Notes under the pieces: model-generated
Seen by the model: only the letters and a program-made list of their open reading frames with translations
Databases searched by the model: none
What the model was told of the DNA's origin: nothing
Assembly (NCBI GenBank): GCA_017434855.1
Contig: JAFRUA010000072.1
Location: forward strand, 1-58,198
DNA from: Clostridia bacterium
Lineage (GTDB): Bacteria > Bacillota > Clostridia > Oscillospirales > Acutalibacteraceae
Direction of reading: 5' to 3'
DNA length: 58,198 bases
Part shown: positions 1 to 58,198 of the stretch, piece by piece
How the letters are laid out: the number at the start of each line of letters is the position of its first letter
Numbering within the stretch: the stretch's first letter is position 1
Made by a program: the position numbers and the translations under genes

Positions 1-78
1 CCTTTCCTGTTGCATTGTTTCTACAACTTTTTGTTTGAATTCTCCTGTATACCTCTTGTTCGGTATTCCTTTTGGCAT
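1..78 (-). CDS. IS3-family transposase OrfA, N-terminal 26 residues (partial)
   Basis: A reading frame enters from the left edge and its start codon is at 76-78. The visible protein begins MPKGIPNKRYTGEFKQKVV, which matches the N-terminus of the helix-turn-helix OrfA subunit of IS3-family transposases (IS150/IS3-like group). OrfA binds the terminal repeats and is normally joined to the DDE-domain OrfB by programmed frameshifting; neither the remainder of OrfA nor OrfB is in the window. Only 78 nucleotides are available, but this N-terminal signature is distinctive. Confidence 0.8.
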   Translation of the reverse strand, partial: MPKGIPNKRYTGEFKQKVVETMQQER

Positions 79-79
79 G

Positions 80-139
80 AAAAATGCACCCCCTTGTTAG
101 ACATTATACCACATTGTCTAACTTTTGGGGTGCATTTCA
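80..139. repeat. Interrupted palindrome at the IS end
   Basis: The plus strand reads AAATGCACCCC, a 3-nt gap, GTTAGACA, about 11 nt, TGTCTAAC, TTTT, GGGGTGCATTT. The arms are perfect inverted copies of each other, so the IS terminal repeat is mirrored by a second copy just before the transposase start. It could act as a transposase operator over the transposase promoter or form a hairpin in impinging transcripts. Confidence 0.7.
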
Positions 140-229
140 AGTTGCCTCTGCGTCCTGCTTTTGATTTATTCGATTGATTCGTTGCTGTTTTTCTTTTTGC
201 TCTTTGCGAAATGCGACAGCCCCCGGATC

Positions 230-1069
230 TCATTCGTTTGTTTCCGCGGCAGCTTCATCCTTCAGCAGCAGATCGATCACCGGCTGCAGCGGATCGGTGT
301 CTGCCAGTTCGATGGCGCCCTTGTCGGCCAGCGCCGGCGTTCTGGGGTCGATGGGCAGCGAGGCAATCACCTGTGTTCCAAGCGATTCGGCCGCAGCCTT
401 TGCGGTGCTTTCGCCAAAGATGCGGTGCTGCTTGCCGCAGTCCGGGCAGGTGAACACGCTCATGTTCTCCACAATCCCCACCACGGGAACGTTCATCATA
501 TTTGCCATCGTGACCGCTTTTTTGACAATCAGCCCCACCAGGTCCTGCGGCGTGGTCACCACAATAACGCCGTCCACCTTCAGGCTCTGGAACACCGTCA
601 ACGGCACGTCGCCGGTTCCCGGCGGCATGTCAACGAACAGATAATCCACGTCGCCCCAGGCAACTTCGGTAAAGAATTGCTGAATCGCGCCGCTGATGAC
701 CGGGCCGCGCCAGACCACCGGCGCATCTTCACTTTCCAGCAGCAGATTGATCGACATCACGCGGACGCCGGTCTTGCTCACGGCCGGCAAAATCCCGGCG
801 GCGCCCGCTTCGGCACGGTTGTGCAGCCCAAACATTTTCGGCACAGAGGGACCGGTGATGTCGGCGTCCAGCACAGCGGTCTGCTTTCCGCGCGCCTGCA
901 TTGCGGATGCAAGCATGCAGGTGACGGAGGATTTGCCGACCCCGCCTTTGCCGCTGACGACGGCATAGATTTTTTTGATACTGCTGAATTCATTCGGCGT
1001 CAACGTCTGCGGCTTGCGGTCTTTGCAGTCAGACGAACAGGTCGAACAGTTTCCGGAACAGGTACTCAT
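230..1069 (-). CDS. mrp: Mrp/NBP35-family P-loop ATPase (Fe-S cluster carrier)
   Basis: A 279-residue cytoplasmic ATPase of the Mrp/ApbC/NBP35 family, which binds and transfers [4Fe-4S] clusters to target apoproteins. The sequence has a Cys-rich N-terminus (CSGNCSTCSSDC), a deviant Walker A loop GKGGVGKS at residues 40-47, the DMPPGTGD motif, and a CPDC pair near residue 205 that bridges the cluster in the dimer. The start chosen is the ATG at 1069, preceded by AAAGGAG at a 9-nt spacing; an upstream in-frame ATG at 1120 has no ribosome site. It is divergent from the YlmC-like gene. The family call is secure; the client proteins are unknown, although the window encodes an [FeFe]-hydrogenase that needs Fe-S clusters. 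Confidence 0.93.
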   Translation of the reverse strand: MSTCSGNCSTCSSDCKDRKPQTLTPNEFSSIKKIYAVVSGKGGVGKSSVTCMLASAMQARGKQTAVLDADITGPSVPKMFGLHNRAEAGAAGILPAVSKTGVRVMSINLLLESEDAPVVWRGPVISGAIQQFFTEVAWGDVDYLFVDMPPGTGDVPLTVFQSLKVDGVIVVTTPQDLVGLIVKKAVTMANMMNVPVVGIVENMSVFTCPDCGKQHRIFGESTAKAAAESLGTQVIASLPIDPRTPALADKGAIELADTDPLQPVIDLLLKDEAAAETNE

Positions 1070-1161
1070 AAACAACAACTCCTTTGGCATAAGTATGGGT
1101 AGGACTGCGCGGCGGTACACAGCGACCGGCGCAGATGATATGGAATGAAAGGGTGGATCAC

Positions 1162-1449
1162 ATGCAGCATTGCTCCATCACGGAATTGCGCAGCAAAGAG
1201 GTCATCTCTGTCAAAGACGGCGTGCGCGTCGGCTTTGTTTCTGACGTTGAAATCGACGTGCACGAAGGGCGGCTGACCGCGCTGCTCATCTGGGGAAAAA
1301 GCCGGCTTGGCGGGCTGCTGGGCCGCGAGGGCGACCTGCGCATCGCGTGGGAAAACGTGCGCGTCATCGGCAGCGACACCATTTTGGTGGATGCGCCGCT
1401 GCCTGCCCGCGCCCCGAAACGCGGCATGGATTTTTTAAACAAAAGCTGA
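1162..1449 (+). CDS. YlmC/YmxH-family PRC-barrel protein
   Basis: A 95-residue protein of the YlmC/YmxH family, a PRC-barrel fold widespread in endospore-forming Firmicutes and often annotated as sporulation-linked; its biochemical role is not known. Supporting features are the N-terminal ITELRSKEVISV segment, the GFVSDVEID strand and the RIAWENVRVIGSDTILVD ending typical of the family. The ATG at 1162 is chosen because AAAGGGTGG lies 5 nt upstream; starting at 1135 would add nine residues with no ribosome site. It is convergent with the nucleosidase gene, whose stop lies only 5 bases away. A GGCTTCGCC stem followed by eight T just past the stop may end its transcript. Confidence 0.85.
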   Translation: MQHCSITELRSKEVISVKDGVRVGFVSDVEIDVHEGRLTALLIWGKSRLGGLLGREGDLRIAWENVRVIGSDTILVDAPLPARAPKRGMDFLNKS

Positions 1450-1454
1450 ACCGC

Positions 1455-2159
1455 TCAGGCTTCGCCGATTTTTTTTGCAATGGCAAACAACAGCTTCACC
1501 AGGTCGTCCGGTGCGCGGTCGTTCATTTCGTGATAGTCCGCGCCGGACAGGTCGTCTGCATCGTCGCTGATCTGACGCACACAAAGGAACGGCACGCCGC
1601 ACTTGTCACAGACGACGGCAATGGCCGCGCTTTCCATGTCAAACGCCGTCAGACGGAACTGTTCATAGAAACGGGCGCCTTTTTCTTTGTCTGCCAAAAA
1701 CAGGTCCCCCGTTCCCAGCGCGCCCACATGCAGCGGCTGCACAGACTGTGCAAACGCCATCAGCTCTTTGTCGGCATACAGCACGTCCGGCTGGCCGTCC
1801 GGCTTTTGCGCCGGAGCATAGCCGATTGCCGTCAGGTCAAAGTCGCACTCGCGAAAGCTTTCACCCAGCACCAGATCGCCGCGCCGCACGCCGTGGATCG
1901 CGCCGGACAGGCCTGCGTTGAACACACAGTCCACCTTTTCTTCAAAAATCAGAGCACCGGCGGCAAAGGCGGCGCAAACTTTTCCGATCCCGCATTCCAC
2001 ACCGATCAGTGTGACCGCGCCCCCGTCGGTTTCAATGCGGCAGGTGCAGCAGGGATTCCCGCGCCGCACGGTTTCGGTTCCGCCGCACGACAGCGCCAGC
2101 GTGCGAAACGGCAAATACTCCATACTGTCGGCAAAAATCAGGCCGATGGTTTTTTGCAT
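1455..2159 (-). CDS. mtnN: 5'-methylthioadenosine/S-adenosylhomocysteine nucleosidase
   Basis: A 234-residue PNP_UDP-fold enzyme that hydrolyses the glycosidic bond of methylthioadenosine and S-adenosylhomocysteine, releasing adenine, in methionine salvage and removal of SAM by-products. Family features are the VECGIGKVCAA loop, the NAGLSGAI segment near residue 85, the AFDMESAAIA stretch that carries the ribose-binding Met-Glu pair, and the RQISDDADD motif with the catalytic Asp. The length fits the family (about 230). Related futalosine hydrolases share the fold, but the ISDDAD motif and the lack of menaquinone genes nearby favour this assignment. The ATG follows GAAAGGATTGTTAC on the minus strand. 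Confidence 0.88.
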   Translation of the reverse strand: MQKTIGLIFADSMEYLPFRTLALSCGGTETVRRGNPCCTCRIETDGGAVTLIGVECGIGKVCAAFAAGALIFEEKVDCVFNAGLSGAIHGVRRGDLVLGESFRECDFDLTAIGYAPAQKPDGQPDVLYADKELMAFAQSVQPLHVGALGTGDLFLADKEKGARFYEQFRLTAFDMESAAIAVVCDKCGVPFLCVRQISDDADDLSGADYHEMNDRAPDDLVKLLFAIAKKIGEA

Positions 2160-2364
2160 TGTAACAATCCTTTCTTGTTTTCCAGTATTTTCGGACGGTC
2201 AAACCGCGCGTTCCGGCATACACTAATAGCGAAAGCGAAAATTCGCGACGCGCGCGCTGCGGTGGAGCCGGCAATCTTCTGCGCCCCCATGAACGGCCGA
2301 AGCGTGATCTTCGCGTGTTGCTTTTCAATACACCGACGGCCGTGCAGAACGCAGACCGCCGACG

Positions 2365-2396
2365 GCAGGCACGAGCTTTTCGTGTCTGCTTTTTTT
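2365..2396 (+). terminator. Strong orphan Rho-independent terminator (plus strand)
   Basis: A 10-bp stem, GCAGGCACGA (2365-2374) with TCGTGTCTGC (2380-2389) including one G-T wobble, a 5-nt loop and seven T. No plus-strand coding gene precedes it: the 2160-2364 stretch lacks a convincing ORF. It may end a small RNA or an antisense transcript, or on the minus strand form a hairpin in the mtnN leader. Apart from this and the next promoter, I see nothing in the 367-base gap 2160-2526. Confidence 0.7.
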
Positions 2397-2444
2397 GCCG
2401 GAAAACACAAAAAAATAAATATGAATAAAAATTGAATGTTCCTA

Positions 2445-2473
2445 TTGCAATCGCTGGAATTTTTTGTTATAAT
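2445..2473 (+). promoter_or_regulatory. Sigma-A-type promoter of the small secreted protein
   Basis: TTGCAA at 2445-2450, a 17-bp spacer and a perfect TATAAT at 2468-2473, in an AT-rich stretch 54 bases before the ATG at 2527. It lies directly after the orphan terminator, which would insulate it from upstream transcription. Confidence 0.8.
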
Positions 2474-2526
2474 ATTTTTAAGCTTAACGCCTTTTGGCGA
2501 ATACATCACAGAAAGAAGGTTTCTGC

Positions 2527-2838
2527 ATGAAAAAATCCATTGCCCTGTTCTTCGCCGTTTTGTTCACACTCTTCTCTTTTTCCTGCCTGGCTTCGGCAGT
2601 CGAAGTGGATCCCGAACCCACCACCGCGCCGGATCCGTGGGTGGAGATCGTTTCTGAAGTGGCGGGCGACAATCTTTCCGGCCATGAAGAAGAAGTGAAG
2701 CAAACGCTTACCTTTGGTGAAAAGCTGGTCGAGGGCCTCAAGAGTTTCTTTGAATCCCTGCGTGACAGCTTCATCAATCTTTGGCATCACGTTTCGTCCT
2801 TCTTTGATTCTGTCAAAGAGTTCCTTAAAATCGACTGA
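2527..2838 (+). CDS. Small secreted protein with amphipathic C-terminal helix
   Basis: I do not recognise the family. The 103-residue product begins MKKSIALFFAVLFTLFSF and has a typical signal peptide with probable cleavage after ASA (about residue 23), a short Pro/Thr/Glu linker, and a C-terminal half that should form one long amphipathic helix rich in Phe, Leu and charged residues (SFFESLRDSFINLWHHVSSF). The ATG at 2527 is preceded by AAGAAGG; an in-frame ATG 33 bases earlier lacks a ribosome site. It is monocistronic between its own promoter (2445-2473) and terminator (2853-2881). The helix resembles the Phe-rich C-terminal tails of the two large secreted proteins in this window in character, not in sequence. 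Confidence 0.75.
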   Translation: MKKSIALFFAVLFTLFSFSCLASAVEVDPEPTTAPDPWVEIVSEVAGDNLSGHEEEVKQTLTFGEKLVEGLKSFFESLRDSFINLWHHVSSFFDSVKEFLKID

Positions 2839-2852
2839 GATCACAACAACTG

Positions 2853-2881
2853 TCCCGACCGGAAACGGCCGGGATTTTTTT
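2853..2881 (+). terminator. Rho-independent terminator of the small secreted protein gene
   Basis: Stem TCCCGACC / GGCCGGGA with one mismatch, loop GGAAAC, followed by seven T. It starts 14 bases after the stop at 2838. Confidence 0.85.
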
Positions 2882-2922
2882 GCCCGGCAGACAGGCTGCA
2901 AAACCGCTGCCGGGCCTTTGCC

Positions 2923-4173
2923 TTATTCGTATAACGGGTACGCTGCGCAAAGCGCGTCCACTTCGGCGCGGATGTTTTCTTTTTTCGCGTCAAAATCCGT
3001 GGCAGCCAGGAAGATCAGTTCTGCGATCTTGTCCATATCGGCCGTATTCAGGCCGCGGGTCGTCAGCGCTGCGGTGCCCAGACGCACGCCGCTGGTGACG
3101 GTCGGCTTCTGGGGGTCGTTGGGAATGGAATTTTTGTTGGTCGTGATGCCAACCGCATCCAAGCGCTCCTCCAGCTCTTTGCCGGTCAGATTCACCGAAC
3201 GCAGGTCCAGCAGACACAGGTGGTTGTCGGTTCCGCCCGAAACCAGGTCGATGCCGCGGCGTGTCAGCCCGTCTGCCAGCGCCTTGCAATTGTTGACCAC
3301 GCGCTGCGCGTACTGCTTGAAATCATCGGTCATCGCCTCGCCGAAGCAAACAGCCTTGGCTGCGATGGTGTGCATCAGCGGGCCGCCCTGATTGCCCGGG
3401 AAGATCCCCTTGTTCAGCTTTGCCGCGTGCTCTGCCTTGCCGAGGATCAGGCCGCCGCGCGGGCCGCGCAGGGTCTTGTGCGTGGTGGTGGTCACCACGT
3501 CGGCATAGGGCACCGGCGACATATGCAGCCCGGCCACAACCAGCCCGGCGATGTGCGCCATATCGACCATGTAATAAGCGCCGACCTCTTTGGCAATCTC
3601 GCCGATGCGTTTGAAATCGATCTCTCTGGGATAGGCCGAGGCGCCGGCAACGATCATTTTCGGCTGCTCGCGCACGGCGATCTCACGCAGGTCGTCATAA
3701 TCGATCCAGCCGCTCTCATTCACACCGTAAGAAATGAAGTCATAGATCTTGCCGCTGGCGTTGACCGGCGAACCGTGGGTCAGGTGCCCGCCCGCGGCCA
3801 GGCTCATGCCAAGCACCTTGTCGCCCGGCTGCAGGAACGCGGCATAAACCGCCAGGTTGGCCTGAGAGCCGGAGTGCGGCTGCACGTTGGCATAGTCGGC
3901 GCCAAAGAGCTTTTTGGCGCGCTCAATGGCGATGGTCTCCACCACATCCACATATTCGCAGCCGCCGTAATACCGCTTGCCGGGGTACCCTTCGGCATAC
4001 TTGTTGGTCAGCACGCTGCCCATGGCAGCCAGCACGGCGGGTGAAACGATGTTTTCTGACGCGATCAGTTCCAGCTTGTTGCGCTGGCGGTTCAGCTCGG
4101 CGGCCATAGCGTCGCCGACTTCTTTATCTTTGGTTTGCACAAATCCGATGGTATCAAGCATCTCGTTAAACAT
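2923..4173 (-). CDS. glyA: Serine hydroxymethyltransferase
   Basis: A 416-residue PLP enzyme that interconverts serine and glycine while charging tetrahydrofolate with a one-carbon unit. Diagnostic features are [11 protein letters not shown] near the N-terminus, [15 protein letters not shown], and the PLP lysine in [14 protein letters not shown] around residue 228; the length is standard. The ATG at 4173 follows GAAAGGATG. It is the last gene of the leftward soj-spo0J-serS-glyA run, but a four-helix-bundle gene with flanking heptamer arrays sits between it and serS, and the left array ends only about 20 bases upstream of the glyA start, so expression of glyA may have been affected by that insertion. 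Confidence 0.97.
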
Positions 4174-4192
4174 ATGAAATCATCCTTTCAAC

Positions 4193-4235
4193 TGTTAATA
4201 GCTGTTAGCTGTTAGCCATTAGCGGTTAGCGATTC
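4193..4235 (+). repeat. Left array of TTAGC heptamers beside the four-helix-bundle gene
   Basis: Four to five imperfect 7-bp units of form NNTTAGC lie in tandem (for example TGTTAGC, TGTTAGC, CATTAGC, GGTTAGC). The array overlaps the last codons and stop of the IVS gene (4212). An array of the same unit in inverted orientation lies at 4612-4656. Confidence 0.85.
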
Positions 4236-4592
4236 TTTATTCTTGGTAAGTGTGTAAAGCATTCTACTGACTTCATCAGACAGTTGGAAAACCCGTTCCA
4301 GTTGTTGTGCCGGAACACACTCAAAATAACCCAGTGTTTTTGCGAGCAGCAATTGCGTTTCAAGTTCTGCGCGAGAACCGCGGGCAATGCATAAAAATTG
4401 AACAAATTCCTTCGGTGTTTGCCGCGCATGTCCTTCTGCAATATTGGATGGAACGGAAACGACCGCCCGACGAATTTGATCTGACAAAGCATAGGTCTCC
4501 TCTTTGGGAAGAAACCTGACAATCGAATAGACGCCAACCGCCAACTCCATCGCCTTTTGCCATACAATTAAATCCTTAAACGTCTTAGCCAT
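4212..4592 (-). CDS. Four-helix-bundle protein of the S23/IVS (AVD-like) family
   Basis: A 126-residue protein matching the S23-type four-helix-bundle family (TIGR02436-like) first found inside intervening sequences of 23S rRNA genes and related to the accessory protein Avd of diversity-generating retroelements. Seen here: the N-terminal KDLIVWQKAMELA segment, the conserved QIRRAVVSVPSNIAEGHAR block near residues 40-58 and the helical C-terminus. The molecular role is unknown. The ATG at 4592 follows AGAGGAT. The gene is bracketed by inverted arrays of the heptamer NNTTAGC, and the left array encodes its last residues (LTANG). Its position between serS and glyA, with no rRNA nearby, suggests a small mobile cassette. 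Confidence 0.88.
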   Translation of the reverse strand: MAKTFKDLIVWQKAMELAVGVYSIVRFLPKEETYALSDQIRRAVVSVPSNIAEGHARQTPKEFVQFLCIARGSRAELETQLLLAKTLGYFECVPAQQLERVFQLSDEVSRMLYTLTKNKESLTANG

Positions 4593-4611
4593 AAGTATCC
4601 TCTTTCTAATA

Positions 4612-4656
4612 CGAACCGCTAACTCCTAACAGCTAACTGCTAACGGCTAACAGCTC
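4612..4656 (-). repeat. Right array of TTAGC heptamers, inverted relative to the left array
   Basis: Read on the minus strand the units are TGTTAGC, CGTTAGC, AGTTAGC, TGTTAGG, AGTTAGC and a final GGTTCG. The array therefore mirrors 4193-4235 and the two bracket the IVS gene as a long inverted repeat pair of about 45 bp each. Confidence 0.85.
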
Positions 4657-4665
4657 AAATCGGCC

Positions 4666-5934
4666 TCAGCCGATTTTATCCACACCCATATAGGGCCGCA
4701 GCACTTCCGGTACGGTGACCGTGCCGTCTGCGTTCTGGAAGTTTTCGAGGATGGCGGCAACGGTGCGGCCGATGGCGACGCCGGAACCGTTGAGCGTGTG
4801 GACCAGCTTTGCCTTGTCTTTGGCGTCGTCCTTGTAGCGGATCGACGCACGGCGGGCCTGAAAATCTTCAAAATCAGAGCAGGAGGAAATCTCCACATAG
4901 CGGCCGTAAGACGGCATCCAGACCTCGATGTCATAGGTCTTGGCAGAGGAGAAGCCGATGTCGCCCGTGCTCAGCGCGACCACGCGGTACGGCAGCCCAA
5001 GCAATTGCAGCACACGCTCGGCGTCATTCGTCAGCTTTTCCAGTTCGGCATAGCTGTCTTCGGGCTTTGTAAACTTTACCAGCTCCACCTTGTTGAACTG
5101 GTGCTGACGGATCAGGCCGCGGGTGTCGCGCCCGGCAGACCCGGCCTCGGCACGGAAACACGCAGAGTATGCGCAATAGCAAATCGGCAGCTTTTTGCCG
5201 TCCAGGATCTCGTCGCGGTGCATGTTGGTCACGGGGACCTCTGCCGTCGGAATCAGGAAGTAATCGTTCGTCAGCTTGAACGCATCCTCTTCAAATTTCG
5301 GCAACTGGCCGGTGCCGGTCATCGACGCGCGGTTGACCATGAAGGGCGGAAAGATTTCCGTATACCCGTGCGCGGTGTGGGTATTGAGAAAGAAGTTGAT
5401 GATCGAGCGTTCCAGCCGGGCGCCCAGGCCCTTGTAAAAATGAAAGCGCGCGCCCGTGACCTTGGCTGCGGTCTCCGGGTCCAGAATGCCAAGCGCGGCG
5501 CCGATGTCCCAGTGGGCCTTTGCCTCAAAGTCAAAGGTCGGCGGCGTTCCCCAGCGGCGAACCTCCACGTTTTCGCTGTCGTCCTTTCCGATGGGCGTGG
5601 TATCGCTCGGAATGTTCGGGATCTCAAGGATCAACTGCCGCTGCTTTGCTTCCAGCGCGTTCAGCTCGTCCTCGTCCGCCTTGATCGCCTCTTTCACGCG
5701 GTTCATCTTTGCCATGATCTCACCGATGTCGCCGCCCGCTTTTTTGATCTGCGGAATCTGCTTTGACGCGGCGTTCTGCTCGGCCTTGAGCGAGTCGCGC
5801 TTGGATGCCAGCTCGCGGCGCTTCTGGTCGATGGCGATGATCTCGTCAATCACGGCGTCCATGTCTTTGTTGCGGGTACGCATCGCGCGCTTGACGCGAT
5901 CGGGGTCCTCGCGGATCAGTCTGATGTCCAACAT
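4666..5934 (-). CDS. serS: Serine-tRNA ligase
   Basis: A 422-residue class II aminoacyl-tRNA synthetase that charges tRNA-Ser. The N-terminal 110 residues form the long antiparallel coiled-coil arm that binds the tRNA (starting [18 protein letters not shown]); the catalytic part carries motif 2 in [17 protein letters not shown] and a C-terminal motif 3 segment ([17 protein letters not shown]). The ATG follows AAAAGGAG. The start lies 15 bases downstream of the spo0J stop, so it is probably co-transcribed with soj-spo0J. A small hairpin (AAATCGGC/GCCGATTT) overlaps the stop codon. No T-box leader is present upstream. Confidence 0.97.
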
Positions 5935-5949
5935 ACGATCTATCTCCTT

Positions 5950-6810
5950 TTATTGTTCTAACAACTGTACCAGCTTTGCAAGGTCGTCTTTGCCGAAAAA
6001 CTCAATCTCCAGCGTGCCCTTGCCGCCGCTTGACAAAAAGACCTTTGCGGTCCGCCCCAGCGTCTGCGACACCGAAAGCTCCACCTCGTCAAAAAAGACG
6101 TCGCGCTTCTTCTGCCGCTTTTCGCGCTTCGGCGCGCCGCTGAGCAGCGTCTTGACCAGCCGCTCCGTTTCGCGGACCGACAGGCCCTTTTTCACAATTT
6201 CCTGCGCCAGCGCGGTCGCCGCGGCCTCGTCTGTCAGCGGTACCAGCGCGCGCGCGTGCCCGGCAGACAGTTCACCGCGCTCCACCAGGGCAAGGATCGG
6301 CTCCGGCAGCGTCAGCAGCCGCATGGCGTTGGCCACGGCGGGGCGCGATTTGCCGACCCGCTCGGCCGCCTGCTCCTGCGTCAGGGCATAGGTGTCCATT
6401 AACAACTGAAAGCCCTTGGCCTCTTCGATGGGGTTCAGGTCCTCGCGCTGCAGGTTTTCGACCAGCGCCAGTTCCATCGCTTCGCTGTCGCCCATCTCGC
6501 GGATCACAACGGGAACTTCGCTGAGGCCCGCCATGCGTGCGGCGCGCCAGCGGCGCTCCCCGGCGATGAGCTGATAGCTGCCGCCCGTCAGCGGCCGAAC
6601 CAGCAGCGGCTGAATCACGCCGTGGGTCGCAATGCTCTGCGCCAGCTCGGCCAGCGCATCTTCGTCAAAGGTCTTGCGCGGCTGGTCGCGGTTCGGCTCG
6701 ATCTCGTTGATGCCGAGCTTCACGCTGCTGCCTTGCGTCGTTTCGATGGAATTGTCCAGGAACAGCGCGTCAAGGCCCTTCCCCAGGCCGTTCTTTTTCT
6801 TCGGTGCCAT
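5950..6810 (-). CDS. parB: ParB-family chromosome partitioning protein (Spo0J-like)
   Basis: A 286-residue ParB/Spo0J protein, a CTP-dependent DNA clamp that loads at parS sites near the origin and recruits Soj/ParA and SMC. Visible parts: N-terminal KNGLGKGLDALF (the Soj-interacting tail), the ParB/Srx CTPase domain with GERRWRAARMAGL and ENLQREDLNPIEEA, a central helix-turn-helix (TQEQAAERVGKSRPAVANAMRLL) and a C-terminal dimerisation domain. The length is usual. It overlaps nothing but follows soj with a 10-base gap. No canonical parS palindrome was found inside or near the gene, although soj-spo0J loci often carry one. Confidence 0.96.
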   Translation of the reverse strand: MAPKKKNGLGKGLDALFLDNSIETTQGSSVKLGINEIEPNRDQPRKTFDEDALAELAQSIATHGVIQPLLVRPLTGGSYQLIAGERRWRAARMAGLSEVPVVIREMGDSEAMELALVENLQREDLNPIEEAKGFQLLMDTYALTQEQAAERVGKSRPAVANAMRLLTLPEPILALVERGELSAGHARALVPLTDEAAATALAQEIVKKGLSVRETERLVKTLLSGAPKREKRQKKRDVFFDEVELSVSQTLGRTAKVFLSSGGKGTLEIEFFGKDDLAKLVQLLEQ

Positions 6811-6820
6811 AGCAGCCTCC

Positions 6821-7585
6821 TTATCGGTTCTTTTTCAAAAACTCGGCGGCAAAGGCGTCATACGCCTGCGCACCCTTTGAGGATTTGTCATAATAGATCG
6901 CCGGTTCGCCGAACGACGGCGCCTCTGACAGGCGCACATTGCGCGGGATCACGGTGGCATAGACCTTTTGCGGAAAGAACCGCTTGACCTCGTCCACCAC
7001 CTGCTGGGTCAGGTTCAGCCGCCCGTCATACATGGTCAGCAGCACGCCCTCCAGCTCGATCAGCGCGTTGTAGCGGCGCTTGACCTGACGGATGGTGCCC
7101 ATCAGCTGCGACAGGCCCTCCAGCGCGTAGTACTCGCACTGGATCGGCACCAGCACACTGTCGACGGCGCAAAGCGCGTTGAGCGTGATCAGACCCAGCG
7201 ACGGCGGGCAATCCAGAAAGATATAATCATAATTGCTTTTCAGCGGCGCAAGGAAGCGTTTGATCCGCGCCTCGCGGTTTTCAAGTTCTGACAGCTCCAG
7301 CTCTGCACCGGCAAGGTTGATGTTGGCGGGCAGCAGATCCAGCCCCTTGAACCTTGTGTGCACACAGATCTCGCCGGCATCCGCCTCGCCGATCAAAAGG
7401 TCATAGGTGGAGCGGACAACGTCTTTTTTGTTGACGCCGAGGCCGCTGGTCGCGTTGCCCTGCGGGTCGATGTCCACCAGCAGCACACGCTGCCCCGCTT
7501 TGCCGACGCAGGCAGCCAGGTTGACGGCGGTTGTGGTTTTGCCCACCCCGCCCTTTTGGTTGACGATCGCAATCGTTTTGCTCAT
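6821..7585 (-). CDS. soj: ParA-family ATPase (Soj)
   Basis: A 254-residue deviant Walker ATPase acting with Spo0J in chromosome segregation and, in model species, control of DnaA. The P-loop KGGVGKTT is at residues 11-18, followed by VDIDPQGNATSGLG, the switch LDCPPSLGLITLNAL and the IPRNVRLSEAPSFG signature. The ATG at 7585 is chosen because AAAGGGG lies 8 nt upstream; the alternative in-frame GTG at 7594 overlaps that site. Because no gidA/gidB (rsmG) gene is seen next door, the usual origin-proximal context cannot be confirmed from this window. Confidence 0.96.
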   Translation of the reverse strand: MSKTIAIVNQKGGVGKTTTAVNLAACVGKAGQRVLLVDIDPQGNATSGLGVNKKDVVRSTYDLLIGEADAGEICVHTRFKGLDLLPANINLAGAELELSELENREARIKRFLAPLKSNYDYIFLDCPPSLGLITLNALCAVDSVLVPIQCEYYALEGLSQLMGTIRQVKRRYNALIELEGVLLTMYDGRLNLTQQVVDEVKRFFPQKVYATVIPRNVRLSEAPSFGEPAIYYDKSSKGAQAYDAFAAEFLKKNR

Positions 7586-7697
7586 GCGCGGCACCCCTTT
7601 CAGACGAATTCATAATAGTATAGCATAGAACATCTTTTTTTTAAAGGGGGTTCACAAAAAATTTCTGAATTTCACAAGGAAAAATCCCGTGAATCGA

Positions 7698-7726
7698 TTG
7701 CTTTTTGCGGCAATTTATGTTAAAGT
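7698..7726 (+). promoter_or_regulatory. Candidate promoter of the parvulin-domain protein gene
   Basis: TTGCTT at 7698-7703, a 17-bp spacer and TAAAGT at 7721-7726, about 85 bases before the ATG at 7813. The -10 is imperfect. Confidence 0.45.
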
Positions 7727-7812
7727 GGATGCAACCCCGCGCCGCCGGATGCCCGGCGATGCGGCTGACGCAAACCATCGGTCGCCCATGCGGCCGGGAA
7801 AGAAGGCTTTTT

Positions 7813-10320
7813 ATGTACTGTGAAATCTGCGGCGCCGCCATGGATGACGACGCAAAGCGCTGCCCGCAATGCGGCGCACCAAACGAACCGACTGCTGTTG
7901 CTGCCGAACCGACCGATGTTGTAGCGGAAGCGGTTGAACCGCCCGGAACCGAAGACGACAGCGACATTGCCGCCGCACCGTCTGAAACGGCAGAAGCGCC
8001 CGCAGCCGAAGACGACGCCGAACCGACCGATGTTCTGACGGAAGCGGTTGAACCACCCGGAACCGAAGACGACATCGAAAATGCCGCCGCGCTGCCTGAA
8101 AGCGCCAAACCGGGCGCCGCCGTCAAAAGCGGCGACGGGGTTCGTCTTGCCGTTCTGGCCGCCGTGATCGTTGCTCTGGTTGCGGCCGTCGCCCTGCTTG
8201 CATGGAAGGTCGTCCTTCCGCGGTTTCACAAAGAGGACGCCGCCACGTCAGAGTCCGGCACCCTGTCGCCCGTGGAGCCGGCCAAATATCCGCAGTTGGC
8301 TGAGATCGCCAAAAACATTACAACCGACCGTTATTCCGTGCGGAATATCCTCATCGAGTATTCGGCAGACGCGCAAAGCGACGTCACCGTGGGCGCCCTG
8401 AACATGGAAAGCTCGTCTGACGTGAAAGTGTACTCCACTGTCAACGCAGAGACTGCAAAGGACAAGGCCGCCTATAAACTGGCGCAGAGCGTTTTGCAGC
8501 AATACCTTGACGGCGACCACACCTCCGACGCTTTTGCCGCCTTGGCAAAGAAGTTTTCCAAAGACGCAGACACCGCAAAAAGCGGCGGTCTGTATGAGAA
8601 CGTGGAGCGCGGCGCCATGCAGGAACCGGTTGAAGCCTGGTGCGTCGCCGGCAAACGTGTGCCGGGCGATGTCGGCATCATCGAAGCGGATGACGGATAT
8701 CATGTGCTGTATTTTGTCAAAGCGGTTTATACATCGCAGGACCTGATCGACATGTTTGAACAGACCGACGCACAGGCGCTGGACGTCACCGACGCGGAAT
8801 ACCAGTTCTATTACATGAACACCTTCTATATCATTCAGCAAAACATCTCGTACTCCGGCTACTACGGCGTTGAAATCAACTATGACTTCAACACACCCCC
8901 GGACGCCCAGCCTTACAATGGCGAGGCCCTGCTTGGCCCGATCGACGGTCTTACGGAAGGTGAGGACACCTGGGCAGACGCGATCGATTTCATGGTCAAA
9001 GAGAACCTGCGCATGGTCAAGGCCGGCTGCATCCTTGCGCAGGCAATCGGCATCGAGCTGAATGACGACGACCGTGACCAGATCGAAGAACAAATCAATC
9101 AGGTCGCCAGCGTTGCGCAAAGCAACAGTCAGACAGCCGAAGCCTATCTGCAGGATGGGTACGGCAAAAGCATGACGATCGACCTGTTCCGCTCGATTCT
9201 GGAATCGCAGCAGCTTTATCTGAAGGTGTTGTCTGAAACAAAGAGCGCGCTGACCGGCTCTTACAACGAGGATGAGATCAACGCCGCTTATGACGAAGAC
9301 ATCTATGCCTACGGCGTTTTGTCCTATCGTGTCTATTCCCTGCTCGGCGACGCGCGGGATTGGGCCATCCGCCTGACAAACGCAAAAAGCGAAGCGGAAT
9401 TTGTTCAGATCGCAGCCGAAGCCGACAAGGCACAGCGCGACGGAACCGAAAATGAAACTGCCGACATTCTGAACGACGACAGCCAAACGCTGGAAACAGA
9501 CGTTGCGCTGAACGACGTGTATGACAACGACTTTGCGGTCTGGGTCAGGAACGGGAACGCCGTGCCGGGCGCAACCGCTTTGACCGGAAACGTCAATTCC
9601 GGCTACAAGGTCTATTACATCACAGAGGGCCTGCACCACAAGGCCGATATTCTGCATTATTCTGTACGCCACGTCCTGATCCTTTCGGAACAGATGCGCA
9701 ACATGCAGGCCGGATTGGACGATCCCGATCCGACCGATGCGACCGACCCGATCGACACTGCCGAAGAACCGACCGCCGAAGAACCGACGACGCCGGCGGC
9801 GCTGGACCGTTCCAACGCGGGCGACGTCACCATAGACATCACGGCAGACACCGAAACGCTCACAGACGCCAACGCCTATCAGACCGCGCAAAACATTCTG
9901 CAGCAGTATCTGGACGGCGAACACACCGAAGAAGCGTTTGCCGCCCTGGCAACGCAGTTCAGCGAAGACCCGGGCAGCGTGGAAAACGGCGGCCTGTATG
10001 AACAGGTCCCCGTTGGGCAGATGGTGGAGCCTTTTGAAAGCTGGTGCCTGGCCGAAGGGCGCAAGCCCGGCGACGTCGGCATCGTTGAAACCGAATACGG
10101 CTATCATGTGATGTACTTTGTGAAACGCACCGCCACCACATGGATGGACACCGTCCGCGACGCGCTCACAGCCGCAGACGCCGCAAAATTTTCAAACACG
10201 CTGCAAACAATCGGCAACGACGCGGTCCCCCTGCCGGATGCCGTCAGCGCCAAAGCGATCAAGGCCAGCCTGGCCCTGATCCGGTCACAGATCGAAAGCA
10301 GCAGCGATACCGCGAAATAA
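7813..10320 (+). CDS. Zinc-ribbon membrane protein with two PpiC-type (parvulin) peptidyl-prolyl isomerase domains
   Basis: An 835-residue protein. Residues 3-20 form a short zinc ribbon (CEIC...CPQC) facing the cytoplasm; residues 25-100 are acidic low complexity encoded partly by a 114-nt tandem repeat; one membrane helix lies near 111-135. Outside the membrane are two parvulin domains (about 172-305 and 615-775), each ending GDVGI(I/V)E..YGYHV.YFVK, separated by a helical SurA-N-like chaperone region with several LFRSILESQQLY-type segments. This layout suggests an extracytoplasmic folding factor related to PrsA but anchored by an N-terminal helix rather than a lipid. The ATG at 7813 follows AAGAAGG. 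Substrates are unknown; the adjacent genes do not suggest one. Confidence 0.82.
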   Translation: MYCEICGAAMDDDAKRCPQCGAPNEPTAVAAEPTDVVAEAVEPPGTEDDSDIAAAPSETAEAPAAEDDAEPTDVLTEAVEPPGTEDDIENAAALPESAKPGAAVKSGDGVRLAVLAAVIVALVAAVALLAWKVVLPRFHKEDAATSESGTLSPVEPAKYPQLAEIAKNITTDRYSVRNILIEYSADAQSDVTVGALNMESSSDVKVYSTVNAETAKDKAAYKLAQSVLQQYLDGDHTSDAFAALAKKFSKDADTAKSGGLYENVERGAMQEPVEAWCVAGKRVPGDVGIIEADDGYHVLYFVKAVYTSQDLIDMFEQTDAQALDVTDAEYQFYYMNTFYIIQQNISYSGYYGVEINYDFNTPPDAQPYNGEALLGPIDGLTEGEDTWADAIDFMVKENLRMVKAGCILAQAIGIELNDDDRDQIEEQINQVASVAQSNSQTAEAYLQDGYGKSMTIDLFRSILESQQLYLKVLSETKSALTGSYNEDEINAAYDEDIYAYGVLSYRVYSLLGDARDWAIRLTNAKSEAEFVQIAAEADKAQRDGTENETADILNDDSQTLETDVALNDVYDNDFAVWVRNGNAVPGATALTGNVNSGYKVYYITEGLHHKADILHYSVRHVLILSEQMRNMQAGLDDPDPTDATDPIDTAEEPTAEEPTTPAALDRSNAGDVTIDITADTETLTDANAYQTAQNILQQYLDGEHTEEAFAALATQFSEDPGSVENGGLYEQVPVGQMVEPFESWCLAEGRKPGDVGIVETEYGYHVMYFVKRTATTWMDTVRDALTAADAAKFSNTLQTIGNDAVPLPDAVSAKAIKASLALIRSQIESSSDTAK
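7903..8073 (+). repeat. Direct repeat of 57 bp inside the parvulin-protein gene
   Basis: Copies at 7903-7959 and 8017-8073 both begin GCCGAACCGACCGATGTT and differ at only a few positions; the period is 114 nt, a multiple of three. They encode the repeated acidic linker EPTDV...EAVEPPGTEDD and are a likely site of length variation. Confidence 0.85.
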
Positions 10321-10337
10321 ACCGCAGCAAGCAGAAA

Positions 10338-10373
10338 AACCCCCGGGGATGCAGAAAACGTCCCCGGGGGTTG
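10338..10373. terminator. Bidirectional Rho-independent terminator between convergent genes
   Basis: A 12-bp stem AACCCCCGGGGA / TCCCCGGGGGTT around an 11-nt loop. On the minus strand it is followed by a GTTTTTC run and serves the hydrogenase operon; on the plus strand TTGTTGTT follows, less ideal but adequate after the parvulin gene. Confidence 0.85.
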
Positions 10374-10387
10374 TTGTTATGGTTGAA

Positions 10388-12109
10388 TCAAAGGTCCAGG
10401 TCCCATTCAAAGTGGTCGGTGTGCAGCAGGTGGTGCGCCTTGTGCGACAGCGGCCGCTCCATATAGTCCTCATAGAGCTTGATGATCTCCGGATTTTCAT
10501 GCGAGAACCGGAATTTCATGTTTTGATCCAGCGTATAAAGGATGGCGCCGCGTTCGCCCGCTTTTTCTTCGCCGTCGTGGATCGGCTGACCGCCGCCGCC
10601 CGCGCAGCCGCCCGGGCAGGCCATGACCTCGATGAAGTCATACTGCACGTCGCCGGCCTTGACCGCTTCCAGCAGCTTGCGCGCGTTGCCAAGCCCGCTG
10701 GCGACCGCCACGCGCACCGGAGTGCCGGCCACGTCATAGGTCGCTTCCTTCCAGCCGTCCAGACCGCGCACGTCAGAAAAGGCGTCTGCGTCCGGATTCA
10801 CGCCGGTGACCAGGCGATAGGCCGTCCGCAGCGCAGCCTCCATCACGCCGCCCGTGGCGCCGAAGATCACGCCCGCGCCGGTGGCAATGCCGAGCGGATG
10901 GTCAAAGTCCATTTCGGGCAGCGCCTTGACGTCGATGTGGTCCGCCTTCAGCATCCGCGCCAGCTCGCGCGTCGTCAAAGAAACATCCACGTCCGGGTCG
11001 CCGCAGGCATCGTTGAGGTTGGGGATGGCGACCTCGTGCTTTTTCGCGGTACACGGCATGATCGACACACAGAACATGTTGTGCGGATCGACGCCGATCT
11101 TTTCGGCAAAATAGGTCTTGGCAACCGCGCCGAACATGCCCTGCGGCGATTTTGCGGTGGACAGGTTTGCCGTCAGCTCCGGGAACTGGCCCTTCAAAAA
11201 CCGCACCCAGCCCGGGCAGCAGGACGTCATCAGCGGAAGGACGCCGCCGTTTTGCAGGCGGTCGAGGAACTCGCTGCCCTCTTCCATAATCGTCAGGTCG
11301 GCGGCAAAGTCGGTGTCGAACACATAGTCAAAGCCAAGCGCCTTGACTGCGGCGACCATGCGCTTTTCGGTCGCTTCTTCCTTGGTCAGGCCGAGGCTTT
11401 CCGCCCAGGCGGAGCGCACGGCGGGCGCGATCTGCACCACGGTGACCTTGTTTTCATCCGCCAGCGCGTCCAGCACGGCGTCGGTGTCGTCACGGGCACG
11501 CAGCGCACCCACGGGGCAGTGCGTGATGCACTGGCCGCAAAGCGAGCAATCGGTGTGCTCGATGGGCTTGCCATCCTTGACGCCGATGGTCGTGCGGCCG
11601 CCGGTGTTCTTCACTTCCCAGATGTTCAGCGACTGCACCTTGTCACAGACCTGCACGCAGCGCATGCACTTGATGCACTTGGAGTCGGTCCGGATCAGCG
11701 GAAAGCCGTGGGACGAAACATTTTTCGGCAGTCTGGTCTCATAGGCGGAATCCAGAATGTTGAAGTCCTCTGCCAGCGTCTGCAGCTTGCAGTTGCCGCT
11801 GCGCACGCAGGTCGGGCAGTGGCAGTCGTGCTGGCTGAGGATCAGCTCCACATTGACCTTGCGCGCCTCGCGCACACGCGGCGAATTGGTGCGAATGACC
11901 ATGCCGTCCTGAATTTGCGTGTTGCAGGCAGCCACCAGACGGTCGCAGCCCTCAACCTCCACCACGCAGACGCGGCAGGCGCCGATCTCGTTGAGGTCCT
12001 TGAAATAGCACAGGGTCGGGATCTCGATGCCGACCTGCTTCGCAGCCTCCAGAATGGTCAGGCCTTCTGCGGCCGCAAATGCTTTGTTGTCAATCGTCAG
12101 GTTTACCAT
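10388..12109 (-). CDS. hydA: [FeFe]-hydrogenase catalytic subunit (HydA-type)
   Basis: A 573-residue iron-only hydrogenase. In order: an N-terminal [2Fe-2S] domain (Cys34, 45, 48, 62), the His-Cys3 [4Fe-4S] motif H-x3-C-x2-C-x5-C (His94, Cys98, 101, 107), two ferredoxin-like [4Fe-4S] sites (about 144-200), then the H-cluster domain with signatures L1 TSCCPGW (about 293), L2 MPCTAKKHE (about 350) and L3 MACPGGCAGGGGQP (about 495). All H-cluster cysteines are present. It starts inside the end of the upstream flavoprotein gene (7-nt overlap), with AAAGGAGG upstream, so the two are translationally coupled. Together they probably exchange electrons between H2 and NAD(P)H; whether bifurcation occurs is inference. 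Maturation genes hydE/F/G are not in the window. Confidence 0.96.
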   Translation of the reverse strand: MVNLTIDNKAFAAAEGLTILEAAKQVGIEIPTLCYFKDLNEIGACRVCVVEVEGCDRLVAACNTQIQDGMVIRTNSPRVREARKVNVELILSQHDCHCPTCVRSGNCKLQTLAEDFNILDSAYETRLPKNVSSHGFPLIRTDSKCIKCMRCVQVCDKVQSLNIWEVKNTGGRTTIGVKDGKPIEHTDCSLCGQCITHCPVGALRARDDTDAVLDALADENKVTVVQIAPAVRSAWAESLGLTKEEATEKRMVAAVKALGFDYVFDTDFAADLTIMEEGSEFLDRLQNGGVLPLMTSCCPGWVRFLKGQFPELTANLSTAKSPQGMFGAVAKTYFAEKIGVDPHNMFCVSIMPCTAKKHEVAIPNLNDACGDPDVDVSLTTRELARMLKADHIDVKALPEMDFDHPLGIATGAGVIFGATGGVMEAALRTAYRLVTGVNPDADAFSDVRGLDGWKEATYDVAGTPVRVAVASGLGNARKLLEAVKAGDVQYDFIEVMACPGGCAGGGGQPIHDGEEKAGERGAILYTLDQNMKFRFSHENPEIIKLYEDYMERPLSHKAHHLLHTDHFEWDLDL

Positions 12110-13932
12110 TTGAACACCCGACCTCCTTTCAATGCGCCGTAGCCGAAGTGATCGCAGCGCAGGCAGCGCGCGGCTTCCTGGGCGGCCTGCTGCAGCGTCA
12201 TCTGATTTTCCATCAGGTCAAAATCGTGTTTGCGCTCGTCCGCCGGGCGCTCGCTGATGTTGATGCGGCCGCAGGGCGGCTGCGGGGCCAGCGGCGCCAC
12301 CGGGATATCGACGTCCACGCTGATCTCATGGTTGCAGCCGAGATAGCCGTCGATGGCGGCAGCGGCGGCCTTGCCCGCGGCGATGGCGCGGATGGCGGTC
12401 GCCGGACCGGTCACACAGTCGCCGCCGGAGAACACGCCGTTATGTCCCTTGACAACGGTGTCCGTGCCGGCGCAGATGCGGCCCCATTTGGTCTCGATGC
12501 CCTGCGCGGCGAAGTAGTCGGATTCAATGGCCTGACCGATCGCAACGACGATGATGTCGGCGTCCAGGCGGATGTGTTCCTCGTCGGCCTTGACCGGTGC
12601 GGGGCGGCCGCGTTTGATATCGCTGATCATCTGCGGCTGGACCCAAAGCGCAACGGCGTTGCCGTTCTCATCCAGCTCGATCTTTTCGGGCGCGGCCAGT
12701 TCCATGACCTCGCAGCCCTCGGCGATCGCGCCCTCCACCTCTTCGGGCAGGGCGGTCATGTCGGCCTTGCGGCGGCGATAGACACAGGTGACGGTCCTGG
12801 CGCCCAGGCGCATGGAGCTGCGGGTGCAGTCCATCGCGACGTTGCCGCCGCCGATGATGATGACGTTCTTGCCCTTGAAGTCGGGCAGCTCGCCGTCGCC
12901 GATCCCGCGCAGCATCTGCACGGCAGAGATCACGCCGTTGCCGGTTTCGCCCTCGATGCCCAGCTTGTTGTCGGTGTGCGCGCCGATGGAGATGTAGATC
13001 GCGTCATAGTCCGCCTTGAGCGCGTCAAAGGTCACGTCCGTGCCGACGTCGATGTCGGTCTTGGCTTCGATCCCGGTGGACAGGATGGCCTTGATCTCGT
13101 CGTTGAGCATTTCACGCGGCAGGCGGTAGCTCGGGATGCCGTAGCGCAGCATGCCGCCGAGCTGTTTTCTTTTTTCGTACACGGTCACGCCGTGGCCCAT
13201 GAGCGCCAGGAAGTACGCCGCCGTCAGGCCGGACGGGCCGCCGCCGATGACGGCAACCTTTTTTCCGGTGGCAGGCGCCGCAGCGGGCACGGGCACGTCG
13301 CCGGCGTTGTCGATCGCCATGCGCTTGAGACCGCGGATGTTCACCGCGTCGTCGATCAGGCGGCGGCGGCAATGGGATTCGCACGGATGCTCGCAGATGA
13401 GCGCGCAGGCGGTCGGGAAGGGATTGTCTTTGCGGATCAGGCGCACCGCGTCGGCGTACCGACCGGCACGGACCAGCGCGATGTAGCCCGGAATGTCCAC
13501 GTTCGCCGGGCACAGCGACACGCACGGCACCGGATTGCTGAAGCTGCACAGGCAGTTGCCCTGCAGGTGGGCTTCATAGTCGTCTCGGAAAGCCCGGATG
13601 CCGTTCAGGACCATGCGCGCGCCCTCATAACCGATGGCGCAGTCTGCCGTGGCGACGATGACGCGAGCGGTTTTTTCGATCAGGTCGAGCGTACTTGCAT
13701 CCGCGTCGCCGTCGAGCACCTTTTCGATCAGCAGGTGCAGCTGACCGAGACCGACGCGGCAGGGCGTACATTTTCCGCAGGACTGGCTGTGGCAGAGCTT
13801 GACGAACGCGCTCGCCATATCCACCGGGCAGACCCCGACGGGATTCGACTCCAGCCGGCGCGTCAGATCGCCGTAGAGCGCGTCGATCACGCCCTGGGCA
13901 CGCGCGGGGGTCGGGACTGTAAATCTGTTCAA
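12103..13932 (-). CDS. NuoF-C-terminal/GltD-like FAD and NAD(P)-binding oxidoreductase, hydrogenase partner
   Basis: A 609-residue flavoprotein. The first 90 residues match the C-terminal Fe-S region of NuoF/HydB (SCGKCTPCRVG near residue 50); then comes a Cys-rich GltD-like segment (PCVSLCPANVDIPGYI, ALICEHPCESHC) and a GltD-type core with the FAD loop VIGGGPSGL (about 226) and the NAD(P) loop IIGGGNVAMD (about 355). The NuoF FMN domain itself is absent. I place the start at a TTG (13930-13932) because GGAGG lies exactly 8 nt upstream; the in-frame ATG at 13977 has no ribosome site. It is the first gene of the hydrogenase operon and overlaps hydA by 7 nt. A role in passing electrons between NAD(P)H and HydA is inferred; glutamate synthase activity is unlikely. 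Confidence 0.88.
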   Translation of the reverse strand: MNRFTVPTPARAQGVIDALYGDLTRRLESNPVGVCPVDMASAFVKLCHSQSCGKCTPCRVGLGQLHLLIEKVLDGDADASTLDLIEKTARVIVATADCAIGYEGARMVLNGIRAFRDDYEAHLQGNCLCSFSNPVPCVSLCPANVDIPGYIALVRAGRYADAVRLIRKDNPFPTACALICEHPCESHCRRRLIDDAVNIRGLKRMAIDNAGDVPVPAAAPATGKKVAVIGGGPSGLTAAYFLALMGHGVTVYEKRKQLGGMLRYGIPSYRLPREMLNDEIKAILSTGIEAKTDIDVGTDVTFDALKADYDAIYISIGAHTDNKLGIEGETGNGVISAVQMLRGIGDGELPDFKGKNVIIIGGGNVAMDCTRSSMRLGARTVTCVYRRRKADMTALPEEVEGAIAEGCEVMELAAPEKIELDENGNAVALWVQPQMISDIKRGRPAPVKADEEHIRLDADIIVVAIGQAIESDYFAAQGIETKWGRICAGTDTVVKGHNGVFSGGDCVTGPATAIRAIAAGKAAAAAIDGYLGCNHEISVDVDIPVAPLAPQPPCGRINISERPADERKHDFDLMENQMTLQQAAQEAARCLRCDHFGYGALKGGRVFKW

Positions 13933-13940
13933 ATCGTTTT

Positions 13941-13945
13941 CCTCC
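13941..13945 (-). promoter_or_regulatory. Ribosome binding site deciding a TTG start
   Basis: GGAGG on the minus strand, 8 nt before the TTG at 13932, places the start of the hydrogenase-linked flavoprotein inside the longer open frame that begins at 13977. Confidence 0.75.
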
Positions 13946-13997
13946 GTTTCCGAGTGGTTTCGACATACACATTTCAAAAAGATGTCGATTCATTTAT

Positions 13998-14027
13998 ATT
14001 ATAACATACTGCCTATAAAGAAGTTAA
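13998..14027 (-). promoter_or_regulatory. Candidate promoter of the hydrogenase operon
   Basis: On the minus strand, TTAACT (14022-14027), an 18-bp spacer and TATAAT (13998-14003). The -10 is perfect, the -35 moderate. It lies about 66 bases before the TTG start. Confidence 0.6.
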
Positions 14028-14075
14028 GGGGTAGCGCAAAAAAACGGGAAGATTAGCAGAGGCTAACTGCATGTG

Positions 14076-14107
14076 AAAAAGATTCCCGGTCTCACGCAAA
14101 GACCGGG
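14076..14107 (-). terminator. Rho-independent terminator of the ribbon-helix-helix gene
   Basis: Stem CCCGGTCT / AGACCGGG (14085-14092 with 14100-14107), 7-nt loop, and on the minus strand an ATCTTTTTC tract. It starts two bases after the stop codon. Confidence 0.85.
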
Positions 14108-14108
14108 G

Positions 14109-14294
14109 TCATTGTTTGACTTCAATTTTTCCCATGGCAAACTCCAGCGCCATGGAAATCAGTTCGTTTCGGCTGCGGTTGGTTTCACCTGCGAGCTTAT
14201 CATAATAATCCACGATGCTTTTGTCGATCCGTATACTGAACATGACCGGCTGGGTGCGTTTCGAGATTGTCAGAACTTCTTCCTTATTGCTCAT
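14109..14294 (-). CDS. Small ribbon-helix-helix (CopG/Arc-like) protein
   Basis: A 61-residue protein with a MetJ/Arc-type ribbon-helix-helix pattern: a basic beta strand (TQPVMFSIRIDKSIV, residues 15-29) followed by two helices (DYYDKLAGETNRSRNELISM, then ALEFAMGKIE). Such dimers bind short operators with their paired strands. The ATG at 14294 follows AAGGAGGG at 6 nt; a TTG two codons earlier is less well placed. It is monocistronic, divergent from the secreted CHAP-like gene 135 bases away, and may regulate it or itself; no toxin partner is adjacent. The target is unknown. Confidence 0.8.
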   Translation of the reverse strand: MSNKEEVLTISKRTQPVMFSIRIDKSIVDYYDKLAGETNRSRNELISMALEFAMGKIEVKQ

Positions 14295-14367
14295 ACACAA
14301 CCCTCCTTCATCACTATTTTATAACATATAACTCAAAAATAAATATTTAAAGTTGAACTTATATATG

Positions 14368-14396
14368 TTGACATTTAAACATACTCTATGTATAAT
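14368..14396 (+). promoter_or_regulatory. Consensus sigma-A promoter of the secreted CHAP-like gene
   Basis: TTGACA at 14368-14373, exactly 17 bp, then TATAAT at 14391-14396. This is a perfect consensus and lies 34 bases before the ATG, in a 70% AT stretch. Confidence 0.92.
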
Positions 14397-14429
14397 TGAA
14401 TCACACTATTATACATGGGAGGTCATTTT

Positions 14430-16124
14430 ATGAAGCACACAAAACGATTTTTTGCGGTACTGGTCGCCGTGATTATGATGATGAGCTTGATGCCGATAAT
14501 AAATGTCGACATGAAAGCAAGCGCCGTATCATTGTTTGATCAAAGAGTCAGCCAATTAAGAACCATGTTCCCGAACAACGGTTACTGGAACCATGCCGTA
14601 TACAGCGATTCTCAACGAGGCGATGTTTTATTGGCAAACTGGGATAACACCTACGGGGACTACACGTCCGGAACGCCTTGCGCCACACATAACGGTCAGC
14701 CCGGTTATGGTCAGTTTGACTGCAACGCTTTCGACGGCGGGATCCAGTGTTGGGGCTTTGCCAACCGTATTTTTTACGGTATTTTCGGTGTTTACGCATC
14801 GACGGTATCCCAGCGTTGGGACACACAAAACATTTCTAAGGGCGACTGGATCAGAATGTCGAATGAGACCCACTCTGCCGTTGTACTTTCCAGAAACGGA
14901 GATTATTTGACCATTGTTGAAGGAAACCGGGACGGCAATTGTAAAATTGTTTGGGACAGACAGATTCACATCAGCTCAGTCAACTGGTTCAAGCATGCGC
15001 CGAATTGGGAATCTATTGTAAATCCTATTTCTTATATTGATTTAGGCAAAGATTTCTATGCATTCATTGAAGCTTCCGCTGCCTCAATTCATCTGGAAAA
15101 TGTAAATGAGAACGTACAACTGACAGCAAAGAACGATAATAATGATCCGAAACAAATTTGGCATTTCCTTCGTCAGTCTGATGGCAGTTATAAAATCATC
15201 AATGAATACGACGGAAAATGTTTGGATCTCAGTAATGGTAACCCTGCCAACGACACAAATATAGGTGTTTATACTGATAATGGAACCACCGCTCAAAGAT
15301 GGTTTATTATCAACAACGGTAGTAGTTATGGGATCAAGACCGCTTGCGGAGAAACGTTGATGGATGTTCACGGTGCAGTCTATTCAGCGGGAACAAATAT
15401 TAAAGTTTATCAATACAACGGCTCTCACGCCCAATGCTTTACTATTTATAAAATATCATATACCAAGCCTGAAAAACCGGCCGCACCTACAATCACTGTT
15501 TCTACTTTAGGGCAACCAAATGAAACCACAACGGTTTCATGGACAGCATCTCCGCTGAAAAGCAGCACGCTGGACAACAGAACTTATACACTGACGTTGA
15601 CACAAAACGGTGTGTCTGCTTCAAAAACCGGCTTAACGGGAACATCCTTCGATTTAACACTTTCCAAGGGGACCTATACCGTAAAAATTAGAGCCGTCAA
15701 CACAAAATATAAAAATTACTATACCGATGGCAATTCGTTGACGTTTACCGTGAAAGATTGTATCCATTCTTGGAATGCCGGTGCAGTCACAACGCCTGCA
15801 ACTTGTACTTCATCCGGTATCAAAACTTACACCTGCAATTCTTGCGGTGCGACTAGGACGGAAACCATCGATAAAGCCAACCATCAGACGATCATAATTA
15901 ACGCCAGAGCAGCGACCGTGGACGCAGAAGGCTACAGCGGTGACGAATACTGTACAGTCTGTCAGCAAACAATCTCTTACGGTCACGCAACACCGAAACT
16001 GGATCCGTCTGAGCAGCCGCAAAGCGTCTGTCCGTGGTGCGGCGGTGAACATATCGGATTCTTCCAAGGGATCATCGGGTGGTTCCACGGCATTCTCGCC
16101 GCGATCTTCGGCGCGCGATACTAA
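14430..16124 (+). CDS. Secreted CHAP-like/ricin-type lectin protein with CPWCGG...FGARY tail
   Basis: A 564-residue exported protein. After a signal peptide (about 1-33, MKHTKRFFAVLVAVIMMMSL) comes a papain-like domain resembling CHAP/NlpC: GIQCWGFANRIF supplies the putative catalytic Cys and THSAVVLSRNGDYLTIVEGN the His. Residues about 205-345 form a ricin-type beta-trefoil with Q-x-W motifs (PKQIWHF, TAQRWFI). A fibronectin-like region and a Cys-pair repeat (CIHSW...CNSCGATRT, YCTVCQQ) follow, and the protein ends in CPWCGGEHIGFFQGIIGWFH...FGARY, nearly the same as the end of the 40996-42801 protein. The likely role is a carbohydrate-binding cell-wall hydrolase, by domain inference. The ATG follows GGGAGGT under a consensus promoter. 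The AT-richer codons than neighbours hint at acquisition. Confidence 0.82.
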   Translation: MKHTKRFFAVLVAVIMMMSLMPIINVDMKASAVSLFDQRVSQLRTMFPNNGYWNHAVYSDSQRGDVLLANWDNTYGDYTSGTPCATHNGQPGYGQFDCNAFDGGIQCWGFANRIFYGIFGVYASTVSQRWDTQNISKGDWIRMSNETHSAVVLSRNGDYLTIVEGNRDGNCKIVWDRQIHISSVNWFKHAPNWESIVNPISYIDLGKDFYAFIEASAASIHLENVNENVQLTAKNDNNDPKQIWHFLRQSDGSYKIINEYDGKCLDLSNGNPANDTNIGVYTDNGTTAQRWFIINNGSSYGIKTACGETLMDVHGAVYSAGTNIKVYQYNGSHAQCFTIYKISYTKPEKPAAPTITVSTLGQPNETTTVSWTASPLKSSTLDNRTYTLTLTQNGVSASKTGLTGTSFDLTLSKGTYTVKIRAVNTKYKNYYTDGNSLTFTVKDCIHSWNAGAVTTPATCTSSGIKTYTCNSCGATRTETIDKANHQTIIINARAATVDAEGYSGDEYCTVCQQTISYGHATPKLDPSEQPQSVCPWCGGEHIGFFQGIIGWFHGILAAIFGARY

Positions 16125-16150
16125 GCGCCACATTCCCCGCACAATAAATC

Positions 16151-16184
16151 AGCACCGCATCGGAGCGTTCCGGTGCGGTGCTTT
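16151..16184. terminator. Putative bidirectional terminator hairpin
   Basis: A 9-bp stem AGCACCGCA / TGCGGTGCT extended by TCGG/CCGG-like pairing, lying between convergent genes. T-runs on either side are short (CTTTG), so termination may be weak. Confidence 0.55.
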
Positions 16185-16196
16185 GTATGTTGTTCT

Positions 16197-17084
16197 TTAC
16201 AGATACGTCTCTGCCCAGCGCAGGATGGTGTTCAGCCGCGTCTGCAGCATCTCATCCGTCTGCGGACGGAAGAAGTGGTCGCCCGGCAGGGTCAGAAATT
16301 CGGTGTCCACGCCGTTCTCCTGCAGCTTTTCATACAGCTGCACCGAATTCTGATACGGCACCATGGTGTCGCTGTCGCTGTGGATGAGCAGCGTCGGCGG
16401 GACGGCGGGCGTGATGTGCAGGTACGGCGAGATTGCGTACTCCGCGGCGACGTAGGTGTCGCTGCGCTTGCGCTCCGACAGCGTTGACATGTTCTCGCCG
16501 GAAAGCGAGGTGCCCAGCAGGTGACGGTTCTTTTCGATCGTGGTGTCCTCTGCGCCGTCCAGCAGCATGATGTCCGCCGGCGCACAGCACGCCGTCACAA
16601 ACCCGATGGGGATCGGGCTGTCGTCGGAATGGTCATACGCCAGAAGCAGGGCGAGCTGGGCCCCGGCCGAATGACCAATCAGCGCCAGCTTGTGCGTCGT
16701 GACGCCGCGTTCGCGCAAGGTCGCGTCCAGCACGCCGATCGCCTTAAAGAGGGCGTCTTCCATCTGCGGTGCGGTTTTGTGGTACCGCAAGTCGCTGTAG
16801 CCCACTGTGACGCCGATGTACCCCAGCGACGCGGCCTGTTTGGCGTACTGTGTGAACTGTGTCTGGTCGCCGGTCAGCCACGCGCCGCCGTGGATCAAAA
16901 ACGCCACGTCCGCCTGCGCGGGAACGTCCTCCGGGAAATAGATGTCCATAAAGTCGCACGCGCCGCTGTCATACTGCACGCGCAGCCCGCCGTCCGGCAA
17001 GGGACCCGGCTGCATCGCGGGGCCGCGCAGTCCCATGAAAAAGGCAAGAATGGACAGCCAGAATGAAACCAGTACTTTCAACAT
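16197..17084 (-). CDS. Alpha/beta hydrolase (esterase/lipase family), membrane-anchored or secreted
   Basis: A 295-residue serine hydrolase of the hormone-sensitive-lipase/carboxylesterase type. The N-terminus (MLKVLVSFWLSILAFFMGL) is a signal or anchor helix. The oxyanion motif HGGAW is at 65-69, the nucleophile elbow GHSAG at 137-141, and the Asp and His are likely DSDTMVP and GDHFF near the C-terminus. The ATG at 17084 follows AAAGGAGG at 7 nt; a longer in-frame start would run into the peptidase gene. It is the last gene of the uxaC-MBL-M28-hydrolase run, 28 bases after the M28 gene. Substrate not predictable; pectin or xylan acetyl esters would fit the uronate context but this is speculation. 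Confidence 0.85.
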   Translation of the reverse strand: MLKVLVSFWLSILAFFMGLRGPAMQPGPLPDGGLRVQYDSGACDFMDIYFPEDVPAQADVAFLIHGGAWLTGDQTQFTQYAKQAASLGYIGVTVGYSDLRYHKTAPQMEDALFKAIGVLDATLRERGVTTHKLALIGHSAGAQLALLLAYDHSDDSPIPIGFVTACCAPADIMLLDGAEDTTIEKNRHLLGTSLSGENMSTLSERKRSDTYVAAEYAISPYLHITPAVPPTLLIHSDSDTMVPYQNSVQLYEKLQENGVDTEFLTLPGDHFFRPQTDEMLQTRLNTILRWAETYL

Positions 17085-17112
17085 CGTTGTGACCTCCTTT
17101 GATCTTAAGCGC

Positions 17113-18549
17113 TCAGTTTCGCCCGACGGAGCCGAGCAGGAACGTGTAAGGATCGGGCTTGCCGAGGGCTTTTGTGTCAGTTTGGTCAATGATGAGCAGA
17201 ACCTTCAGGAAGGTCTGCAGCTGCTCATACATCAGATCGAGGTTAAACTTTTCAAATTCGCCGCTTTCGCTGACGGTCGTCAGATAGTCCGGCGCCGTGA
17301 CCAGCGCAATCTGTGGAATGCCGACGTTGCGCAGGGGCTGCCCTTCGCCGAAGTGCAGGATATTGTGGCCCTTGAGCGTCACAGTGCGCACCAGCGTGCG
17401 GCCCTCCAGCGCCCGATAATAGATGTCGTCCATCGTTTTGTTGCCGGTATAGACGATCTCAACGTCGATGGGATTCGTCTGCTGATAGACGCCGTCCACG
17501 TCCTTCCATTCGGTGCAGCCGAAGTGCTCCAGCGCCACGCCGGCAACGGCCTTGATGTGGCCGCCCTTGCCGTCCCACATGTCGCGGTGATTCTTCAGCC
17601 ATTTTGACGTCGCCTGAATATCGCTTTGCTTGAAGTGCGGCAACCGGAAGTGCCCCGTCACAAAGACAAAGATTACGCTGCGCTCCAGCTCCAGCCCCTT
17701 GAGGTACCGCAGAATGGCAAGCAACGCGATGGGCCCGTTCTCTTCGGCAAAGTTGACGCCGTCGGTGTGGGTGTTGACGATCACAGCCTCCTGCGGGTTT
17801 TTGCCGGGCAGCATGGTATAAAACGATTCGCTGTTCGCGTTCTTTTCTTTTTTTGCTTCAAGAACAAGGGTGACCTTGTCTTTGTTTTTGGCTGCTGCGC
17901 GCAGTTGTTCGCCGTCCGCCTCGCAGACCCACAGCGCAGGGATGCCCTGATAGTCCAGGATGAACGGGAGGTACTGCCCCTTCACCATTTCGCGCGACAT
18001 CCCCTTCCAGACGCAGATCACGCCCTTCACGCCCGCCGCCTTTGCCACGGAAAGCAACGGAATATTGACAAACGACGTTGCCACCGGGCCCTTGTAAAAA
18101 GCGGGCAGGTTCACACCCGCCGGATAGGAACGCCGCTGATTGAACGCAATGCCGCTCGGGATTTTTCCAAGGTCGCTGACTGTAACCAAAGCGATCTTTC
18201 CGGATGCCGGAAGATAGTTGAGATGCTTTCCGTGGATCTCCACAATTTCCTCCGTAACGCCCAGCGGGCCGGTCTCGCCGGAATACGGCCATGCGGAGGA
18301 TACGGGGATGCGCACATCCTCATTGCCGCGATGGATGGTGATGCTGCTGCCGCGCTCGGCCCAGCGGTCAAAGGAATACAGATCGGAATACACCGGCAGA
18401 CCCAGCGCGCCGATCTCGTCTTTCAGGTACTGCACAAAGTCGCGCTGATTGCCGGAGCCGGTGAGCCGGCTGCCAAAGCTGTTGAGATGTTCCATCGCCT
18501 TTTGCAGCTCGGCTTTGCTGCAAAGGCGGTCCAGATCCAGTTGCATCAT
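17113..18549 (-). CDS. M28-family metallopeptidase-like protein with altered metal site
   Basis: A 478-residue protein with the two-part layout of M28 aminopeptidases: an N-terminal LNSFGSRLTGSGNQRDFVQYL segment, an inserted PA-like domain (about 90-220) and a Zn-peptidase fold. The first metal motif is present as NTHTDG, but the usual D-N-x-S-G that follows is replaced by ENGPIALLAIL, and the normal E-E-x-G segment reads TGHFRLPHF. The enzyme may therefore use a changed metal site or be non-peptidolytic. No signal peptide is visible, so it is probably cytoplasmic. AAGGAG precedes two tandem ATG codons. It is the third gene of the uxaC operon. Confidence 0.75.
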   Translation of the reverse strand: MMQLDLDRLCSKAELQKAMEHLNSFGSRLTGSGNQRDFVQYLKDEIGALGLPVYSDLYSFDRWAERGSSITIHRGNEDVRIPVSSAWPYSGETGPLGVTEEIVEIHGKHLNYLPASGKIALVTVSDLGKIPSGIAFNQRRSYPAGVNLPAFYKGPVATSFVNIPLLSVAKAAGVKGVICVWKGMSREMVKGQYLPFILDYQGIPALWVCEADGEQLRAAAKNKDKVTLVLEAKKEKNANSESFYTMLPGKNPQEAVIVNTHTDGVNFAEENGPIALLAILRYLKGLELERSVIFVFVTGHFRLPHFKQSDIQATSKWLKNHRDMWDGKGGHIKAVAGVALEHFGCTEWKDVDGVYQQTNPIDVEIVYTGNKTMDDIYYRALEGRTLVRTVTLKGHNILHFGEGQPLRNVGIPQIALVTAPDYLTTVSESGEFEKFNLDLMYEQLQTFLKVLLIIDQTDTKALGKPDPYTFLLGSVGRN

Positions 18550-18574
18550 ATACGCTCCTTTTCTTTAGTTGTGG

Positions 18575-19393
18575 TCAGGGTCTGCATCTGCCGCGCTGCG
18601 GGCGCCGGAGATTCGCCGTGTCGCAGTGGATGCAGCCGTCCGGCGAAAAGGCCGGATAAAAGATCAAATGCTTGCGCGGCGCGTTTGTCGGGTATTCCCG
18701 CAGCAGCGCCTCGGCATTTTGAATGTGATGGCTGAGCTGCGCCGCCGTGACGCGGCCGTTGCCGTGGCCGCACCACATCTGAACCCCCTGCTGCGCCGGC
18801 AGCAGCGTTTCTTTTGCCGACGCCAGCCACACCTCCAGCGGCAGCGCACGGTAGGTGTGCATCGGCAGCACCGGGCAAACATGGTCGCCTGTGAACATCA
18901 GTCCGCGGCCTTCGTCCAGAAAGACGGTGCTGCCCGCCGTGTGGCCGGGTGTCCGCATGGTCCGCACCGTGCGGCCGCCGAGGTCAAACGTCATCGGCGC
19001 CTCCATCGGAAGCCACTGCGCGCGGAAGTTGTCGCCGCGCACGTCGCGCTTCGTAATGCCCGCTTTTTTCATGGTGTTGGACAGCAGGGTGCGGCGGATC
19101 AGGCGCGTGTTTTGCAGCCGGAAGTTGTGCGTGCAGTCCTCTTTCGGCACATAGACCGCTTCAAACTGGTACCCCGCGCCAAGGTGATCGCCGTGGCCGT
19201 GCGTCGCCGCCACCGTCAGCGGCAGGTCGGTCAGCGTTCGTACCAGCGCGGCAAGATCGCCCGTCCCGATGGAGCAGTCGATCAGCAGCGCACGGTCGTC
19301 GCCCAGCAGCAGATAGCAGTTGTCGCGCCCGCATTCATCGATGCGAAATGTCTGCGCGTCCAGCCGCTCCACGCTGTAAACCGCGGCGCTCAT
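18575..19393 (-). CDS. MBL-fold metallo-hydrolase
   Basis: A 272-residue metallo-beta-lactamase-fold hydrolase. The dinuclear metal motif THGHGDH is at residues 64-70, followed by a conserved His in RTPGHTAGS, the bridging Asp in MFTGDHVCP and a final His in MWCGHGNG. The specific substrate is unknown. The ATG at 19391-19393 overlaps the uxaC stop as ATGA, so the genes are translationally coupled; the open frame extends far upstream inside uxaC, but that part is out of character. The pairing with uxaC suggests hydrolysis of a lactone or ester in sugar-acid metabolism, but other members act on thioesters or phosphodiesters. Confidence 0.85.
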   Translation of the reverse strand: MSAAVYSVERLDAQTFRIDECGRDNCYLLLGDDRALLIDCSIGTGDLAALVRTLTDLPLTVAATHGHGDHLGAGYQFEAVYVPKEDCTHNFRLQNTRLIRRTLLSNTMKKAGITKRDVRGDNFRAQWLPMEAPMTFDLGGRTVRTMRTPGHTAGSTVFLDEGRGLMFTGDHVCPVLPMHTYRALPLEVWLASAKETLLPAQQGVQMWCGHGNGRVTAAQLSHHIQNAEALLREYPTNAPRKHLIFYPAFSPDGCIHCDTANLRRPQRGRCRP

Positions 19394-20787
19394 ATTCCGA
19401 AATACCGTTTGGCGTTCCCGTAGCACACGCCCTCGATGATGGTTTTCAGCGCCGCGTCGTCGTCGGGATACAGTCCCCGCTCGACCCAGCCGCCGATCAG
19501 ATCGCACAGGATGCGGCGGAAATATTCGTGCCGCGGATATGACAAAAACGACCGGGAATCCGTCACCATGCCGACAAAGGTGCCCAGCACGCCGAGGTTT
19601 GCGAGGGCACGCATCTGTGCGCGCATCCCGTCGATGTTGTCGTTGAACCACCAGCCGGAACCGAACTGGATCTTGCCGAATGCTTCGCCCGACTGGAAGT
19701 TGCCGAGCATTGCGCCGAACACCTGATTGTCCTTCGGGTTGAGGGTGAACAAAATCGTCTTTGGCAACGCGCCGTCGCGGTCCAGCGTATCCAACAGCCG
19801 CGACAGACCGACCGCCTGCGCTTTGTCGTCGATGGAATCAAAGCCAGTGTCCGGCCCCAGGCGGGCAAACATCCGCGCGTTGTTGTTGCGCATCGCGCCC
19901 AGGTGCAGCTCCATGGCAAGGCCCCGCGCGGCATACATCCGCCCCAGTGCGCACAGCACTGCAAAGTGGTAACCGGCGATCTCGCGCGCCGTCAGCGGTT
20001 GTTGCGCCAGCGCCTTTTGCAGCACGGCGGTCACTTCGTCGTCGGTGAACACCACCGGCTCGACCGACGCCACCGACTGGTCGCTCGCCACGCAGCCCAT
20101 GGACACAAAGAAATCCAGCCGCTGCGCCAGCGCCGTTTTCAGGTCGTCAAAGGTTCCGATCGTCACGCCGGACGCGGCGGACAGGGCCTTGATCCAATCC
20201 AAAAAGCCGGGCAGCTCCACGGCGATGGCCTTGTCGGGACGAAACGCCGGCAGCACGGGGATGTCAAAACCGCCGTCCTTCAGCGCCTTGTGGTACCGCA
20301 GGTCGTCGACCGGGTCGTCGGTCGTGCACAGGGCGGCGACGTTGCTGTTTCGGATCAGTGTCTGCGGACGGAAGTCCTGTGTCTGCAGCAGCGCACATGT
20401 CTCGTTCCAGATCGCTTCGGCCGTCGCCTCCGACAGCACGGTCGTGATGCCGAAATAGCGCTGCAGCTCCAGGTGGCTCCAGTGAAACAGCGGGTTCCCG
20501 ATGGCGAGGGTCAGCGTTCTGGCAAAAGCTTTGAATTTTTCAAACGGGGCGGCGTCGCCGGTGATGAAGCGTTCGTCCACGCCGGCGGAGCGCATGGCCC
20601 GCCACTTATAGTGGTCGCCGGCCAGCCACAGCTCGCACAGGTCGTTCGGCTGCCGGTTTTCAAAGATTTCTTTCGCGCTCAGGTGGCAATGCCAGTCAAA
20701 GATCGGCGGATCTTTGGCATATGCGTCAAACAGGCGCTTCGCGGTTTCGGTATTCAGCAAAAAGTCTTCATTCATAAACGGTTTCAT
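19390..20787 (-). CDS. uxaC: Glucuronate/galacturonate isomerase
   Basis: A 465-residue uronate isomerase that converts D-glucuronate to fructuronate and D-galacturonate to tagaturonate, the first step of hexuronate use. The N-terminus MKPFMNEDFLLNTETAKRLF, the metal-binding DWHCHL near residue 30, the LGAMRNNNARMF block and the C-terminal GWVERGLYP...NAKRYFGI ending are characteristic. The ATG at 20787 follows AAGGGGG; a longer frame is unsupported. The gene has its own promoter (20819-20847) and heads an operon with MBL, M28-like and alpha/beta hydrolase genes. The other uronate genes (uxaB, kdgK, kdgA) are not here. Confidence 0.96.
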   Translation of the reverse strand: MKPFMNEDFLLNTETAKRLFDAYAKDPPIFDWHCHLSAKEIFENRQPNDLCELWLAGDHYKWRAMRSAGVDERFITGDAAPFEKFKAFARTLTLAIGNPLFHWSHLELQRYFGITTVLSEATAEAIWNETCALLQTQDFRPQTLIRNSNVAALCTTDDPVDDLRYHKALKDGGFDIPVLPAFRPDKAIAVELPGFLDWIKALSAASGVTIGTFDDLKTALAQRLDFFVSMGCVASDQSVASVEPVVFTDDEVTAVLQKALAQQPLTAREIAGYHFAVLCALGRMYAARGLAMELHLGAMRNNNARMFARLGPDTGFDSIDDKAQAVGLSRLLDTLDRDGALPKTILFTLNPKDNQVFGAMLGNFQSGEAFGKIQFGSGWWFNDNIDGMRAQMRALANLGVLGTFVGMVTDSRSFLSYPRHEYFRRILCDLIGGWVERGLYPDDDAALKTIIEGVCYGNAKRYFGI

Positions 20788-20818
20788 AGTGAACCCCCTT
20801 GTCATATTCGTTCGCTTC

Positions 20819-20847
20819 ATTGTACCGCAAACGGGCGGGAAAGTCAA
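20819..20847 (-). promoter_or_regulatory. Promoter of the uxaC operon
   Basis: On the minus strand TTGACT (20842-20847), 17 bp, TACAAT (20819-20824), 32 bases before the uxaC ATG. One mismatch in each box. Confidence 0.8.
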
Positions 20848-20860
20848 TGACGGGCCGGCA

Positions 20861-20897
20861 AAAAACAACAGGGCGCTTTTTGAACGGCGCCCCTGTT
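20861..20897 (-). terminator. Rho-independent terminator of the HEAT-repeat gene
   Basis: Stem ACAGGGGCGC / GCGCCCTGT with one bulged base, loop of about 9 nt, followed on the minus strand by TGTTTTTTG. It lies 15 bases after the stop at 20913 and just upstream of the uxaC promoter. Confidence 0.8.
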
Positions 20898-20912
20898 TGC
20901 TGTTTTTTCATT

Positions 20913-21527
20913 TCAATTTGCTTCTTTGGATACGGTCGCCTTGATTGCGCCCAGACAGTGCAGTCTTACCACACGGTGCTCATCCGTTTCTGAAACTTGC
21001 CGCAGCTGCTCTAAAAAGGGCCTGACGAACTCCGGTCTGCGTTTGCCGAGAACGCGGAAGATTTCCGGCGCTTCCATCCGCACCCGGTCATCCGCATCGT
21101 ACAGGAGCTTCTCAAAAACCGTCAGATGATTCTCATAAAGATCCGGCGTGTTCACGGCAATGTTTTCTGATGCCCAGACAAAGCTCAGCCGGACCTCCGC
21201 TGCCCCATCGGCGGCAAGGCGGAACAGGCCCTTCCACCACGGCGCGATCACAGAATAGCTGCCGCGCCCGATTCTGCCCAGGGCATTCACCGCGCGCGCC
21301 CGCAAAAGCGGAACCGGATGATCGCAAAAAGAAGCGATTGCAGGAACCGTATCCTGCGCCGACACGGGATCAACCAGACCGATCTCACCCAGCAGCCAGA
21401 GCGCCTTGGCCTGTATTTTGACAGCGTCATGGGCAAGCAGAGACGAAACATATGGGATGTTCTCTTTCCACCGATCTCTGTTTTTTGTCAACACGCCAAG
21501 CGATTTATAGAGTTCCGATTCGTTCAA
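20913..21527 (-). CDS. HEAT-repeat protein
   Basis: A 204-residue alpha-solenoid protein made of about five HEAT/PBS-lyase-type repeats (for example HDAVKIQAKALWLLGEIGL, HPVPLLRARAVNALGRIG, ADDRVRMEAPEIFRVLGKR, DEHRVVRLHCLGAIKA). Such proteins act as protein-binding scaffolds; no enzyme motif is seen. I prefer the TTG at 21527 (product beginning NESELYKSLGVLTK after the initiator) because AAGGGGTG lies 8 nt upstream; the open frame continues to 21707 without a good ribosome site and the extra sequence is not repeat-like. It lies downstream of the acyl carrier protein gene with its own terminator. Role unknown. Confidence 0.75.
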   Translation of the reverse strand: MNESELYKSLGVLTKNRDRWKENIPYVSSLLAHDAVKIQAKALWLLGEIGLVDPVSAQDTVPAIASFCDHPVPLLRARAVNALGRIGRGSYSVIAPWWKGLFRLAADGAAEVRLSFVWASENIAVNTPDLYENHLTVFEKLLYDADDRVRMEAPEIFRVLGKRRPEFVRPFLEQLRQVSETDEHRVVRLHCLGAIKATVSKEAN

Positions 21528-21723
21528 TCCAGCCTCACCCCTTCCCGCGTTCTTTTCCACTCCATCATGCAACCCCTTTGTCTGCAGCCGCATGTTTGCG
21601 TCGCTTTTGAAAAACTGCGCAAAGCCAATGGCCCTGCGCAGATTGAATACCGCGATTGCGAAAAAAGATGGATTGCGTACAAGCACCGCCTTGCGGGAAC
21701 GCCCCAACGCAGCGGTCCCCTTT

Positions 21724-21960
21724 TCAGCCGTTCACTTCGGCTTCCAGATAGTGCACCAGATCCCCCACCGTCACCAGCGTGGGCAGCACACGGTCCGGGA
21801 TGGAGATGTCATACTTTTCTTCAATGATGCAAATCAGGTCAAACAATTCAAAAGAATTGAGCCCGAAATCTGCCGTCAACACATCGTCCGCCTTGGCGGT
21901 GGTCACTTTTCCGTCGGTATAATCACTCAGAATTTCAAGAAGATCCTTTTGAATATTCAT
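21724..21960 (-). CDS. Acyl carrier protein
   Basis: A 78-residue acyl carrier protein. The phosphopantetheine attachment Ser is Ser36 in GLNSFEL (usually DSL), within the expected helix II context; overall acidic composition and length fit. It is not the fatty-acid-synthesis acpP by context: it is fused transcriptionally to an acyltransferase gene, whose stop TAA overlaps its ATG (TAATG), so the carrier probably delivers or receives acyl groups for that enzyme or for a small dedicated lipid pathway. Confidence 0.93.
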   Translation of the reverse strand: MNIQKDLLEILSDYTDGKVTTAKADDVLTADFGLNSFELFDLICIIEEKYDISIPDRVLPTLVTVGDLVHYLEAEVNG

Positions 21961-23279
21961 TACGCTTTCCTCTTTCCTTTCTCTTCGTTGCGCTTGCGCC
22001 AGATCTCTTTATGAATCTCTTCTGTGGCAAGCGAAATCTTTGTGACTGAAAACGCCGAACACTGCGGAAAAACGTACCACGTATCTTCGATCGTGTTCAG
22101 ATCAATGCAGTCTTTCTTTTGGCCGAAGCGATAGTTGTATTCCACGTGCACGGCATACTGCCCGGCGGCGGAAATCTCCATCGAAAACGGCAGGCCGCTG
22201 TAATCCCGCGTTCCCTTCAGATGGAAGCCCGTCATATCGTGCAACAGCGTGCCGCTGCCCAGCCGGACAAAGCCTTTGGAATTCGGCAGGTCGTTGACAA
22301 CCACCGGGCTTTCAAAACGGTATGTCCCGGCAAGGACCTCTTTTTTCACCTGCTCACGTTCCCACTGATACCAGTCTGTCGGGAACTGGAATTCGGTTTC
22401 GCCGCTGTTTGCCTTCAGCTCGCCGTACTCCGTCAGGGTCCAGCTCTTGCCGCAGTGCTCGCAAAAGATCTTGTCACCCTTGGAGCGCATGGCGTATTCC
22501 GTCATGCAGTGCGGGCATTGATACAGCACCTTGTGCAGCCCCTCGGCGCGCTTCGGATACGTCACGCGGACCTTGTTGTGGTACTGCCAGCGGAAATCGT
22601 CGTTATACAGCAGTGCGCGCAGCTTTGCGTTGATCTCGTCCACCGAGGTGTTTTCGATCTCTTCCGGCGTGAAGGCAAGGGTCATATCCGCCTCCACCGG
22701 GTGGACCTGCAGCTTTCTGCGGATGCTGTGGTCGCCCCAGAACGGGTCATAGATGTGGTGCCCGCGGCAGGTGAAGGTCACGACCGGCACCTTGTGGTGC
22801 TTGGCAAGCTGACCCACCGCATCCGGAATGATCTCGGTCACACCGCACAGGGAATAACGCGCCTCGGCATAGATGCCGAAGATATAGCCGTCTTTCAGCG
22901 CCTGGCGGCAGTTGCGCAGCAGACCGATGTCGGTGGTATATTTGCGCTTCGGCACGCCGCCGAACTTGCGCAGGAAATATTCGCGCCCGATATAGTCGTC
23001 CACCGCCGCGGGGAAAATCCCCTTGGCCGGATAGATCGCCGAACTCATCACATAAAAATCATAAAACGCGTTGTGATTGCAGACGAGGAGGTACGGCGGC
23101 TTGACGCCCTCCATCCGCACGCGGTTGATTTTTCCGTTGTGGAGGACGCGGCGCACCGTTGAGAACGCATAGATCATCGGCTGGATCAGCGCGTCCTGCA
23201 CCATCGGCGCCTTGTTCATATCAAATTTTTTGACCGCCGGCGGACCGCTTCTGACGTACCGCCCGAACTCCTTGCTCAT
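21960..23279 (-). CDS. PlsC-like 1-acylglycerol-3-phosphate acyltransferase with internal zinc ribbon
   Basis: A 439-residue protein. The N-terminal half is a PlsC-type acyltransferase with the catalytic HX4D motif NHNAFYD (His69, Asp74) and the substrate loop IYAEARYSL (normally FPEGTRS-like). Near residue 252 a zinc ribbon CPHC...CEHCG is inserted after the acyltransferase domain, and the remaining 150 residues form a beta-rich domain of unknown function. Standard PlsC proteins are 200-250 residues, so this is a larger subtype. The ATG at 23279 follows GGAGGATG. It is coupled to the acyl carrier protein gene by a TAATG overlap. Acyl-ACP-dependent transfer to a lyso-lipid is inferred; the exact acceptor is unknown. 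Confidence 0.82.
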   Translation of the reverse strand: MSKEFGRYVRSGPPAVKKFDMNKAPMVQDALIQPMIYAFSTVRRVLHNGKINRVRMEGVKPPYLLVCNHNAFYDFYVMSSAIYPAKGIFPAAVDDYIGREYFLRKFGGVPKRKYTTDIGLLRNCRQALKDGYIFGIYAEARYSLCGVTEIIPDAVGQLAKHHKVPVVTFTCRGHHIYDPFWGDHSIRRKLQVHPVEADMTLAFTPEEIENTSVDEINAKLRALLYNDDFRWQYHNKVRVTYPKRAEGLHKVLYQCPHCMTEYAMRSKGDKIFCEHCGKSWTLTEYGELKANSGETEFQFPTDWYQWEREQVKKEVLAGTYRFESPVVVNDLPNSKGFVRLGSGTLLHDMTGFHLKGTRDYSGLPFSMEISAAGQYAVHVEYNYRFGQKKDCIDLNTIEDTWYVFPQCSAFSVTKISLATEEIHKEIWRKRNEEKGKRKA

Positions 23280-23533
23280 AGTGTCATCCTCCGTAAATTG
23301 CAGGTACTCATAATTCAATCTATCATAATACAATATTCCGAAAATATATTTCTTTTTTGGAATTTTCAAAGACTTTTAACTTTCTTGTCAACATTTTAAA
23401 ACATTGTTCCCGTTTCTTCGCGGTTTATACGCTGCAGATGAAATCACCGCACAAAAAATGCGGCGTCCTGCATGCGGCCGTCACCAGCCGTTTCATGGGC
23501 GCCGCGTCAAAAAATGACATCGAAGAAAAAAAT

Positions 23534-24190
23534 TCACGCGGAAACCGCTTTCTCCCCGATCATGATCCATGCAAACACCGTCTCTCTCTGCTCGATTCGT
23601 TTCAGCCCGGCAGCCTTCATGGACTTTGAAATACGGTCCGGGTGATCCGGGCAGAGGATCAGTTCCCGCTCCCCACAGCGTAAAACGGTCGCCTGGCTTT
23701 TGTCGATCGACAAAACAAACCGTCCGTTTTCATTCAGCAGGTTTGCCGCCTTGCGGATTGCCGCTTCCTTTTCTATGATGTGCATAAACGTCAAAGAAGA
23801 ATAGATCACATCGAATGTCCGATTGAATTCACAGCTCAAAAAATCACCGCAAATGAGATGGACATTTTGAAATGCCTTCAGGTGATTCTTTGCCCGTTCA
23901 ATCGTTTTTAATGAAAGATCAACCCCATAAAACAGCTTGCACTGCGGCGCGGTTTTGACCGCAAGCCGCCCTGTGCCGACGCCGATCTCCAACACGCTTT
24001 TCTCTTTTGATAGATGCAGCGCATCCATAAAGACGTCGCCGTCCCAGCCGTCCATGTATGCTTTCAACGCCGCAGGGTCTTGCACCGGGTCGTTGTTTTC
24101 ATCAATCAAAGCGTCATAATGCCGAACGATTTCCGCACGGTGCTGTTCCGCGCTTTCTTCATGTCGGCGGCGCCGGATCTTCTTTTCCAC
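23534..24190 (-). CDS. Class I SAM-dependent methyltransferase
   Basis: A 218-residue Rossmann-fold methyltransferase. SAM motif I is VLEIGVGTGRLA near residue 68, with GVDLS supplying the acidic ribose contact, then CGDFL and the DVIYSSLTFMHI post-motif segment. The N-terminus is unusually basic (EKKIRRRRHEES). The GTG at 24190 is chosen because AAAGGAGG lies 7 nt upstream; an earlier GTG overlaps the ribosome site. The substrate is unknown; Methyltransf_25/11 members act on small molecules, quinones or lipids. The acyltransferase downstream starts 250 bases away and is probably a separate unit. Confidence 0.88.
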   Translation of the reverse strand: MEKKIRRRRHEESAEQHRAEIVRHYDALIDENNDPVQDPAALKAYMDGWDGDVFMDALHLSKEKSVLEIGVGTGRLAVKTAPQCKLFYGVDLSLKTIERAKNHLKAFQNVHLICGDFLSCEFNRTFDVIYSSLTFMHIIEKEAAIRKAANLLNENGRFVLSIDKSQATVLRCGERELILCPDHPDRISKSMKAAGLKRIEQRETVFAWIMIGEKAVSA

Positions 24191-24204
24191 AGCACATCCT
24201 CCTT

Positions 24205-24333
24205 TCACCGTTTCATCATAAATCTGTCGGTTTCACGCCCTTGCGTCTCATCAACGTGCAGCAATCCGTTTTCGGTTGCCACGCGGAACAACAGCCGCCG
24301 GTCGCTACGTGGCGCCGCGTCAAATGATCCATC
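24205..24333 (-). pseudogene. In-frame tail after the amber stop of the small hydrophobic gene
   Basis: Directly after the TAG that ends the 24334-24615 gene, the same frame stays open for 42 codons to a TGA at 24205-24207 and encodes a protein-like sequence (for example RRLLFRVATENGLL and HVDETQGRETDRFMMKR). It may be the lost or read-through C-terminus of that gene, or the tail of an unrelated gene remnant. I do not recognise the family. Confidence 0.3.
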
Positions 24334-24615
24334 CTATCCGACCAGACCGAGCGCGCTCAACAGTGTAATCATCACAGCGCCGCCGCGGTCCGCCAGCGTT
24401 TCCAGCAGCCCGAACAGCTGCGCGCCGCCCTGCATCAGTCCAAGCGCGTTCACCGCGGATGGAAGCGTATCGCTTCCGCGCTCAATCAGCGTCATCATCA
24501 GCGCGCCGACCTGCGCCGCAGGCCCCGCCTGCCCAAGGTGCTCCAAAATGACCTGCAGCAAACTGAGGGGTACGGCCCACCAGCCGGCCAGCAGCAGAGC
24601 CAGTCCTGTTGTCAT
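24334..24615 (-). CDS. Small hydrophobic protein of unknown function
   Basis: A 93-residue protein starting MTTGLALLLAGWWAVPLSLL, with two or three helical hydrophobic stretches rich in Gly, Leu and Ala (VGALMMTLIERGS, AVMITLLSALGLVG) and few charges. It is likely a small membrane protein. The ATG at 24615 follows AAAGGAGG; the upstream open frame is interrupted in character by the MITE-like repeat and is not believed. The stop is an amber with an open in-frame continuation of 42 codons. No family recognised. Confidence 0.6.
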   Translation of the reverse strand: MTTGLALLLAGWWAVPLSLLQVILEHLGQAGPAAQVGALMMTLIERGSDTLPSAVNALGLMQGGAQLFGLLETLADRGGAVMITLLSALGLVG

Positions 24616-24733
24616 CTTCTCGCCTCCTTTTCGTTTTCTGCCTTCATGATACCACAAAGCGCCGCGCTCCGCAAGCAACCGGACTTTCCATTTAAAAAAA
24701 TTCTTCGCAACCGCAAGTTGCGATCTCATTCTC

Positions 24734-24744
24734 CATTCTGCATT
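24734..24744. repeat. Left copy of an 11-bp direct repeat flanking the MITE-like element
   Basis: CATTCTGCATT, directly abutting the left terminal inverted repeat at 24745. The same 11 bases abut the right terminus at 24906-24916, as expected for a target-site duplication. Confidence 0.7.
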
Positions 24745-24905
24745 GGGCGCCTCTAAAAACTCAAGTCGTTTGAACGCGATGCAGATTTTATCGTCAGATT
24801 GCATAAATTTGACGCAGGAAGCCTTTGTGGCTTTCAAGGAGAATTTCTGCGATATGACGGTGAAAGGTGCGTGCGATCGAGCGGCGCGCAGTTTTAGAGG
24901 TGCCC
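24745..24905. mobile_element. MITE-like element with 14-bp terminal inverted repeats
   Basis: The 161-bp element begins GGGCGCCTCTAAAA and ends TTTTAGAGGTGCCC, an inverted pair with one mismatch, and is flanked by an 11-bp direct repeat. It has no coding capacity. Inside are a small hairpin (GAAGCC...GGCTTTC) and blocks CGTCAGAT, CGCAGGAAGCC, GGCTTTCAAG and ATGACGG that recur in the same order at 58098-58198. It sits between the rplQ terminator and a divergent-facing small gene, so it disrupts nothing. Confidence 0.7.
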
Positions 24906-24916
24906 CATTCTGCATT
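24906..24916. repeat. Right copy of the 11-bp direct repeat
   Basis: CATTCTGCATT, identical to 24734-24744, next to the right terminal inverted repeat. Confidence 0.7.
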
Positions 24917-24943
24917 AAAAAATCCCCCGCCGAAGCGAGGGAT
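24916..24943 (-). terminator. Terminator of the S10-spc-alpha operon
   Basis: On the minus strand a 9-bp stem ATCCCTCGC / GCGGGGGAT (one U-G pair) closed by a stable TTCG tetraloop and followed by TTTTTT. It lies 18 bases after the rplQ stop and touches the direct repeat of the MITE-like element. Confidence 0.9.
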
Positions 24944-24960
24944 GAATTTTACCTGTAGAA

Positions 24961-25302
24961 TCAGACAAGCTCGATGATGCACATCTCCGCTGCGTCGCCG
25001 CGGCGCGGGCCGGTCTTGATAATACGGCAATAACCGCCGTTCACATCCTTGTATTTGGGGGCGATCTCGTCAAAGAGCTTTTTCACGACGTCTTCTTTCG
25101 TGATATAAGCCAGTGCCTGACGTTTGTTGTGAAGCGTCGCATCTTTGCCAAGGGTGATCATTTTTTCAGCCATGGCGCGAACTTCCTTTGCCCGTGTAAC
25201 GGTGGTTTCAATGCTGCCTTTCTCCAAGAGATAAGTTACCATGCCTCTGAGCATCGCCTTGCGGTGCGCGCTGGTTCTGCCGAGCTTTCTGGTACCTGCC
25301 AT
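24961..25302 (-). CDS. rplQ: 50S ribosomal protein L17
   Basis: A 113-residue L17, a large-subunit protein near the exit tunnel. The [20 protein letters not shown] start and the [14 protein letters not shown] ending are diagnostic. It is the last gene of the alpha operon, directly downstream of rpoA and followed by a TTCG-capped terminator. Confidence 0.98.
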
Positions 25303-25335
25303 TTGAAATCACTCCTTTGTTGAAAAATCAAAATG

Positions 25336-26286
25336 TTATTCGTCTTCAGCTCTGAGGTCCAGACCGAAGGAATGCAGCTTGTTGATCACTTCACCCAGCG
25401 ACTTTTTGCCCAGGTTGCGGACCTTCATCATGTCTTCCTCCGTCTTGGTGGTCAAATCTTCCACGGTGTTGATGCCTGCGCGCTTCAAGCAGTTGAAGGA
25501 ACGCACAGACAGGTCAAGTTCCTCAATGGTCATCTCAAGGACTTTTTCTTTTGCGTCCTCGCCTTTGTCTACCATGATCTCTGTGTCATACGCCTCTCCC
25601 GACAAATCGCCGAAGAGCGCGAGATGTTCGTTGAGAAACTTGGCGCCCAAAGAGACTGCCTCTGTTGCCGCGATGGTCTTGTTGGTCCAGACCTCAAGCG
25701 TCAGCTTGTCAAGGTCGGTGACCTGACCCACGCGGGTGTTTTCCACCGTGTAATTCACCTTCAAAACCGGTGTATAGATCGAATCGATCGCGATAACGCC
25801 GATTGCCGGCTGCATGAGCGCCTTGTTCTGCTCCGCCGAAACATAGCCGCGGCCCTTGCTGCAGGTGATCTCCATGCTGACCTTTGCATCTTTGTCAAGC
25901 GTGCAGATGTGGCTTTCGGGGTTCAGAATTTCCACTTCCGAATCGCACTTGATGTCGCCGGCCAGCACTTCGCCTTCGCCGCTGGCATCAATATAGATCG
26001 TCTTCGGCCCTTCGCCGTGAATCTTTAAAATGACTTTTTTCAGATTCAGGACGATTTCGGTCACATCTTCCTTCACGCCGGGAATGGTTGAAAACTCATG
26101 CAAAACGCCGTCGATCTTGACGCTTGTGATTGCATAGCCGGGCAGCGAAGAAAGCAGGATTCGCCGCAGGCTGTTGCCGAGCGTGATGCCGTAGCCGCAT
26201 TCCAGCGGTTCGACAACGATCTTGCCGTAGGTACCGTCTGCAGACAGTTCCGCGGTCTCGATTTTGGGCTTTTCAATTCCGATCAT
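25336..26286 (-). CDS. rpoA: RNA polymerase subunit alpha
   Basis: A 316-residue alpha subunit. The N-terminal domain ([21 protein letters not shown]) drives dimer and core assembly; the C-terminal domain carries the DNA- and activator-binding helices ([32 protein letters not shown]). The position between rpsD and rplQ is the usual Firmicutes alpha-operon order. Length and motifs are normal. Confidence 0.99.
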
Positions 26287-26334
26287 GCAAAACCCTCCTT
26301 ATTCTATTGTGGATTTGGTACAGATGCGTGCCGA

Positions 26335-26937
26335 TTACTTCGAGTACAACTCGACGATGAGGTGTTCTTCCACATCGAAGTCAACGTCTTCGCGTACCGG
26401 CATTCTGAGCACGGTCCCCTTCAGCTCATCTCTGTCAAGCTGCAGCCATTCGGGAACGGTGACAAACGGAGCGTCCGCGCCGGTGAGCTTTTCAAACAGA
26501 ACCGAAGACCGGCTGCTTTGCTTCACGGCGATGACCTGACCGGGTTTCACAAGGTAAGAAGGAATATTGCACTTCTTTCCGTCCACGGTGAAATGTGCGT
26601 GCGAAACGAGCTGGCGCGCCTGACGGCGGGTCTGCGCAAAGCCAAGGTGATACACCACGTTGTCCAGACGGCGCTCGCAAAAGATCAGAAGGTTGTCACC
26701 CGCTTTGCCGGGCATCTTCGTCGCCTTTTCATAATAGGAACTGAACTGCTTCTCGAGCACGCCGTAAACGAACTTGACCTTTTGCTTTTCGTTCAACTGA
26801 AGCGCATACTCGGACTGTTTTCTTCTCATACCGCCCTTGGGATTCCGATTCGTGTTTTTCTTGGCATATCCCATTGCCGTAGGAGATACGTTAAGCGCCT
26901 TGCAGCGTTTTGCAATCGGCTGTGAATTTTTAGCCAT
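26335..26937 (-). CDS. rpsD: 30S ribosomal protein S4
   Basis: A 200-residue S4, a primary 16S rRNA binder that nucleates 30S assembly, with the S4 RNA-binding domain (RRLDNVVYHLGFAQTRRQAR). The N-terminus (MAKNSQPIAKRCKALNVSP) differs from the zinc-binding S4 forms and has no CXXC. In many Firmicutes rpsD lies elsewhere; here it is within the alpha operon, between rpsK and rpoA. In E. coli S4 represses the alpha operon; whether that holds here is unknown. Confidence 0.98.
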   Translation of the reverse strand: MAKNSQPIAKRCKALNVSPTAMGYAKKNTNRNPKGGMRRKQSEYALQLNEKQKVKFVYGVLEKQFSSYYEKATKMPGKAGDNLLIFCERRLDNVVYHLGFAQTRRQARQLVSHAHFTVDGKKCNIPSYLVKPGQVIAVKQSSRSSVLFEKLTGADAPFVTVPEWLQLDRDELKGTVLRMPVREDVDFDVEEHLIVELYSK

Positions 26938-26960
26938 AAAGCTTTTCCTCCTTGTTCAAA

Positions 26961-27365
26961 TCAAACACGTCTTCTCTTGGGCGGACGGCAGCCGTTGTGC
27001 GGAATCGGCGTGACGTCTTTGATCATCGTCACGTCAAGCCCTGCAGTCTGCAACGCTCTGATCGCGGCTTCGCGACCTGCGCCCGGTCCCTTAACGTATA
27101 CTTCAACGGTTTTCATCCCGTGCTCCATCGCAGCCTTTGCGGCCGTTTCGGCAGCAGTCTGCGCGGCGAACGGCGTGGATTTTCTGGAGCCTCTGAAGCC
27201 CATTTCGCCGGCGCTCGCCCACGACACCGCGTTGCCCTGGGTGTCAGTGATGGTCACGATGGTATTGTTGAAGGTGGATTGGATATGGGCCGCACCGCGT
27301 TCGATGTTTTTACGTTCACGGCGGCGGCGGATGGTGGCACCTTTTTTGCCTCCCTTAGCAGCCAT
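26961..27365 (-). CDS. rpsK: 30S ribosomal protein S11
   Basis: A 134-residue S11 of the 30S platform at the E site. The basic N-terminus, [30 protein letters not shown] and the C-terminal [13 protein letters not shown] match the family. It lies 18 bases after rpsM in the operon. Confidence 0.99.
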
Positions 27366-27383
27366 AATAGGATCCTCCTTTGC

Positions 27384-27752
27384 TTATTTCTTCTTGTTCG
27401 CGATGGTCTTCTTCGGGCCCTTGCGGGTACGCGCATTGGTCTTGGAACGCTGTCCGCGAACGGGCAGGCCCTTTCTGTGACGCACACCGCGATAGCAGCC
27501 GATTTCGATCAAACGCTTGATGTCAAACGCCGTTTCTCTTCTGAGATCACCTTCCACCTTCAGGTTGTGGTCGATGTATTCACGCAGCTTGGAAACGTCG
27601 TCTTCGGTCAAATCCTTCACTCTGGTGTCAGGATTGATGCCGGTTGCGGCGATGATGTCGCCGGCGGTTTTGCGACCGATTCCGAAAATATAGGTCAGCG
27701 CGATCTCGACGCGCTTATCTCTCGGAAGGTCAACACCTGAAATACGAGCCAT
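27384..27752 (-). CDS. rpsM: 30S ribosomal protein S13
   Basis: A 122-residue S13 in the 30S head, contacting the P-site tRNA and L5 through its tail. [20 protein letters not shown], the helix-hairpin-helix region and the basic end ([18 protein letters not shown]) are typical. It follows rpmJ. Confidence 0.99.
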
Positions 27753-27786
27753 TTGTCAGTTACACCTCCAAAATTGGTTTGCGTCC

Positions 27787-27900
27787 TTAACCTTGACGCT
27801 GCTTGTGCTTGGGATTTTCACAGATGACCATGACTTTTCCCTTGCGCTTAATGATTTTGCACTTCTCGCAAATTTTCTTGACAGAAGGTCTGACTTTCAT
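27787..27900 (-). CDS. rpmJ: 50S ribosomal protein L36
   Basis: A 37-residue gene read directly from the DNA; the product begins [19 protein letters not shown] and ends NPKHKQRQG. The zinc ligands of the C+ form are intact: Cys11, Cys14, Cys27 and His32. The ATG at 27900 follows AAAGGAGGTAG. It sits between infA and rpsM, its normal place. Confidence 0.97.
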
Positions 27901-27934
27901 TTAGAACTACCTCCTTTAAATTGTTCGCTTTCGC

Positions 27935-28153
27935 TTATTTCGATCTCCATGTGATCCGGCCTCTGGTCAGATCATACGGAGACATTTCGACCGTGACCCG
28001 GTCGCCGGGCAGGATGCGGATATAGTTCATCCGCAGCTTGCCGGAAATGTGTGCCAGAATGCGATGGCCGTTGTTGAGCTCCACCTGGAACTGTGCGTTG
28101 GGCAGCGCTTCCACAACCGTGCCTTCGATTTCGATCATATCCTGTTTTGACAT
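27935..28153 (-). CDS. infA: Translation initiation factor IF-1
   Basis: A 72-residue OB-fold protein that occupies the 30S A site during initiation. [20 protein letters not shown], the [19 protein letters not shown] strand set and the [10 protein letters not shown] ending are standard. It lies between the KOW protein and rpmJ. Confidence 0.99.
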
Positions 28154-28165
28154 AACTCTTCACCC

Positions 28166-28408
28166 TCACTTGATGATCTGCTCGATGAGCGTCCGTTTCA
28201 ATTTTCGGTTCGTGGCCATTGAACTTGCATCCAGGACGCCGGATGTTGCCTGCAGATGACGGGGGTTCTTTTTCTTCGGCCGTTCCAGCGGCCGTTCCTT
28301 TCCGTCACAAACCAAAACGCTGTTTCCATCAAACCCTGTGATGACCAGCAGTTTGCCTTTGTCGCGCCCCGCTGTTGAAATCACGATCTGTCCCTTTTTG
28401 AATTCCAT
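28166..28408 (-). CDS. KOW-domain RNA-binding protein (L14e/L6e/L27e-like)
   Basis: An 80-residue protein with an N-terminal KOW motif (KKGQIVISTAGRDKGKLLVI) and a basic C-terminus. It belongs to the small COG2163-type group related to archaeal/eukaryotic L14e, seen in many Clostridia between map and infA. The function is not established; a ribosome-associated role is inferred from the fold and the operon. The stop lies 12 bases before infA and the start 4 bases after map. Confidence 0.85.
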   Translation of the reverse strand: MEFKKGQIVISTAGRDKGKLLVITGFDGNSVLVCDGKERPLERPKKKNPRHLQATSGVLDASSMATNRKLKRTLIEQIIK

Positions 28409-28412
28409 CGCG

Positions 28413-29162
28413 TCACTCCACCGTCAGGATCACCGGTCCCGATTTTGTGATGGCGACGGTGTGCTCAAAATGGGCCGCAAGCTTGCCGTCGGCGGTCTTG
28501 ACCGTCCAGCCGTCCGGCAATTGTTTGATTGCAGCAGCACCTTGGTTGACCATCGGCTCAATGGCGATCGTCATGCCCGGTACCAGGCGGACGCCGCGGC
28601 CGGGTGTTCCGTAATTCGGCACACTCGGGTCCTCATGCAGCGCCTTGCCGACGCCGTGCCCCGTGTATTCACGGACGATCCCGTAACCGCGCGCTTCACA
28701 GTACGCCTGCACCGCGTGGCCGATATCGCCGACTTTGTTGCCGCAGACCGCCGCTTCGATGCCTTTATAAAGGCTTTCGCGCGTTGTATCCAGCAGCCGC
28801 TTTGCCTCGTCGGAAATCTCTCCGCAGGCAAACGTGGCAGCATTGTCGCCGTTGTAACCGTGGATCTTTGCACCCAGGTCGATGCTGACGATGTCGCCGG
28901 ACTTCAGGATGCGGTCCTTGCTCGGAATGCCGTGGATCACCTCGTCGTTCACAGAGATGCACGCCGTGGCAGGGAACCCGTACAGATGAAGGAAATTCGG
29001 TTCGGCACCCTGGCTTTTGATGTACTCATACGCGATCCGGTCGATCTCCCAGGTGGAAACACCGGGACGGACCGCCGCGCCCGCGATGCGAAGCGCCGCC
29101 GCAGAAATGCGGCATGCCTCTTTCATCAGCGTCAGCTCTCGCGTTGTTTTCAGTACGATCAT
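28413..29162 (-). CDS. map: Methionine aminopeptidase, type I
   Basis: A 249-residue pita-bread metallopeptidase that removes the initiator Met. Metal ligands can be placed: Asp in SIDLGAKIHGYNGDNA (two Asp), His in YTGHGVGKALHEDP, Glu in IEPM and a final Glu in FEHT. There is no N-terminal zinc extension, as in type Ia enzymes. The ATG overlaps the adk stop by 4 bases (ATGA), the usual secY-adk-map coupling. Confidence 0.98.
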   Translation of the reverse strand: MIVLKTTRELTLMKEACRISAAALRIAGAAVRPGVSTWEIDRIAYEYIKSQGAEPNFLHLYGFPATACISVNDEVIHGIPSKDRILKSGDIVSIDLGAKIHGYNGDNAATFACGEISDEAKRLLDTTRESLYKGIEAAVCGNKVGDIGHAVQAYCEARGYGIVREYTGHGVGKALHEDPSVPNYGTPGRGVRLVPGMTIAIEPMVNQGAAAIKQLPDGWTVKTADGKLAAHFEHTVAITKSGPVILTVE

Positions 29163-29797
29163 GCGCGGTCCTCCAACGCCTTGAGGGTGAGCGCCGTGGT
29201 ATCGGCGATATCCTCCTGGCCTTCAACAACGCGCAGCTTGCCTTTTGCACGATAGTAGTCGATCAAGGGCTCCGTCTGGCTGTGATAAACCTTCAGCCGT
29301 TCCAGCACGGTCTCGGGCGCGTCATCCCGGCGCCGGATCAGCGCTTCGCCGCAGACGTTGCAAATCCCGGCCTGCTTTGGCGGTTTATAGTCCAGGTGAT
29401 AGGATGCGCCGCAGCCGGGGCACACTCTGCGCCCGCTCATGCGCTGAACGATCTTTTCGTCGGAAACTTCGATATCGATCACACGGTCGATCTCAAAGCC
29501 CATCTGATCCAGCGCCTGCGCCTGCGGAACCGTCCGCGGAAACCCATCAAGGATGAACCCGTTGTTGCAGTCGTCTTCGCGAAGGCGTTCCTCGATGATG
29601 CCGATCACGACATCATCGGGAACGAGCTTTCCGCTTTCAATGAATTCTTTGGCTTTCAGTCCCATCTCTGTTTGCGCCTTCAACGCGGCACGGATGATGT
29701 TTCCTGTTGAAATTGCCGGAATGGAAAGATGCTTGCAGATCACTTCGGCCTGCGTGCCCTTTCCCGCGCCCGGCGCGCCCAAAAGAATCAGTTTCAT
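29159..29797 (-). CDS. adk: Adenylate kinase (zinc-binding LID type)
   Basis: A 212-residue enzyme that interconverts ATP + AMP and 2 ADP. The P-loop GAPGAGKGT is at residues 7-15; the LID has two Cys pairs (CPGC and CNVC, about 126-152) that hold structural zinc, typical for Gram-positives. I take the ATG at 29797, with GAGAGGTG upstream; a GTG three codons earlier overlaps that site. Confidence 0.98.
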   Translation of the reverse strand: MKLILLGAPGAGKGTQAEVICKHLSIPAISTGNIIRAALKAQTEMGLKAKEFIESGKLVPDDVVIGIIEERLREDDCNNGFILDGFPRTVPQAQALDQMGFEIDRVIDIEVSDEKIVQRMSGRRVCPGCGASYHLDYKPPKQAGICNVCGEALIRRRDDAPETVLERLKVYHSQTEPLIDYYRAKGKLRVVEGQEDIADTTALTLKALEDRA

Positions 29798-29815
29798 CAG
29801 GGGCACCTCTCAGAA

Positions 29816-31132
29816 TCAATCAAGGAAGCCTTTGTAGTGACGCATCATCATCTGGCTTTCCAGCGTCTTGACCGTTTCAAGCGCAACGCCGACGACGATG
29901 ATCAGGGACGTACCGCCGAGCGACAGGGTCATCGGTCTGCCGATGAGCTGCGTAAACTGGGTCAGAAGGATCGGGAACAGGGCGATAACGCTGATGAGCA
30001 GCGCGCCAAGCAGCGTGATGCGGCCAAGGATCTTCTGGATATAATCGGCGGTCGGCTTGCCCGGACGGATGCCCGGGATCATGCCGGAATTCTTACGGAT
30101 GTTGTTGGCCATTTCCACGGGATTGTACTGGATGCTGGCGTAGAAGTACGCGAAGAACAGGATCAGCACGAAGTACATGATACCGTAGGCCCAGTGCGTG
30201 GATTTGAACAGACCGAAGAACGTCTGCCAGCCCTTGCTGAGGTTTTCAGCTTTAATGAACATCTGCACCGTCGGCGGCAGCGACAGGATCGAGGACGCAA
30301 AGATGATCGGAAGAACACCGGACATATTGACCTTGATGGGAATATGGGTGCTCTGGCCGCCGTACATCTTGCGACCCACAACGCGCTTGGCATACTGAAC
30401 GGGGATGCGGCGCTCCGCATTGTCCATCCAGACGATGAACGCGATCATCGCAAGCAGAACCAGGATCACGGTCGGAACGAGCGCGAGATACGGGCCGCCA
30501 TACTGCAGGTATTGCCACATCATCGTGACCAGCGTCGGCATACGCGAAACGATGCCCGCAAACAGGATGATGGACACGCCGTTGCCGATGCCCTTGTCGT
30601 TGACCTGCTCACCCAGCCACATGACAAAGGCCGAGCCTGCGGTCAGCACCGAGATCACAACGATCGCCTGCAGAACCATGGAAAAGCCGGTGAACTGATT
30701 GCCGTTGGCGTCCACAACAACAAGGTTCTGCGACCGCAGATAGATGAAGTACGCGGTACTTTGCAGCAGCGCCAGGGCAATCGTGGTGTAACGGGTGATG
30801 GTTGCGATTTTTTTCCGGCCTTCTTCACCCTCTTTGGAAAGCTTTTCCAACGCAGGGATCGCAACGGTAAGAAGCTGGATAATGATGGAACTGTTGATGT
30901 ACGGCGTCACGGACATTGCGAAAATCGTTCCGTAGTTGAACGCTTCACCGGTCATCATGTTCAAATAGTTCATGAAGTTTTCTTCATTGCCGGCAACCAG
31001 GCCGTCCGTAATATTGGTGAACGGCACCGGAATGGCAGCACCGATTCTGAAAATCAGTACGATGAATGCGGTAAAAAGGATCTTTTTACGAAGATCTGCA
31101 ATTTTCCATGCATTGATGAATGTACTAATCAT
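29816..31132 (-). CDS. secY: Preprotein translocase channel subunit SecY
   Basis: A 438-residue integral membrane protein with ten predicted helices, forming the translocation pore with SecE and SecG. MISTFINAWKIADLRKKILF and the GMIPGIRPGKPTADYI loop near helix 8 are hallmark sequences. It follows rplO with one base between stop and start codons, and precedes adk. Confidence 0.99.
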   Translation of the reverse strand: MISTFINAWKIADLRKKILFTAFIVLIFRIGAAIPVPFTNITDGLVAGNEENFMNYLNMMTGEAFNYGTIFAMSVTPYINSSIIIQLLTVAIPALEKLSKEGEEGRKKIATITRYTTIALALLQSTAYFIYLRSQNLVVVDANGNQFTGFSMVLQAIVVISVLTAGSAFVMWLGEQVNDKGIGNGVSIILFAGIVSRMPTLVTMMWQYLQYGGPYLALVPTVILVLLAMIAFIVWMDNAERRIPVQYAKRVVGRKMYGGQSTHIPIKVNMSGVLPIIFASSILSLPPTVQMFIKAENLSKGWQTFFGLFKSTHWAYGIMYFVLILFFAYFYASIQYNPVEMANNIRKNSGMIPGIRPGKPTADYIQKILGRITLLGALLISVIALFPILLTQFTQLIGRPMTLSLGGTSLIIVVGVALETVKTLESQMMMRHYKGFLD

Positions 31133-31133
31133 T

Positions 31134-31577
31134 TCAGATCACCTCGGCCTTCCCGCCTGCGGCTTCGATCTTTTGCTTTGCGCTTTCGCTGAATGCGTTG
31201 ACCTGCACGGTCAGCGCCTTGGTGATTTCGCCCTGACCGAGGACCTTCACACCGTCAAGTGTCTTTTTGACCAGACCCTTTTCCACCAGCGCGTCGATCG
31301 TCACAGTCTCGCCGGCGTCAAACGCCTTTTCAAGCGCGGCGACGTTCACAATTGCCATTTCCGTTCTGAAAATGTTGACGAAACCGCGTTTCGGAAGACG
31401 TCTTTGCAACGGCATCTGGCCGCCTTCAAATCCGGGGCGCATGCCTCTGCCTGCGCGGGCCTTTTGGCCCTTATGACCTTTACCGGCGGTTTTGCCCTGG
31501 CCGGAACCTGCGCCGCGACCGATGCGCTTACGCGCCTTGGTGGAACCGGCTGCAGGTGAAAGTTCGTGCAACTTCAT
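31134..31577 (-). CDS. rplO: 50S ribosomal protein L15
   Basis: A 147-residue L15, a late-assembly 23S binder. [22 protein letters not shown] and the Gly/Lys-rich tail ([18 protein letters not shown]) identify it. The second of two adjacent ATG codons (31577) is chosen: it lies 8 nt after GGAGG and gives the family's usual start. Confidence 0.98.
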
Positions 31578-31595
31578 CATTCGCACCTCCTTCGC

Positions 31596-31775
31596 TTAAG
31601 CTTCCGTAACTTGGAGCAGGTGACCGATCTTTTTCACCTTGCCCTGCGTCTGCGGGTTGTTCGGCTGAATCGTCTCGTCTCCGATCTTGCGAAGGCCGAG
31701 TGAATAGGCGGTGGCGATCTGATCTTTCTTGGAACCGATCAGGCTTCTGACAAGTTTAATCTTCACATTTGCCAT
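31596..31775 (-). CDS. rpmD: 50S ribosomal protein L30
   Basis: A 59-residue protein read directly from the DNA. It starts MANVKIKLVRSLIGSKKDQI, contains the GLRKIGD motif and ends in LLQVTEA, typical for bacterial L30. It lies between rpsE and rplO, its standard place, with AAGGAGGGCG upstream of the ATG. Confidence 0.97.
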   Translation of the reverse strand: MANVKIKLVRSLIGSKKDQIATAYSLGLRKIGDETIQPNNPQTQGKVKKIGHLLQVTEA

Positions 31776-31788
31776 GAATACGCCCTCC

Positions 31789-32289
31789 TTAACCTAAGAT
31801 TTCCTGCTCGTTCTTGCCGCGGATCAACGCCACTTCTTCGACGTTGCGCAGCTTTGAAAGTCCGTCAAGCGTCGCTCTGACGACGTTGCAGGGATTGTTT
31901 GAGCGAAGCGCCTTGGTACGGATGTCTTTGATACCGACCGTTTCAACAACGGCACGCACCGGGCCGCCGGCGATCACGCCGGTACCGGGGGCAGCCGGCT
32001 TGAGCAGGACGACGCCTGCGCCGAACTTGCCGATGATCTCGTGCGGAATGGTCGTTCCCTTCAGGGAGACCTTCATGAGGTTTTTCTTTGCGTCTTCAAT
32101 GCCCTTGCGGATCGCGTCGGGAACTTCGCCGGACTTTCCGAGGCCGAAGCCCACGATGCCGTTGCCGTCGCCGACCACCACAAGCGCCGCAAATTTGTAA
32201 ATACGGCCGCCCTTCACGGTCTTGGAAACACGGTTGATTGTCACAACGCGCTCTGTCAGTTCATAAGCGGATGCATCAATTTTTGTCAT
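31789..32289 (-). CDS. rpsE: 30S ribosomal protein S5
   Basis: A 166-residue S5 involved in decoding accuracy. The double-stranded RNA-binding-like N-domain and the [21 protein letters not shown] segment are diagnostic. The ATG at 32289 lies 9 nt after GGGAGG; an ATG two codons earlier is too close to that site. Confidence 0.98.
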
Positions 32290-32306
32290 GATCATTTACC
32301 TCCCCT

Positions 32307-32663
32307 TTAGAACTTCAGGCCGCCGGCGCGCGCACCGTCTGCGAGTGCCGCAACACGACCGTGATAAATATAACCGCCTCTGTCGAACACGCATTCTTCA
32401 ATGCCTTTGTCGATCGCGCGCTTTGCAATGAGCTCGCCGACCTTTTTGGCCGCTTCTGCGTTTCCGCCGTACTCAAAGTCCTTTTCGGTCGTCGAGGCGG
32501 CTGCGAGGGTCTTTCCGTTCACATCGTCAATCAGTTGTGCATAGATATGGTTGAGGGAACGGTATACGCTCAGACGAGGGCAAGCCGGAGTGCCGCTGAT
32601 CTTGCTGCGGACTCTCTTATGTCTCTTTTGTCTCGCTTTGTTGCTGTCTTGTCTACTGACCAT
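32307..32663 (-). CDS. rplR: 50S ribosomal protein L18
   Basis: A 118-residue L18 that binds 5S rRNA with L5. The basic N-terminus ([18 protein letters not shown]), [17 protein letters not shown] and the final [18 protein letters not shown] match the family. It sits between rplF and rpsE. Confidence 0.99.
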
Positions 32664-32687
32664 AGTGTTCTCACTCCTTTACCAATC

Positions 32688-33230
32688 TTATTTACCCTTA
32701 CCGGCCTTGCCTTCCTTGCGGCGGATGTGCTCGTCAGCGTATTTGATGCCCTTGCCCTTATAGGGTTCCGGCGGACGCTTTTCGCGCACTTCTGCGGCGA
32801 ACTGGCCGACCTTTTGTTTGTCTGCGCCAAGGATGACGATCTTGTTCGGCGCCGGCACTTCAATCGTGATGCCGTCGATTTCCGGAACGATGACGTCGTG
32901 GGAATAGCCGATCTTCATCACAAGATCCGAGCCTTTCTTTTCCGCACGGTAACCGATGCCGTTGATCTCAAGCTCCTTTTTGAAGCCGGTTGAAACACCT
33001 TCCACCATGTTGGCGATCAGAGTACGGGTAAGACCGTGAAGTGATCTGTTCTCTTTTGCATCATTGGGACGGGTGACGGTGATCTCCGCGCCGTTCTTTT
33101 CGATGCTCATGCTGCTGCTGAAGGTCTGGGTCAGGGTGCCCTTTGCGCCCTTGACGGTCACGGTGCTGCCGTCAACCGTCACGTCCACCCCTGCGGGGAT
33201 GACGATGGCCTTTTTTCCGATTCGTGACAT
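32688..33230 (-). CDS. rplF: 50S ribosomal protein L6
   Basis: A 180-residue L6 with two similar alpha/beta domains near the factor-binding site. MSRIGKKAIVIPAGVDV and the end motif KRPPEPYKGKGIKYADEHI are diagnostic. It follows rpsH by 12 bases. Confidence 0.99.
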   Translation of the reverse strand: MSRIGKKAIVIPAGVDVTVDGSTVTVKGAKGTLTQTFSSSMSIEKNGAEITVTRPNDAKENRSLHGLTRTLIANMVEGVSTGFKKELEINGIGYRAEKKGSDLVMKIGYSHDVIVPEIDGITIEVPAPNKIVILGADKQKVGQFAAEVREKRPPEPYKGKGIKYADEHIRRKEGKAGKGK

Positions 33231-33242
33231 ATGAGCACCTCC

Positions 33243-33641
33243 TTACCAGATGAACGCCAGGACTTCGCCGCCGACGTTGGCTTTGCGCGCGTCCTTATCC
33301 GTCATGATACCCTTGGAGGTGGAGAGGATCGCGATGCCGAGCCCCTTCATCACCTTGGGCATATCTTCACAGCTCGTGTAAATTCTCAAGCCGGGCTTGG
33401 AAACGCGGCGCAGGCCGGTGATGACCTGAGACTTGTTCGGGCCGTACTTGAGTTGCACGGTGATCATGCCCTGCTTGCCGTCCTCTTCCACGGCGTAGCT
33501 TTTGATATAGCCTTCATCCACAAGAATCTGCGCAATTGCCTTCTTCGTGTTGGATGCAGGAATTTTCACTGAATCGTGTTTTGCTGAGCTTGCGTTACGG
33601 ATTCTCGTAAGCATATCAGCGATTGCGTCTGTCACTTGCAT
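33243..33641 (-). CDS. rpsH: 30S ribosomal protein S8
   Basis: A 132-residue S8, a 16S rRNA central-domain binder. [18 protein letters not shown] and the C-terminal [14 protein letters not shown] motif are diagnostic. In E. coli S8 is the repressor of the spc operon; no such site was identified here. Confidence 0.99.
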
Positions 33642-33674
33642 GATTCCTTTACCTCCTGAATTGATTGCAATTGC

Positions 33675-33860
33675 TTACCAGCTTGCTTTTTTAACGCCCG
33701 GGATCTGACCTGCGTGGGCGAGCTCTCTGAAGCAGATGCGGCAAACGCCGTACTTGCGAAGATAGGCGTGCGGTCTGCCGCAGATCTTGCAGCGGTTATA
33801 CTGCCGCGTGGAATACTTGGCGGGTCTTTTTTGTTTTACCTTCATTGAAGTCTTTGCCAT
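33675..33860 (-). CDS. rpsZ: 30S ribosomal protein S14, zinc-binding type Z
   Basis: A 61-residue short S14 with two Cys pairs (CKIC and CRIC, about residues 24-43) that bind zinc; the [16 protein letters not shown] segment is typical. The zinc-independent S14 paralogue is about 30 residues longer and is not in this window. It lies between rplE and rpsH. Confidence 0.98.
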
Positions 33861-33873
33861 CGTAATTCCCTCC

Positions 33874-34416
33874 TTATTGTTTCTCGAAAGGAGCGCCCAT
33901 CAGGGTCAGCAGCTCTCTTGCTTCTTCGTCCGTGTTCGCGGTGGTGACAAAGCAGATGTCCATACCGCGGACCTTGTCGATCTTGTCATAATCGATTTCC
34001 GGGAAGATCAGCTGTTCCTTGATGCCGACGGAGTAGTTGCCGCGTCCGTCAAAGGCGTTCGGGTTGATGCCGCGGAAGTCGCGCACGCGGGGCAGCGCCA
34101 GGTTAAAGAACCGGTCGATGAATTCATACATCTTTTCGCCACGCAGCGTGACCTTCGCGCCGATGGTCATACCTTCACGAAGTTTGAAGTTCGCGACGCT
34201 CTTCTTCGCCTTGCAGAGCACGGGCTGCTGGCCGGTGATCTGGCGGATGTCGGAAACGATCGCGTCCAGGATCTTGGCGTTGTCTCTTGCTTCGCCGCAG
34301 GCGACGTTGACAACAACCTTGTCGATCTTCGGGATTTGCATAACGCTCTTATAGCCGAACTTTTTCATCAACGCGGGTGCAACCTCGTTGACGTAAGTGT
34401 CTTTCAATCTTGCCAT
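33874..34416 (-). CDS. rplE: 50S ribosomal protein L5
   Basis: A 180-residue L5 that binds 5S rRNA and contacts S13 and the P-site t[38 protein letters not shown] and [18 protein letters not shown] are diagnostic. The ATG at 34416 lies 9 nt after GGAGG; the ATG two codons earlier is too close. Confidence 0.98.
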
Positions 34417-34433
34417 CGTCATGTTCCTCCCTC

Positions 34434-34769
34434 TTATTCAAACTTTGCGCCGCAGTCCGCTTTTTTGCAGACGCGCATTTTCTTGGTCTTGCCCTTTTCT
34501 TCCACGGTGACGTGGCCGACGCGGGTCGGTCTGCCGCATTTGGGGCAAATCACCTGGACCTTTGAGGCATACAGCGCGGCTTCAGCCTGGATGATGCCGC
34601 CCGGCTCGCCCATCTTGCGGGGCTTGACATGCTTGGAAGCGACGTTGATGCCTTCCACGATCACTTTGCCCTCAGACGGGCTGACCTGAAGGACCTTGCC
34701 GCGCGCGCCACGATCTTTGCCGTTGATGACGATGACCTGGTCACCGGTTTTCACATGAACCTTACTCAT
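34434..34769 (-). CDS. rplX: 50S ribosomal protein L24
   Basis: A 111-residue L24 that initiates 50S assembly. The N-terminal KOW motif ([20 protein letters not shown]) is followed by a Cys-pair region ([11 protein letters not shown]...CKKADCG) that could bind zinc, as in many Firmicutes L24 proteins. It lies between rplN and rplE. Confidence 0.98.
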
Positions 34770-34784
34770 TATCGTGACACCTCC

Positions 34785-35153
34785 TTAAAGCACTTCCGGC
34801 GCAAGGGAGAGGATCTTGAGATAATCCTTTTCACGAAGCTCTCTTGCCACCGGCCCAAAGATACGGGTACCTCTGGGGTTTTTGTCATCTCTGATGATGA
34901 CGGCTGCGTTTTCGTCAAAGCGAATGTACGTGCCGTCTTCACGGCGAACGCCCGTCGCGGTACGAACGACCACGGCCTTGACGACTTCGCCCTTCTTTAC
35001 GACGCCACCCGGTGCTGCTTTCTTGACAGAAGCAACAATGACGTCACCGATATTCGCATATCTTCTGCCGGTACCGCCGAGCACGCGAATGCACATGAGC
35101 TCTTTCGCACCGGTGTTGTCAGCAACCTTAAGATACGTTTGCTGTTGGATCAT
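34785..35153 (-). CDS. rplN: 50S ribosomal protein L14
   Basis: A 122-residue L14 at the subunit interface. [20 protein letters not shown] and the [19 protein letters not shown] ending are highly conserved. It lies between rpsQ and rplX. Confidence 0.99.
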
Positions 35154-35182
35154 TGTATTTGGCCTCCTTTAAGCTGCACCAA

Positions 35183-35437
35183 TTATTTGGCTTTTTCGAT
35201 GATTTCTACCACGCGCCATCTCTTGTCTTTGGAGAGGGGGCGGGTTTCCATGATCAGGACGCGGTCGCCGACGCCGCATTCGTTCTTTTCATCGTGCGCC
35301 TTCACCTTGACGGTGCGGTTGACGATCTTTTTGTAAAGCGGGTGACGAACCTTATCTTTGATCGTGACGACGACAGTCTTGTCCATCTTATCGCTGGTCA
35401 CGATGCCGACCTGCGTTTTACGAAGGTTTCTTTCCAT
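35183..35437 (-). CDS. rpsQ: 30S ribosomal protein S17
   Basis: An 84-residue OB-fold S17, a primary 16S rRNA binder. [39 protein letters not shown] and the KAK ending identify it. It follows rpmC by 21 bases. Confidence 0.99.
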
Positions 35438-35458
35438 TTGTCATGTACCTCCCTTTCC

Positions 35459-35662
35459 TCAAGAATTTGCGCCGTGAAGCTCGATGTCACGCTGCACGGT
35501 TTTGATGCGCGCGATGTCCTTCTTGACAGCGTTGATTCTCATCGGGTTGTCAAGCTGGTTCACAGCCTGCTGGAAGCGAAGATTGAAAAGCTCCTTCTTG
35601 AGCTCTGCGAGCTTTGCGTCCATCTCTTCGGCGGACAGTTTTCTGATTTCGCTTGCTTTCAT
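35459..35662 (-). CDS. rpmC: 50S ribosomal protein L29
   Basis: A 67-residue helical L29 at the tunnel exit, a docking point for SRP and trigger factor together with L23. [20 protein letters not shown] and the [13 protein letters not shown] motif are typical. Its ATG overlaps the rplP stop (ATGA). Confidence 0.99.
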
Positions 35663-36093
35663 GACTGTTCACCTTCCTTTGCCTGGTCTGCCTTCGCAAC
35701 AAACTTGCACTTGATCGGAAGCTTGTTTGCGGCAAGGCGCATCGCTTCGCGGGCGAGTGCTTCGTCAACGCCGGCGATCTCAAACATGACTCTGCCGGGC
35801 TTCACGACCGCGACCCAATATTCGGGCGAGCCTTTACCGGAACCCATGCGGGTCTCGGCCGGCTTCTGGGTGATCGGCTTATCCGGGAAGATCTTGATCC
35901 AGACCTGACCGCCGCGCTTGATGGAACGGGTCATGGCGATACGGGCCGCCTCGATCTGTCTGGACGTGATCCACGCGGGCTCCAGGGCGACAAGACCGAA
36001 ATCACCGTAAGTGACCTGATTGCCCTTATGCGCGGTGCCCTTCATGCGGCCGCGCTGTACTCTACGACGCTTTACGCGTTTCGGCATTAACAT
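35659..36093 (-). CDS. rplP: 50S ribosomal protein L16
   Basis: A 144-residue L16 at the A-site tRNA region. [39 protein letters not shown] and [19 protein letters not shown] are diagnostic. The first ATG (36093) is preferred because GGAGG is 9 nt upstream. It overlaps the rpsC stop by one base (TAATG). Confidence 0.99.
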
Positions 36094-36794
36094 TATCTTG
36101 CGCCTCCTTCTCTGCGTTGTCTCGGACGACGGCGGTCCGGACGGCGGCGGTTCTCGTTGTTGGAAACCTGAAGAACTTCGCCGGTATAGATCCAGACCTT
36201 GATGCCGATGCGGCCATAGGTGGTCTTCGCTTCCGCAAAGCCGTAGTCGATGTCGGCACGGATCGTCTGCAGGGGGATGGTCCCCTCTTTATACGTTTCG
36301 CTTCTGGCGATCTCGGCGCCGCCGAGACGGCCGGAAGCCTGGCACTTGATGCCCTTGGCGCCCAGCTTCATCGCGCGGCCGATGGCGCCCTTCAGCGCAC
36401 GGCGGAACGAGATGCGGCGCTCCAGCTGACCGGCAATGCTTTCAGCGACCAGCTGCGCATTGACGTCCGGGTTTTTGATTTCGATGATGTTGAGCGAAAC
36501 CGCCTTGCCGACCATCTTTTCCAGGGTCGCCTTCAGCTTTTCGATCTCTGCGCCGCCGCGGCCGATGACCATGCCGGGCTTCGCCACATGGATGTTGATG
36601 CGAACGCGCTTTGCGTCGCGCTCGATCTCGATTTTGGGAACGCCTGCCGGAGCGAGGGTCTTGAGGAGATACTCACGAAGCTCATAGTCTTCCACGAGCG
36701 TGTCGCCGAAGTTCTGCTTCTTCGCATACCAACGAGATTCCCAGTCTTTGATGACGCCGATTCTCAAACCGGTCGGATTAACTTTCTGGCCCAT
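36093..36794 (-). CDS. rpsC: 30S ribosomal protein S3
   Basis: A 233-residue S3 at the mRNA entrance. The KH domain contains [13 protein letters not shown], the C-terminal domain [19 protein letters not shown]. The last 20 residues are a highly basic Arg/Pro tail. [20 protein letters not shown] is the usual start. Confidence 0.99.
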
Positions 36795-36813
36795 TGTTTA
36801 ACCTCCTCCTGTG

Positions 36814-37146
36814 TTATTCTGCTTCCTTGAGAACAAGGGTGATATGGGATGTCTTTTTGTTGATCCGGTTCGCGCGGCCCTGGGCGCGGGGTCTGATGCG
36901 CTTCAGGGTCGGGCCCTGGCCGACATAGCATTCGGAAACATACAGACGGGACGTATCCATGTCTTTGTTTTCCGCGTTCGCGATGGCGGAGTTCAACAGC
37001 TTCAGAAGGACCTCACACGCAGCCTTCGGCGTGTACTTGAGGATCGCTTTCGCTTTGTCAGCAGGTTGATTGCGGATCAGGTCAAGCACGATCTTGACTT
37101 TCCGAGGCGCAATTCTCACATAAGTGACTTTTGCTTTTGCTTCCAT
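36814..37146 (-). CDS. rplV: 50S ribosomal protein L22
   Basis: A 110-residue L22 whose beta hairpin lines the exit tunnel. [17 protein letters not shown] and the [19 protein letters not shown] hairpin are diagnostic. The second ATG (37146) is chosen: it lies 9 nt after AAGGAG, the first only 3 nt. Confidence 0.98.
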
Positions 37147-37166
37147 TGTCATACACTCCTTTCGAC

Positions 37167-37448
37167 TTACTTACCGTTGTTTGAGGTCTTCGAGCCGGCA
37201 TGACCGCGGAACGTGCGGGTCGGCGCGAATTCGCCGAGCTTGTGGCCGACCATGTCCTCGGTGATATACACGGGAACGTGCTTGCGTCCGTCGTGGACGG
37301 CAAAGGTGTGGCCCACAAATTCGGGGAAGATCGTGGAGCTGCGGCTCCAGGTCTTCAGGACGATCTTCTCGCCCTTTTCGTTCATCTTCACGACTCTTTC
37401 GTATAACTTCGGCTGCACGAAAGGTCCTTTTTTAGTGCTTCTGCTCAT
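37167..37448 (-). CDS. rpsS: 30S ribosomal protein S19
   Basis: A 93-residue S19 in the 30S head. [38 protein letters not shown] and [15 protein letters not shown] are diagnostic. It lies between rplB and rplV. Confidence 0.99.
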
Positions 37449-37473
37449 AATTTTTAGCTCCTTTCATGACCGA

Positions 37474-38307
37474 TTATTTATCGTTGCGACGCTTGACGAT
37501 CAGCTTGTCGGAACGATTCTTCTTCGCACGAGTCTTGTAGCCCAGAGCAGGTTTGCCCCACGGGGTGACAGGGCCGGGACGGCCGATGGGCGATTTGCCT
37601 TCGCCGCCGCCGTGCGGGTGGTCGTTCGGGTTCATGACGGAACCGCGGACGGTCGGGCGGATACCCATGTGACGGGTCCGGCCGGCTTTACCGATCTTGA
37701 CGTTTTCGTGGTCTGCATTGCCGACGACGCCGATGGTCGCCATGCAGGTCTCGGGCACCTTGCGCAGTTCGCCGGAGGGCAGTCTGAGCAGCGCATAGCC
37801 GCCTTCCTTCGCCATGAGCTGAGCTGCGTTGCCGGCCGCTCTTGCAAGCTGGCCGCCGCGGCCCGGATACAGCTCCACGTTGTGGATGAAGGTACCGGTC
37901 GGGATGTTGGTCAGCGGAAGGGCGTTGCCCGGCTTGATGTCCGCGTGCGGGCCGGCCTCGACGACGTCGCCGATCTTCAGGCCTTCCGGCGCGATGATGT
38001 AGCGCTTCTCGCCGTCTTCATACTCCAGCAGCGCGATGTGGGCGGAACGGTTGGGGTCATACTCCAGCGTCTTGACCGTTGCGTTGACGTCGGTCTTGTC
38101 GCGCTTGAAGTCGATGATGCGGTACTTTCTGCGATTGCCGCCGCCGCGATGGCGAACGGTGATGCGGCCATAGCTGTTGCGGCCGCTCTTTTTGTTGAGA
38201 GGAGCCAGCAGGCTTCTCTCGGGACCGCACTTGGAAAGCGCGGAATAGTCTGTATACGACATGTTGCGCGTGCCGTTGGTTACAGGCTTGAGAACTCGAA
38301 TTGACAT
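37474..38307 (-). CDS. rplB: 50S ribosomal protein L2
   Basis: A 277-residue L2, needed for peptidyl transfer. [34 protein letters not shown] with the conserved His, and the [14 protein letters not shown] ending are diagnostic. I take the ATG at 38307, with TTAGGAGTG upstream, rather than the earlier in-frame start at 38355. Confidence 0.99.
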
Positions 38308-38382
38308 TTTGTTCACACTCCTAATCGTGGTTTCGCGAAGGATGTCAGCCTCCATACATTACCACGGGATTATTTTAATAGA

Positions 38383-38679
38383 TTACAGAAGTCCGTCGAA
38401 GAAGTCGATGGTCTTGCTGTCTTCGGTCAGGGTGACGATGGCCTTTTTCCACGCCGGGGTATAACCCTCGTAGCGGCCGTAGCGTCTGAGGTGACCCTTG
38501 CAGTTCATGGTGTTGACCTTTGCGACGGTGACGCCAAAGGCTTCTTCCACCGCGTTTTTGATCTCGACCTTGTTCGCATTCTTCGCAACCTTGAAGGTGT
38601 ACTTCTTGAATGCGGTCCCCATCATGGATTCCTCCGTGATGACGGGCTTGAGGATGATGTCATGTGCAAGCTTACTCAT
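38383..38679 (-). CDS. rplW: 50S ribosomal protein L23
   Basis: A 98-residue L23 at the tunnel exit. [13 protein letters not shown], the [19 protein letters not shown] segment and the basic loop ([19 protein letters not shown]) are diagnostic. Its ATG overlaps the rplD stop by one base (TAATG). Confidence 0.99.
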
Positions 38680-39302
38680 TATGCATATACCTCCTCGATC
38701 TTGGCAACCGCATCCTTGAGCACAACGATGCTGTTGCAGTTGAGAATGTCATAGACGTTGAGCGTGTTCACCAGCGTGACCTTGACGCCCGCGATGTTTC
38801 TTGCGCTTCTGTAGACAACGTCATCCTTCTCCGGAAGCACGATCAGGGTCTTTTTGCCGGTTTCAAGCGCGGCAAGCACCTTGGCGACTTCCTTCGTTTT
38901 GATCGCGTCCAGCTTCAGGCCGTCGAGGACGATCATCTCGTCCGCCGCAACCTTGGCGGAAAGCGCCGACTTCATGGCGAGTCTGCGAACCTTTTTGTTG
39001 ACCGCAAGGCCATAGGTTCTCGGCTTGGGGCCGTGGGCGATGCCGCCGTGATACCACTGCGGTGCGCGGGTGGAACCCTGTCTTGCGCGGCCGGAGCCTT
39101 TTTGTCTCCAGGGCTTTTTGCCGCCGCCGGAAACCTCAGAGCGTGTCTTGGTTGACTGCGTGCCCTGACGCTGGTTGGCCAAGTATGCAACCACTGCAAG
39201 GTGCATGGCCGAGGTGTTCGGCACGATGCCGAAAATGGAATCGGAAAGCTCGATATCGGAAACTTTCTTTCCCGTGACGTCAAATACTGATACGTTAGGC
39301 AT
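38679..39302 (-). CDS. rplD: 50S ribosomal protein L4
   Basis: A 207-residue L4 with a globular part and a long basic loop ([22 protein letters not shown] starts at about residue 58). In E. coli L4 also attenuates transcription of the S10 operon; the leader here has an attenuator-like hairpin, so a similar role is possible but not shown. Confidence 0.99.
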
Positions 39303-39319
39303 TGAGTGCAGCTCCTTTC

Positions 39320-39955
39320 TTACGCTTTCTTAACGCTGTTGACGACCATGACGATCCCCTTCTTCGGGCCGGGGATGGCGCCCTTGATCGCGATGAGGTT
39401 GTGTTCCGCGTCGACCTTCACAACGTCCAGATTCTGGATCGTGACGCGCTCGCTGCCGAGATGGCCGGCCAGCTTCTTTCCCTTGTATACGCGGGACGGA
39501 TCGGAGCACGCGCCCAGGGAGCCTGCGTGTCTGGCGACCGGGCCGGTACCGTGAGACTCTTTCAGTCTGGAGAAGTTCCAGCGCTTGATGGAACCTGCGG
39601 TGCCCTTACCTTTGCTGGTGCCCACAACGTCGACCTTTTCACCGGCGGCGAAGATGTCAGCCTTCAGAATGTCGCCGACCTTGACGGACTCGATGTCGTC
39701 CAGGCGGAATTCCTTGAGCACCTTCTTCGGCGCAACGTCTGCCTTTTTGAAGTGGCCGGCGTCCGGTTTGTTGGTTCTGGTAACTTTCTTGTCGTCAAAG
39801 CCAAGCTGAAGCGCCTGGTAGCCGTCGTTCTCGACGGTCTTCTTCTGGACGACTGCGCACGGGCCGAGCTCGACGACGGTGACGGGGATCACATTGCCCT
39901 TGTCGTCAAAGATCTGCGTCATGCCGACTTTTCTGCCGATAAGACCTTTTTTCAT
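39320..39955 (-). CDS. rplC: 50S ribosomal protein L3
   Basis: A 211-residue L3, an early 23S rRNA binder. [39 protein letters not shown] and the [19 protein letters not shown] loop are diagnostic. It is the second gene of the S10 operon, 91 bases after rpsJ. Confidence 0.99.
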
Positions 39956-40046
39956 GAGTTTTTCCTCCTTTGGTTATTGGTTGGACTAAGCGCCAACGTG
40001 ACCTTCTGGTGTGCGTTCGGGTATAAAAACGAATCAGAAGTGGTTG

Positions 40047-40358
40047 TTATCTTTTGATCTCGATTTCAACGCTTGCCGGAATTTCAAGATTTGTCAGAGC
40101 CTCCACGGTCTTGGGTGTCGGTCTGATGATGTCGATGAGTCTTTTGTGTGTTCTCTGTTCAAACTGCTCGCGGCTGTCCTTGTATTTGTGCACAGCGCGC
40201 AGGATCGTGACGATCTCTTTCTCGGTCGGAAGGGGGATGGGGCCGGACACGGTCGCGTTGGTACGCTTCGCCGCTTCCACGATCATCATCGCCGCTTTGT
40301 CGACCAGGTTGTGGTCATAACCCTTGAGTCTGATACGGATTTTTTCCTTGACTGCCAT
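40047..40358 (-). CDS. rpsJ: 30S ribosomal protein S10 (NusE)
   Basis: A 103-residue S10, also NusE in antitermination. [35 protein letters not shown] and the final [10 protein letters not shown] are diagnostic. I take the ATG at 40358 after GGAGG (9-nt gap); the longer frame to 40403 lies in the leader. It is the first gene of the S10-spc-alpha operon, preceded by a long leader (40359-40674). Confidence 0.99.
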
Positions 40359-40674
40359 TGATTTTCGCCTCCATAAGTAATTGGCGGGCTTCGCTTTCGT
40401 CAACCGCTCCGGGTGTTTTCATCCTTCCCATTGAAAAACCGGAAAGGCATATTCCGGCTGCGGCGCGCTGAAAGCGCAGTTCACACGTGCCCGCTCAGGG
40501 ATTCCCCTGACGCAAGATGCGGCGCACGCATCAGTGACTATTGATCGCCCGGTTTTGAATCGGACATACTCCGCGGAAATTCCCTGCCTCGGTGGGCAGC
40601 CACCTCCCGCATCATCGCATATCATGTTGGTTGCAAACGGGCAGAGTTATACCCACCTTTGCCCATTCGCAGAC
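40359..40674 (-). promoter_or_regulatory. 5' leader of the S10 operon
   Basis: About 310 nt of untranslated RNA between the promoter and rpsJ. It contains several predicted hairpins on the minus strand: GGGCA...TGCCC, GGTGG-CTGC-CCACC, CAGGG-GAAT-CCCTG and a terminator-like CCGGAA hairpin (40434-40457). No convincing ORF is present. Its length and structure suggest autogenous or attenuation control of ribosomal protein synthesis, as described for S10 leaders in other bacteria; homology to a known Rfam class could not be tested here. Confidence 0.65.
40434..40457 (-). terminator. Attenuator-like terminator in the S10 leader
   Basis: On the minus strand CCGGAA, 7-nt loop TATGCCT, TTCCGG and TTTTT, about 75 nt before the rpsJ ATG. 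An upstream leader segment AAAACCGG (minus strand, 40549-40556) is perfectly complementary to its 3' arm plus T-run (CCGGTTTT) and could act as an antiterminator. Confidence 0.6.
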
Positions 40675-40680
40675 TTGTTA

Positions 40681-40709
40681 AGTTTATCACAAAGATTGTG
40701 AATTGTCAA
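40681..40709 (-). promoter_or_regulatory. Promoter of the S10-spc-alpha operon
   Basis: On the minus strand TTGACA (40704-40709), exactly 17 bp, TAAACT (40681-40686). It is the only near-consensus promoter found before rpsJ and should drive the whole ribosomal cluster. Confidence 0.85.
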
Positions 40710-40861
40710 CGATTTTTTGAAAAAAACTTTGTGAAAATCGCAGATTTTTTTCGACCGATTTTTGACCACCAAATCGGGTGTTTTTGGGAGGAAACACCAC
40801 AAGATATAGATTTCTTTTGTACGCGCCGCGATCTGATGCGGCGACGCCGCCACATCGCAAG

Positions 40862-40913
40862 GCGCCCCCGATTCATCGGGGGAGCTGCTGAGCATAGCGA
40901 AGCTGAGGGGGCG
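40862..40913. repeat. Complex palindromic intergenic repeat (REP-like candidate)
   Basis: Outer arms GCGCCCCC / GGGGGCG enclose an inner palindrome CCCCCGAT-TC-ATCGGGGG and AGCT...AGCT arms, so the stretch can fold into a branched hairpin. Only one copy lies in the window. The rest of the 40710-40995 region holds the terminator-like hairpin described next and AT-rich sequence with no gene. Confidence 0.5.
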
Positions 40914-40934
40914 ACTCGGTCAACGAAAGCAGCG

Positions 40935-40960
40935 CCCCGCCGGGAAAACGCCCGGCGGGG
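40935..40960. terminator. GC-rich hairpin downstream of the DUF6273-like gene
   Basis: A perfect 10-bp stem CCCCGCCGGG / CCCGGCGGGG with a 6-nt AAAACG loop, 36 bases past the stop of the 40996 gene. T-runs are weak on the minus strand, so its efficiency is doubtful. Confidence 0.5.
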
Positions 40961-40995
40961 GTGATGTTCATTTTTGGTACGGGGAACGTAGACGC

Positions 40996-42801
40996 TTAAT
41001 ACCGCGCGCCGAAGAGCTTGGCGAAGATGCCGTGGAAGAAGCCGATGATGCCTTGGAAGAAGCCGTTATGCTGGCCGCCGCACCACGGGCAGACGCTCTC
41101 AGGCGTGCCGGGGTCGGGGGTGCCCGGGTCGGGCGTGCCGGGGTCGGTGGACGCATCCTTCTCGAACTTCGCGGTGACGGTGACGTTCTCGGTCGCGCCG
41201 AATTTGTAGACCTCGCTGTCCTCGACCTTGGTGTTGCCTTCGTACCAGCCGACGAAGTGGTAGCCGCTGTTGGGCGTGGCAGTCAATATCACGAGCTCGT
41301 GGTAGTGGTAGGTGCCGCCGCCGGTGACCGTGCCGCCTTCGCTCACAGGCGTGATGACTTCATAGTTCACAGCGTCGTTCTTCTCAAACTTCGCTTTCAG
41401 GGTGATGTCCTTTTTCAGGACGAATTGCCAGTCCTCGCCGTCGTTGAACTTGGTGTTGCCTTCGTACCAGCCGACGAAGTGGTAGCCGCTGTTGGGCGTA
41501 GCCACGACGTGCGCCCATGTCAGATCATTCGTATAGGTAATGCTGCTGGTGACCGTGCCGCCCGCCGCCGGGTCGGCAATCACAGTCACGGTGTAAGCAG
41601 TGGTGAATTTCGCCGTGTAATTGAGGCTGCTCGTCCCGTCGGGCACCGTGAAGGTGTAGCTTTTGTTGGTGGACAAGCGGGTGCCGCCCTGATACCAGCC
41701 GTCGAATTTGTAGCCGGTTTTGGGCGTGGCCTTGACGGTCACGCTTGCGCCGACGCCGTAGTCGCCGGCGCCGGTCACCGTGCCGCCCGCCGCCGGGTTG
41801 ACCGTCACGTTCACCGTGCGGATCTTGTTGCCCGCCGAATACAGGCCCGGGTTGACGGTCGTGTCAGAGGTCGTGTCGGCCTCCAAAATGCAGTGAGGGC
41901 GAATGCCGTTACTCGTAGAATAGACAAGGAAAGAATTAGCTGCTATTGACCCATTAGAGACACCATAAACATACTGTCCCGAACTATGTGCGTCATCCCG
42001 CAGTATCCAGTTGGAATAGCCGTCGCTTTCTACCTTAAGTCCCTGACACTCCGCGTAGTCGGTGCCTGTGACCCTTCTGGAGGAAGTGGGGACATAGTAG
42101 TCATTCGCCGCCTCGGATCTGGTAAGCAAATAGATCATGGAATGTATCTTTCGCTGCTGGGCGGCTGTGAACGCGGTGTTGAGGAAGTCCTCGTTCAGCC
42201 AGGCGTGGATGGACGACCGATCATAATGGTTGGCGTAAACGGACGAGGTTCCGATGTAGTAGTTGCCGCTTTCTTCGCGCACGACATTCTGATACGCCTG
42301 CGCGTCGATGATGCTCTCGCAGATAGCATAGCACCTCGTGCCGCCGTTATCCACCACGCGCCACGTCAGCGGCTCATACTCGAAATAATAGGTGGTGTCT
42401 GTCACATAGCCGTTGTCGTCCTGATAGGAGCGGGAAGCGACGGGGCCCCAATTGGTGGCATACGGTCTGTAGTAGTTGAATTTCACGGCGCGGTATTTGA
42501 CGCCGTTCAGGAAGAAATCGGCAAACTGCATATACCTTCCGACCATCATCGTCCCATCGACTCTGGGATCATTGGTGCTGCCATATCCAATATAATAGTC
42601 ATAGGATTTCCACGTTGCGTTGTTTGCGGCATTTTTGAGCGCCGTGGTTTCGTTGACCCGCGTCTGCGGATAGGTGCCGAAATGGATATAGTGATAGCTA
42701 TACTCCGCGCTCGCCGTGAAGCACACCGCAAGGCAAGACACGGTCAGCACGACCAGAAGGACGGATAAAAGAATGGATAAGAGTTTTTTGCTCGTTTTCA
42801 T
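40996..42801 (-). CDS. Secreted DUF6273-like protein with bacterial repeats and CPWCGG...FGARY tail
   Basis: A 601-residue exported protein. After a signal peptide (MKTSKKLLSILLSVLLVVL) comes a roughly 280-residue domain of DUF6273 type (IHFGTYPQT, EPLTWRVVD, SSIHAWLNEDFLNTAFTAAQ). Three InlB/Listeria-Bacteroides-type repeats follow (GGTVTG..., TPKTGYKFDGWYQGG; TPNSGYHFVGWYEGNTKF twice); two share a 47-bp DNA repeat. A Pro/Thr/Asp linker leads to SVCPWCGGQHNGFFQGIIGF and a Phe-rich FGARY end shared with the 14430-16124 protein. No LPxTG motif. The ATG at 42801 lies 9 nt after GGAG; an earlier ATG overlaps it. A surface adhesin or sensor-like role is inferred only from domains. Confidence 0.82.
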   Translation of the reverse strand: MKTSKKLLSILLSVLLVVLTVSCLAVCFTASAEYSYHYIHFGTYPQTRVNETTALKNAANNATWKSYDYYIGYGSTNDPRVDGTMMVGRYMQFADFFLNGVKYRAVKFNYYRPYATNWGPVASRSYQDDNGYVTDTTYYFEYEPLTWRVVDNGGTRCYAICESIIDAQAYQNVVREESGNYYIGTSSVYANHYDRSSIHAWLNEDFLNTAFTAAQQRKIHSMIYLLTRSEAANDYYVPTSSRRVTGTDYAECQGLKVESDGYSNWILRDDAHSSGQYVYGVSNGSIAANSFLVYSTSNGIRPHCILEADTTSDTTVNPGLYSAGNKIRTVNVTVNPAAGGTVTGAGDYGVGASVTVKATPKTGYKFDGWYQGGTRLSTNKSYTFTVPDGTSSLNYTAKFTTAYTVTVIADPAAGGTVTSSITYTNDLTWAHVVATPNSGYHFVGWYEGNTKFNDGEDWQFVLKKDITLKAKFEKNDAVNYEVITPVSEGGTVTGGGTYHYHELVILTATPNSGYHFVGWYEGNTKVEDSEVYKFGATENVTVTAKFEKDASTDPGTPDPGTPDPGTPESVCPWCGGQHNGFFQGIIGFFHGIFAKLFGARY

Positions 42802-42829
42802 GGGGGCCATCTCCTTTTCGTTTTTCTAT

Positions 42830-42858
42830 AGTCTACCATAAAAAAACAAAATAGTCAA
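42830..42858 (-). promoter_or_regulatory. Promoter of the DUF6273-like secreted protein gene
   Basis: On the minus strand TTGACT (42853-42858), 17 bp, TAGACT (42830-42835), 28 bases before the ATG. An imperfect TCAAC/GTTGA inverted pair (about 42855-42882) overlaps the -35 and could be an operator for the divergent XRE gene product. Confidence 0.75.
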
Positions 42859-42924
42859 CCACTTGGTACACTATCAGTTGATTAATTATATTTCTGGTGC
42901 ATCTGTGGTAAACTGAATTCGGTG

Positions 42925-43134
42925 ATGAAAATGATTCAGATGCGTGTGCAGGAACTTTTAAACGAAAGAAAGCGAACGCGTTATTGGTTGGTCAAGCAGA
43001 TGCAAACCACCTACAAAACCGTAAACAAACTCTGCGACAACACTCTCACGGGTCTGCAATTAGACACGATTGAAAAGCTCTGCTCCATTTTGGAATGTAC
43101 GCCAAACGATTTGTTTCGGTTTTCAAACGAATAA
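42925..43134 (+). CDS. Small XRE/Cro-type helix-turn-helix regulator
   Basis: A 69-residue single-domain XRE regulator: five helices with the helix-turn-helix MQTTYKTVNKLCDNTLTGLQLDTIEKLCSILECTP as visible in segments (WLVKQMQTTYKTVNKL; LDTIEKLCSILECTPNDLF). It resembles HTH_26-type proteins, compact repressors of mobile or defence genes. A GTG one codon before the ATG is an alternative start; no strong Shine-Dalgarno is seen and a TAAACT box ends about 10 bases upstream, so a leaderless transcript is possible. It is divergent from the secreted-protein gene and has its own terminator. Confidence 0.85.
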   Translation: MKMIQMRVQELLNERKRTRYWLVKQMQTTYKTVNKLCDNTLTGLQLDTIEKLCSILECTPNDLFRFSNE

Positions 43135-43174
43135 AGAACCCCCGACCACATCAACGGCCGGGGATGTTCTTTTC
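43135..43174 (+). terminator. Terminator of the XRE gene
   Basis: Stem AGAAC-CCCCG-ACC / GGC-CGGGG-(AT)-GTTCT with an 8-nt loop and a TTTT tract, starting immediately after the stop codon. Confidence 0.75.
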
Positions 43175-43256
43175 CCGCGACCATCATTGCGAATTCTACA
43201 ACCTCTCGCCCGAATACTTCCTCGGCTACACCAAAGAAATGAAACCCCTGAAATAA
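43167..43256 (+). pseudogene. Possible C-terminal gene remnant
   Basis: A 29-codon open frame with protein-like composition (CEFYNLSPEYFLGYTKEMKPL, shown only in part: EFYNLSPEYFLGYTKEM) ending in TAA. It overlaps the XRE terminator and has no start or ribosome site, so it looks like the tail of a decayed gene. Family not recognised. Confidence 0.25.
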
Positions 43257-43259
43257 ACG

Positions 43260-43293
43260 CAGCACCCCGCGTCATGCAAGGTGCTGTGTTTTC
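43260..43293 (-). terminator. Terminator of glyS
   Basis: Stem CAGCACC / GGTGCTG (43260-43266 with 43280-43286), 13-nt loop, with GTTTATTT downstream on the minus strand and TGTTTTC on the plus strand, so it can act in both directions. Confidence 0.7.
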
Positions 43294-43306
43294 ATTATAT
43301 ATATGC

Positions 43307-44686
43307 TCAGAATTCCAGCTTCTTCTCGATGTACCCGACAAGGTCGGCGATGGGGATGCGCTCCTGCGCCATGGTGTCGCGGTCACGGACGGTCACGCAG
43401 CCGTCGGTCTCGCTGTCGAAGTCATAGGTGATGCAGAACGGCGTGCCGATCTCATCCTGCCGGCGATAACGCTTGCCGATGGAGCCGGCGTCGTCGTACT
43501 CGACGTTGAACTTCTTCTGCAGCGTGTGATAGACTTCGGTCGCCTGCTCGCCGAGCTTCTTTGACAGCGGAAGGATCGCCGCCTTGAAGGGAGCGAGCGC
43601 CGGGTGCAGGTGCAGCACCACGCGGGTGTCGTTCTTTTCGGCGTCCACCACCTCTTCGTCATACGCTTCCACCAGGAAGGCCAGCGCCACGCGGTCGGCG
43701 CCGAGCGACGGCTCGATGACATAGGGCAGATACTTCTCGTTCGTGACGGGGTCAAAGTACTCGAGGCTCTTGCCGCTGGTGGTCTGGTGCGCGGTCAGGT
43801 CAAAGTCGGTGCGGCTGGCAACGCCCCACAGCTCGCCCCAGCCGAACGGGAAGAGGTACTCGAAGTCGGTCGTCGCGTTGGAATAGTGCGACAGCTCCTT
43901 CTGCTCATGGTCGCGCAGCTTGAGGTTGTCCTCCTTCATGCCGAGCGACAGCAGGAACTGCTTGCAGTAGTCCTTCCAGTACGCGAACCAGTCCAGCTCG
44001 GTGCCGGGCTTGCAGAAGAATTCCAGCTCCATCTGCTCAAACTCGCGGATGCGGAAGATGAAGTTGCCCGGCGTGATCTCGTTGCGGAAGCTCTTGCCGA
44101 TCTGGCAGACGCCGAACGGGACCTTGCGGCGCGTGGTGCGCTGAATGTTCAGGAAGTTGACAAAGATGCCCTGCGCCGTCTCCGGGCGAAGATACAGCTC
44201 GCTCTTCGCGTCCTCGGTCACGCCCTGGAAGGTCTTGAACATCAGGTTGAATTTGCGGATGTCAGTGAAGTTGCAGCTTCCGCACTCGGGGCAGACGATG
44301 TTGTTGTCCTTGATGTACTGGCTCATCTGCTCAAAGCTCCAGCCGGCCGGGTTGACGCCGGTGTCTTCGATCAGCTTGTCGGCGCGGTGGCGGGTCTTGC
44401 AGTCCTTGCAGTCCATCAGCGGATCGGAGAAGCCGCCGACGTGGCCACTGGCGACCCAGACCTGCGGGTTCATCAAAATCGCGCTGTCCAGCCCGACGTT
44501 GTACGGGTTTTCCTGCACGAACTTTTTCCACCATGCGCGCTTGACGTTATTCTTGAACTCCACGCCCAGCGGACCGTAGTCCCACGAGTTGGACAGTCCG
44601 CCGTAAATCTCGCTGCCGGGGTACACAAAGCCTCTGCCCTTGCAGAGGGTGACGATCTTTTCCATGGTTTTTTCGGTGTTCTTCAT
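43307..44686 (-). CDS. glyS: Glycine-tRNA ligase (single-chain, alpha2 type)
   Basis: A 459-residue class II synthetase of the dimeric GlyRS type (not the GlyQ/GlyS tetramer). [20 protein letters not shown] at the N-terminus, a zinc-type Cys set ([17 protein letters not shown]), motif 2 in [20 protein letters not shown] and an anticodon-binding C-terminal domain are seen. The ATG at 44686 follows GGAGG; a longer frame upstream lacks a ribosome site. No T-box leader was found. Confidence 0.97.
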
Positions 44687-44784
44687 AGCGACCTCCTGTG
44701 TGTCGAAAATCATTTCATGTTATCATATAACAAAAATGGAAAAGTGTCAAGGTTTTTTTGTACGCGCCGCACGTCGAGGCAACC

Positions 44785-44819
44785 GAAAGAAAACCCCGCC
44801 GCCCAACGTGAGCGACGGG
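44785..44819 (-). terminator. Terminator of the four-pass membrane protein gene
   Basis: On the minus strand CCCGTCG / CGGCGGG (one U-G pair) with an 11-nt loop, followed by GTTTTCTTT, 13 bases after the stop. Confidence 0.75.
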
Positions 44820-44831
44820 AATGCGGTTTGA

Positions 44832-46385
44832 TTATTTCTTCTTTGAACGCAGTTGCTTGTTTGCCGCGATATACCGCATGGATTCGGCGGTATAGCCGAG
44901 CATCGCCCGCGGGCAAAGGGGCGCCAGTTGAAGAATGATCTTCGGGATCTGCTCCTCCTGATACGGCGGGTACTGGAAGTTGACTTCGTCGCCGTAGCGA
45001 TTCACGGCGGTCACCGCGGTCTGATCCCTGCGGGCATTTGTTTTGTGCACGGATTTGTAAAGGCTCAGCACTTCCCCGGTTTCAACAACGCTCCGGTTCT
45101 TCTCATTGCGTGAAAGGATATAGTTTCCGTCAGACACCAGATACTCGTCGGCATAGACCGGGTTTGCGCAGGCGCTTTCATAGATCGCGTCCACGTCGCC
45201 GTATTCCTCCAGCAGCGCCAACTGCGCCTTGATCTTTTTGCGCTTGAACAGATAGACAAGAAGGAAGATGAGCGTCACGGTTGCCCAAATAACAGCCAGT
45301 CCGGAATAAACCGCATTATAATCTTTCTGCGGTCCGTCATGCACCTTGAGCTGAATGGATTTGTTGACGGGGATCACGCTGGCTTGCCCGACCAGATCTC
45401 TGTCAAGTCTGGATTTGACGTCAGACGACAAGTCTTCCACGTCGGCAAAAATTTCAATCGGGTTCGCTTTGCCGGAAATGGTTTTTGTTTCCAGTTTTTT
45501 CAGGTTTTCATCATAATACTTCTCATCGCATTTGATCACAAAGAAATTGTCGTGGTCATCACAGGCAACACAATAGTAATTGCTGGAATCGCTCGTCTTT
45601 TTTCCGCTCTTTTCATATACGAAATATTGCTCGTATGCGGGAACCACAAACGTCAGCTTCGCGGTCACATAGTCTCCCTTTTTGGATTCATTGCTGAAAA
45701 CGGTCGGGGTCTTCAGCGGCGCGTTGGCCAAATCCACCATCGTAAGCACAAAAAACAGCAAAAACGCTGCCAGGAAAACCAGCAAAATGATCTTGAATGT
45801 TCTCTTTTTCTTCTTCAGCCGCTCAATCTTTTCGGTCGCGTCCGGCGGGATCGCAGGCACAAATGCGGGCGGTGTTTCCGGCGGGCGATCAAAGTTCGGC
45901 AGCGGCGCCGGTTCCGGTTGATTCATTTGCGGGTTGTTTTGCATTTCGTTGTCCATGTTCGTTTCCTCGCTTCCTTTGTTTTTGTTTTTTGCCTTTTCGT
46001 TTGCCTTCCTTTCGGCAATTGTTTCCTGCAAATATTGATACGCCTGCGGATTGAGCTCCCTGATCCATTGCAGCGTAAGATTTGACGGAAACTCCTGATA
46101 CCTGTCGATCGCATACTGCGTGTCGATCGCCATGCTTTGCGCGGCGCCCGCCTCGATCATCTGTGCCTTCCACTTGCGAAACGCTTTTTTCTCCGCCATG
46201 TTGTCCGCCCAGATCTGAAACGCAACGCCCAACACAACCATCACCACGCCAACGGGGATGGTTTCATAATCTTTTCGTGACACAAGCGAACTGACCGCCG
46301 TCACAACGCCCATCAGAAGCAGCACGCCGCCCAAAAAGCTCAGCACGGTTGCACCGCCGCTTTTTTTATAGAACGTGAATTTCAT
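44832..46385 (-). CDS. Four-pass membrane protein of unknown function
   Basis: A 517-residue protein I cannot name. It has two N-terminal membrane helices (VLSFLGGVLLLMGVVTAVSS and IPVGVVMVVLGVAFQIWA), a charged helical region, a Pro-rich linker (about 160-190), a Lys-rich stretch, a third helix near 199-222, an extracytoplasmic domain of about 135 residues (with YYCVACDDHDNFF), a fourth helix near 358-382 and a cytoplasmic C-terminal domain (EYGDVDAIYESACANPVYAD..., ILQLAPLCPRAMLGYTAESM). The ATG follows GGGGGAG. Its promoter is a near-consensus box with tandem direct repeats just upstream. A signalling or stress role is only a guess. Confidence 0.65.
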   Translation of the reverse strand: MKFTFYKKSGGATVLSFLGGVLLLMGVVTAVSSLVSRKDYETIPVGVVMVVLGVAFQIWADNMAEKKAFRKWKAQMIEAGAAQSMAIDTQYAIDRYQEFPSNLTLQWIRELNPQAYQYLQETIAERKANEKAKNKNKGSEETNMDNEMQNNPQMNQPEPAPLPNFDRPPETPPAFVPAIPPDATEKIERLKKKKRTFKIILLVFLAAFLLFFVLTMVDLANAPLKTPTVFSNESKKGDYVTAKLTFVVPAYEQYFVYEKSGKKTSDSSNYYCVACDDHDNFFVIKCDEKYYDENLKKLETKTISGKANPIEIFADVEDLSSDVKSRLDRDLVGQASVIPVNKSIQLKVHDGPQKDYNAVYSGLAVIWATVTLIFLLVYLFKRKKIKAQLALLEEYGDVDAIYESACANPVYADEYLVSDGNYILSRNEKNRSVVETGEVLSLYKSVHKTNARRDQTAVTAVNRYGDEVNFQYPPYQEEQIPKIILQLAPLCPRAMLGYTAESMRYIAANKQLRSKKK

Positions 46386-46430
46386 CTGATTCTCCCCCGT
46401 TTGCAGCGCTGCTGTGCGCTTGGCGGTGAT

Positions 46431-46459
46431 ATTATACAGAGTTTCGGGATGCAAGTCAA
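46431..46459 (-). promoter_or_regulatory. Promoter of the four-pass membrane protein gene
   Basis: On the minus strand TTGACT (46454-46459), 17 bp, TATAAT (46431-46436), 45 bases before the ATG. Confidence 0.85.
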
Positions 46460-46471
46460 CCCTTTTGCGAC

Positions 46472-46501
46472 GAACGGTCGATTTTCCGGGATGAACGGTC
46501 G
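46472..46501. promoter_or_regulatory. Tandem 9-bp direct repeats upstream of the promoter
   Basis: GAACGGTCG occurs at 46472-46480 and again at 46493-46501, a period of 21 bp (two helical turns), 12 bases upstream of the -35. Same-face direct repeats in this position are typical of activator binding sites such as those of response regulators. Confidence 0.5.
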
Positions 46502-46541
46502 TTTGGCGGCGCTCTGCCGGGCCGCACGCACCACGCATCAT

Positions 46542-46584
46542 CAAAAACTGACGGGACTGCCGCGTTTCTTTTGCGGCAGTCCCG
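46542..46584 (-). terminator. Terminator of nadE
   Basis: A perfect 12-bp stem CGGGACTGCCGC / GCGGCAGTCCCG with a 9-nt loop and, on the minus strand, CAGTTTTTG. It starts 23 bases after the nadE stop. Confidence 0.9.
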
Positions 46585-46606
46585 TTGATTCATTGTGTTC
46601 TTTTGT

Positions 46607-47332
46607 TTACGGCTCGTATTCAAACGCTGGCATCAATTGCAGCTTGAACAGGTTCAGTTTGTGCAGACGGTCGATGCGCGCCTTGTGCTCGGCGTTTTCG
46701 ATCACGCCCTCGCGGATGTAGCGGTCCAGCTCGGCATAGGTGAAACCGAGGTTGTCCTCATCCGTTTTGCCGGACAGGCCGTCGATGGGCACCTTGTCCA
46801 CCAGTTCCGCGGGCAGCCCGAGCAGCCGGCCGATCGCCTTGACCTCGCCGACCGTCAGGTGTGACATGGGGCTGAAATCGCCGGCCGCGTCGCCGTACCG
46901 CGTGGAATAGCCGACCCAATCCTCCGACAGGTTGCAGGTGTTGACCACCCGGCCGTTGTGGGTCTGCGAGACTGCGTACAGCGTCGCCATACGGATGCGC
47001 GCAGGCAGGTTGGTCGTGCTCTGCTTTGACAGCGGGAACGGGATCGCGTTGGTGACGCCGTCCACCGCGTCTTTGATGTTGACGACGAAGTGACGGATCC
47101 CAAGATGATCCGCCAGCTTTTGGGCGCAGTCAATGTCGGCCTGCTCGCCGCAAGGCATCAGCACGCCGATCACACGGTCCTTGCCCAGCGCCTCGACGCA
47201 CAGCGCCGCCGCAACCGAGCTGTCTTTGCCGCCGGAAATGCCGATGACCGCGTTGCAGCCGGGGCCGTTTTCTTCAAAGAACGCGCGGATCCATGCCACG
47301 CAGTCGTTTTTCACCTGTTCTGCGTTGAACAT
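46607..47332 (-). CDS. nadE: NAD+ synthase, ammonia-dependent
   Basis: A 241-residue enzyme that amidates deamido-NAD using ATP and ammonia. The ATP-pyrophosphatase P-loop SGGKDSS is at residues 33-39, with NTCNLSEDWVGYSTRYGDAAGDFSP as the deamido-NAD contact region (given here in parts: NTCNLSEDWVGYST). It lacks the glutaminase domain of longer NadE forms, so it uses free ammonia. The ATG follows AAAGGAGG. It is downstream of fba with an intervening terminator. Confidence 0.95.
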   Translation of the reverse strand: MFNAEQVKNDCVAWIRAFFEENGPGCNAVIGISGGKDSSVAAALCVEALGKDRVIGVLMPCGEQADIDCAQKLADHLGIRHFVVNIKDAVDGVTNAIPFPLSKQSTTNLPARIRMATLYAVSQTHNGRVVNTCNLSEDWVGYSTRYGDAAGDFSPMSHLTVGEVKAIGRLLGLPAELVDKVPIDGLSGKTDEDNLGFTYAELDRYIREGVIENAEHKARIDRLHKLNLFKLQLMPAFEYEP

Positions 47333-47349
47333 TTCGTATCCTCCTTTTC

Positions 47350-47379
47350 AAAAGCGGCGCACCCCAAACGAGATGCGCC
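47350..47379 (-). terminator. Terminator of fba
   Basis: Stem GGCGCA / TGCGCC plus flanking pairs, about 12-nt loop, followed on the minus strand by GCTTTTG, 25 bases after the fba stop and just before the nadE ribosome site. Confidence 0.65.
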
Positions 47380-47403
47380 TGTGTTGTAACCATTGACTTA
47401 CAG

Positions 47404-48339
47404 TTATGCTTTACCCGCACAGCCCAAAACGTCATTGATCTTGTGTTCGACCATGCCTTGAATCGCCGCTCTTGCCGGCTTGAGGTACTGGCGCGGATCG
47501 AAGTGATCCGGATGCTCGGCAAAGTGCTTGCGGATCGCCGCCGTCATTGCAAGACGCAGGTCCGAGTCGATGTTGATTTTGCAGACCGCCATGGTCGCGG
47601 CCTTGGCCAGCATCTCTTCGGGAATGCCGATGGCGTCCGGCATCTGGCCGCCGTATTGGTTGATCTCTTTGACGAATTCCTGCGGAACCGAGGACGCGCC
47701 GTGCAGCACGATCGGGAACCCGGGCAGCTTTTTGCTGACCTCTTCCAGAATGTCGAAGCGAAGCTGCGGCTTCTGGCCGGGCTTGAACTTATAGGCGCCG
47801 TGCGACGTGCCGATCGCGATGGCGAGGGAATCCACGCCCGTGCGGGTCACAAAGTCATAGACCTGATTCGGGTCGGTGTAGCTGGCGTTGCCCTCTTCCA
47901 CCGCAACGTCGTCTTCCACGCCGGCCAGGGTGCCGAGCTCGCCTTCCACAACCACGCCGTGCGCGTGCGCATAGTCGACGACCTTTTTGGTCACCGCGAC
48001 GTTCTCTTCGTACGGCAGGGAGGAGCCGTCGATCATAACAGAAGTGAAACCGCCGTCAATGCAGCTTTTGCAGGTCTCAAAATCCGGGCCGTGGTCCAGA
48101 TGCAGCGCGATGGGCAGCCCCGTTTCTTTTTCCGCCGCCTCGACGAGCTTGACAAGATAGGTGTGGTTCGCATAGGCGCGCGCGCCCTTGGACACCTGAA
48201 GGATCAGGGGGGCGTTCAGCTTTTTGGCCGCTTCGGTGATGCCCTGGATGATTTCCATGTTGTTGACGTTGAACGCGCCGATGGCATAGCCGCCCTCATA
48301 GGCGTCCTTGAACATTTTTGTGGTTGTGACTAATGGCAT
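47404..48339 (-). CDS. fba: Class II fructose-bisphosphate aldolase
   Basis: A 311-residue zinc aldolase that cleaves fructose-1,6-bisphosphate in glycolysis. Zinc and catalytic residues lie in HLDHGPDFETC, the IGTSHGAYKF phosphate loop and LHGASSVP. The length suggests the IIA subtype. The ATG at 48339 follows AAGGAG; the first in-frame ATG at 48366 lacks a ribosome site. It lies 68 bases downstream of the SpoIID-like gene. Confidence 0.97.
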   Translation of the reverse strand: MPLVTTTKMFKDAYEGGYAIGAFNVNNMEIIQGITEAAKKLNAPLILQVSKGARAYANHTYLVKLVEAAEKETGLPIALHLDHGPDFETCKSCIDGGFTSVMIDGSSLPYEENVAVTKKVVDYAHAHGVVVEGELGTLAGVEDDVAVEEGNASYTDPNQVYDFVTRTGVDSLAIAIGTSHGAYKFKPGQKPQLRFDILEEVSKKLPGFPIVLHGASSVPQEFVKEINQYGGQMPDAIGIPEEMLAKAATMAVCKINIDSDLRLAMTAAIRKHFAEHPDHFDPRQYLKPARAAIQGMVEHKINDVLGCAGKA

Positions 48340-48407
48340 GATACATTCTCCTTTTTTATTTTGCATCTATTACATCTGCGGCAAAGCGCCGCAATCATAA
48401 CCGCGAT

Positions 48408-50579
48408 TTATGCGCCGGGGGTATAGACCAGCTTGAAGCAGTGCGAGCGGATGCGGCCTTCCATCAGCTTGCTGCGGAATTCGTTGCCGGTGATCACCTT
48501 GCCGCCGACGTTGACGGTGGAAACATAGCCGATGTCGGCGTTGACCGCCTGGTCATGCGTCAGCACGGTGATCCAGGTCGACGGGTCGCCGTTGAGCTCC
48601 ACGCTGAGGTTTTTGCTGGCCAGCGCCTTGAGATCTGCGCTGGAGATCGAGAAGGTCGTTTGATACCCCGTCGCGTTCTGGTCAAACCAACTGGGCCGGC
48701 CGCCGCGCAGATACGGATAATCGTTCGTCCCGCCCCAAACATTGACAAAGGATGTGGTCTTGCCCGCGCTGGTGGCATGGAACGGAGTCAGCGCGGTCTG
48801 CCCGTTATAGGACAGATACAGTCCGGCCTGCATGACCTCATCCACAACCGACAGGCACTGCTGCGACGGCTCTTTGCCATAGGCGTTGGCGCTGGTGTTC
48901 AGGTTGAAGTTGTTATACTTTGCAAAGGTATACAGCGCAACCGCCTGGGCTTTCAGCGCCTCACGCTGAGAGGAGCCGCTCATTTCGGCTTCCAGCGCAG
49001 AGGCGAGGTATTGCCGGGTTTCATAGGCCGCGCCGCCGTAATTGATCGACGCGGGATACACGTCGCCGAACACCAGTGTCGTACCGTAATAATAATTGGC
49101 AAGGATCTGTGCATAATCCCAGCCGATGCTGGCCAGATAGTTTGCACCGGTCTGGCTCAGGCCGACGCCGTGGCCGTAGCCGAACACATAGAAGGTGAAC
49201 GTGCCGCTGGTGGACGGCGCAGGGGCGGCGGTGGGCGAAGCGGAAACATCGGTTGCGGCCGGTTCTGCCGGCGCAAGATAATTGCCGGGAACATCTGCCG
49301 GCGGCGTGGTCTGTGACGTCGGCACGGTCGGCAGCGTGGTTTGGTCCGGCACCTGGCTGCTCACGGTCGGCAGCGTCGATTGGTCGCTCACACCCACTGC
49401 GGATTGCGAGACGTCTGAAACGGTGGGTTCTTCCGTATTCTTGGCGTGCATCATCTTCCAGACAATGACGGTCGGCACAAGGATTGCCGCAAGCAGAATC
49501 AGCGCAGCAAAGACAACGATGCCCTTTGAAATCTTTTTATCCTGCCCCGGCGCGCCGGCGGTTCCGGGCGTCAGCGCCATGGTTTGTTCGGCGCTGTCGC
49601 TGTCCTGAACCTTTTGACAGATCGTGTCAAACAGCACCATGATGCAGTGCGGCAGCATCAGCCGCAGGTCCGCATCCGAAGAGGTGGTGACCTTTTTTGC
49701 CTTGGTCCCGTCCTTGTCGGAAACGGCGACCAGCGCGAAATAGCTTTGCCCGTCTACCCGCTCATCTGAAAAGATATCGGAAATCGCGGCGCCATACTCT
49801 GCGCCGGACTGCGCGCGCGCATCCTTTGCCCTGCGCAGGATCGCGGCAAACGGCGTTTCATCCTCGGCCTGCGTCTGCATATCCATGGGAACAAACTCAA
49901 TGCAGTCTGAAAAATGCTCCACCGTCTGCGGCAGCCCGGCCAGCAGCGAAGTCGCGTCGCCCTGGGCCAGGGCCAGCCGGCAGTCGTTTTGCGTCAGGAC
50001 CGAGATCACCCGGCGCGCCGGCGTTTCAAAATCCACTGCCGCGTCCGGCGTTTCGGTCGGCGCCTCATCCGCTGCCGCGGGCTGGGCCGGGGCAGAAAAG
50101 GAACGGATCAACGCTTCCAGCACACGGTCCAGCCGTGTGAAATCCAGGGGCAGAAGTGTCACCGCGCCGGCGCCGGACGGCACCGTAAAGCCGCTGAACA
50201 ACCCGTCCTCGGTCAAAAGAGGCATGCTGCCGTCGGCAATGATGCAGTGCGCCCGACTGTCGACCGCCTGGGTCTTTTCACCGTCCTCGGCCAGATACTG
50301 CGCCATCGCGTCCGCAACCTCCGGCGAAAAGCGCTCTGCCAGATTCAGCTTTGCAATCAGGCTGCGCTTGACCGCCAGATAATCGCCGGTTTCCGCAGCG
50401 ACCAGCACGGTGTCGCCGTCCTCTGCCGCAAAGCGCGACGCGGTCAGCATGGCGTCATAGTTTTCAAAGCTTTGAAGATTCTCCTCCAGCAGCCCATAGG
50501 GTTCCAGCGTCAGACAGATCTTATAAACGGCGTCTGATGAAAAGGCCGAAAGATTTTCTAATGTAAACAGCTTGATCAT
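48408..50579 (-). CDS. Membrane protein: degenerate CinA-like domain plus permuted SpoIID/LytB domain
   Basis: A 723-residue protein starting MIKLFTLENLSAFSSDAVYK after GGAGG. Residues 1-320 resemble the neighbouring CinA in layout (GSMPLLTEDGLFSGF for its G...N-x-x-G-x-x-x-G segment, then GAEYGAAISDIF and YFALVAVSDKDGTK) but lack the CinA catalytic T-A-E-S-C and A-G-P-G motifs. A membrane helix lies at about 350-375, followed by a Pro/Thr/Ser-rich stalk (about 380-450). The outside part is a SpoIID domain in unusual order: GYGHGVGLSQTGANYLA at about 465 comes before ALEAEMSG...REALKAQAVALYTF (catalytic Glu about 532) and IRSHCFKL at about 710; normally the GHGVGMSQ block is C-terminal. SpoIID enzymes are lytic transglycosylases acting on denuded glycan. 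Activity here is inferred from the retained Glu. Confidence 0.8.
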   Translation of the reverse strand: MIKLFTLENLSAFSSDAVYKICLTLEPYGLLEENLQSFENYDAMLTASRFAAEDGDTVLVAAETGDYLAVKRSLIAKLNLAERFSPEVADAMAQYLAEDGEKTQAVDSRAHCIIADGSMPLLTEDGLFSGFTVPSGAGAVTLLPLDFTRLDRVLEALIRSFSAPAQPAAADEAPTETPDAAVDFETPARRVISVLTQNDCRLALAQGDATSLLAGLPQTVEHFSDCIEFVPMDMQTQAEDETPFAAILRRAKDARAQSGAEYGAAISDIFSDERVDGQSYFALVAVSDKDGTKAKKVTTSSDADLRLMLPHCIMVLFDTICQKVQDSDSAEQTMALTPGTAGAPGQDKKISKGIVVFAALILLAAILVPTVIVWKMMHAKNTEEPTVSDVSQSAVGVSDQSTLPTVSSQVPDQTTLPTVPTSQTTPPADVPGNYLAPAEPAATDVSASPTAAPAPSTSGTFTFYVFGYGHGVGLSQTGANYLASIGWDYAQILANYYYGTTLVFGDVYPASINYGGAAYETRQYLASALEAEMSGSSQREALKAQAVALYTFAKYNNFNLNTSANAYGKEPSQQCLSVVDEVMQAGLYLSYNGQTALTPFHATSAGKTTSFVNVWGGTNDYPYLRGGRPSWFDQNATGYQTTFSISSADLKALASKNLSVELNGDPSTWITVLTHDQAVNADIGYVSTVNVGGKVITGNEFRSKLMEGRIRSHCFKLVYTPGA

Positions 50580-50619
50580 AGTGTTCCTCCGTTGTTCACT
50601 TATTTTACCGTCGTTATCT

Positions 50620-52071
50620 TTAATAGACCGACCAGCGGGGACTGCTTGCATATGGGTTGGTTTTTTTCTTGCTGTCATACCACGCCTGCGGGTAGCGGGG
50701 GGTGGCGTTCCACACAGCGCGCGACGTGTCGACCCCGGTGCTTTCGCCCGGCCGCACCAGCCGCGCCACCACCACCAGCCGCGCCTCGTTGAATTCATGC
50801 GAGCAGGTGGACAGCGTCAAAAGCTTGTCGCTTGGCAAAACGTCAACGCCGGTGTCATAGATCGACCGCTGCGCCAGCTCGTTGAGATAGGACGCGCGCT
50901 TTTCTTCCGACGCAAGATTGGTAAAGAAGTAATTGAACAGGTAGCCGCCGTCTTCGGCCGGTTCGGAATTTGTGATGAACACGGCAAAGACCTTCCAGCT
51001 GTAATCGTGATAGAGCGTGTTGAACTGAATGACCGGGGCTTTTTTATACCCGTCCAGCGACTTATAGTTGTCCAGCGTACCAAAAATGGTGTTGTTGTTC
51101 ATGTGGTGCCCGTAGATCACGGTGTTGGTATCGAGCGCGTCGATCCGGTTCAGGCAGGAAACAAACGGGCAGCCGTATTTTGTATCCTGCTTGTCAAAGT
51201 TTTTATAGAGATAATCGCCGTCGTTGCGCGTCTGGACGACCGGCAGGCTCAGCCCGATCCCGTCAGCTTCCAGATAGCCGACAAAATCCTGATTGCGCGC
51301 ATAATAATTCGCGTATTTGAACTGCATATTCTGCGGGAACGTCACGTTCGGGTGCTGTTCGCGGATCTGCTGCCACATCTGCTCGTCGGTCAGCTCGATC
51401 ACGTTGCCGACAGCGTCCATCGTGGTGCCGCGCGCAATGGTATATTCCTCCTGCGCCAGCTCGTCGCTGAGTTCGTCATTTTCTTTTGCGGCAAAATGCT
51501 CCCGCGCCAGCCAAACGCCGCCGCCCACGATCGCGATCAGGCAAACGACCATCGCCGCAATGAACAGAATCTTTTTCCATTTTGCTTTCGCGTGCGTTTC
51601 TTCGTCGCCCGGCTGTGCGATATCAAGCTCTTCCACGGCAAGCGCGGTGCCCTCCGGCGCGGTCACGGGCGCCGGTTTCGGCAGCGGAATCTCCCGCGCA
51701 GCGGCGTCGATCTCGTCCACGGCAAAGCTGCCGATCGCTTCGGTCGCCGCCGTCATCGGCTCAGTCTCTGTCAGCGAAAAATCCTCGGTCTCCGTCATGG
51801 TGCCCGGCCGCTCTTTCGGTTCAAAGTCCGTGCTTTGGAACACGATGCGCGTACCGGTGTTCACACCCTCCGGCAGTCCCTCCAGCCGCGCTTCCGGCTG
51901 CGGTTGGGCCGCCGGCTGGGGCTGGGGCTGCGTGGTCAGCATCTGCTGCAGCAGCACGGTGATCTGATCGTCGGAAAGCTGGGACTGCGGTTCCGGCTGT
52001 GTCGGTTCCTGCGGCCATTGGCGCTTCGCCTCCTCCGGACGGATGTCGCCGTCGTTGTAAATGTTTCTCAT
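50620..52071 (-). CDS. srtB: Class B sortase with long cytoplasmic N-terminal tail
   Basis: A 483-residue cysteine transpeptidase. The N-terminal 160 residues are a Gln/Pro/Glu-rich cytoplasmic tail, one membrane helix is at about 165-188 (KKILFIAAMVVCLIAIVGGG), and the outside part is a sortase B fold: VIYGHHMNN supplies the His (about 320), LTLSTCSHEF the Cys (about 420) and VVVARL the Arg (about 432). Class B enzymes usually recognise NPQTN-like signals, but no such substrate is visible in the window. The ATG overlaps the cinA stop by four bases (ATGA). Confidence 0.92.
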   Translation of the reverse strand: MRNIYNDGDIRPEEAKRQWPQEPTQPEPQSQLSDDQITVLLQQMLTTQPQPQPAAQPQPEARLEGLPEGVNTGTRIVFQSTDFEPKERPGTMTETEDFSLTETEPMTAATEAIGSFAVDEIDAAAREIPLPKPAPVTAPEGTALAVEELDIAQPGDEETHAKAKWKKILFIAAMVVCLIAIVGGGVWLAREHFAAKENDELSDELAQEEYTIARGTTMDAVGNVIELTDEQMWQQIREQHPNVTFPQNMQFKYANYYARNQDFVGYLEADGIGLSLPVVQTRNDGDYLYKNFDKQDTKYGCPFVSCLNRIDALDTNTVIYGHHMNNNTIFGTLDNYKSLDGYKKAPVIQFNTLYHDYSWKVFAVFITNSEPAEDGGYLFNYFFTNLASEEKRASYLNELAQRSIYDTGVDVLPSDKLLTLSTCSHEFNEARLVVVARLVRPGESTGVDTSRAVWNATPRYPQAWYDSKKKTNPYASSPRWSVY

Positions 52072-53372
52072 GCAGTCATATCCTTCACATCATAATCAAT
52101 GGGTTGCCCGCCCGGGCGAGTTTCCGGCGCAAACAGCGCAAACAGACGCAGCTCGTTGAGCACATGGGTGGCAAACACCGTGCGGTTGTAATCCCGGCAG
52201 CCTTTGCCGCCGGCGTGCCCGGTCTGCACCGCTTTGGTCCAGACGGTTTTGCCGTCTGTGGACGCGATATACGCAAGCCCCGCGCTGCGGCCCGTTTCGT
52301 CCGGGCCGGGACCGGCCAGCCCCGTGATGGCGGCGGCCACCGACGCGCCGGACCGTTTCCATGCGCCGATCGCCATTTCGGCCGCAACCGCTTCGCTGAC
52401 AACGGTCTGCGCTTTGATCGTTTCATGCTTCACGCCCAGCAGGGCCTCTTTGGTGTCTGCGGCATAGGTCACAAATCCGCAGCGCAGAACTTCGGACGCG
52501 CCGGGAATGTCGGTGATCCGCTTTGTGACCAGCCCCGCCGTGCAGGATTCCGCCGTCGCCATGGTCAGTCCCTTTTCTTTGAACAGGGCCACCGTCGCGG
52601 CCTCCATGCTCGGCACGTCGACGCCGTAGATCACGTCGCCCAGCCGGCTGTGAATCTCGCCGATCACCGGGGCAAGCAGCGCGTTCGCTTCGGCCGCGGT
52701 CTCTGCCTTCGCGGTCACACGCAGCAGCGCTTCGCCGCTTTTGGCATAGGGCGCAACCGTCGGGTTTTCCAGACTCAGCAGATCGTCGACCCGCTGCGCC
52801 ATGGCGCTTTCGCCGATGCCGAAGGTGCGGATCTCTTTTGACAGGATCACGCCGCTTGTGAACGGCTTCAGATACGGCACGGCGCTTTCTTCAAACATCG
52901 CCTGCATTTCACGCGGGGGGCCGGGCAAAATGAGAATGTGCTTCCCGTCCTTTTCCATCGCGCAGCCGGGCGCCGTTCCGTTGTTGTTGTCAAAAATCAC
53001 CGCGCCCCGCGGCAGCATCGCCTGCTTTGCGTTTGAGGGCGGCATTTCTATGCCCTTGTTTTCAAAAAATGCGGTGATGCGCGCCAGACTGCGTGCGTCC
53101 GGCTCCAGCGCAAGCCCGAACACCGCGGCGCAGACCTCTTTGGTCAGGTCGTCTTTCGTCGGGCCCAGGCCGCCGGTGGTCAGCACCGCGTCGCTGCGCG
53201 AAAGCGCGATCTGCAGCGTTTCGGCCAGCCGTTCCGGGTTGTCGCCGACGACGGACTGGTGCACCACGGAGACGCCGAGCGCGGCCAGCCGTTTTGAAAG
53301 GTACTGCGCGTTGGTATTGAGAATGTCGCCCAGCAGCAGCTCGGTGCCGACAAACACCAGTTCACACGTCAT
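52068..53372 (-). CDS. cinA: CinA-family protein (MoCF domain plus nicotinamide nucleotide amidase)
   Basis: A 434-residue protein of two domains: an N-terminal MoCF/COG1058 pyrophosphatase-like domain (FVGTELLLGDILNTNAQYL; TTGGLGPTKDDLT; LPGPPREMQAMFEE) and a C-terminal nicotinamide-nucleotide amidase domain (TAESCTAGL; ITGLAGPGPDE). CinA recycles pyridine nucleotides and is linked to competence in some species. The ATG at 53372 follows AAAGGGAG; a longer frame is unlikely. It is third in the nifS-thiI-cinA-srtB-spoIID run, and overlaps srtB by four bases. Confidence 0.95.
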   Translation of the reverse strand: MTCELVFVGTELLLGDILNTNAQYLSKRLAALGVSVVHQSVVGDNPERLAETLQIALSRSDAVLTTGGLGPTKDDLTKEVCAAVFGLALEPDARSLARITAFFENKGIEMPPSNAKQAMLPRGAVIFDNNNGTAPGCAMEKDGKHILILPGPPREMQAMFEESAVPYLKPFTSGVILSKEIRTFGIGESAMAQRVDDLLSLENPTVAPYAKSGEALLRVTAKAETAAEANALLAPVIGEIHSRLGDVIYGVDVPSMEAATVALFKEKGLTMATAESCTAGLVTKRITDIPGASEVLRCGFVTYAADTKEALLGVKHETIKAQTVVSEAVAAEMAIGAWKRSGASVAAAITGLAGPGPDETGRSAGLAYIASTDGKTVWTKAVQTGHAGGKGCRDYNRTVFATHVLNELRLFALFAPETRPGGQPIDYDVKDMTA

Positions 53373-53400
53373 GCGCAGTCTCTCCCTTTCTGTAAAAATC

Positions 53401-54570
53401 TTATGCGTCAATGTTATAGTGCGCCGTTCTGCGGACCGCGTCGTCGATCAGCGTGTCAAAATCCACGGCGGCTTCGGCCTCTTCGATCATGGAAAGCACG
53501 GGCCGCGTTTTGGGGTGCTTCGGCGTAAAGACCGTGCAGCAGTCCTCATACGGCAGCAGCGACGTTTCAAACGAATCGATCTTTCGCGCGATCTCGATGA
53601 TCTCGTCCTTGTCCATCCCGATCAGCGGGCGCAGCACCAGTTTGGTCGCCACCGCGTCGGTGCAGGCCAGGGCGTCCACGGTCTGCGACGCCACCTGCCC
53701 CAGACTTTCGCCGGTAATCAGCGCCTTGCACTCGCGCTCTTCGGCCAGGCGCAGCGCAATCTTCATCATCAGGCGCCGCATGATGAGGGTAAACATATCC
53801 TCGGGACAGTTGTCCTTGATTGTTTCCTGTATTTTTGTGAACGGCACCACCATCAGGTGGATCCGTCCGCTGTAGCGCGCCACGATCGCAGCCAGGTCCT
53901 TGACCTTTTCTTCCGCGCGGCGGCTGGTATAGGGCGGCGACGCAAAGTGCACCGCCTCCAGAATCATGCCGCGTTTGGCCATCATCCAGCCCGCAACGGG
54001 GCTGTCGATCCCGCCGGACAGCAGCAAACATGCCTTGCCGGACGAGCCGACGGGCAGACCGCCCGCCCCCTTCCACTGGTTTCCGTGGACCAGCACCTGG
54101 TCGCGGACCTCGACGGTCACGGTCAGTTCCGGCGCGTGGACGTCCACCTTCAGCGGCTGGATATTCGACAGGATGTGCGCACCCACCTCGCGGCAAATTT
54201 CCGGCGAGGTCATGGCAAAGCGCTTGTCGCTGCGCTTTCCGTTGACCTTGAAGGTGCGCACGGCGCGCAGATCGTCGCCGAGGAATTCCAGCGCCGTTTG
54301 CTTGATGGCTTCGATGTCTTTTTCACAGACCGCCGCAACCGAAAATCCGACGATGCCGAACACATGCTTCATACATTCAATCGCAAGGTCAAAGTCGATA
54401 TTGTCGTCATCCGGGATCACCGTGATCGTGGACTGCGATTTGTGGAACGTGAATGTGCCCGCGGGCGCCAGACGGCGGCGGATGTTTTTGATCAAAATAT
54501 CTTCAAATGTGGAACGGTTGAGACCTTTCAGAACGATCTCGCCGTTTTTCACAAGGATCACTTTTTTCAT
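53401..54570 (-). CDS. thiI: tRNA 4-thiouridine synthase ThiI
   Basis: A 389-residue enzyme that makes 4-thiouridine at position 8 of tRNA and may feed thiamine thiazole synthesis. It has an N-terminal ferredoxin-like and THUMP region, then the PP-loop SGGIDSPVA near residue 186 and the FEDCCTVFTPKHP-like segment (LPYEDCCTVFTPKHPKT). There is no C-terminal rhodanese domain, as in Firmicutes; the adjacent cysteine desulfurase gene supplies sulfur. The desulfurase gene ends 17 bases upstream, the common nifS-thiI pairing. Confidence 0.96.
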   Translation of the reverse strand: MKKVILVKNGEIVLKGLNRSTFEDILIKNIRRRLAPAGTFTFHKSQSTITVIPDDDNIDFDLAIECMKHVFGIVGFSVAAVCEKDIEAIKQTALEFLGDDLRAVRTFKVNGKRSDKRFAMTSPEICREVGAHILSNIQPLKVDVHAPELTVTVEVRDQVLVHGNQWKGAGGLPVGSSGKACLLLSGGIDSPVAGWMMAKRGMILEAVHFASPPYTSRRAEEKVKDLAAIVARYSGRIHLMVVPFTKIQETIKDNCPEDMFTLIMRRLMMKIALRLAEERECKALITGESLGQVASQTVDALACTDAVATKLVLRPLIGMDKDEIIEIARKIDSFETSLLPYEDCCTVFTPKHPKTRPVLSMIEEAEAAVDFDTLIDDAVRRTAHYNIDA

Positions 54571-54587
54571 ACGTTGTCTCTCTTATC

Positions 54588-55715
54588 TCAGGATTTGTTT
54601 CTCAGCGTTGCGATCGCTGCCCGCACCGCTTCAAAGCAGGCGTCCAGCTCTGCGGCGGTCGTTTCGTCGCACAGGCTGACGCGGATGGCGCCGTCGATAC
54701 GCCGGACGTCCAGGCCCGCCGCCGTCAGCACGGGGCTGCGGTGCCCCCTGGCACAGGCCGAACCGGAGGACACATACACGCCCCGGTCCGACAGCGCATT
54801 CAGCACCGTATCGGACCGCCAGCCGGGCAGCGAAAAGTTGATGATGTACGGCAACGCGTCGTCGCCGCTGTTGAGCATGACCTGCGGCAGGGCGCGCAGC
54901 TTTGACACGAACCCGTCGCGCAGCGCGGCGATCTGTTCGATCGGCGGAATGCGCATGGCCTTGACCGCAGCGCCAAAGCCCGCAATGGCCGGGGTCGCTT
55001 CCGTACCGGGGAACGCGCCGCCCTCCTGCTCGCCGCCCACCACGGTCGGGGTCAGACGGACGCCCGTTTTCACGAACAGTGCGCCGACGCCCTTGGGCCC
55101 GTGGACTTTGTGGGCGCTGACCGTCACAAGGTCCGCCCCCAGGCGCGAGACCGACACCGGCAGTTTGCCGAAGGCCTGCACCGCGTCAACATGCAGCAGC
55201 GCGGGCGACTGCTTTCGCCGCAGAATCGGCCGCAGCGCCTCCACCGGCTCCACCGTGCCCAGTTCGTTGTTGACCTTCATCACGCTGACCAGCACGGTAC
55301 CCGCGTCGATCAGCCGCTCGGCGGTCTCCAAATCAATCGTTCCGTATCGGTCCACAGGAATCTTCTGGACGTCAAAGCCCTCTTGAGCCAGGCGCTCGGC
55401 CGCTTTCATCACCGACGGGTGCTCCACGGCAGAGACCACCACGGTGTTCCCTTTTTTCTTTTGCGCGTGCGCCGCACCCAGCACAGCCAGGTTGTTGGCC
55501 TGGGTGCCGCTGCCGGTAAAGAGAACCTCTGCCGGCCGGCAGGACAGCGCCTTTGCCAGGGCGTCTTTGGCGTCCCGGACCAACCGCTGCGCTTCCCAGC
55601 CCTTTTGATGCAGGGAGGACGGGTTGCCCCAAACGGTTTCCATCGCCGCCAGCATGGCCTCTGCCGCCGCGCGGCAGGGGCGCGTTGTTGCGCTGTTATC
55701 CAGATAAGCCTCCAC
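54588..55715 (-). CDS. nifS: Cysteine desulfurase (IscS/NifS-type), sulfur donor for ThiI
   Basis: A 375-residue PLP enzyme that removes sulfur from cysteine as a persulfide. The PLP lysine lies in SAHKVHGPKG (about 198), the catalytic Cys in SSGSACARG (about 320); both are intact. The start is set at a GTG (55715) giving the usual EAYLDNSATTRP beginning, with AGAGGTG 7 nt upstream; the frame extends to 55760 but those residues are not typical. It is first in the operon with thiI and is preceded by a strong promoter. Confidence 0.95.
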   Translation of the reverse strand: MEAYLDNSATTRPCRAAAEAMLAAMETVWGNPSSLHQKGWEAQRLVRDAKDALAKALSCRPAEVLFTGSGTQANNLAVLGAAHAQKKKGNTVVVSAVEHPSVMKAAERLAQEGFDVQKIPVDRYGTIDLETAERLIDAGTVLVSVMKVNNELGTVEPVEALRPILRRKQSPALLHVDAVQAFGKLPVSVSRLGADLVTVSAHKVHGPKGVGALFVKTGVRLTPTVVGGEQEGGAFPGTEATPAIAGFGAAVKAMRIPPIEQIAALRDGFVSKLRALPQVMLNSGDDALPYIINFSLPGWRSDTVLNALSDRGVYVSSGSACARGHRSPVLTAAGLDVRRIDGAIRVSLCDETTAAELDACFEAVRAAIATLRNKS

Positions 55716-55748
55716 CCGGCGACACCTCTTCATGATAAAATTCATAAT

Positions 55749-55777
55749 ATTATACAACAATTTTATTTTATATGCAA
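55749..55777 (-). promoter_or_regulatory. Promoter of the nifS-thiI-cinA-srtB-spoIID operon
   Basis: On the minus strand TTGCAT (55772-55777), 17 bp, TATAAT (55749-55754), 34 bases before the GTG start. AT-rich spacer. Confidence 0.85.
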
Positions 55778-55926
55778 GAGCCGCCGCGCCAAAACTGCAG
55801 CGTGAACCTTATTTTTTTGAAAATATTTCAGGTTTGCAAAAGAACGGCGCATGATTTTTTGCGCATTGACGAAACTATTATAAAGGCTTCGCTTAAAGCA
55901 ACCATAAAAGAAAAGAGGTTCTTGTT

Positions 55927-57270
55927 ATGAAATTTTTTCAATCGCGGCGCAATGTTGTTCGCCTGCTGACCTATCTGCTTGCATTCTGTGTCCTGTGCGG
56001 CGGCGCCGCCCTGGTGCGCGGGCATCAGTACCGAACCGCAAAAGACGCACTGGACGCCGCGTCGCACCGCGCAATGGGGGAACTGTCGGAATCGCTGCTC
56101 AGCATCACGACCGCCTTGCAAAAGGGGCAGTATTGCAACTGCGGCACCCGCATGACGGCCTTGGCACTGGACCTGCGCGGCAGCACCGTTGCCGCAAAGC
56201 ACAGCCTGGCGCAGCTGACCGACGAAGCGCTGGTTTCAGACGGGGTCTTCAAATTTCTGTCGCAGGTCGGCGATTTTGCCACCGCCGTCGGGCGCAAAAT
56301 GCAGGCGGGCGAACCGCTCAGCGACGGCGACCGCAGCGAGCTGGCGGCGCTTTATGCCTATGGCCGGTCGCTGACAGACGCGGTTGTGCCGCTCAGCGAC
56401 GGCTTTTTTGACGGCAGCGTTGCCCTGACGCTGCCCCGGTCCACGCTGCCGGATGAATCGCGGCAGCCAAAGCTGTTTTCTCAGGAGCTCAACACGGCGG
56501 CGCAGACCTTTGCGGCGTACCCCACGCTGCTGTATGACGGGCCGTTTTCCGACGCCGCTTTGAACCGCGAGGCGCCGGGCGTCAAAACGCTGGCCGAAAT
56601 CGACCCCGGAACCGCCGCCGGCCGGGCCGCAGCCGCGCTCAAATGCGCACCCACAGACCTGCGCCGGGAGGATGACGTGGGCGGCGCCCTGCCGCTGTTT
56701 TGCTTTTCAAAAGGAGAGGTCCGTGTCACCGTGACCCGGCACGGCGGCCTGGTTTGCAGCATCACGCGCCCGTGGAACAGCGAAGCGGCAACTCTGGACG
56801 CCCGCGCCGCCGTCAAGATCGCCCGGCGCTGTCTGCGCGACCTGGGGTACCCCGACATGCATGAAAGCTATTACAGCACCTATGACGGCGTGTGCACGGT
56901 GAATCTGGCCTATACCAAAGGCGGCGTGATCTATTACGCCGACCTGATCAAGGTCAGCGTCGCGCTTGATTCCGGCGCCGTGGTCGCCATGGACGCCCGC
57001 GGCTATCTGATGAACCACACCAAGCGCAGCCTGCCCGAACAAACGATCTCGATCAAGCGCGCGGTGCGCCGCCTGGCGCCCGGCCTGACGCTGCTGGACA
57101 CCGCAACGGCAATGATCCCCTGCGACGACAGCAAAGAGCGGCTGTGCTATGAGCTGCACTGCAAAGACGGCGACGGTCAGCAGGCGCTGATCTATGTGGA
57201 CGTCACAACCGGCAACGAGGCCGACATCCAACTGCTGACGTTTTCAGACGGCGGGGTTCTGGCAAGATAA
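55927..57270 (+). CDS. ypeB: YpeB-type germination protein with PepSY repeats
   Basis: A 447-residue protein matching YpeB, which is required to place and protect the cortex-lytic enzyme SleB in spores. The N-terminus is a membrane helix (LLTYLLAFCVLCGGAALV), the middle is helical, and the C-terminal half holds PepSY-type repeats (VKIARRCLRDLGYPDMHES; SIKRAVRRLAPGLTL; YELHCKDGDGQQALIYVD). The partner gene sleB, usually directly upstream, is absent; upstream is nifS on the other strand. The ATG follows AAAGAGG. The assignment rests on domain layout and the YpeB-like N-terminus. Confidence 0.85.
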   Translation: MKFFQSRRNVVRLLTYLLAFCVLCGGAALVRGHQYRTAKDALDAASHRAMGELSESLLSITTALQKGQYCNCGTRMTALALDLRGSTVAAKHSLAQLTDEALVSDGVFKFLSQVGDFATAVGRKMQAGEPLSDGDRSELAALYAYGRSLTDAVVPLSDGFFDGSVALTLPRSTLPDESRQPKLFSQELNTAAQTFAAYPTLLYDGPFSDAALNREAPGVKTLAEIDPGTAAGRAAAALKCAPTDLRREDDVGGALPLFCFSKGEVRVTVTRHGGLVCSITRPWNSEAATLDARAAVKIARRCLRDLGYPDMHESYYSTYDGVCTVNLAYTKGGVIYYADLIKVSVALDSGAVVAMDARGYLMNHTKRSLPEQTISIKRAVRRLAPGLTLLDTATAMIPCDDSKERLCYELHCKDGDGQQALIYVDVTTGNEADIQLLTFSDGGVLAR

Positions 57271-57275
57271 ATGGC

Positions 57276-57304
57276 TTGCATCTTGCGGAAGAATGCGATA
57301 TAAT
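57276..57304 (+). promoter_or_regulatory. Promoter of the SDR gene
   Basis: TTGCAT at 57276-57281, 17 bp, TATAAT at 57299-57304, just after the ypeB stop and 30 bases before the ATG at 57334. Confidence 0.8.
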
Positions 57305-57333
57305 AGGAGCAACCTTGTTATGGATGTGATCTT

Positions 57334-58050
57334 ATGCCCCGCACCGTTCTCATCACCGGCGCTTCCGGCGGCATCGGCCGCGCGCTGTGCGAAGCGTTCC
57401 TTGCCATCGGCGACCGCGTGATTGCCCAGTATCGCAGCAACCCCGCCCCGCTGACCGCGCTGCAAAGCCGGTACGGCGACCGTCTGGCCGCAGTGCAGGC
57501 CGACTTTTGCCTGCCTGCCGATGTAAAAGCGCTTGCCGATTTTGCAAACCGCACCGGCGTTGACGTGCTCATCAACAACGCGGGCGCCGCAAAGCTTGCG
57601 CTGTTTCAATCGGTCTCTCCGGATGAAGCGGCTGCGCTGTTTGCCGTCAACGTGGAAAGCGCGATGCGGCTGACGCAGCTCATTCTGCCGCACATGCTGC
57701 GCCAAAAGCACGGACGCATCCTCAACATTTCCTCCATGTGGGGCACAGTCGGCGCGTCGTGTGAGGTCCACTACAGCGCGACCAAATCGGCAATTGCCGG
57801 CTTTACCAGGGCGCTTGCCAAAGAGGTCGGACCCAGCGGCGTCACGGTCAACTGCATTGCGCCCGGCTTTATCGACACGCCGATGAACGCCGCTCTGGAC
57901 GCTGCGGCGCGGCAGGCGATCATTGACGACACGCCCTGCTCCCGCGCCGGCACACCCGAAGACATTGCGCCGCTGGCCGTCTTTTTGGCAAGCGACAGCG
58001 CCGGCTTCATCACCGGGCAGGTCATCGGTGTGGACGGCGGACTTGTTTAG
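57334..58050 (+). CDS. Short-chain dehydrogenase/reductase (FabG-like)
   Basis: A 238-residue classical SDR. The cofactor loop TGASGGIG is at residues 8-15, NNAG near 89, and the catalytic triad Ser in NISSMWG, Tyr147 and Lys151 in HYSATK is intact; IAPGFIDTPM and the VDGGLV end are typical. It resembles the FabG 3-oxoacyl-ACP reductase group, but no other fatty acid genes are adjacent, so the substrate is uncertain. It has its own promoter within the ypeB tail region; the ribosome site is weak (GGATG). Confidence 0.9.
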   Translation: MPRTVLITGASGGIGRALCEAFLAIGDRVIAQYRSNPAPLTALQSRYGDRLAAVQADFCLPADVKALADFANRTGVDVLINNAGAAKLALFQSVSPDEAAALFAVNVESAMRLTQLILPHMLRQKHGRILNISSMWGTVGASCEVHYSATKSAIAGFTRALAKEVGPSGVTVNCIAPGFIDTPMNAALDAAARQAIIDDTPCSRAGTPEDIAPLAVFLASDSAGFITGQVIGVDGGLV

Positions 58051-58057
58051 CTGTTAG

Positions 58058-58198
58058 GTAACCGCTGATTAACTCAGTGTGTAAAGATTGGCGAGAAGAT
58101 TTTTCGTCAGATGTTACAAAAAGCTCGCAGGAAGCCTGCCGGCTTTCAAGAGATTTTTGTTCAAAATGACGGAAAATGTTCCGTCAAGATTTGCGCAC
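58058..58198. mobile_element. Second copy of the dispersed MITE-like core (truncated by window edge)
   Basis: Eight bases after the SDR stop a non-coding stretch begins TAACCGCTGATTAACTC and shares, in order, the blocks CGTCAGAT, CGCAGGAAGCCT, GGCTTTCAAG, ATGACGG and GCGCA with the element at 24745-24905, including the small AAGCC/GGCTT hairpin. Its outer end differs from the 24745 copy, and the right end is outside the window, so terminal repeats and target duplication cannot be checked. Confidence 0.6.

Follow-up and report, generated by a model that had tools for sequence, protein, structure and literature searches.

Is the SpoIID/LytB domain encoded at 48408..50579 an enzyme fold that has been circularly permuted in nature, and what could such a protein do beside a sortase gene? 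The window analysed here is a stretch of 58,198 nucleotides from a Clostridia bacterium. The initial annotation, made from the sequence, had claimed that the motifs of this protein occur in permuted order, that the chain ends in a segment normally leading into the GHGVG block, and that a circular permutation with the catalytic Glu kept is the simplest explanation. The gene is divided as follows.

48408..50579, minus strand: whole gene, 723 residues, with a CinA-like module, a transmembrane helix and a SpoIID/LytB domain read as circularly permuted
49590..50579, minus strand: residues 1-330, CinA-like two-domain module (Foldseek and hhalign)
49443..49526, minus strand: residues 352-379, predicted membrane helix (AlphaFold2 helix; hydrophobicity read by eye)
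49224..49442, minus strand: residues 380-452, Thr/Pro/Ser-rich linker, mostly of low confidence (pLDDT < 50 at 380-436)
49074..49205, minus strand: residues 459-502, GHGVG...YYYGT block, C-terminal in canonical SpoIID (5i1t 283-326; TIGR02669 222-268)
49020..49073, minus strand: residues 503-520, between the two aligned blocks, new joint in place of the old termini
48411..49019, minus strand: residues 521-723, catalytic and middle blocks, N-terminal in canonical SpoIID (Pfam, PDB alignment, AlphaFold2)
48984..48986, minus strand: Glu532, putative catalytic residue, aligned to the EM-motif Glu of C. difficile SpoIID (E101)

The motif GYGHGVGLSQTGANYLA lies at about residues 467-483 and ANYYYGT at 494-500, EAEMSG...EALKAQAVALYTF follows at residues 530-552, and ITGNEFRSKL...IRSHCF is found near the C-terminus. 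The sole Pfam match in the protein is SpoIID (PF08486), at residues 520-581. The family profile TIGR02669 (SpoIID_LytB) matches at E 1.9e-32 with 113.3 bits (cut-off 83.3), a score summed over two stretches, and the better stretch, residues 456-502, falls on the last part of the profile (222-268 of 270). In the canonical relative L096, the match to TIGR02669 is a single in-order stretch. The sporulation equivalog TIGR02870 is not reached by the window protein (92.7 bits against a cut-off of 234.75). It is by its motifs and its best fold match, not by linear order, that the protein is SpoIID/LytB.

Comparison with solved structures shows how the blocks are crossed. In a PDB sequence search, residues 521-558, 568-704 and 459-502 align to residues 66-103, 136-268 and 283-326 (of 330) of 5i1t_A, and 5txu and 4rwr show the same crossing, with the GHGVG...YYYGT block (459-502) standing before the catalytic and middle blocks (521-704), the opposite of the order in the solved SpoIIDs. 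We built block and whole-domain profiles from 16 canonical SpoIIDs of the order; each block matches separately with them, and the C-terminal block precedes the N-terminal block in the window and in 29 of 29 other same-genus loci (L004-L032), the reverse of the reference SpoIIDs. The motif order and positions given in the initial annotation were thus borne out by PDB alignments, TIGR02669 and the block profiles, and the ending of the chain in the ITGNEFRSKL...IRSHCF segment by its position in the sequence.

If the domain is a circular permutant, restoring the canonical order should restore a colinear match. We rotated 37 permuted domains, shifting them by five residues at a time, and scored each as the best single stretch against the canonical profile. 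Rotation improved 35 of the 37 (mean 63 bits before and 112 after, the median rotation averaging 79), and L089 and L113 showed no gain. The window domain rose from 56.9 to 116.8 bits on rotation, while the range of the profile covered widened from 85-228 to 17-273. Ten canonical control domains rotated in the same way gained at most 3.0 bits.

The N-terminal half of the protein has another relative. No Pfam match, MoCF_biosynth and CinA included, was found in residues 1-330 up to E 10. Foldseek ranks full-length CinA (4uux_A) at the top for this part at E 6e-11, with a TM score by target of only 0.32, and single CinA N-domains (3kbq, 5kvk) give TM scores of 0.65-0.70. Comparison with the neighbouring CinA by hhalign gave a colinear alignment over 263 columns (probability 78, E 1.9e-5 in a single comparison). 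The fold and the profile comparison together suggest a relation to CinA. Because a membrane helix is predicted at 352-379, residues 1-330 would be cytoplasmic. The CinA-like module recurs in L101 (E 1e-28) and L102 (E 1e-29), and for 11 shorter permuted proteins the match to the module is a separate ORF in the same locus.

The neighbours of the gene in the window are listed below.

47404..48366, minus strand: class II fructose-bisphosphate aldolase, next downstream (Pfam)
50620..52071, minus strand: class B sortase-like protein, directly upstream (Pfam PF04203, E 9e-13)
52068..53411, minus strand: cinA, three CinA-type Pfam domains
53401..54570, minus strand: thiI (Pfam)
54588..55760, minus strand: class V aminotransferase, iscS-like (Aminotran_5; the name iscS is taken from the adjacency to thiI)

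Against the class B sortase profile TIGR03064, the sortase-like protein scores E 1e-39 and 136.3 bits, below the cut-off of 153.75. We fetched 40 regions around SpoIID-type genes, selected for holding one, of which 32 are permuted and 8 canonical. A sortase lies close upstream in 26 of the 32 permuted regions, in some with a separate gene for the CinA module between, and the other 6 are without a sortase match. With X standing for the SpoIID-type gene, the full string iscS-thiI-cinA-srtB-X is present in 18 of the 26 sortase-bearing permuted regions, and iscS-thiI-cinA-srtB also precedes X in all 8 canonical ones. In L154-L157, from one genus, X pairs the N-terminal module of the permuted proteins with a SpoIID domain in canonical order, and cinA is a short ORF (161-171 residues). 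In L158-L161 (G330, G413, G456, G312), one sortase-like part is fused to cinA and another to the canonical SpoIID of X; L096, which is X of L158, reaches 109 bits with TIGR03064, under its cut-off. Read by eye, the sortase-like part of X in L096 and L097 appears to have neither the catalytic His nor the catalytic Cys, and it would be a pseudo-sortase.

Several features around these loci are recorded for completeness. Two to three sortase genes stand before the SpoIID gene in L133, L134, L139, L142, L144, L145, L147-L149, L153-L157, L162, L166 and L168. In the window, 40996-42810 on the minus strand encodes a protein of 604 residues with InlB-type B-repeats and DUF6273, possibly a surface protein given its place near the sortase locus. 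In L077 and L083, type I dockerin domains (E 2e-13 and 7e-13 with Pfam) stand before short permuted SpoIIDs, which suggests attachment to a scaffold. G033 holds, besides a canonical spoIID and its copy of the locus, another permuted SpoIID, which has an fn3 domain and lies roughly 1 kb downstream of spoIIP (L164, 8334-9767 and 10747-11937, both minus strand).

That homologues share the permuted order was shown by genome searches. Among 59 genomes searched, 54 gave some match; 34 are of the window's genus, its own genome included, and 32 of these 34 carry the permuted gene on separate contigs, with G023 and G028 lacking it. Of the 32 carriers, 31 had their block order checked (G033 separately), and for G026 it is taken from a colinear match; G021 and G024 have the N-terminal part of the gene on a different contig. 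At E <= 1e-20 the domain was matched in 49 of 250 family genomes (26 genera). Forty-three rows from 42 of the 250 genomes and 20 genera are colinear with the permuted query, 41 of the 43 being order-checked; the row of G298 spans a stop in the search, and the G298 ORF holds both blocks. The other 7 family rows match the catalytic and middle part only and have the canonical order. Among the matches listed, a colinear one was also found in G466, from another family of the same order. Scans at a cut-off of 1e-38, strict enough that divergent permutants could be missed, found one further permuted genome in the class (391 genomes; G986, with 5% contamination) and none in the phylum (398 genomes) except the window's own genome. 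On viral contigs (42 loci), 39 ORFs had a block match: none was permuted, 31 were canonical and 8 partial.

Could the permuted domain be active? Glu532 aligns with the Glu of GEMSS in 5i1t, which we take to be E101 after matching the residue numbering; E101 is the major catalytic residue of C. difficile SpoIID according to PMC6934232. The statement of the initial annotation that the catalytic Glu is kept holds well beyond the window, as both Glu532 and His470 of GHG are invariant in 29 of 29 full-length rows and 37 of 37 permuted domain rows. A looser pattern of the catalytic block is present in 68 of the 71 permuted rows of the domain tree. The permuted domain is probably an enzyme, and a role as amidase enhancer also fits the sequence. 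PMC6934232 names C140, C146, H145 and H134 as zinc ligands of C. difficile SpoIID, and a figure legend there describes these ligands as found only in clostridial proteins. The stretch of 5i1t holding them (its offset being inferred from E101) is unaligned, with 32 residues there against 9 in the window, and by this alignment the zinc-site loop of C. difficile SpoIID is absent from the window protein.

The absent loop would also suit a protein that keeps the permuted fold and is no enzyme, serving as a LytB-like amidase activator or as a peptidoglycan-binding scaffold. In favour of such a role, PMC6934232 reports the suggestion that SpoIID stimulates SpoIIP as LytB does LytC, an effect seen for B. 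subtilis and not replicated for C. difficile, and L101, a canonical relative at the same locus, seems by eye to have lost the EM motif. It is the invariance of Glu532 and of the GHG His across all permuted domain rows that speaks against it, and we regard a permuted protein without enzyme activity as rather unlikely.

How often the order changed was addressed with a tree of 123 domains, comprising 71 permuted rows (69 genomes, 22 genera) and 52 canonical ones. The quick tree needs two order changes, and none of 500 shuffles was as low; L033, L094 and L118 have long branches in it and five rows an odd composition. The count of two comes from seven canonical rows, all of one genus, which the tree places in between permuted rows with an SH-aLRT support of 88. 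The order could accordingly have changed twice, with these seven rows at the locus being back-permutations or replacements. When the permuted rows were constrained to one clade, however, the likelihood was higher (+6.1) with a p-AU of 0.604, and degenerate GHG motifs and long branches blur the placement of the seven rows. We therefore consider a second change of order improbable; a single permutation event is compatible with the data, and the canonical order was presumably ancestral. The canonical-order copies of one genus in which the GHG motifs are degenerate are L101, L102, L117, L119-L121 and L123. L101 and L102 also have long Thr-rich tails, and the copies of this genus look as if they were losing activity.

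Predicted structures were used to ask whether the two swapped parts form one fold. For the full protein, AlphaFold2 gave a mean pLDDT of 81 and a pTM of 0.45, with flexible linkers. The domain alone, modelled with 37 aligned permuted domains, is one compact domain with a mean pLDDT of 96.3 and a pTM of 0.92, the joint included; for the joint at 503-520 the block-mean pLDDT is 98-99. Among the best 50 of 67 Foldseek matches to this model, only 5i1t_A, C. difficile SpoIID, falls below E 0.001 (E 7e-8, TM 0.60 by query, 255 columns, rmsd 5.2, sequential alignment); these 50 do not include 4rwr, the SpoIID of B. anthracis. The part at 521-723 closes with the strand that forms the first arm of the canonical C-terminal hairpin. 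By sequence, the first (8-15) and last (263-270) strands of the domain are the two arms of that hairpin (compare L096-L102), which therefore places the new ends in its turn; the break appears to sit in this turn, and the two strands would pair in the domain model. In the 69 of 71 permuted proteins where the pattern was found, the chain runs on for a median of 12 residues (9-37) from the start of the SHCF-like motif, the last conserved one.

A different view is that there is no single fold, the GHGVG segment being a separate, shuffled wall-binding piece before an incomplete SpoIID domain. In native order, it is true, the blocks align to the canonical profile one at a time. The compact model with its high pTM, the shortness of the joint between the GHGVG and catalytic blocks, and the close and uniform ending of the permuted proteins after the SHCF-like motif argue strongly against a shuffled piece, as does the finding that no protein with two GHGVG blocks, as expected of a tandem intermediate, was present among the ORFs of the fetched loci; we judge this view very improbable. 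The lack of a tandem intermediate among these ORFs also weighs to some extent against the permutation itself. L094 (G049), suspected from its match pattern to be such an intermediate, was rejected when the block profiles gave an ordinary canonical order. An assembly artefact or a frameshift can be dismissed with near certainty, since the same order recurs on separate contigs in 32 of 34 genomes of the genus and in 20 genera of the family sample, the gene has no internal stop, and the loss of a second GHGVG block just past the stop, raised in the initial annotation as what would overturn its reading, failed in a six-frame search of 47000-48460 (nothing above -5.7 bits), where the next gene (fba) starts within tens of bases of the stop. 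With the crossed order, the rotation test, a single-domain model with SpoIID as its best PDB match, the many genomes and the canonical relatives at the same locus, the reading as a circular permutation is well supported: as far as sequence and predicted structure go, a known enzyme domain has here genuinely been permuted. The initial annotation does not mention the CinA-like half, the sortase locus or the loss of canonical spoIID.

The canonical gene seems to be missing from some of these genomes. In the window's own genome, which is 97.9% complete, TIGR02669 matches nothing but the permuted gene. A TIGR02870 match above the cut-off was found in 7 of 15 same-genus genomes; in G000, G004, G012, G016, G019, G022 and G025 every TIGR02870 match falls in the permuted gene, and G013 has a fragment of spoIID where a contig ends. 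Inspection of five genomes showed spoIID and a citrate synthase gene arranged head to head. The citrate synthase gene with at least 3.8 kb of contig on the spoIID side is available in G000, G022, G004, G019, G012 and G016, and a six-frame profile search of the stretches fetched from these six found no spoIID at this locus (nothing above 0.6 bits). Incomplete genomes as the reason for the missing spoIID are thus ruled out at the syntenic locus in the six; five of them are only 74-88% complete, and spoIID may possibly have moved to an unsequenced place. The contig of G025 starts at the citrate synthase gene and is uninformative on the loss.

The permuted protein is the sole SpoIID-type protein detected in the window's genome and five relatives. 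SpoIIP was found in all six genomes without spoIID (the G016 copy being partial, under the cut-off and at a contig edge), and SpoIVA in five of the six (partial in G016, none in G019). G001, G010 and G013, which keep the canonical gene or a fragment, nest among the spoIID-less genomes on the 123-domain tree, and therefore spoIID would have been lost at least three times if loss is irreversible. It is conceivable, though we hold it only tentatively and rather doubt it, that in some members of the genus the permuted enzyme replaced SpoIID in engulfment, with spoIID lost several times and its partner gene spoIIP and the spore gene spoIVA mostly kept; alternatively, sporulation may have been relaxed or lost. 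If the former is true, a probable spore former would have no SpoIID-type enzyme other than a permutant bearing a CinA module.

Taken together, we argue with good confidence that the window protein is a natural SpoIID/LytB permutant, most likely of one origin and most likely a membrane-anchored lytic transglycosylase that would work with a sortase. The old C-terminal GHGVG segment would have moved to the front: a cut in the turn of the C-terminal beta-hairpin would have created the new ends, and the short linker at residues 503-520 would connect the former ones. A single origin is most likely, in an ancestor within this bacterial family and at iscS-thiI-cinA-srtB-X. Most likely the protein would have glycan strands beyond the membrane as its substrate and Glu532 as its catalytic acid, a role proposed because of the invariance of this residue and the biochemistry of SpoIID. 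With the adjacent sortase or sortases, it could form a wall-remodelling or surface-anchoring module in which peptidoglycan is trimmed where the sortase works; the locus is what suggests this. In the window's subclade, the permuted protein may, speculatively, also serve engulfment.

We found no description of a circular permutation of SpoIID in our searches of open-access papers, and none of these papers linking SpoIID with sortase B, CinA or Ruminococcaceae (at least three together). Both chain orders of one domain occur here at one syntenic locus of one family with the same neighbours. This allows the permutation to be located on a tree, and its cut and joint to be assigned to the turn of a hairpin. 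The domain is a clean natural case of a reshuffled enzyme, with the halves swapped and the predicted fold and catalytic residue kept. It also shows that profile-based annotation splits such permutants, as each TIGR02669 stretch alone falls below the cut-off in a whole-genome search (60.4 and 58.2 bits). The finding also connects SpoIID-type domains with sortases and with a CinA-like module, and raises the possibility, open to testing, that a core sporulation enzyme was replaced.

Among known systems, SpoIID (C. difficile 5I1T and 5TXU, B. anthracis 4RWR; PF08486, TIGR02870) shares with the window protein the blocks, the catalytic Glu, the best fold match and, by inferred topology, a membrane anchor ahead of an extracytoplasmic domain. 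The window protein differs in its permuted order, the absent zinc-site loop, the CinA-like module and linker, its position away from the spoIID locus and a score far under the TIGR02870 cut-off. With the SpoIID/LytB family (TIGR02669; LytB amidase enhancers) it shares the GHGVG...YY.GT and EM...EALKAQA motifs and a score above the family cut-off, whereas its two stretches stand in reversed order. CinA, the competence/damage-inducible protein, resembles the N-terminal half in fold and in the colinear hhalign alignment; the module, however, has no Pfam CinA match and is probably membrane-tethered, and a full-length cinA lies two genes away. The YaeF/YiiX-type NlpC/P60 enzymes (PMC3142127) are likewise a natural circular permutation of an enzyme fold; theirs is a different fold, and in the SpoIID case both orders are found at one syntenic locus.
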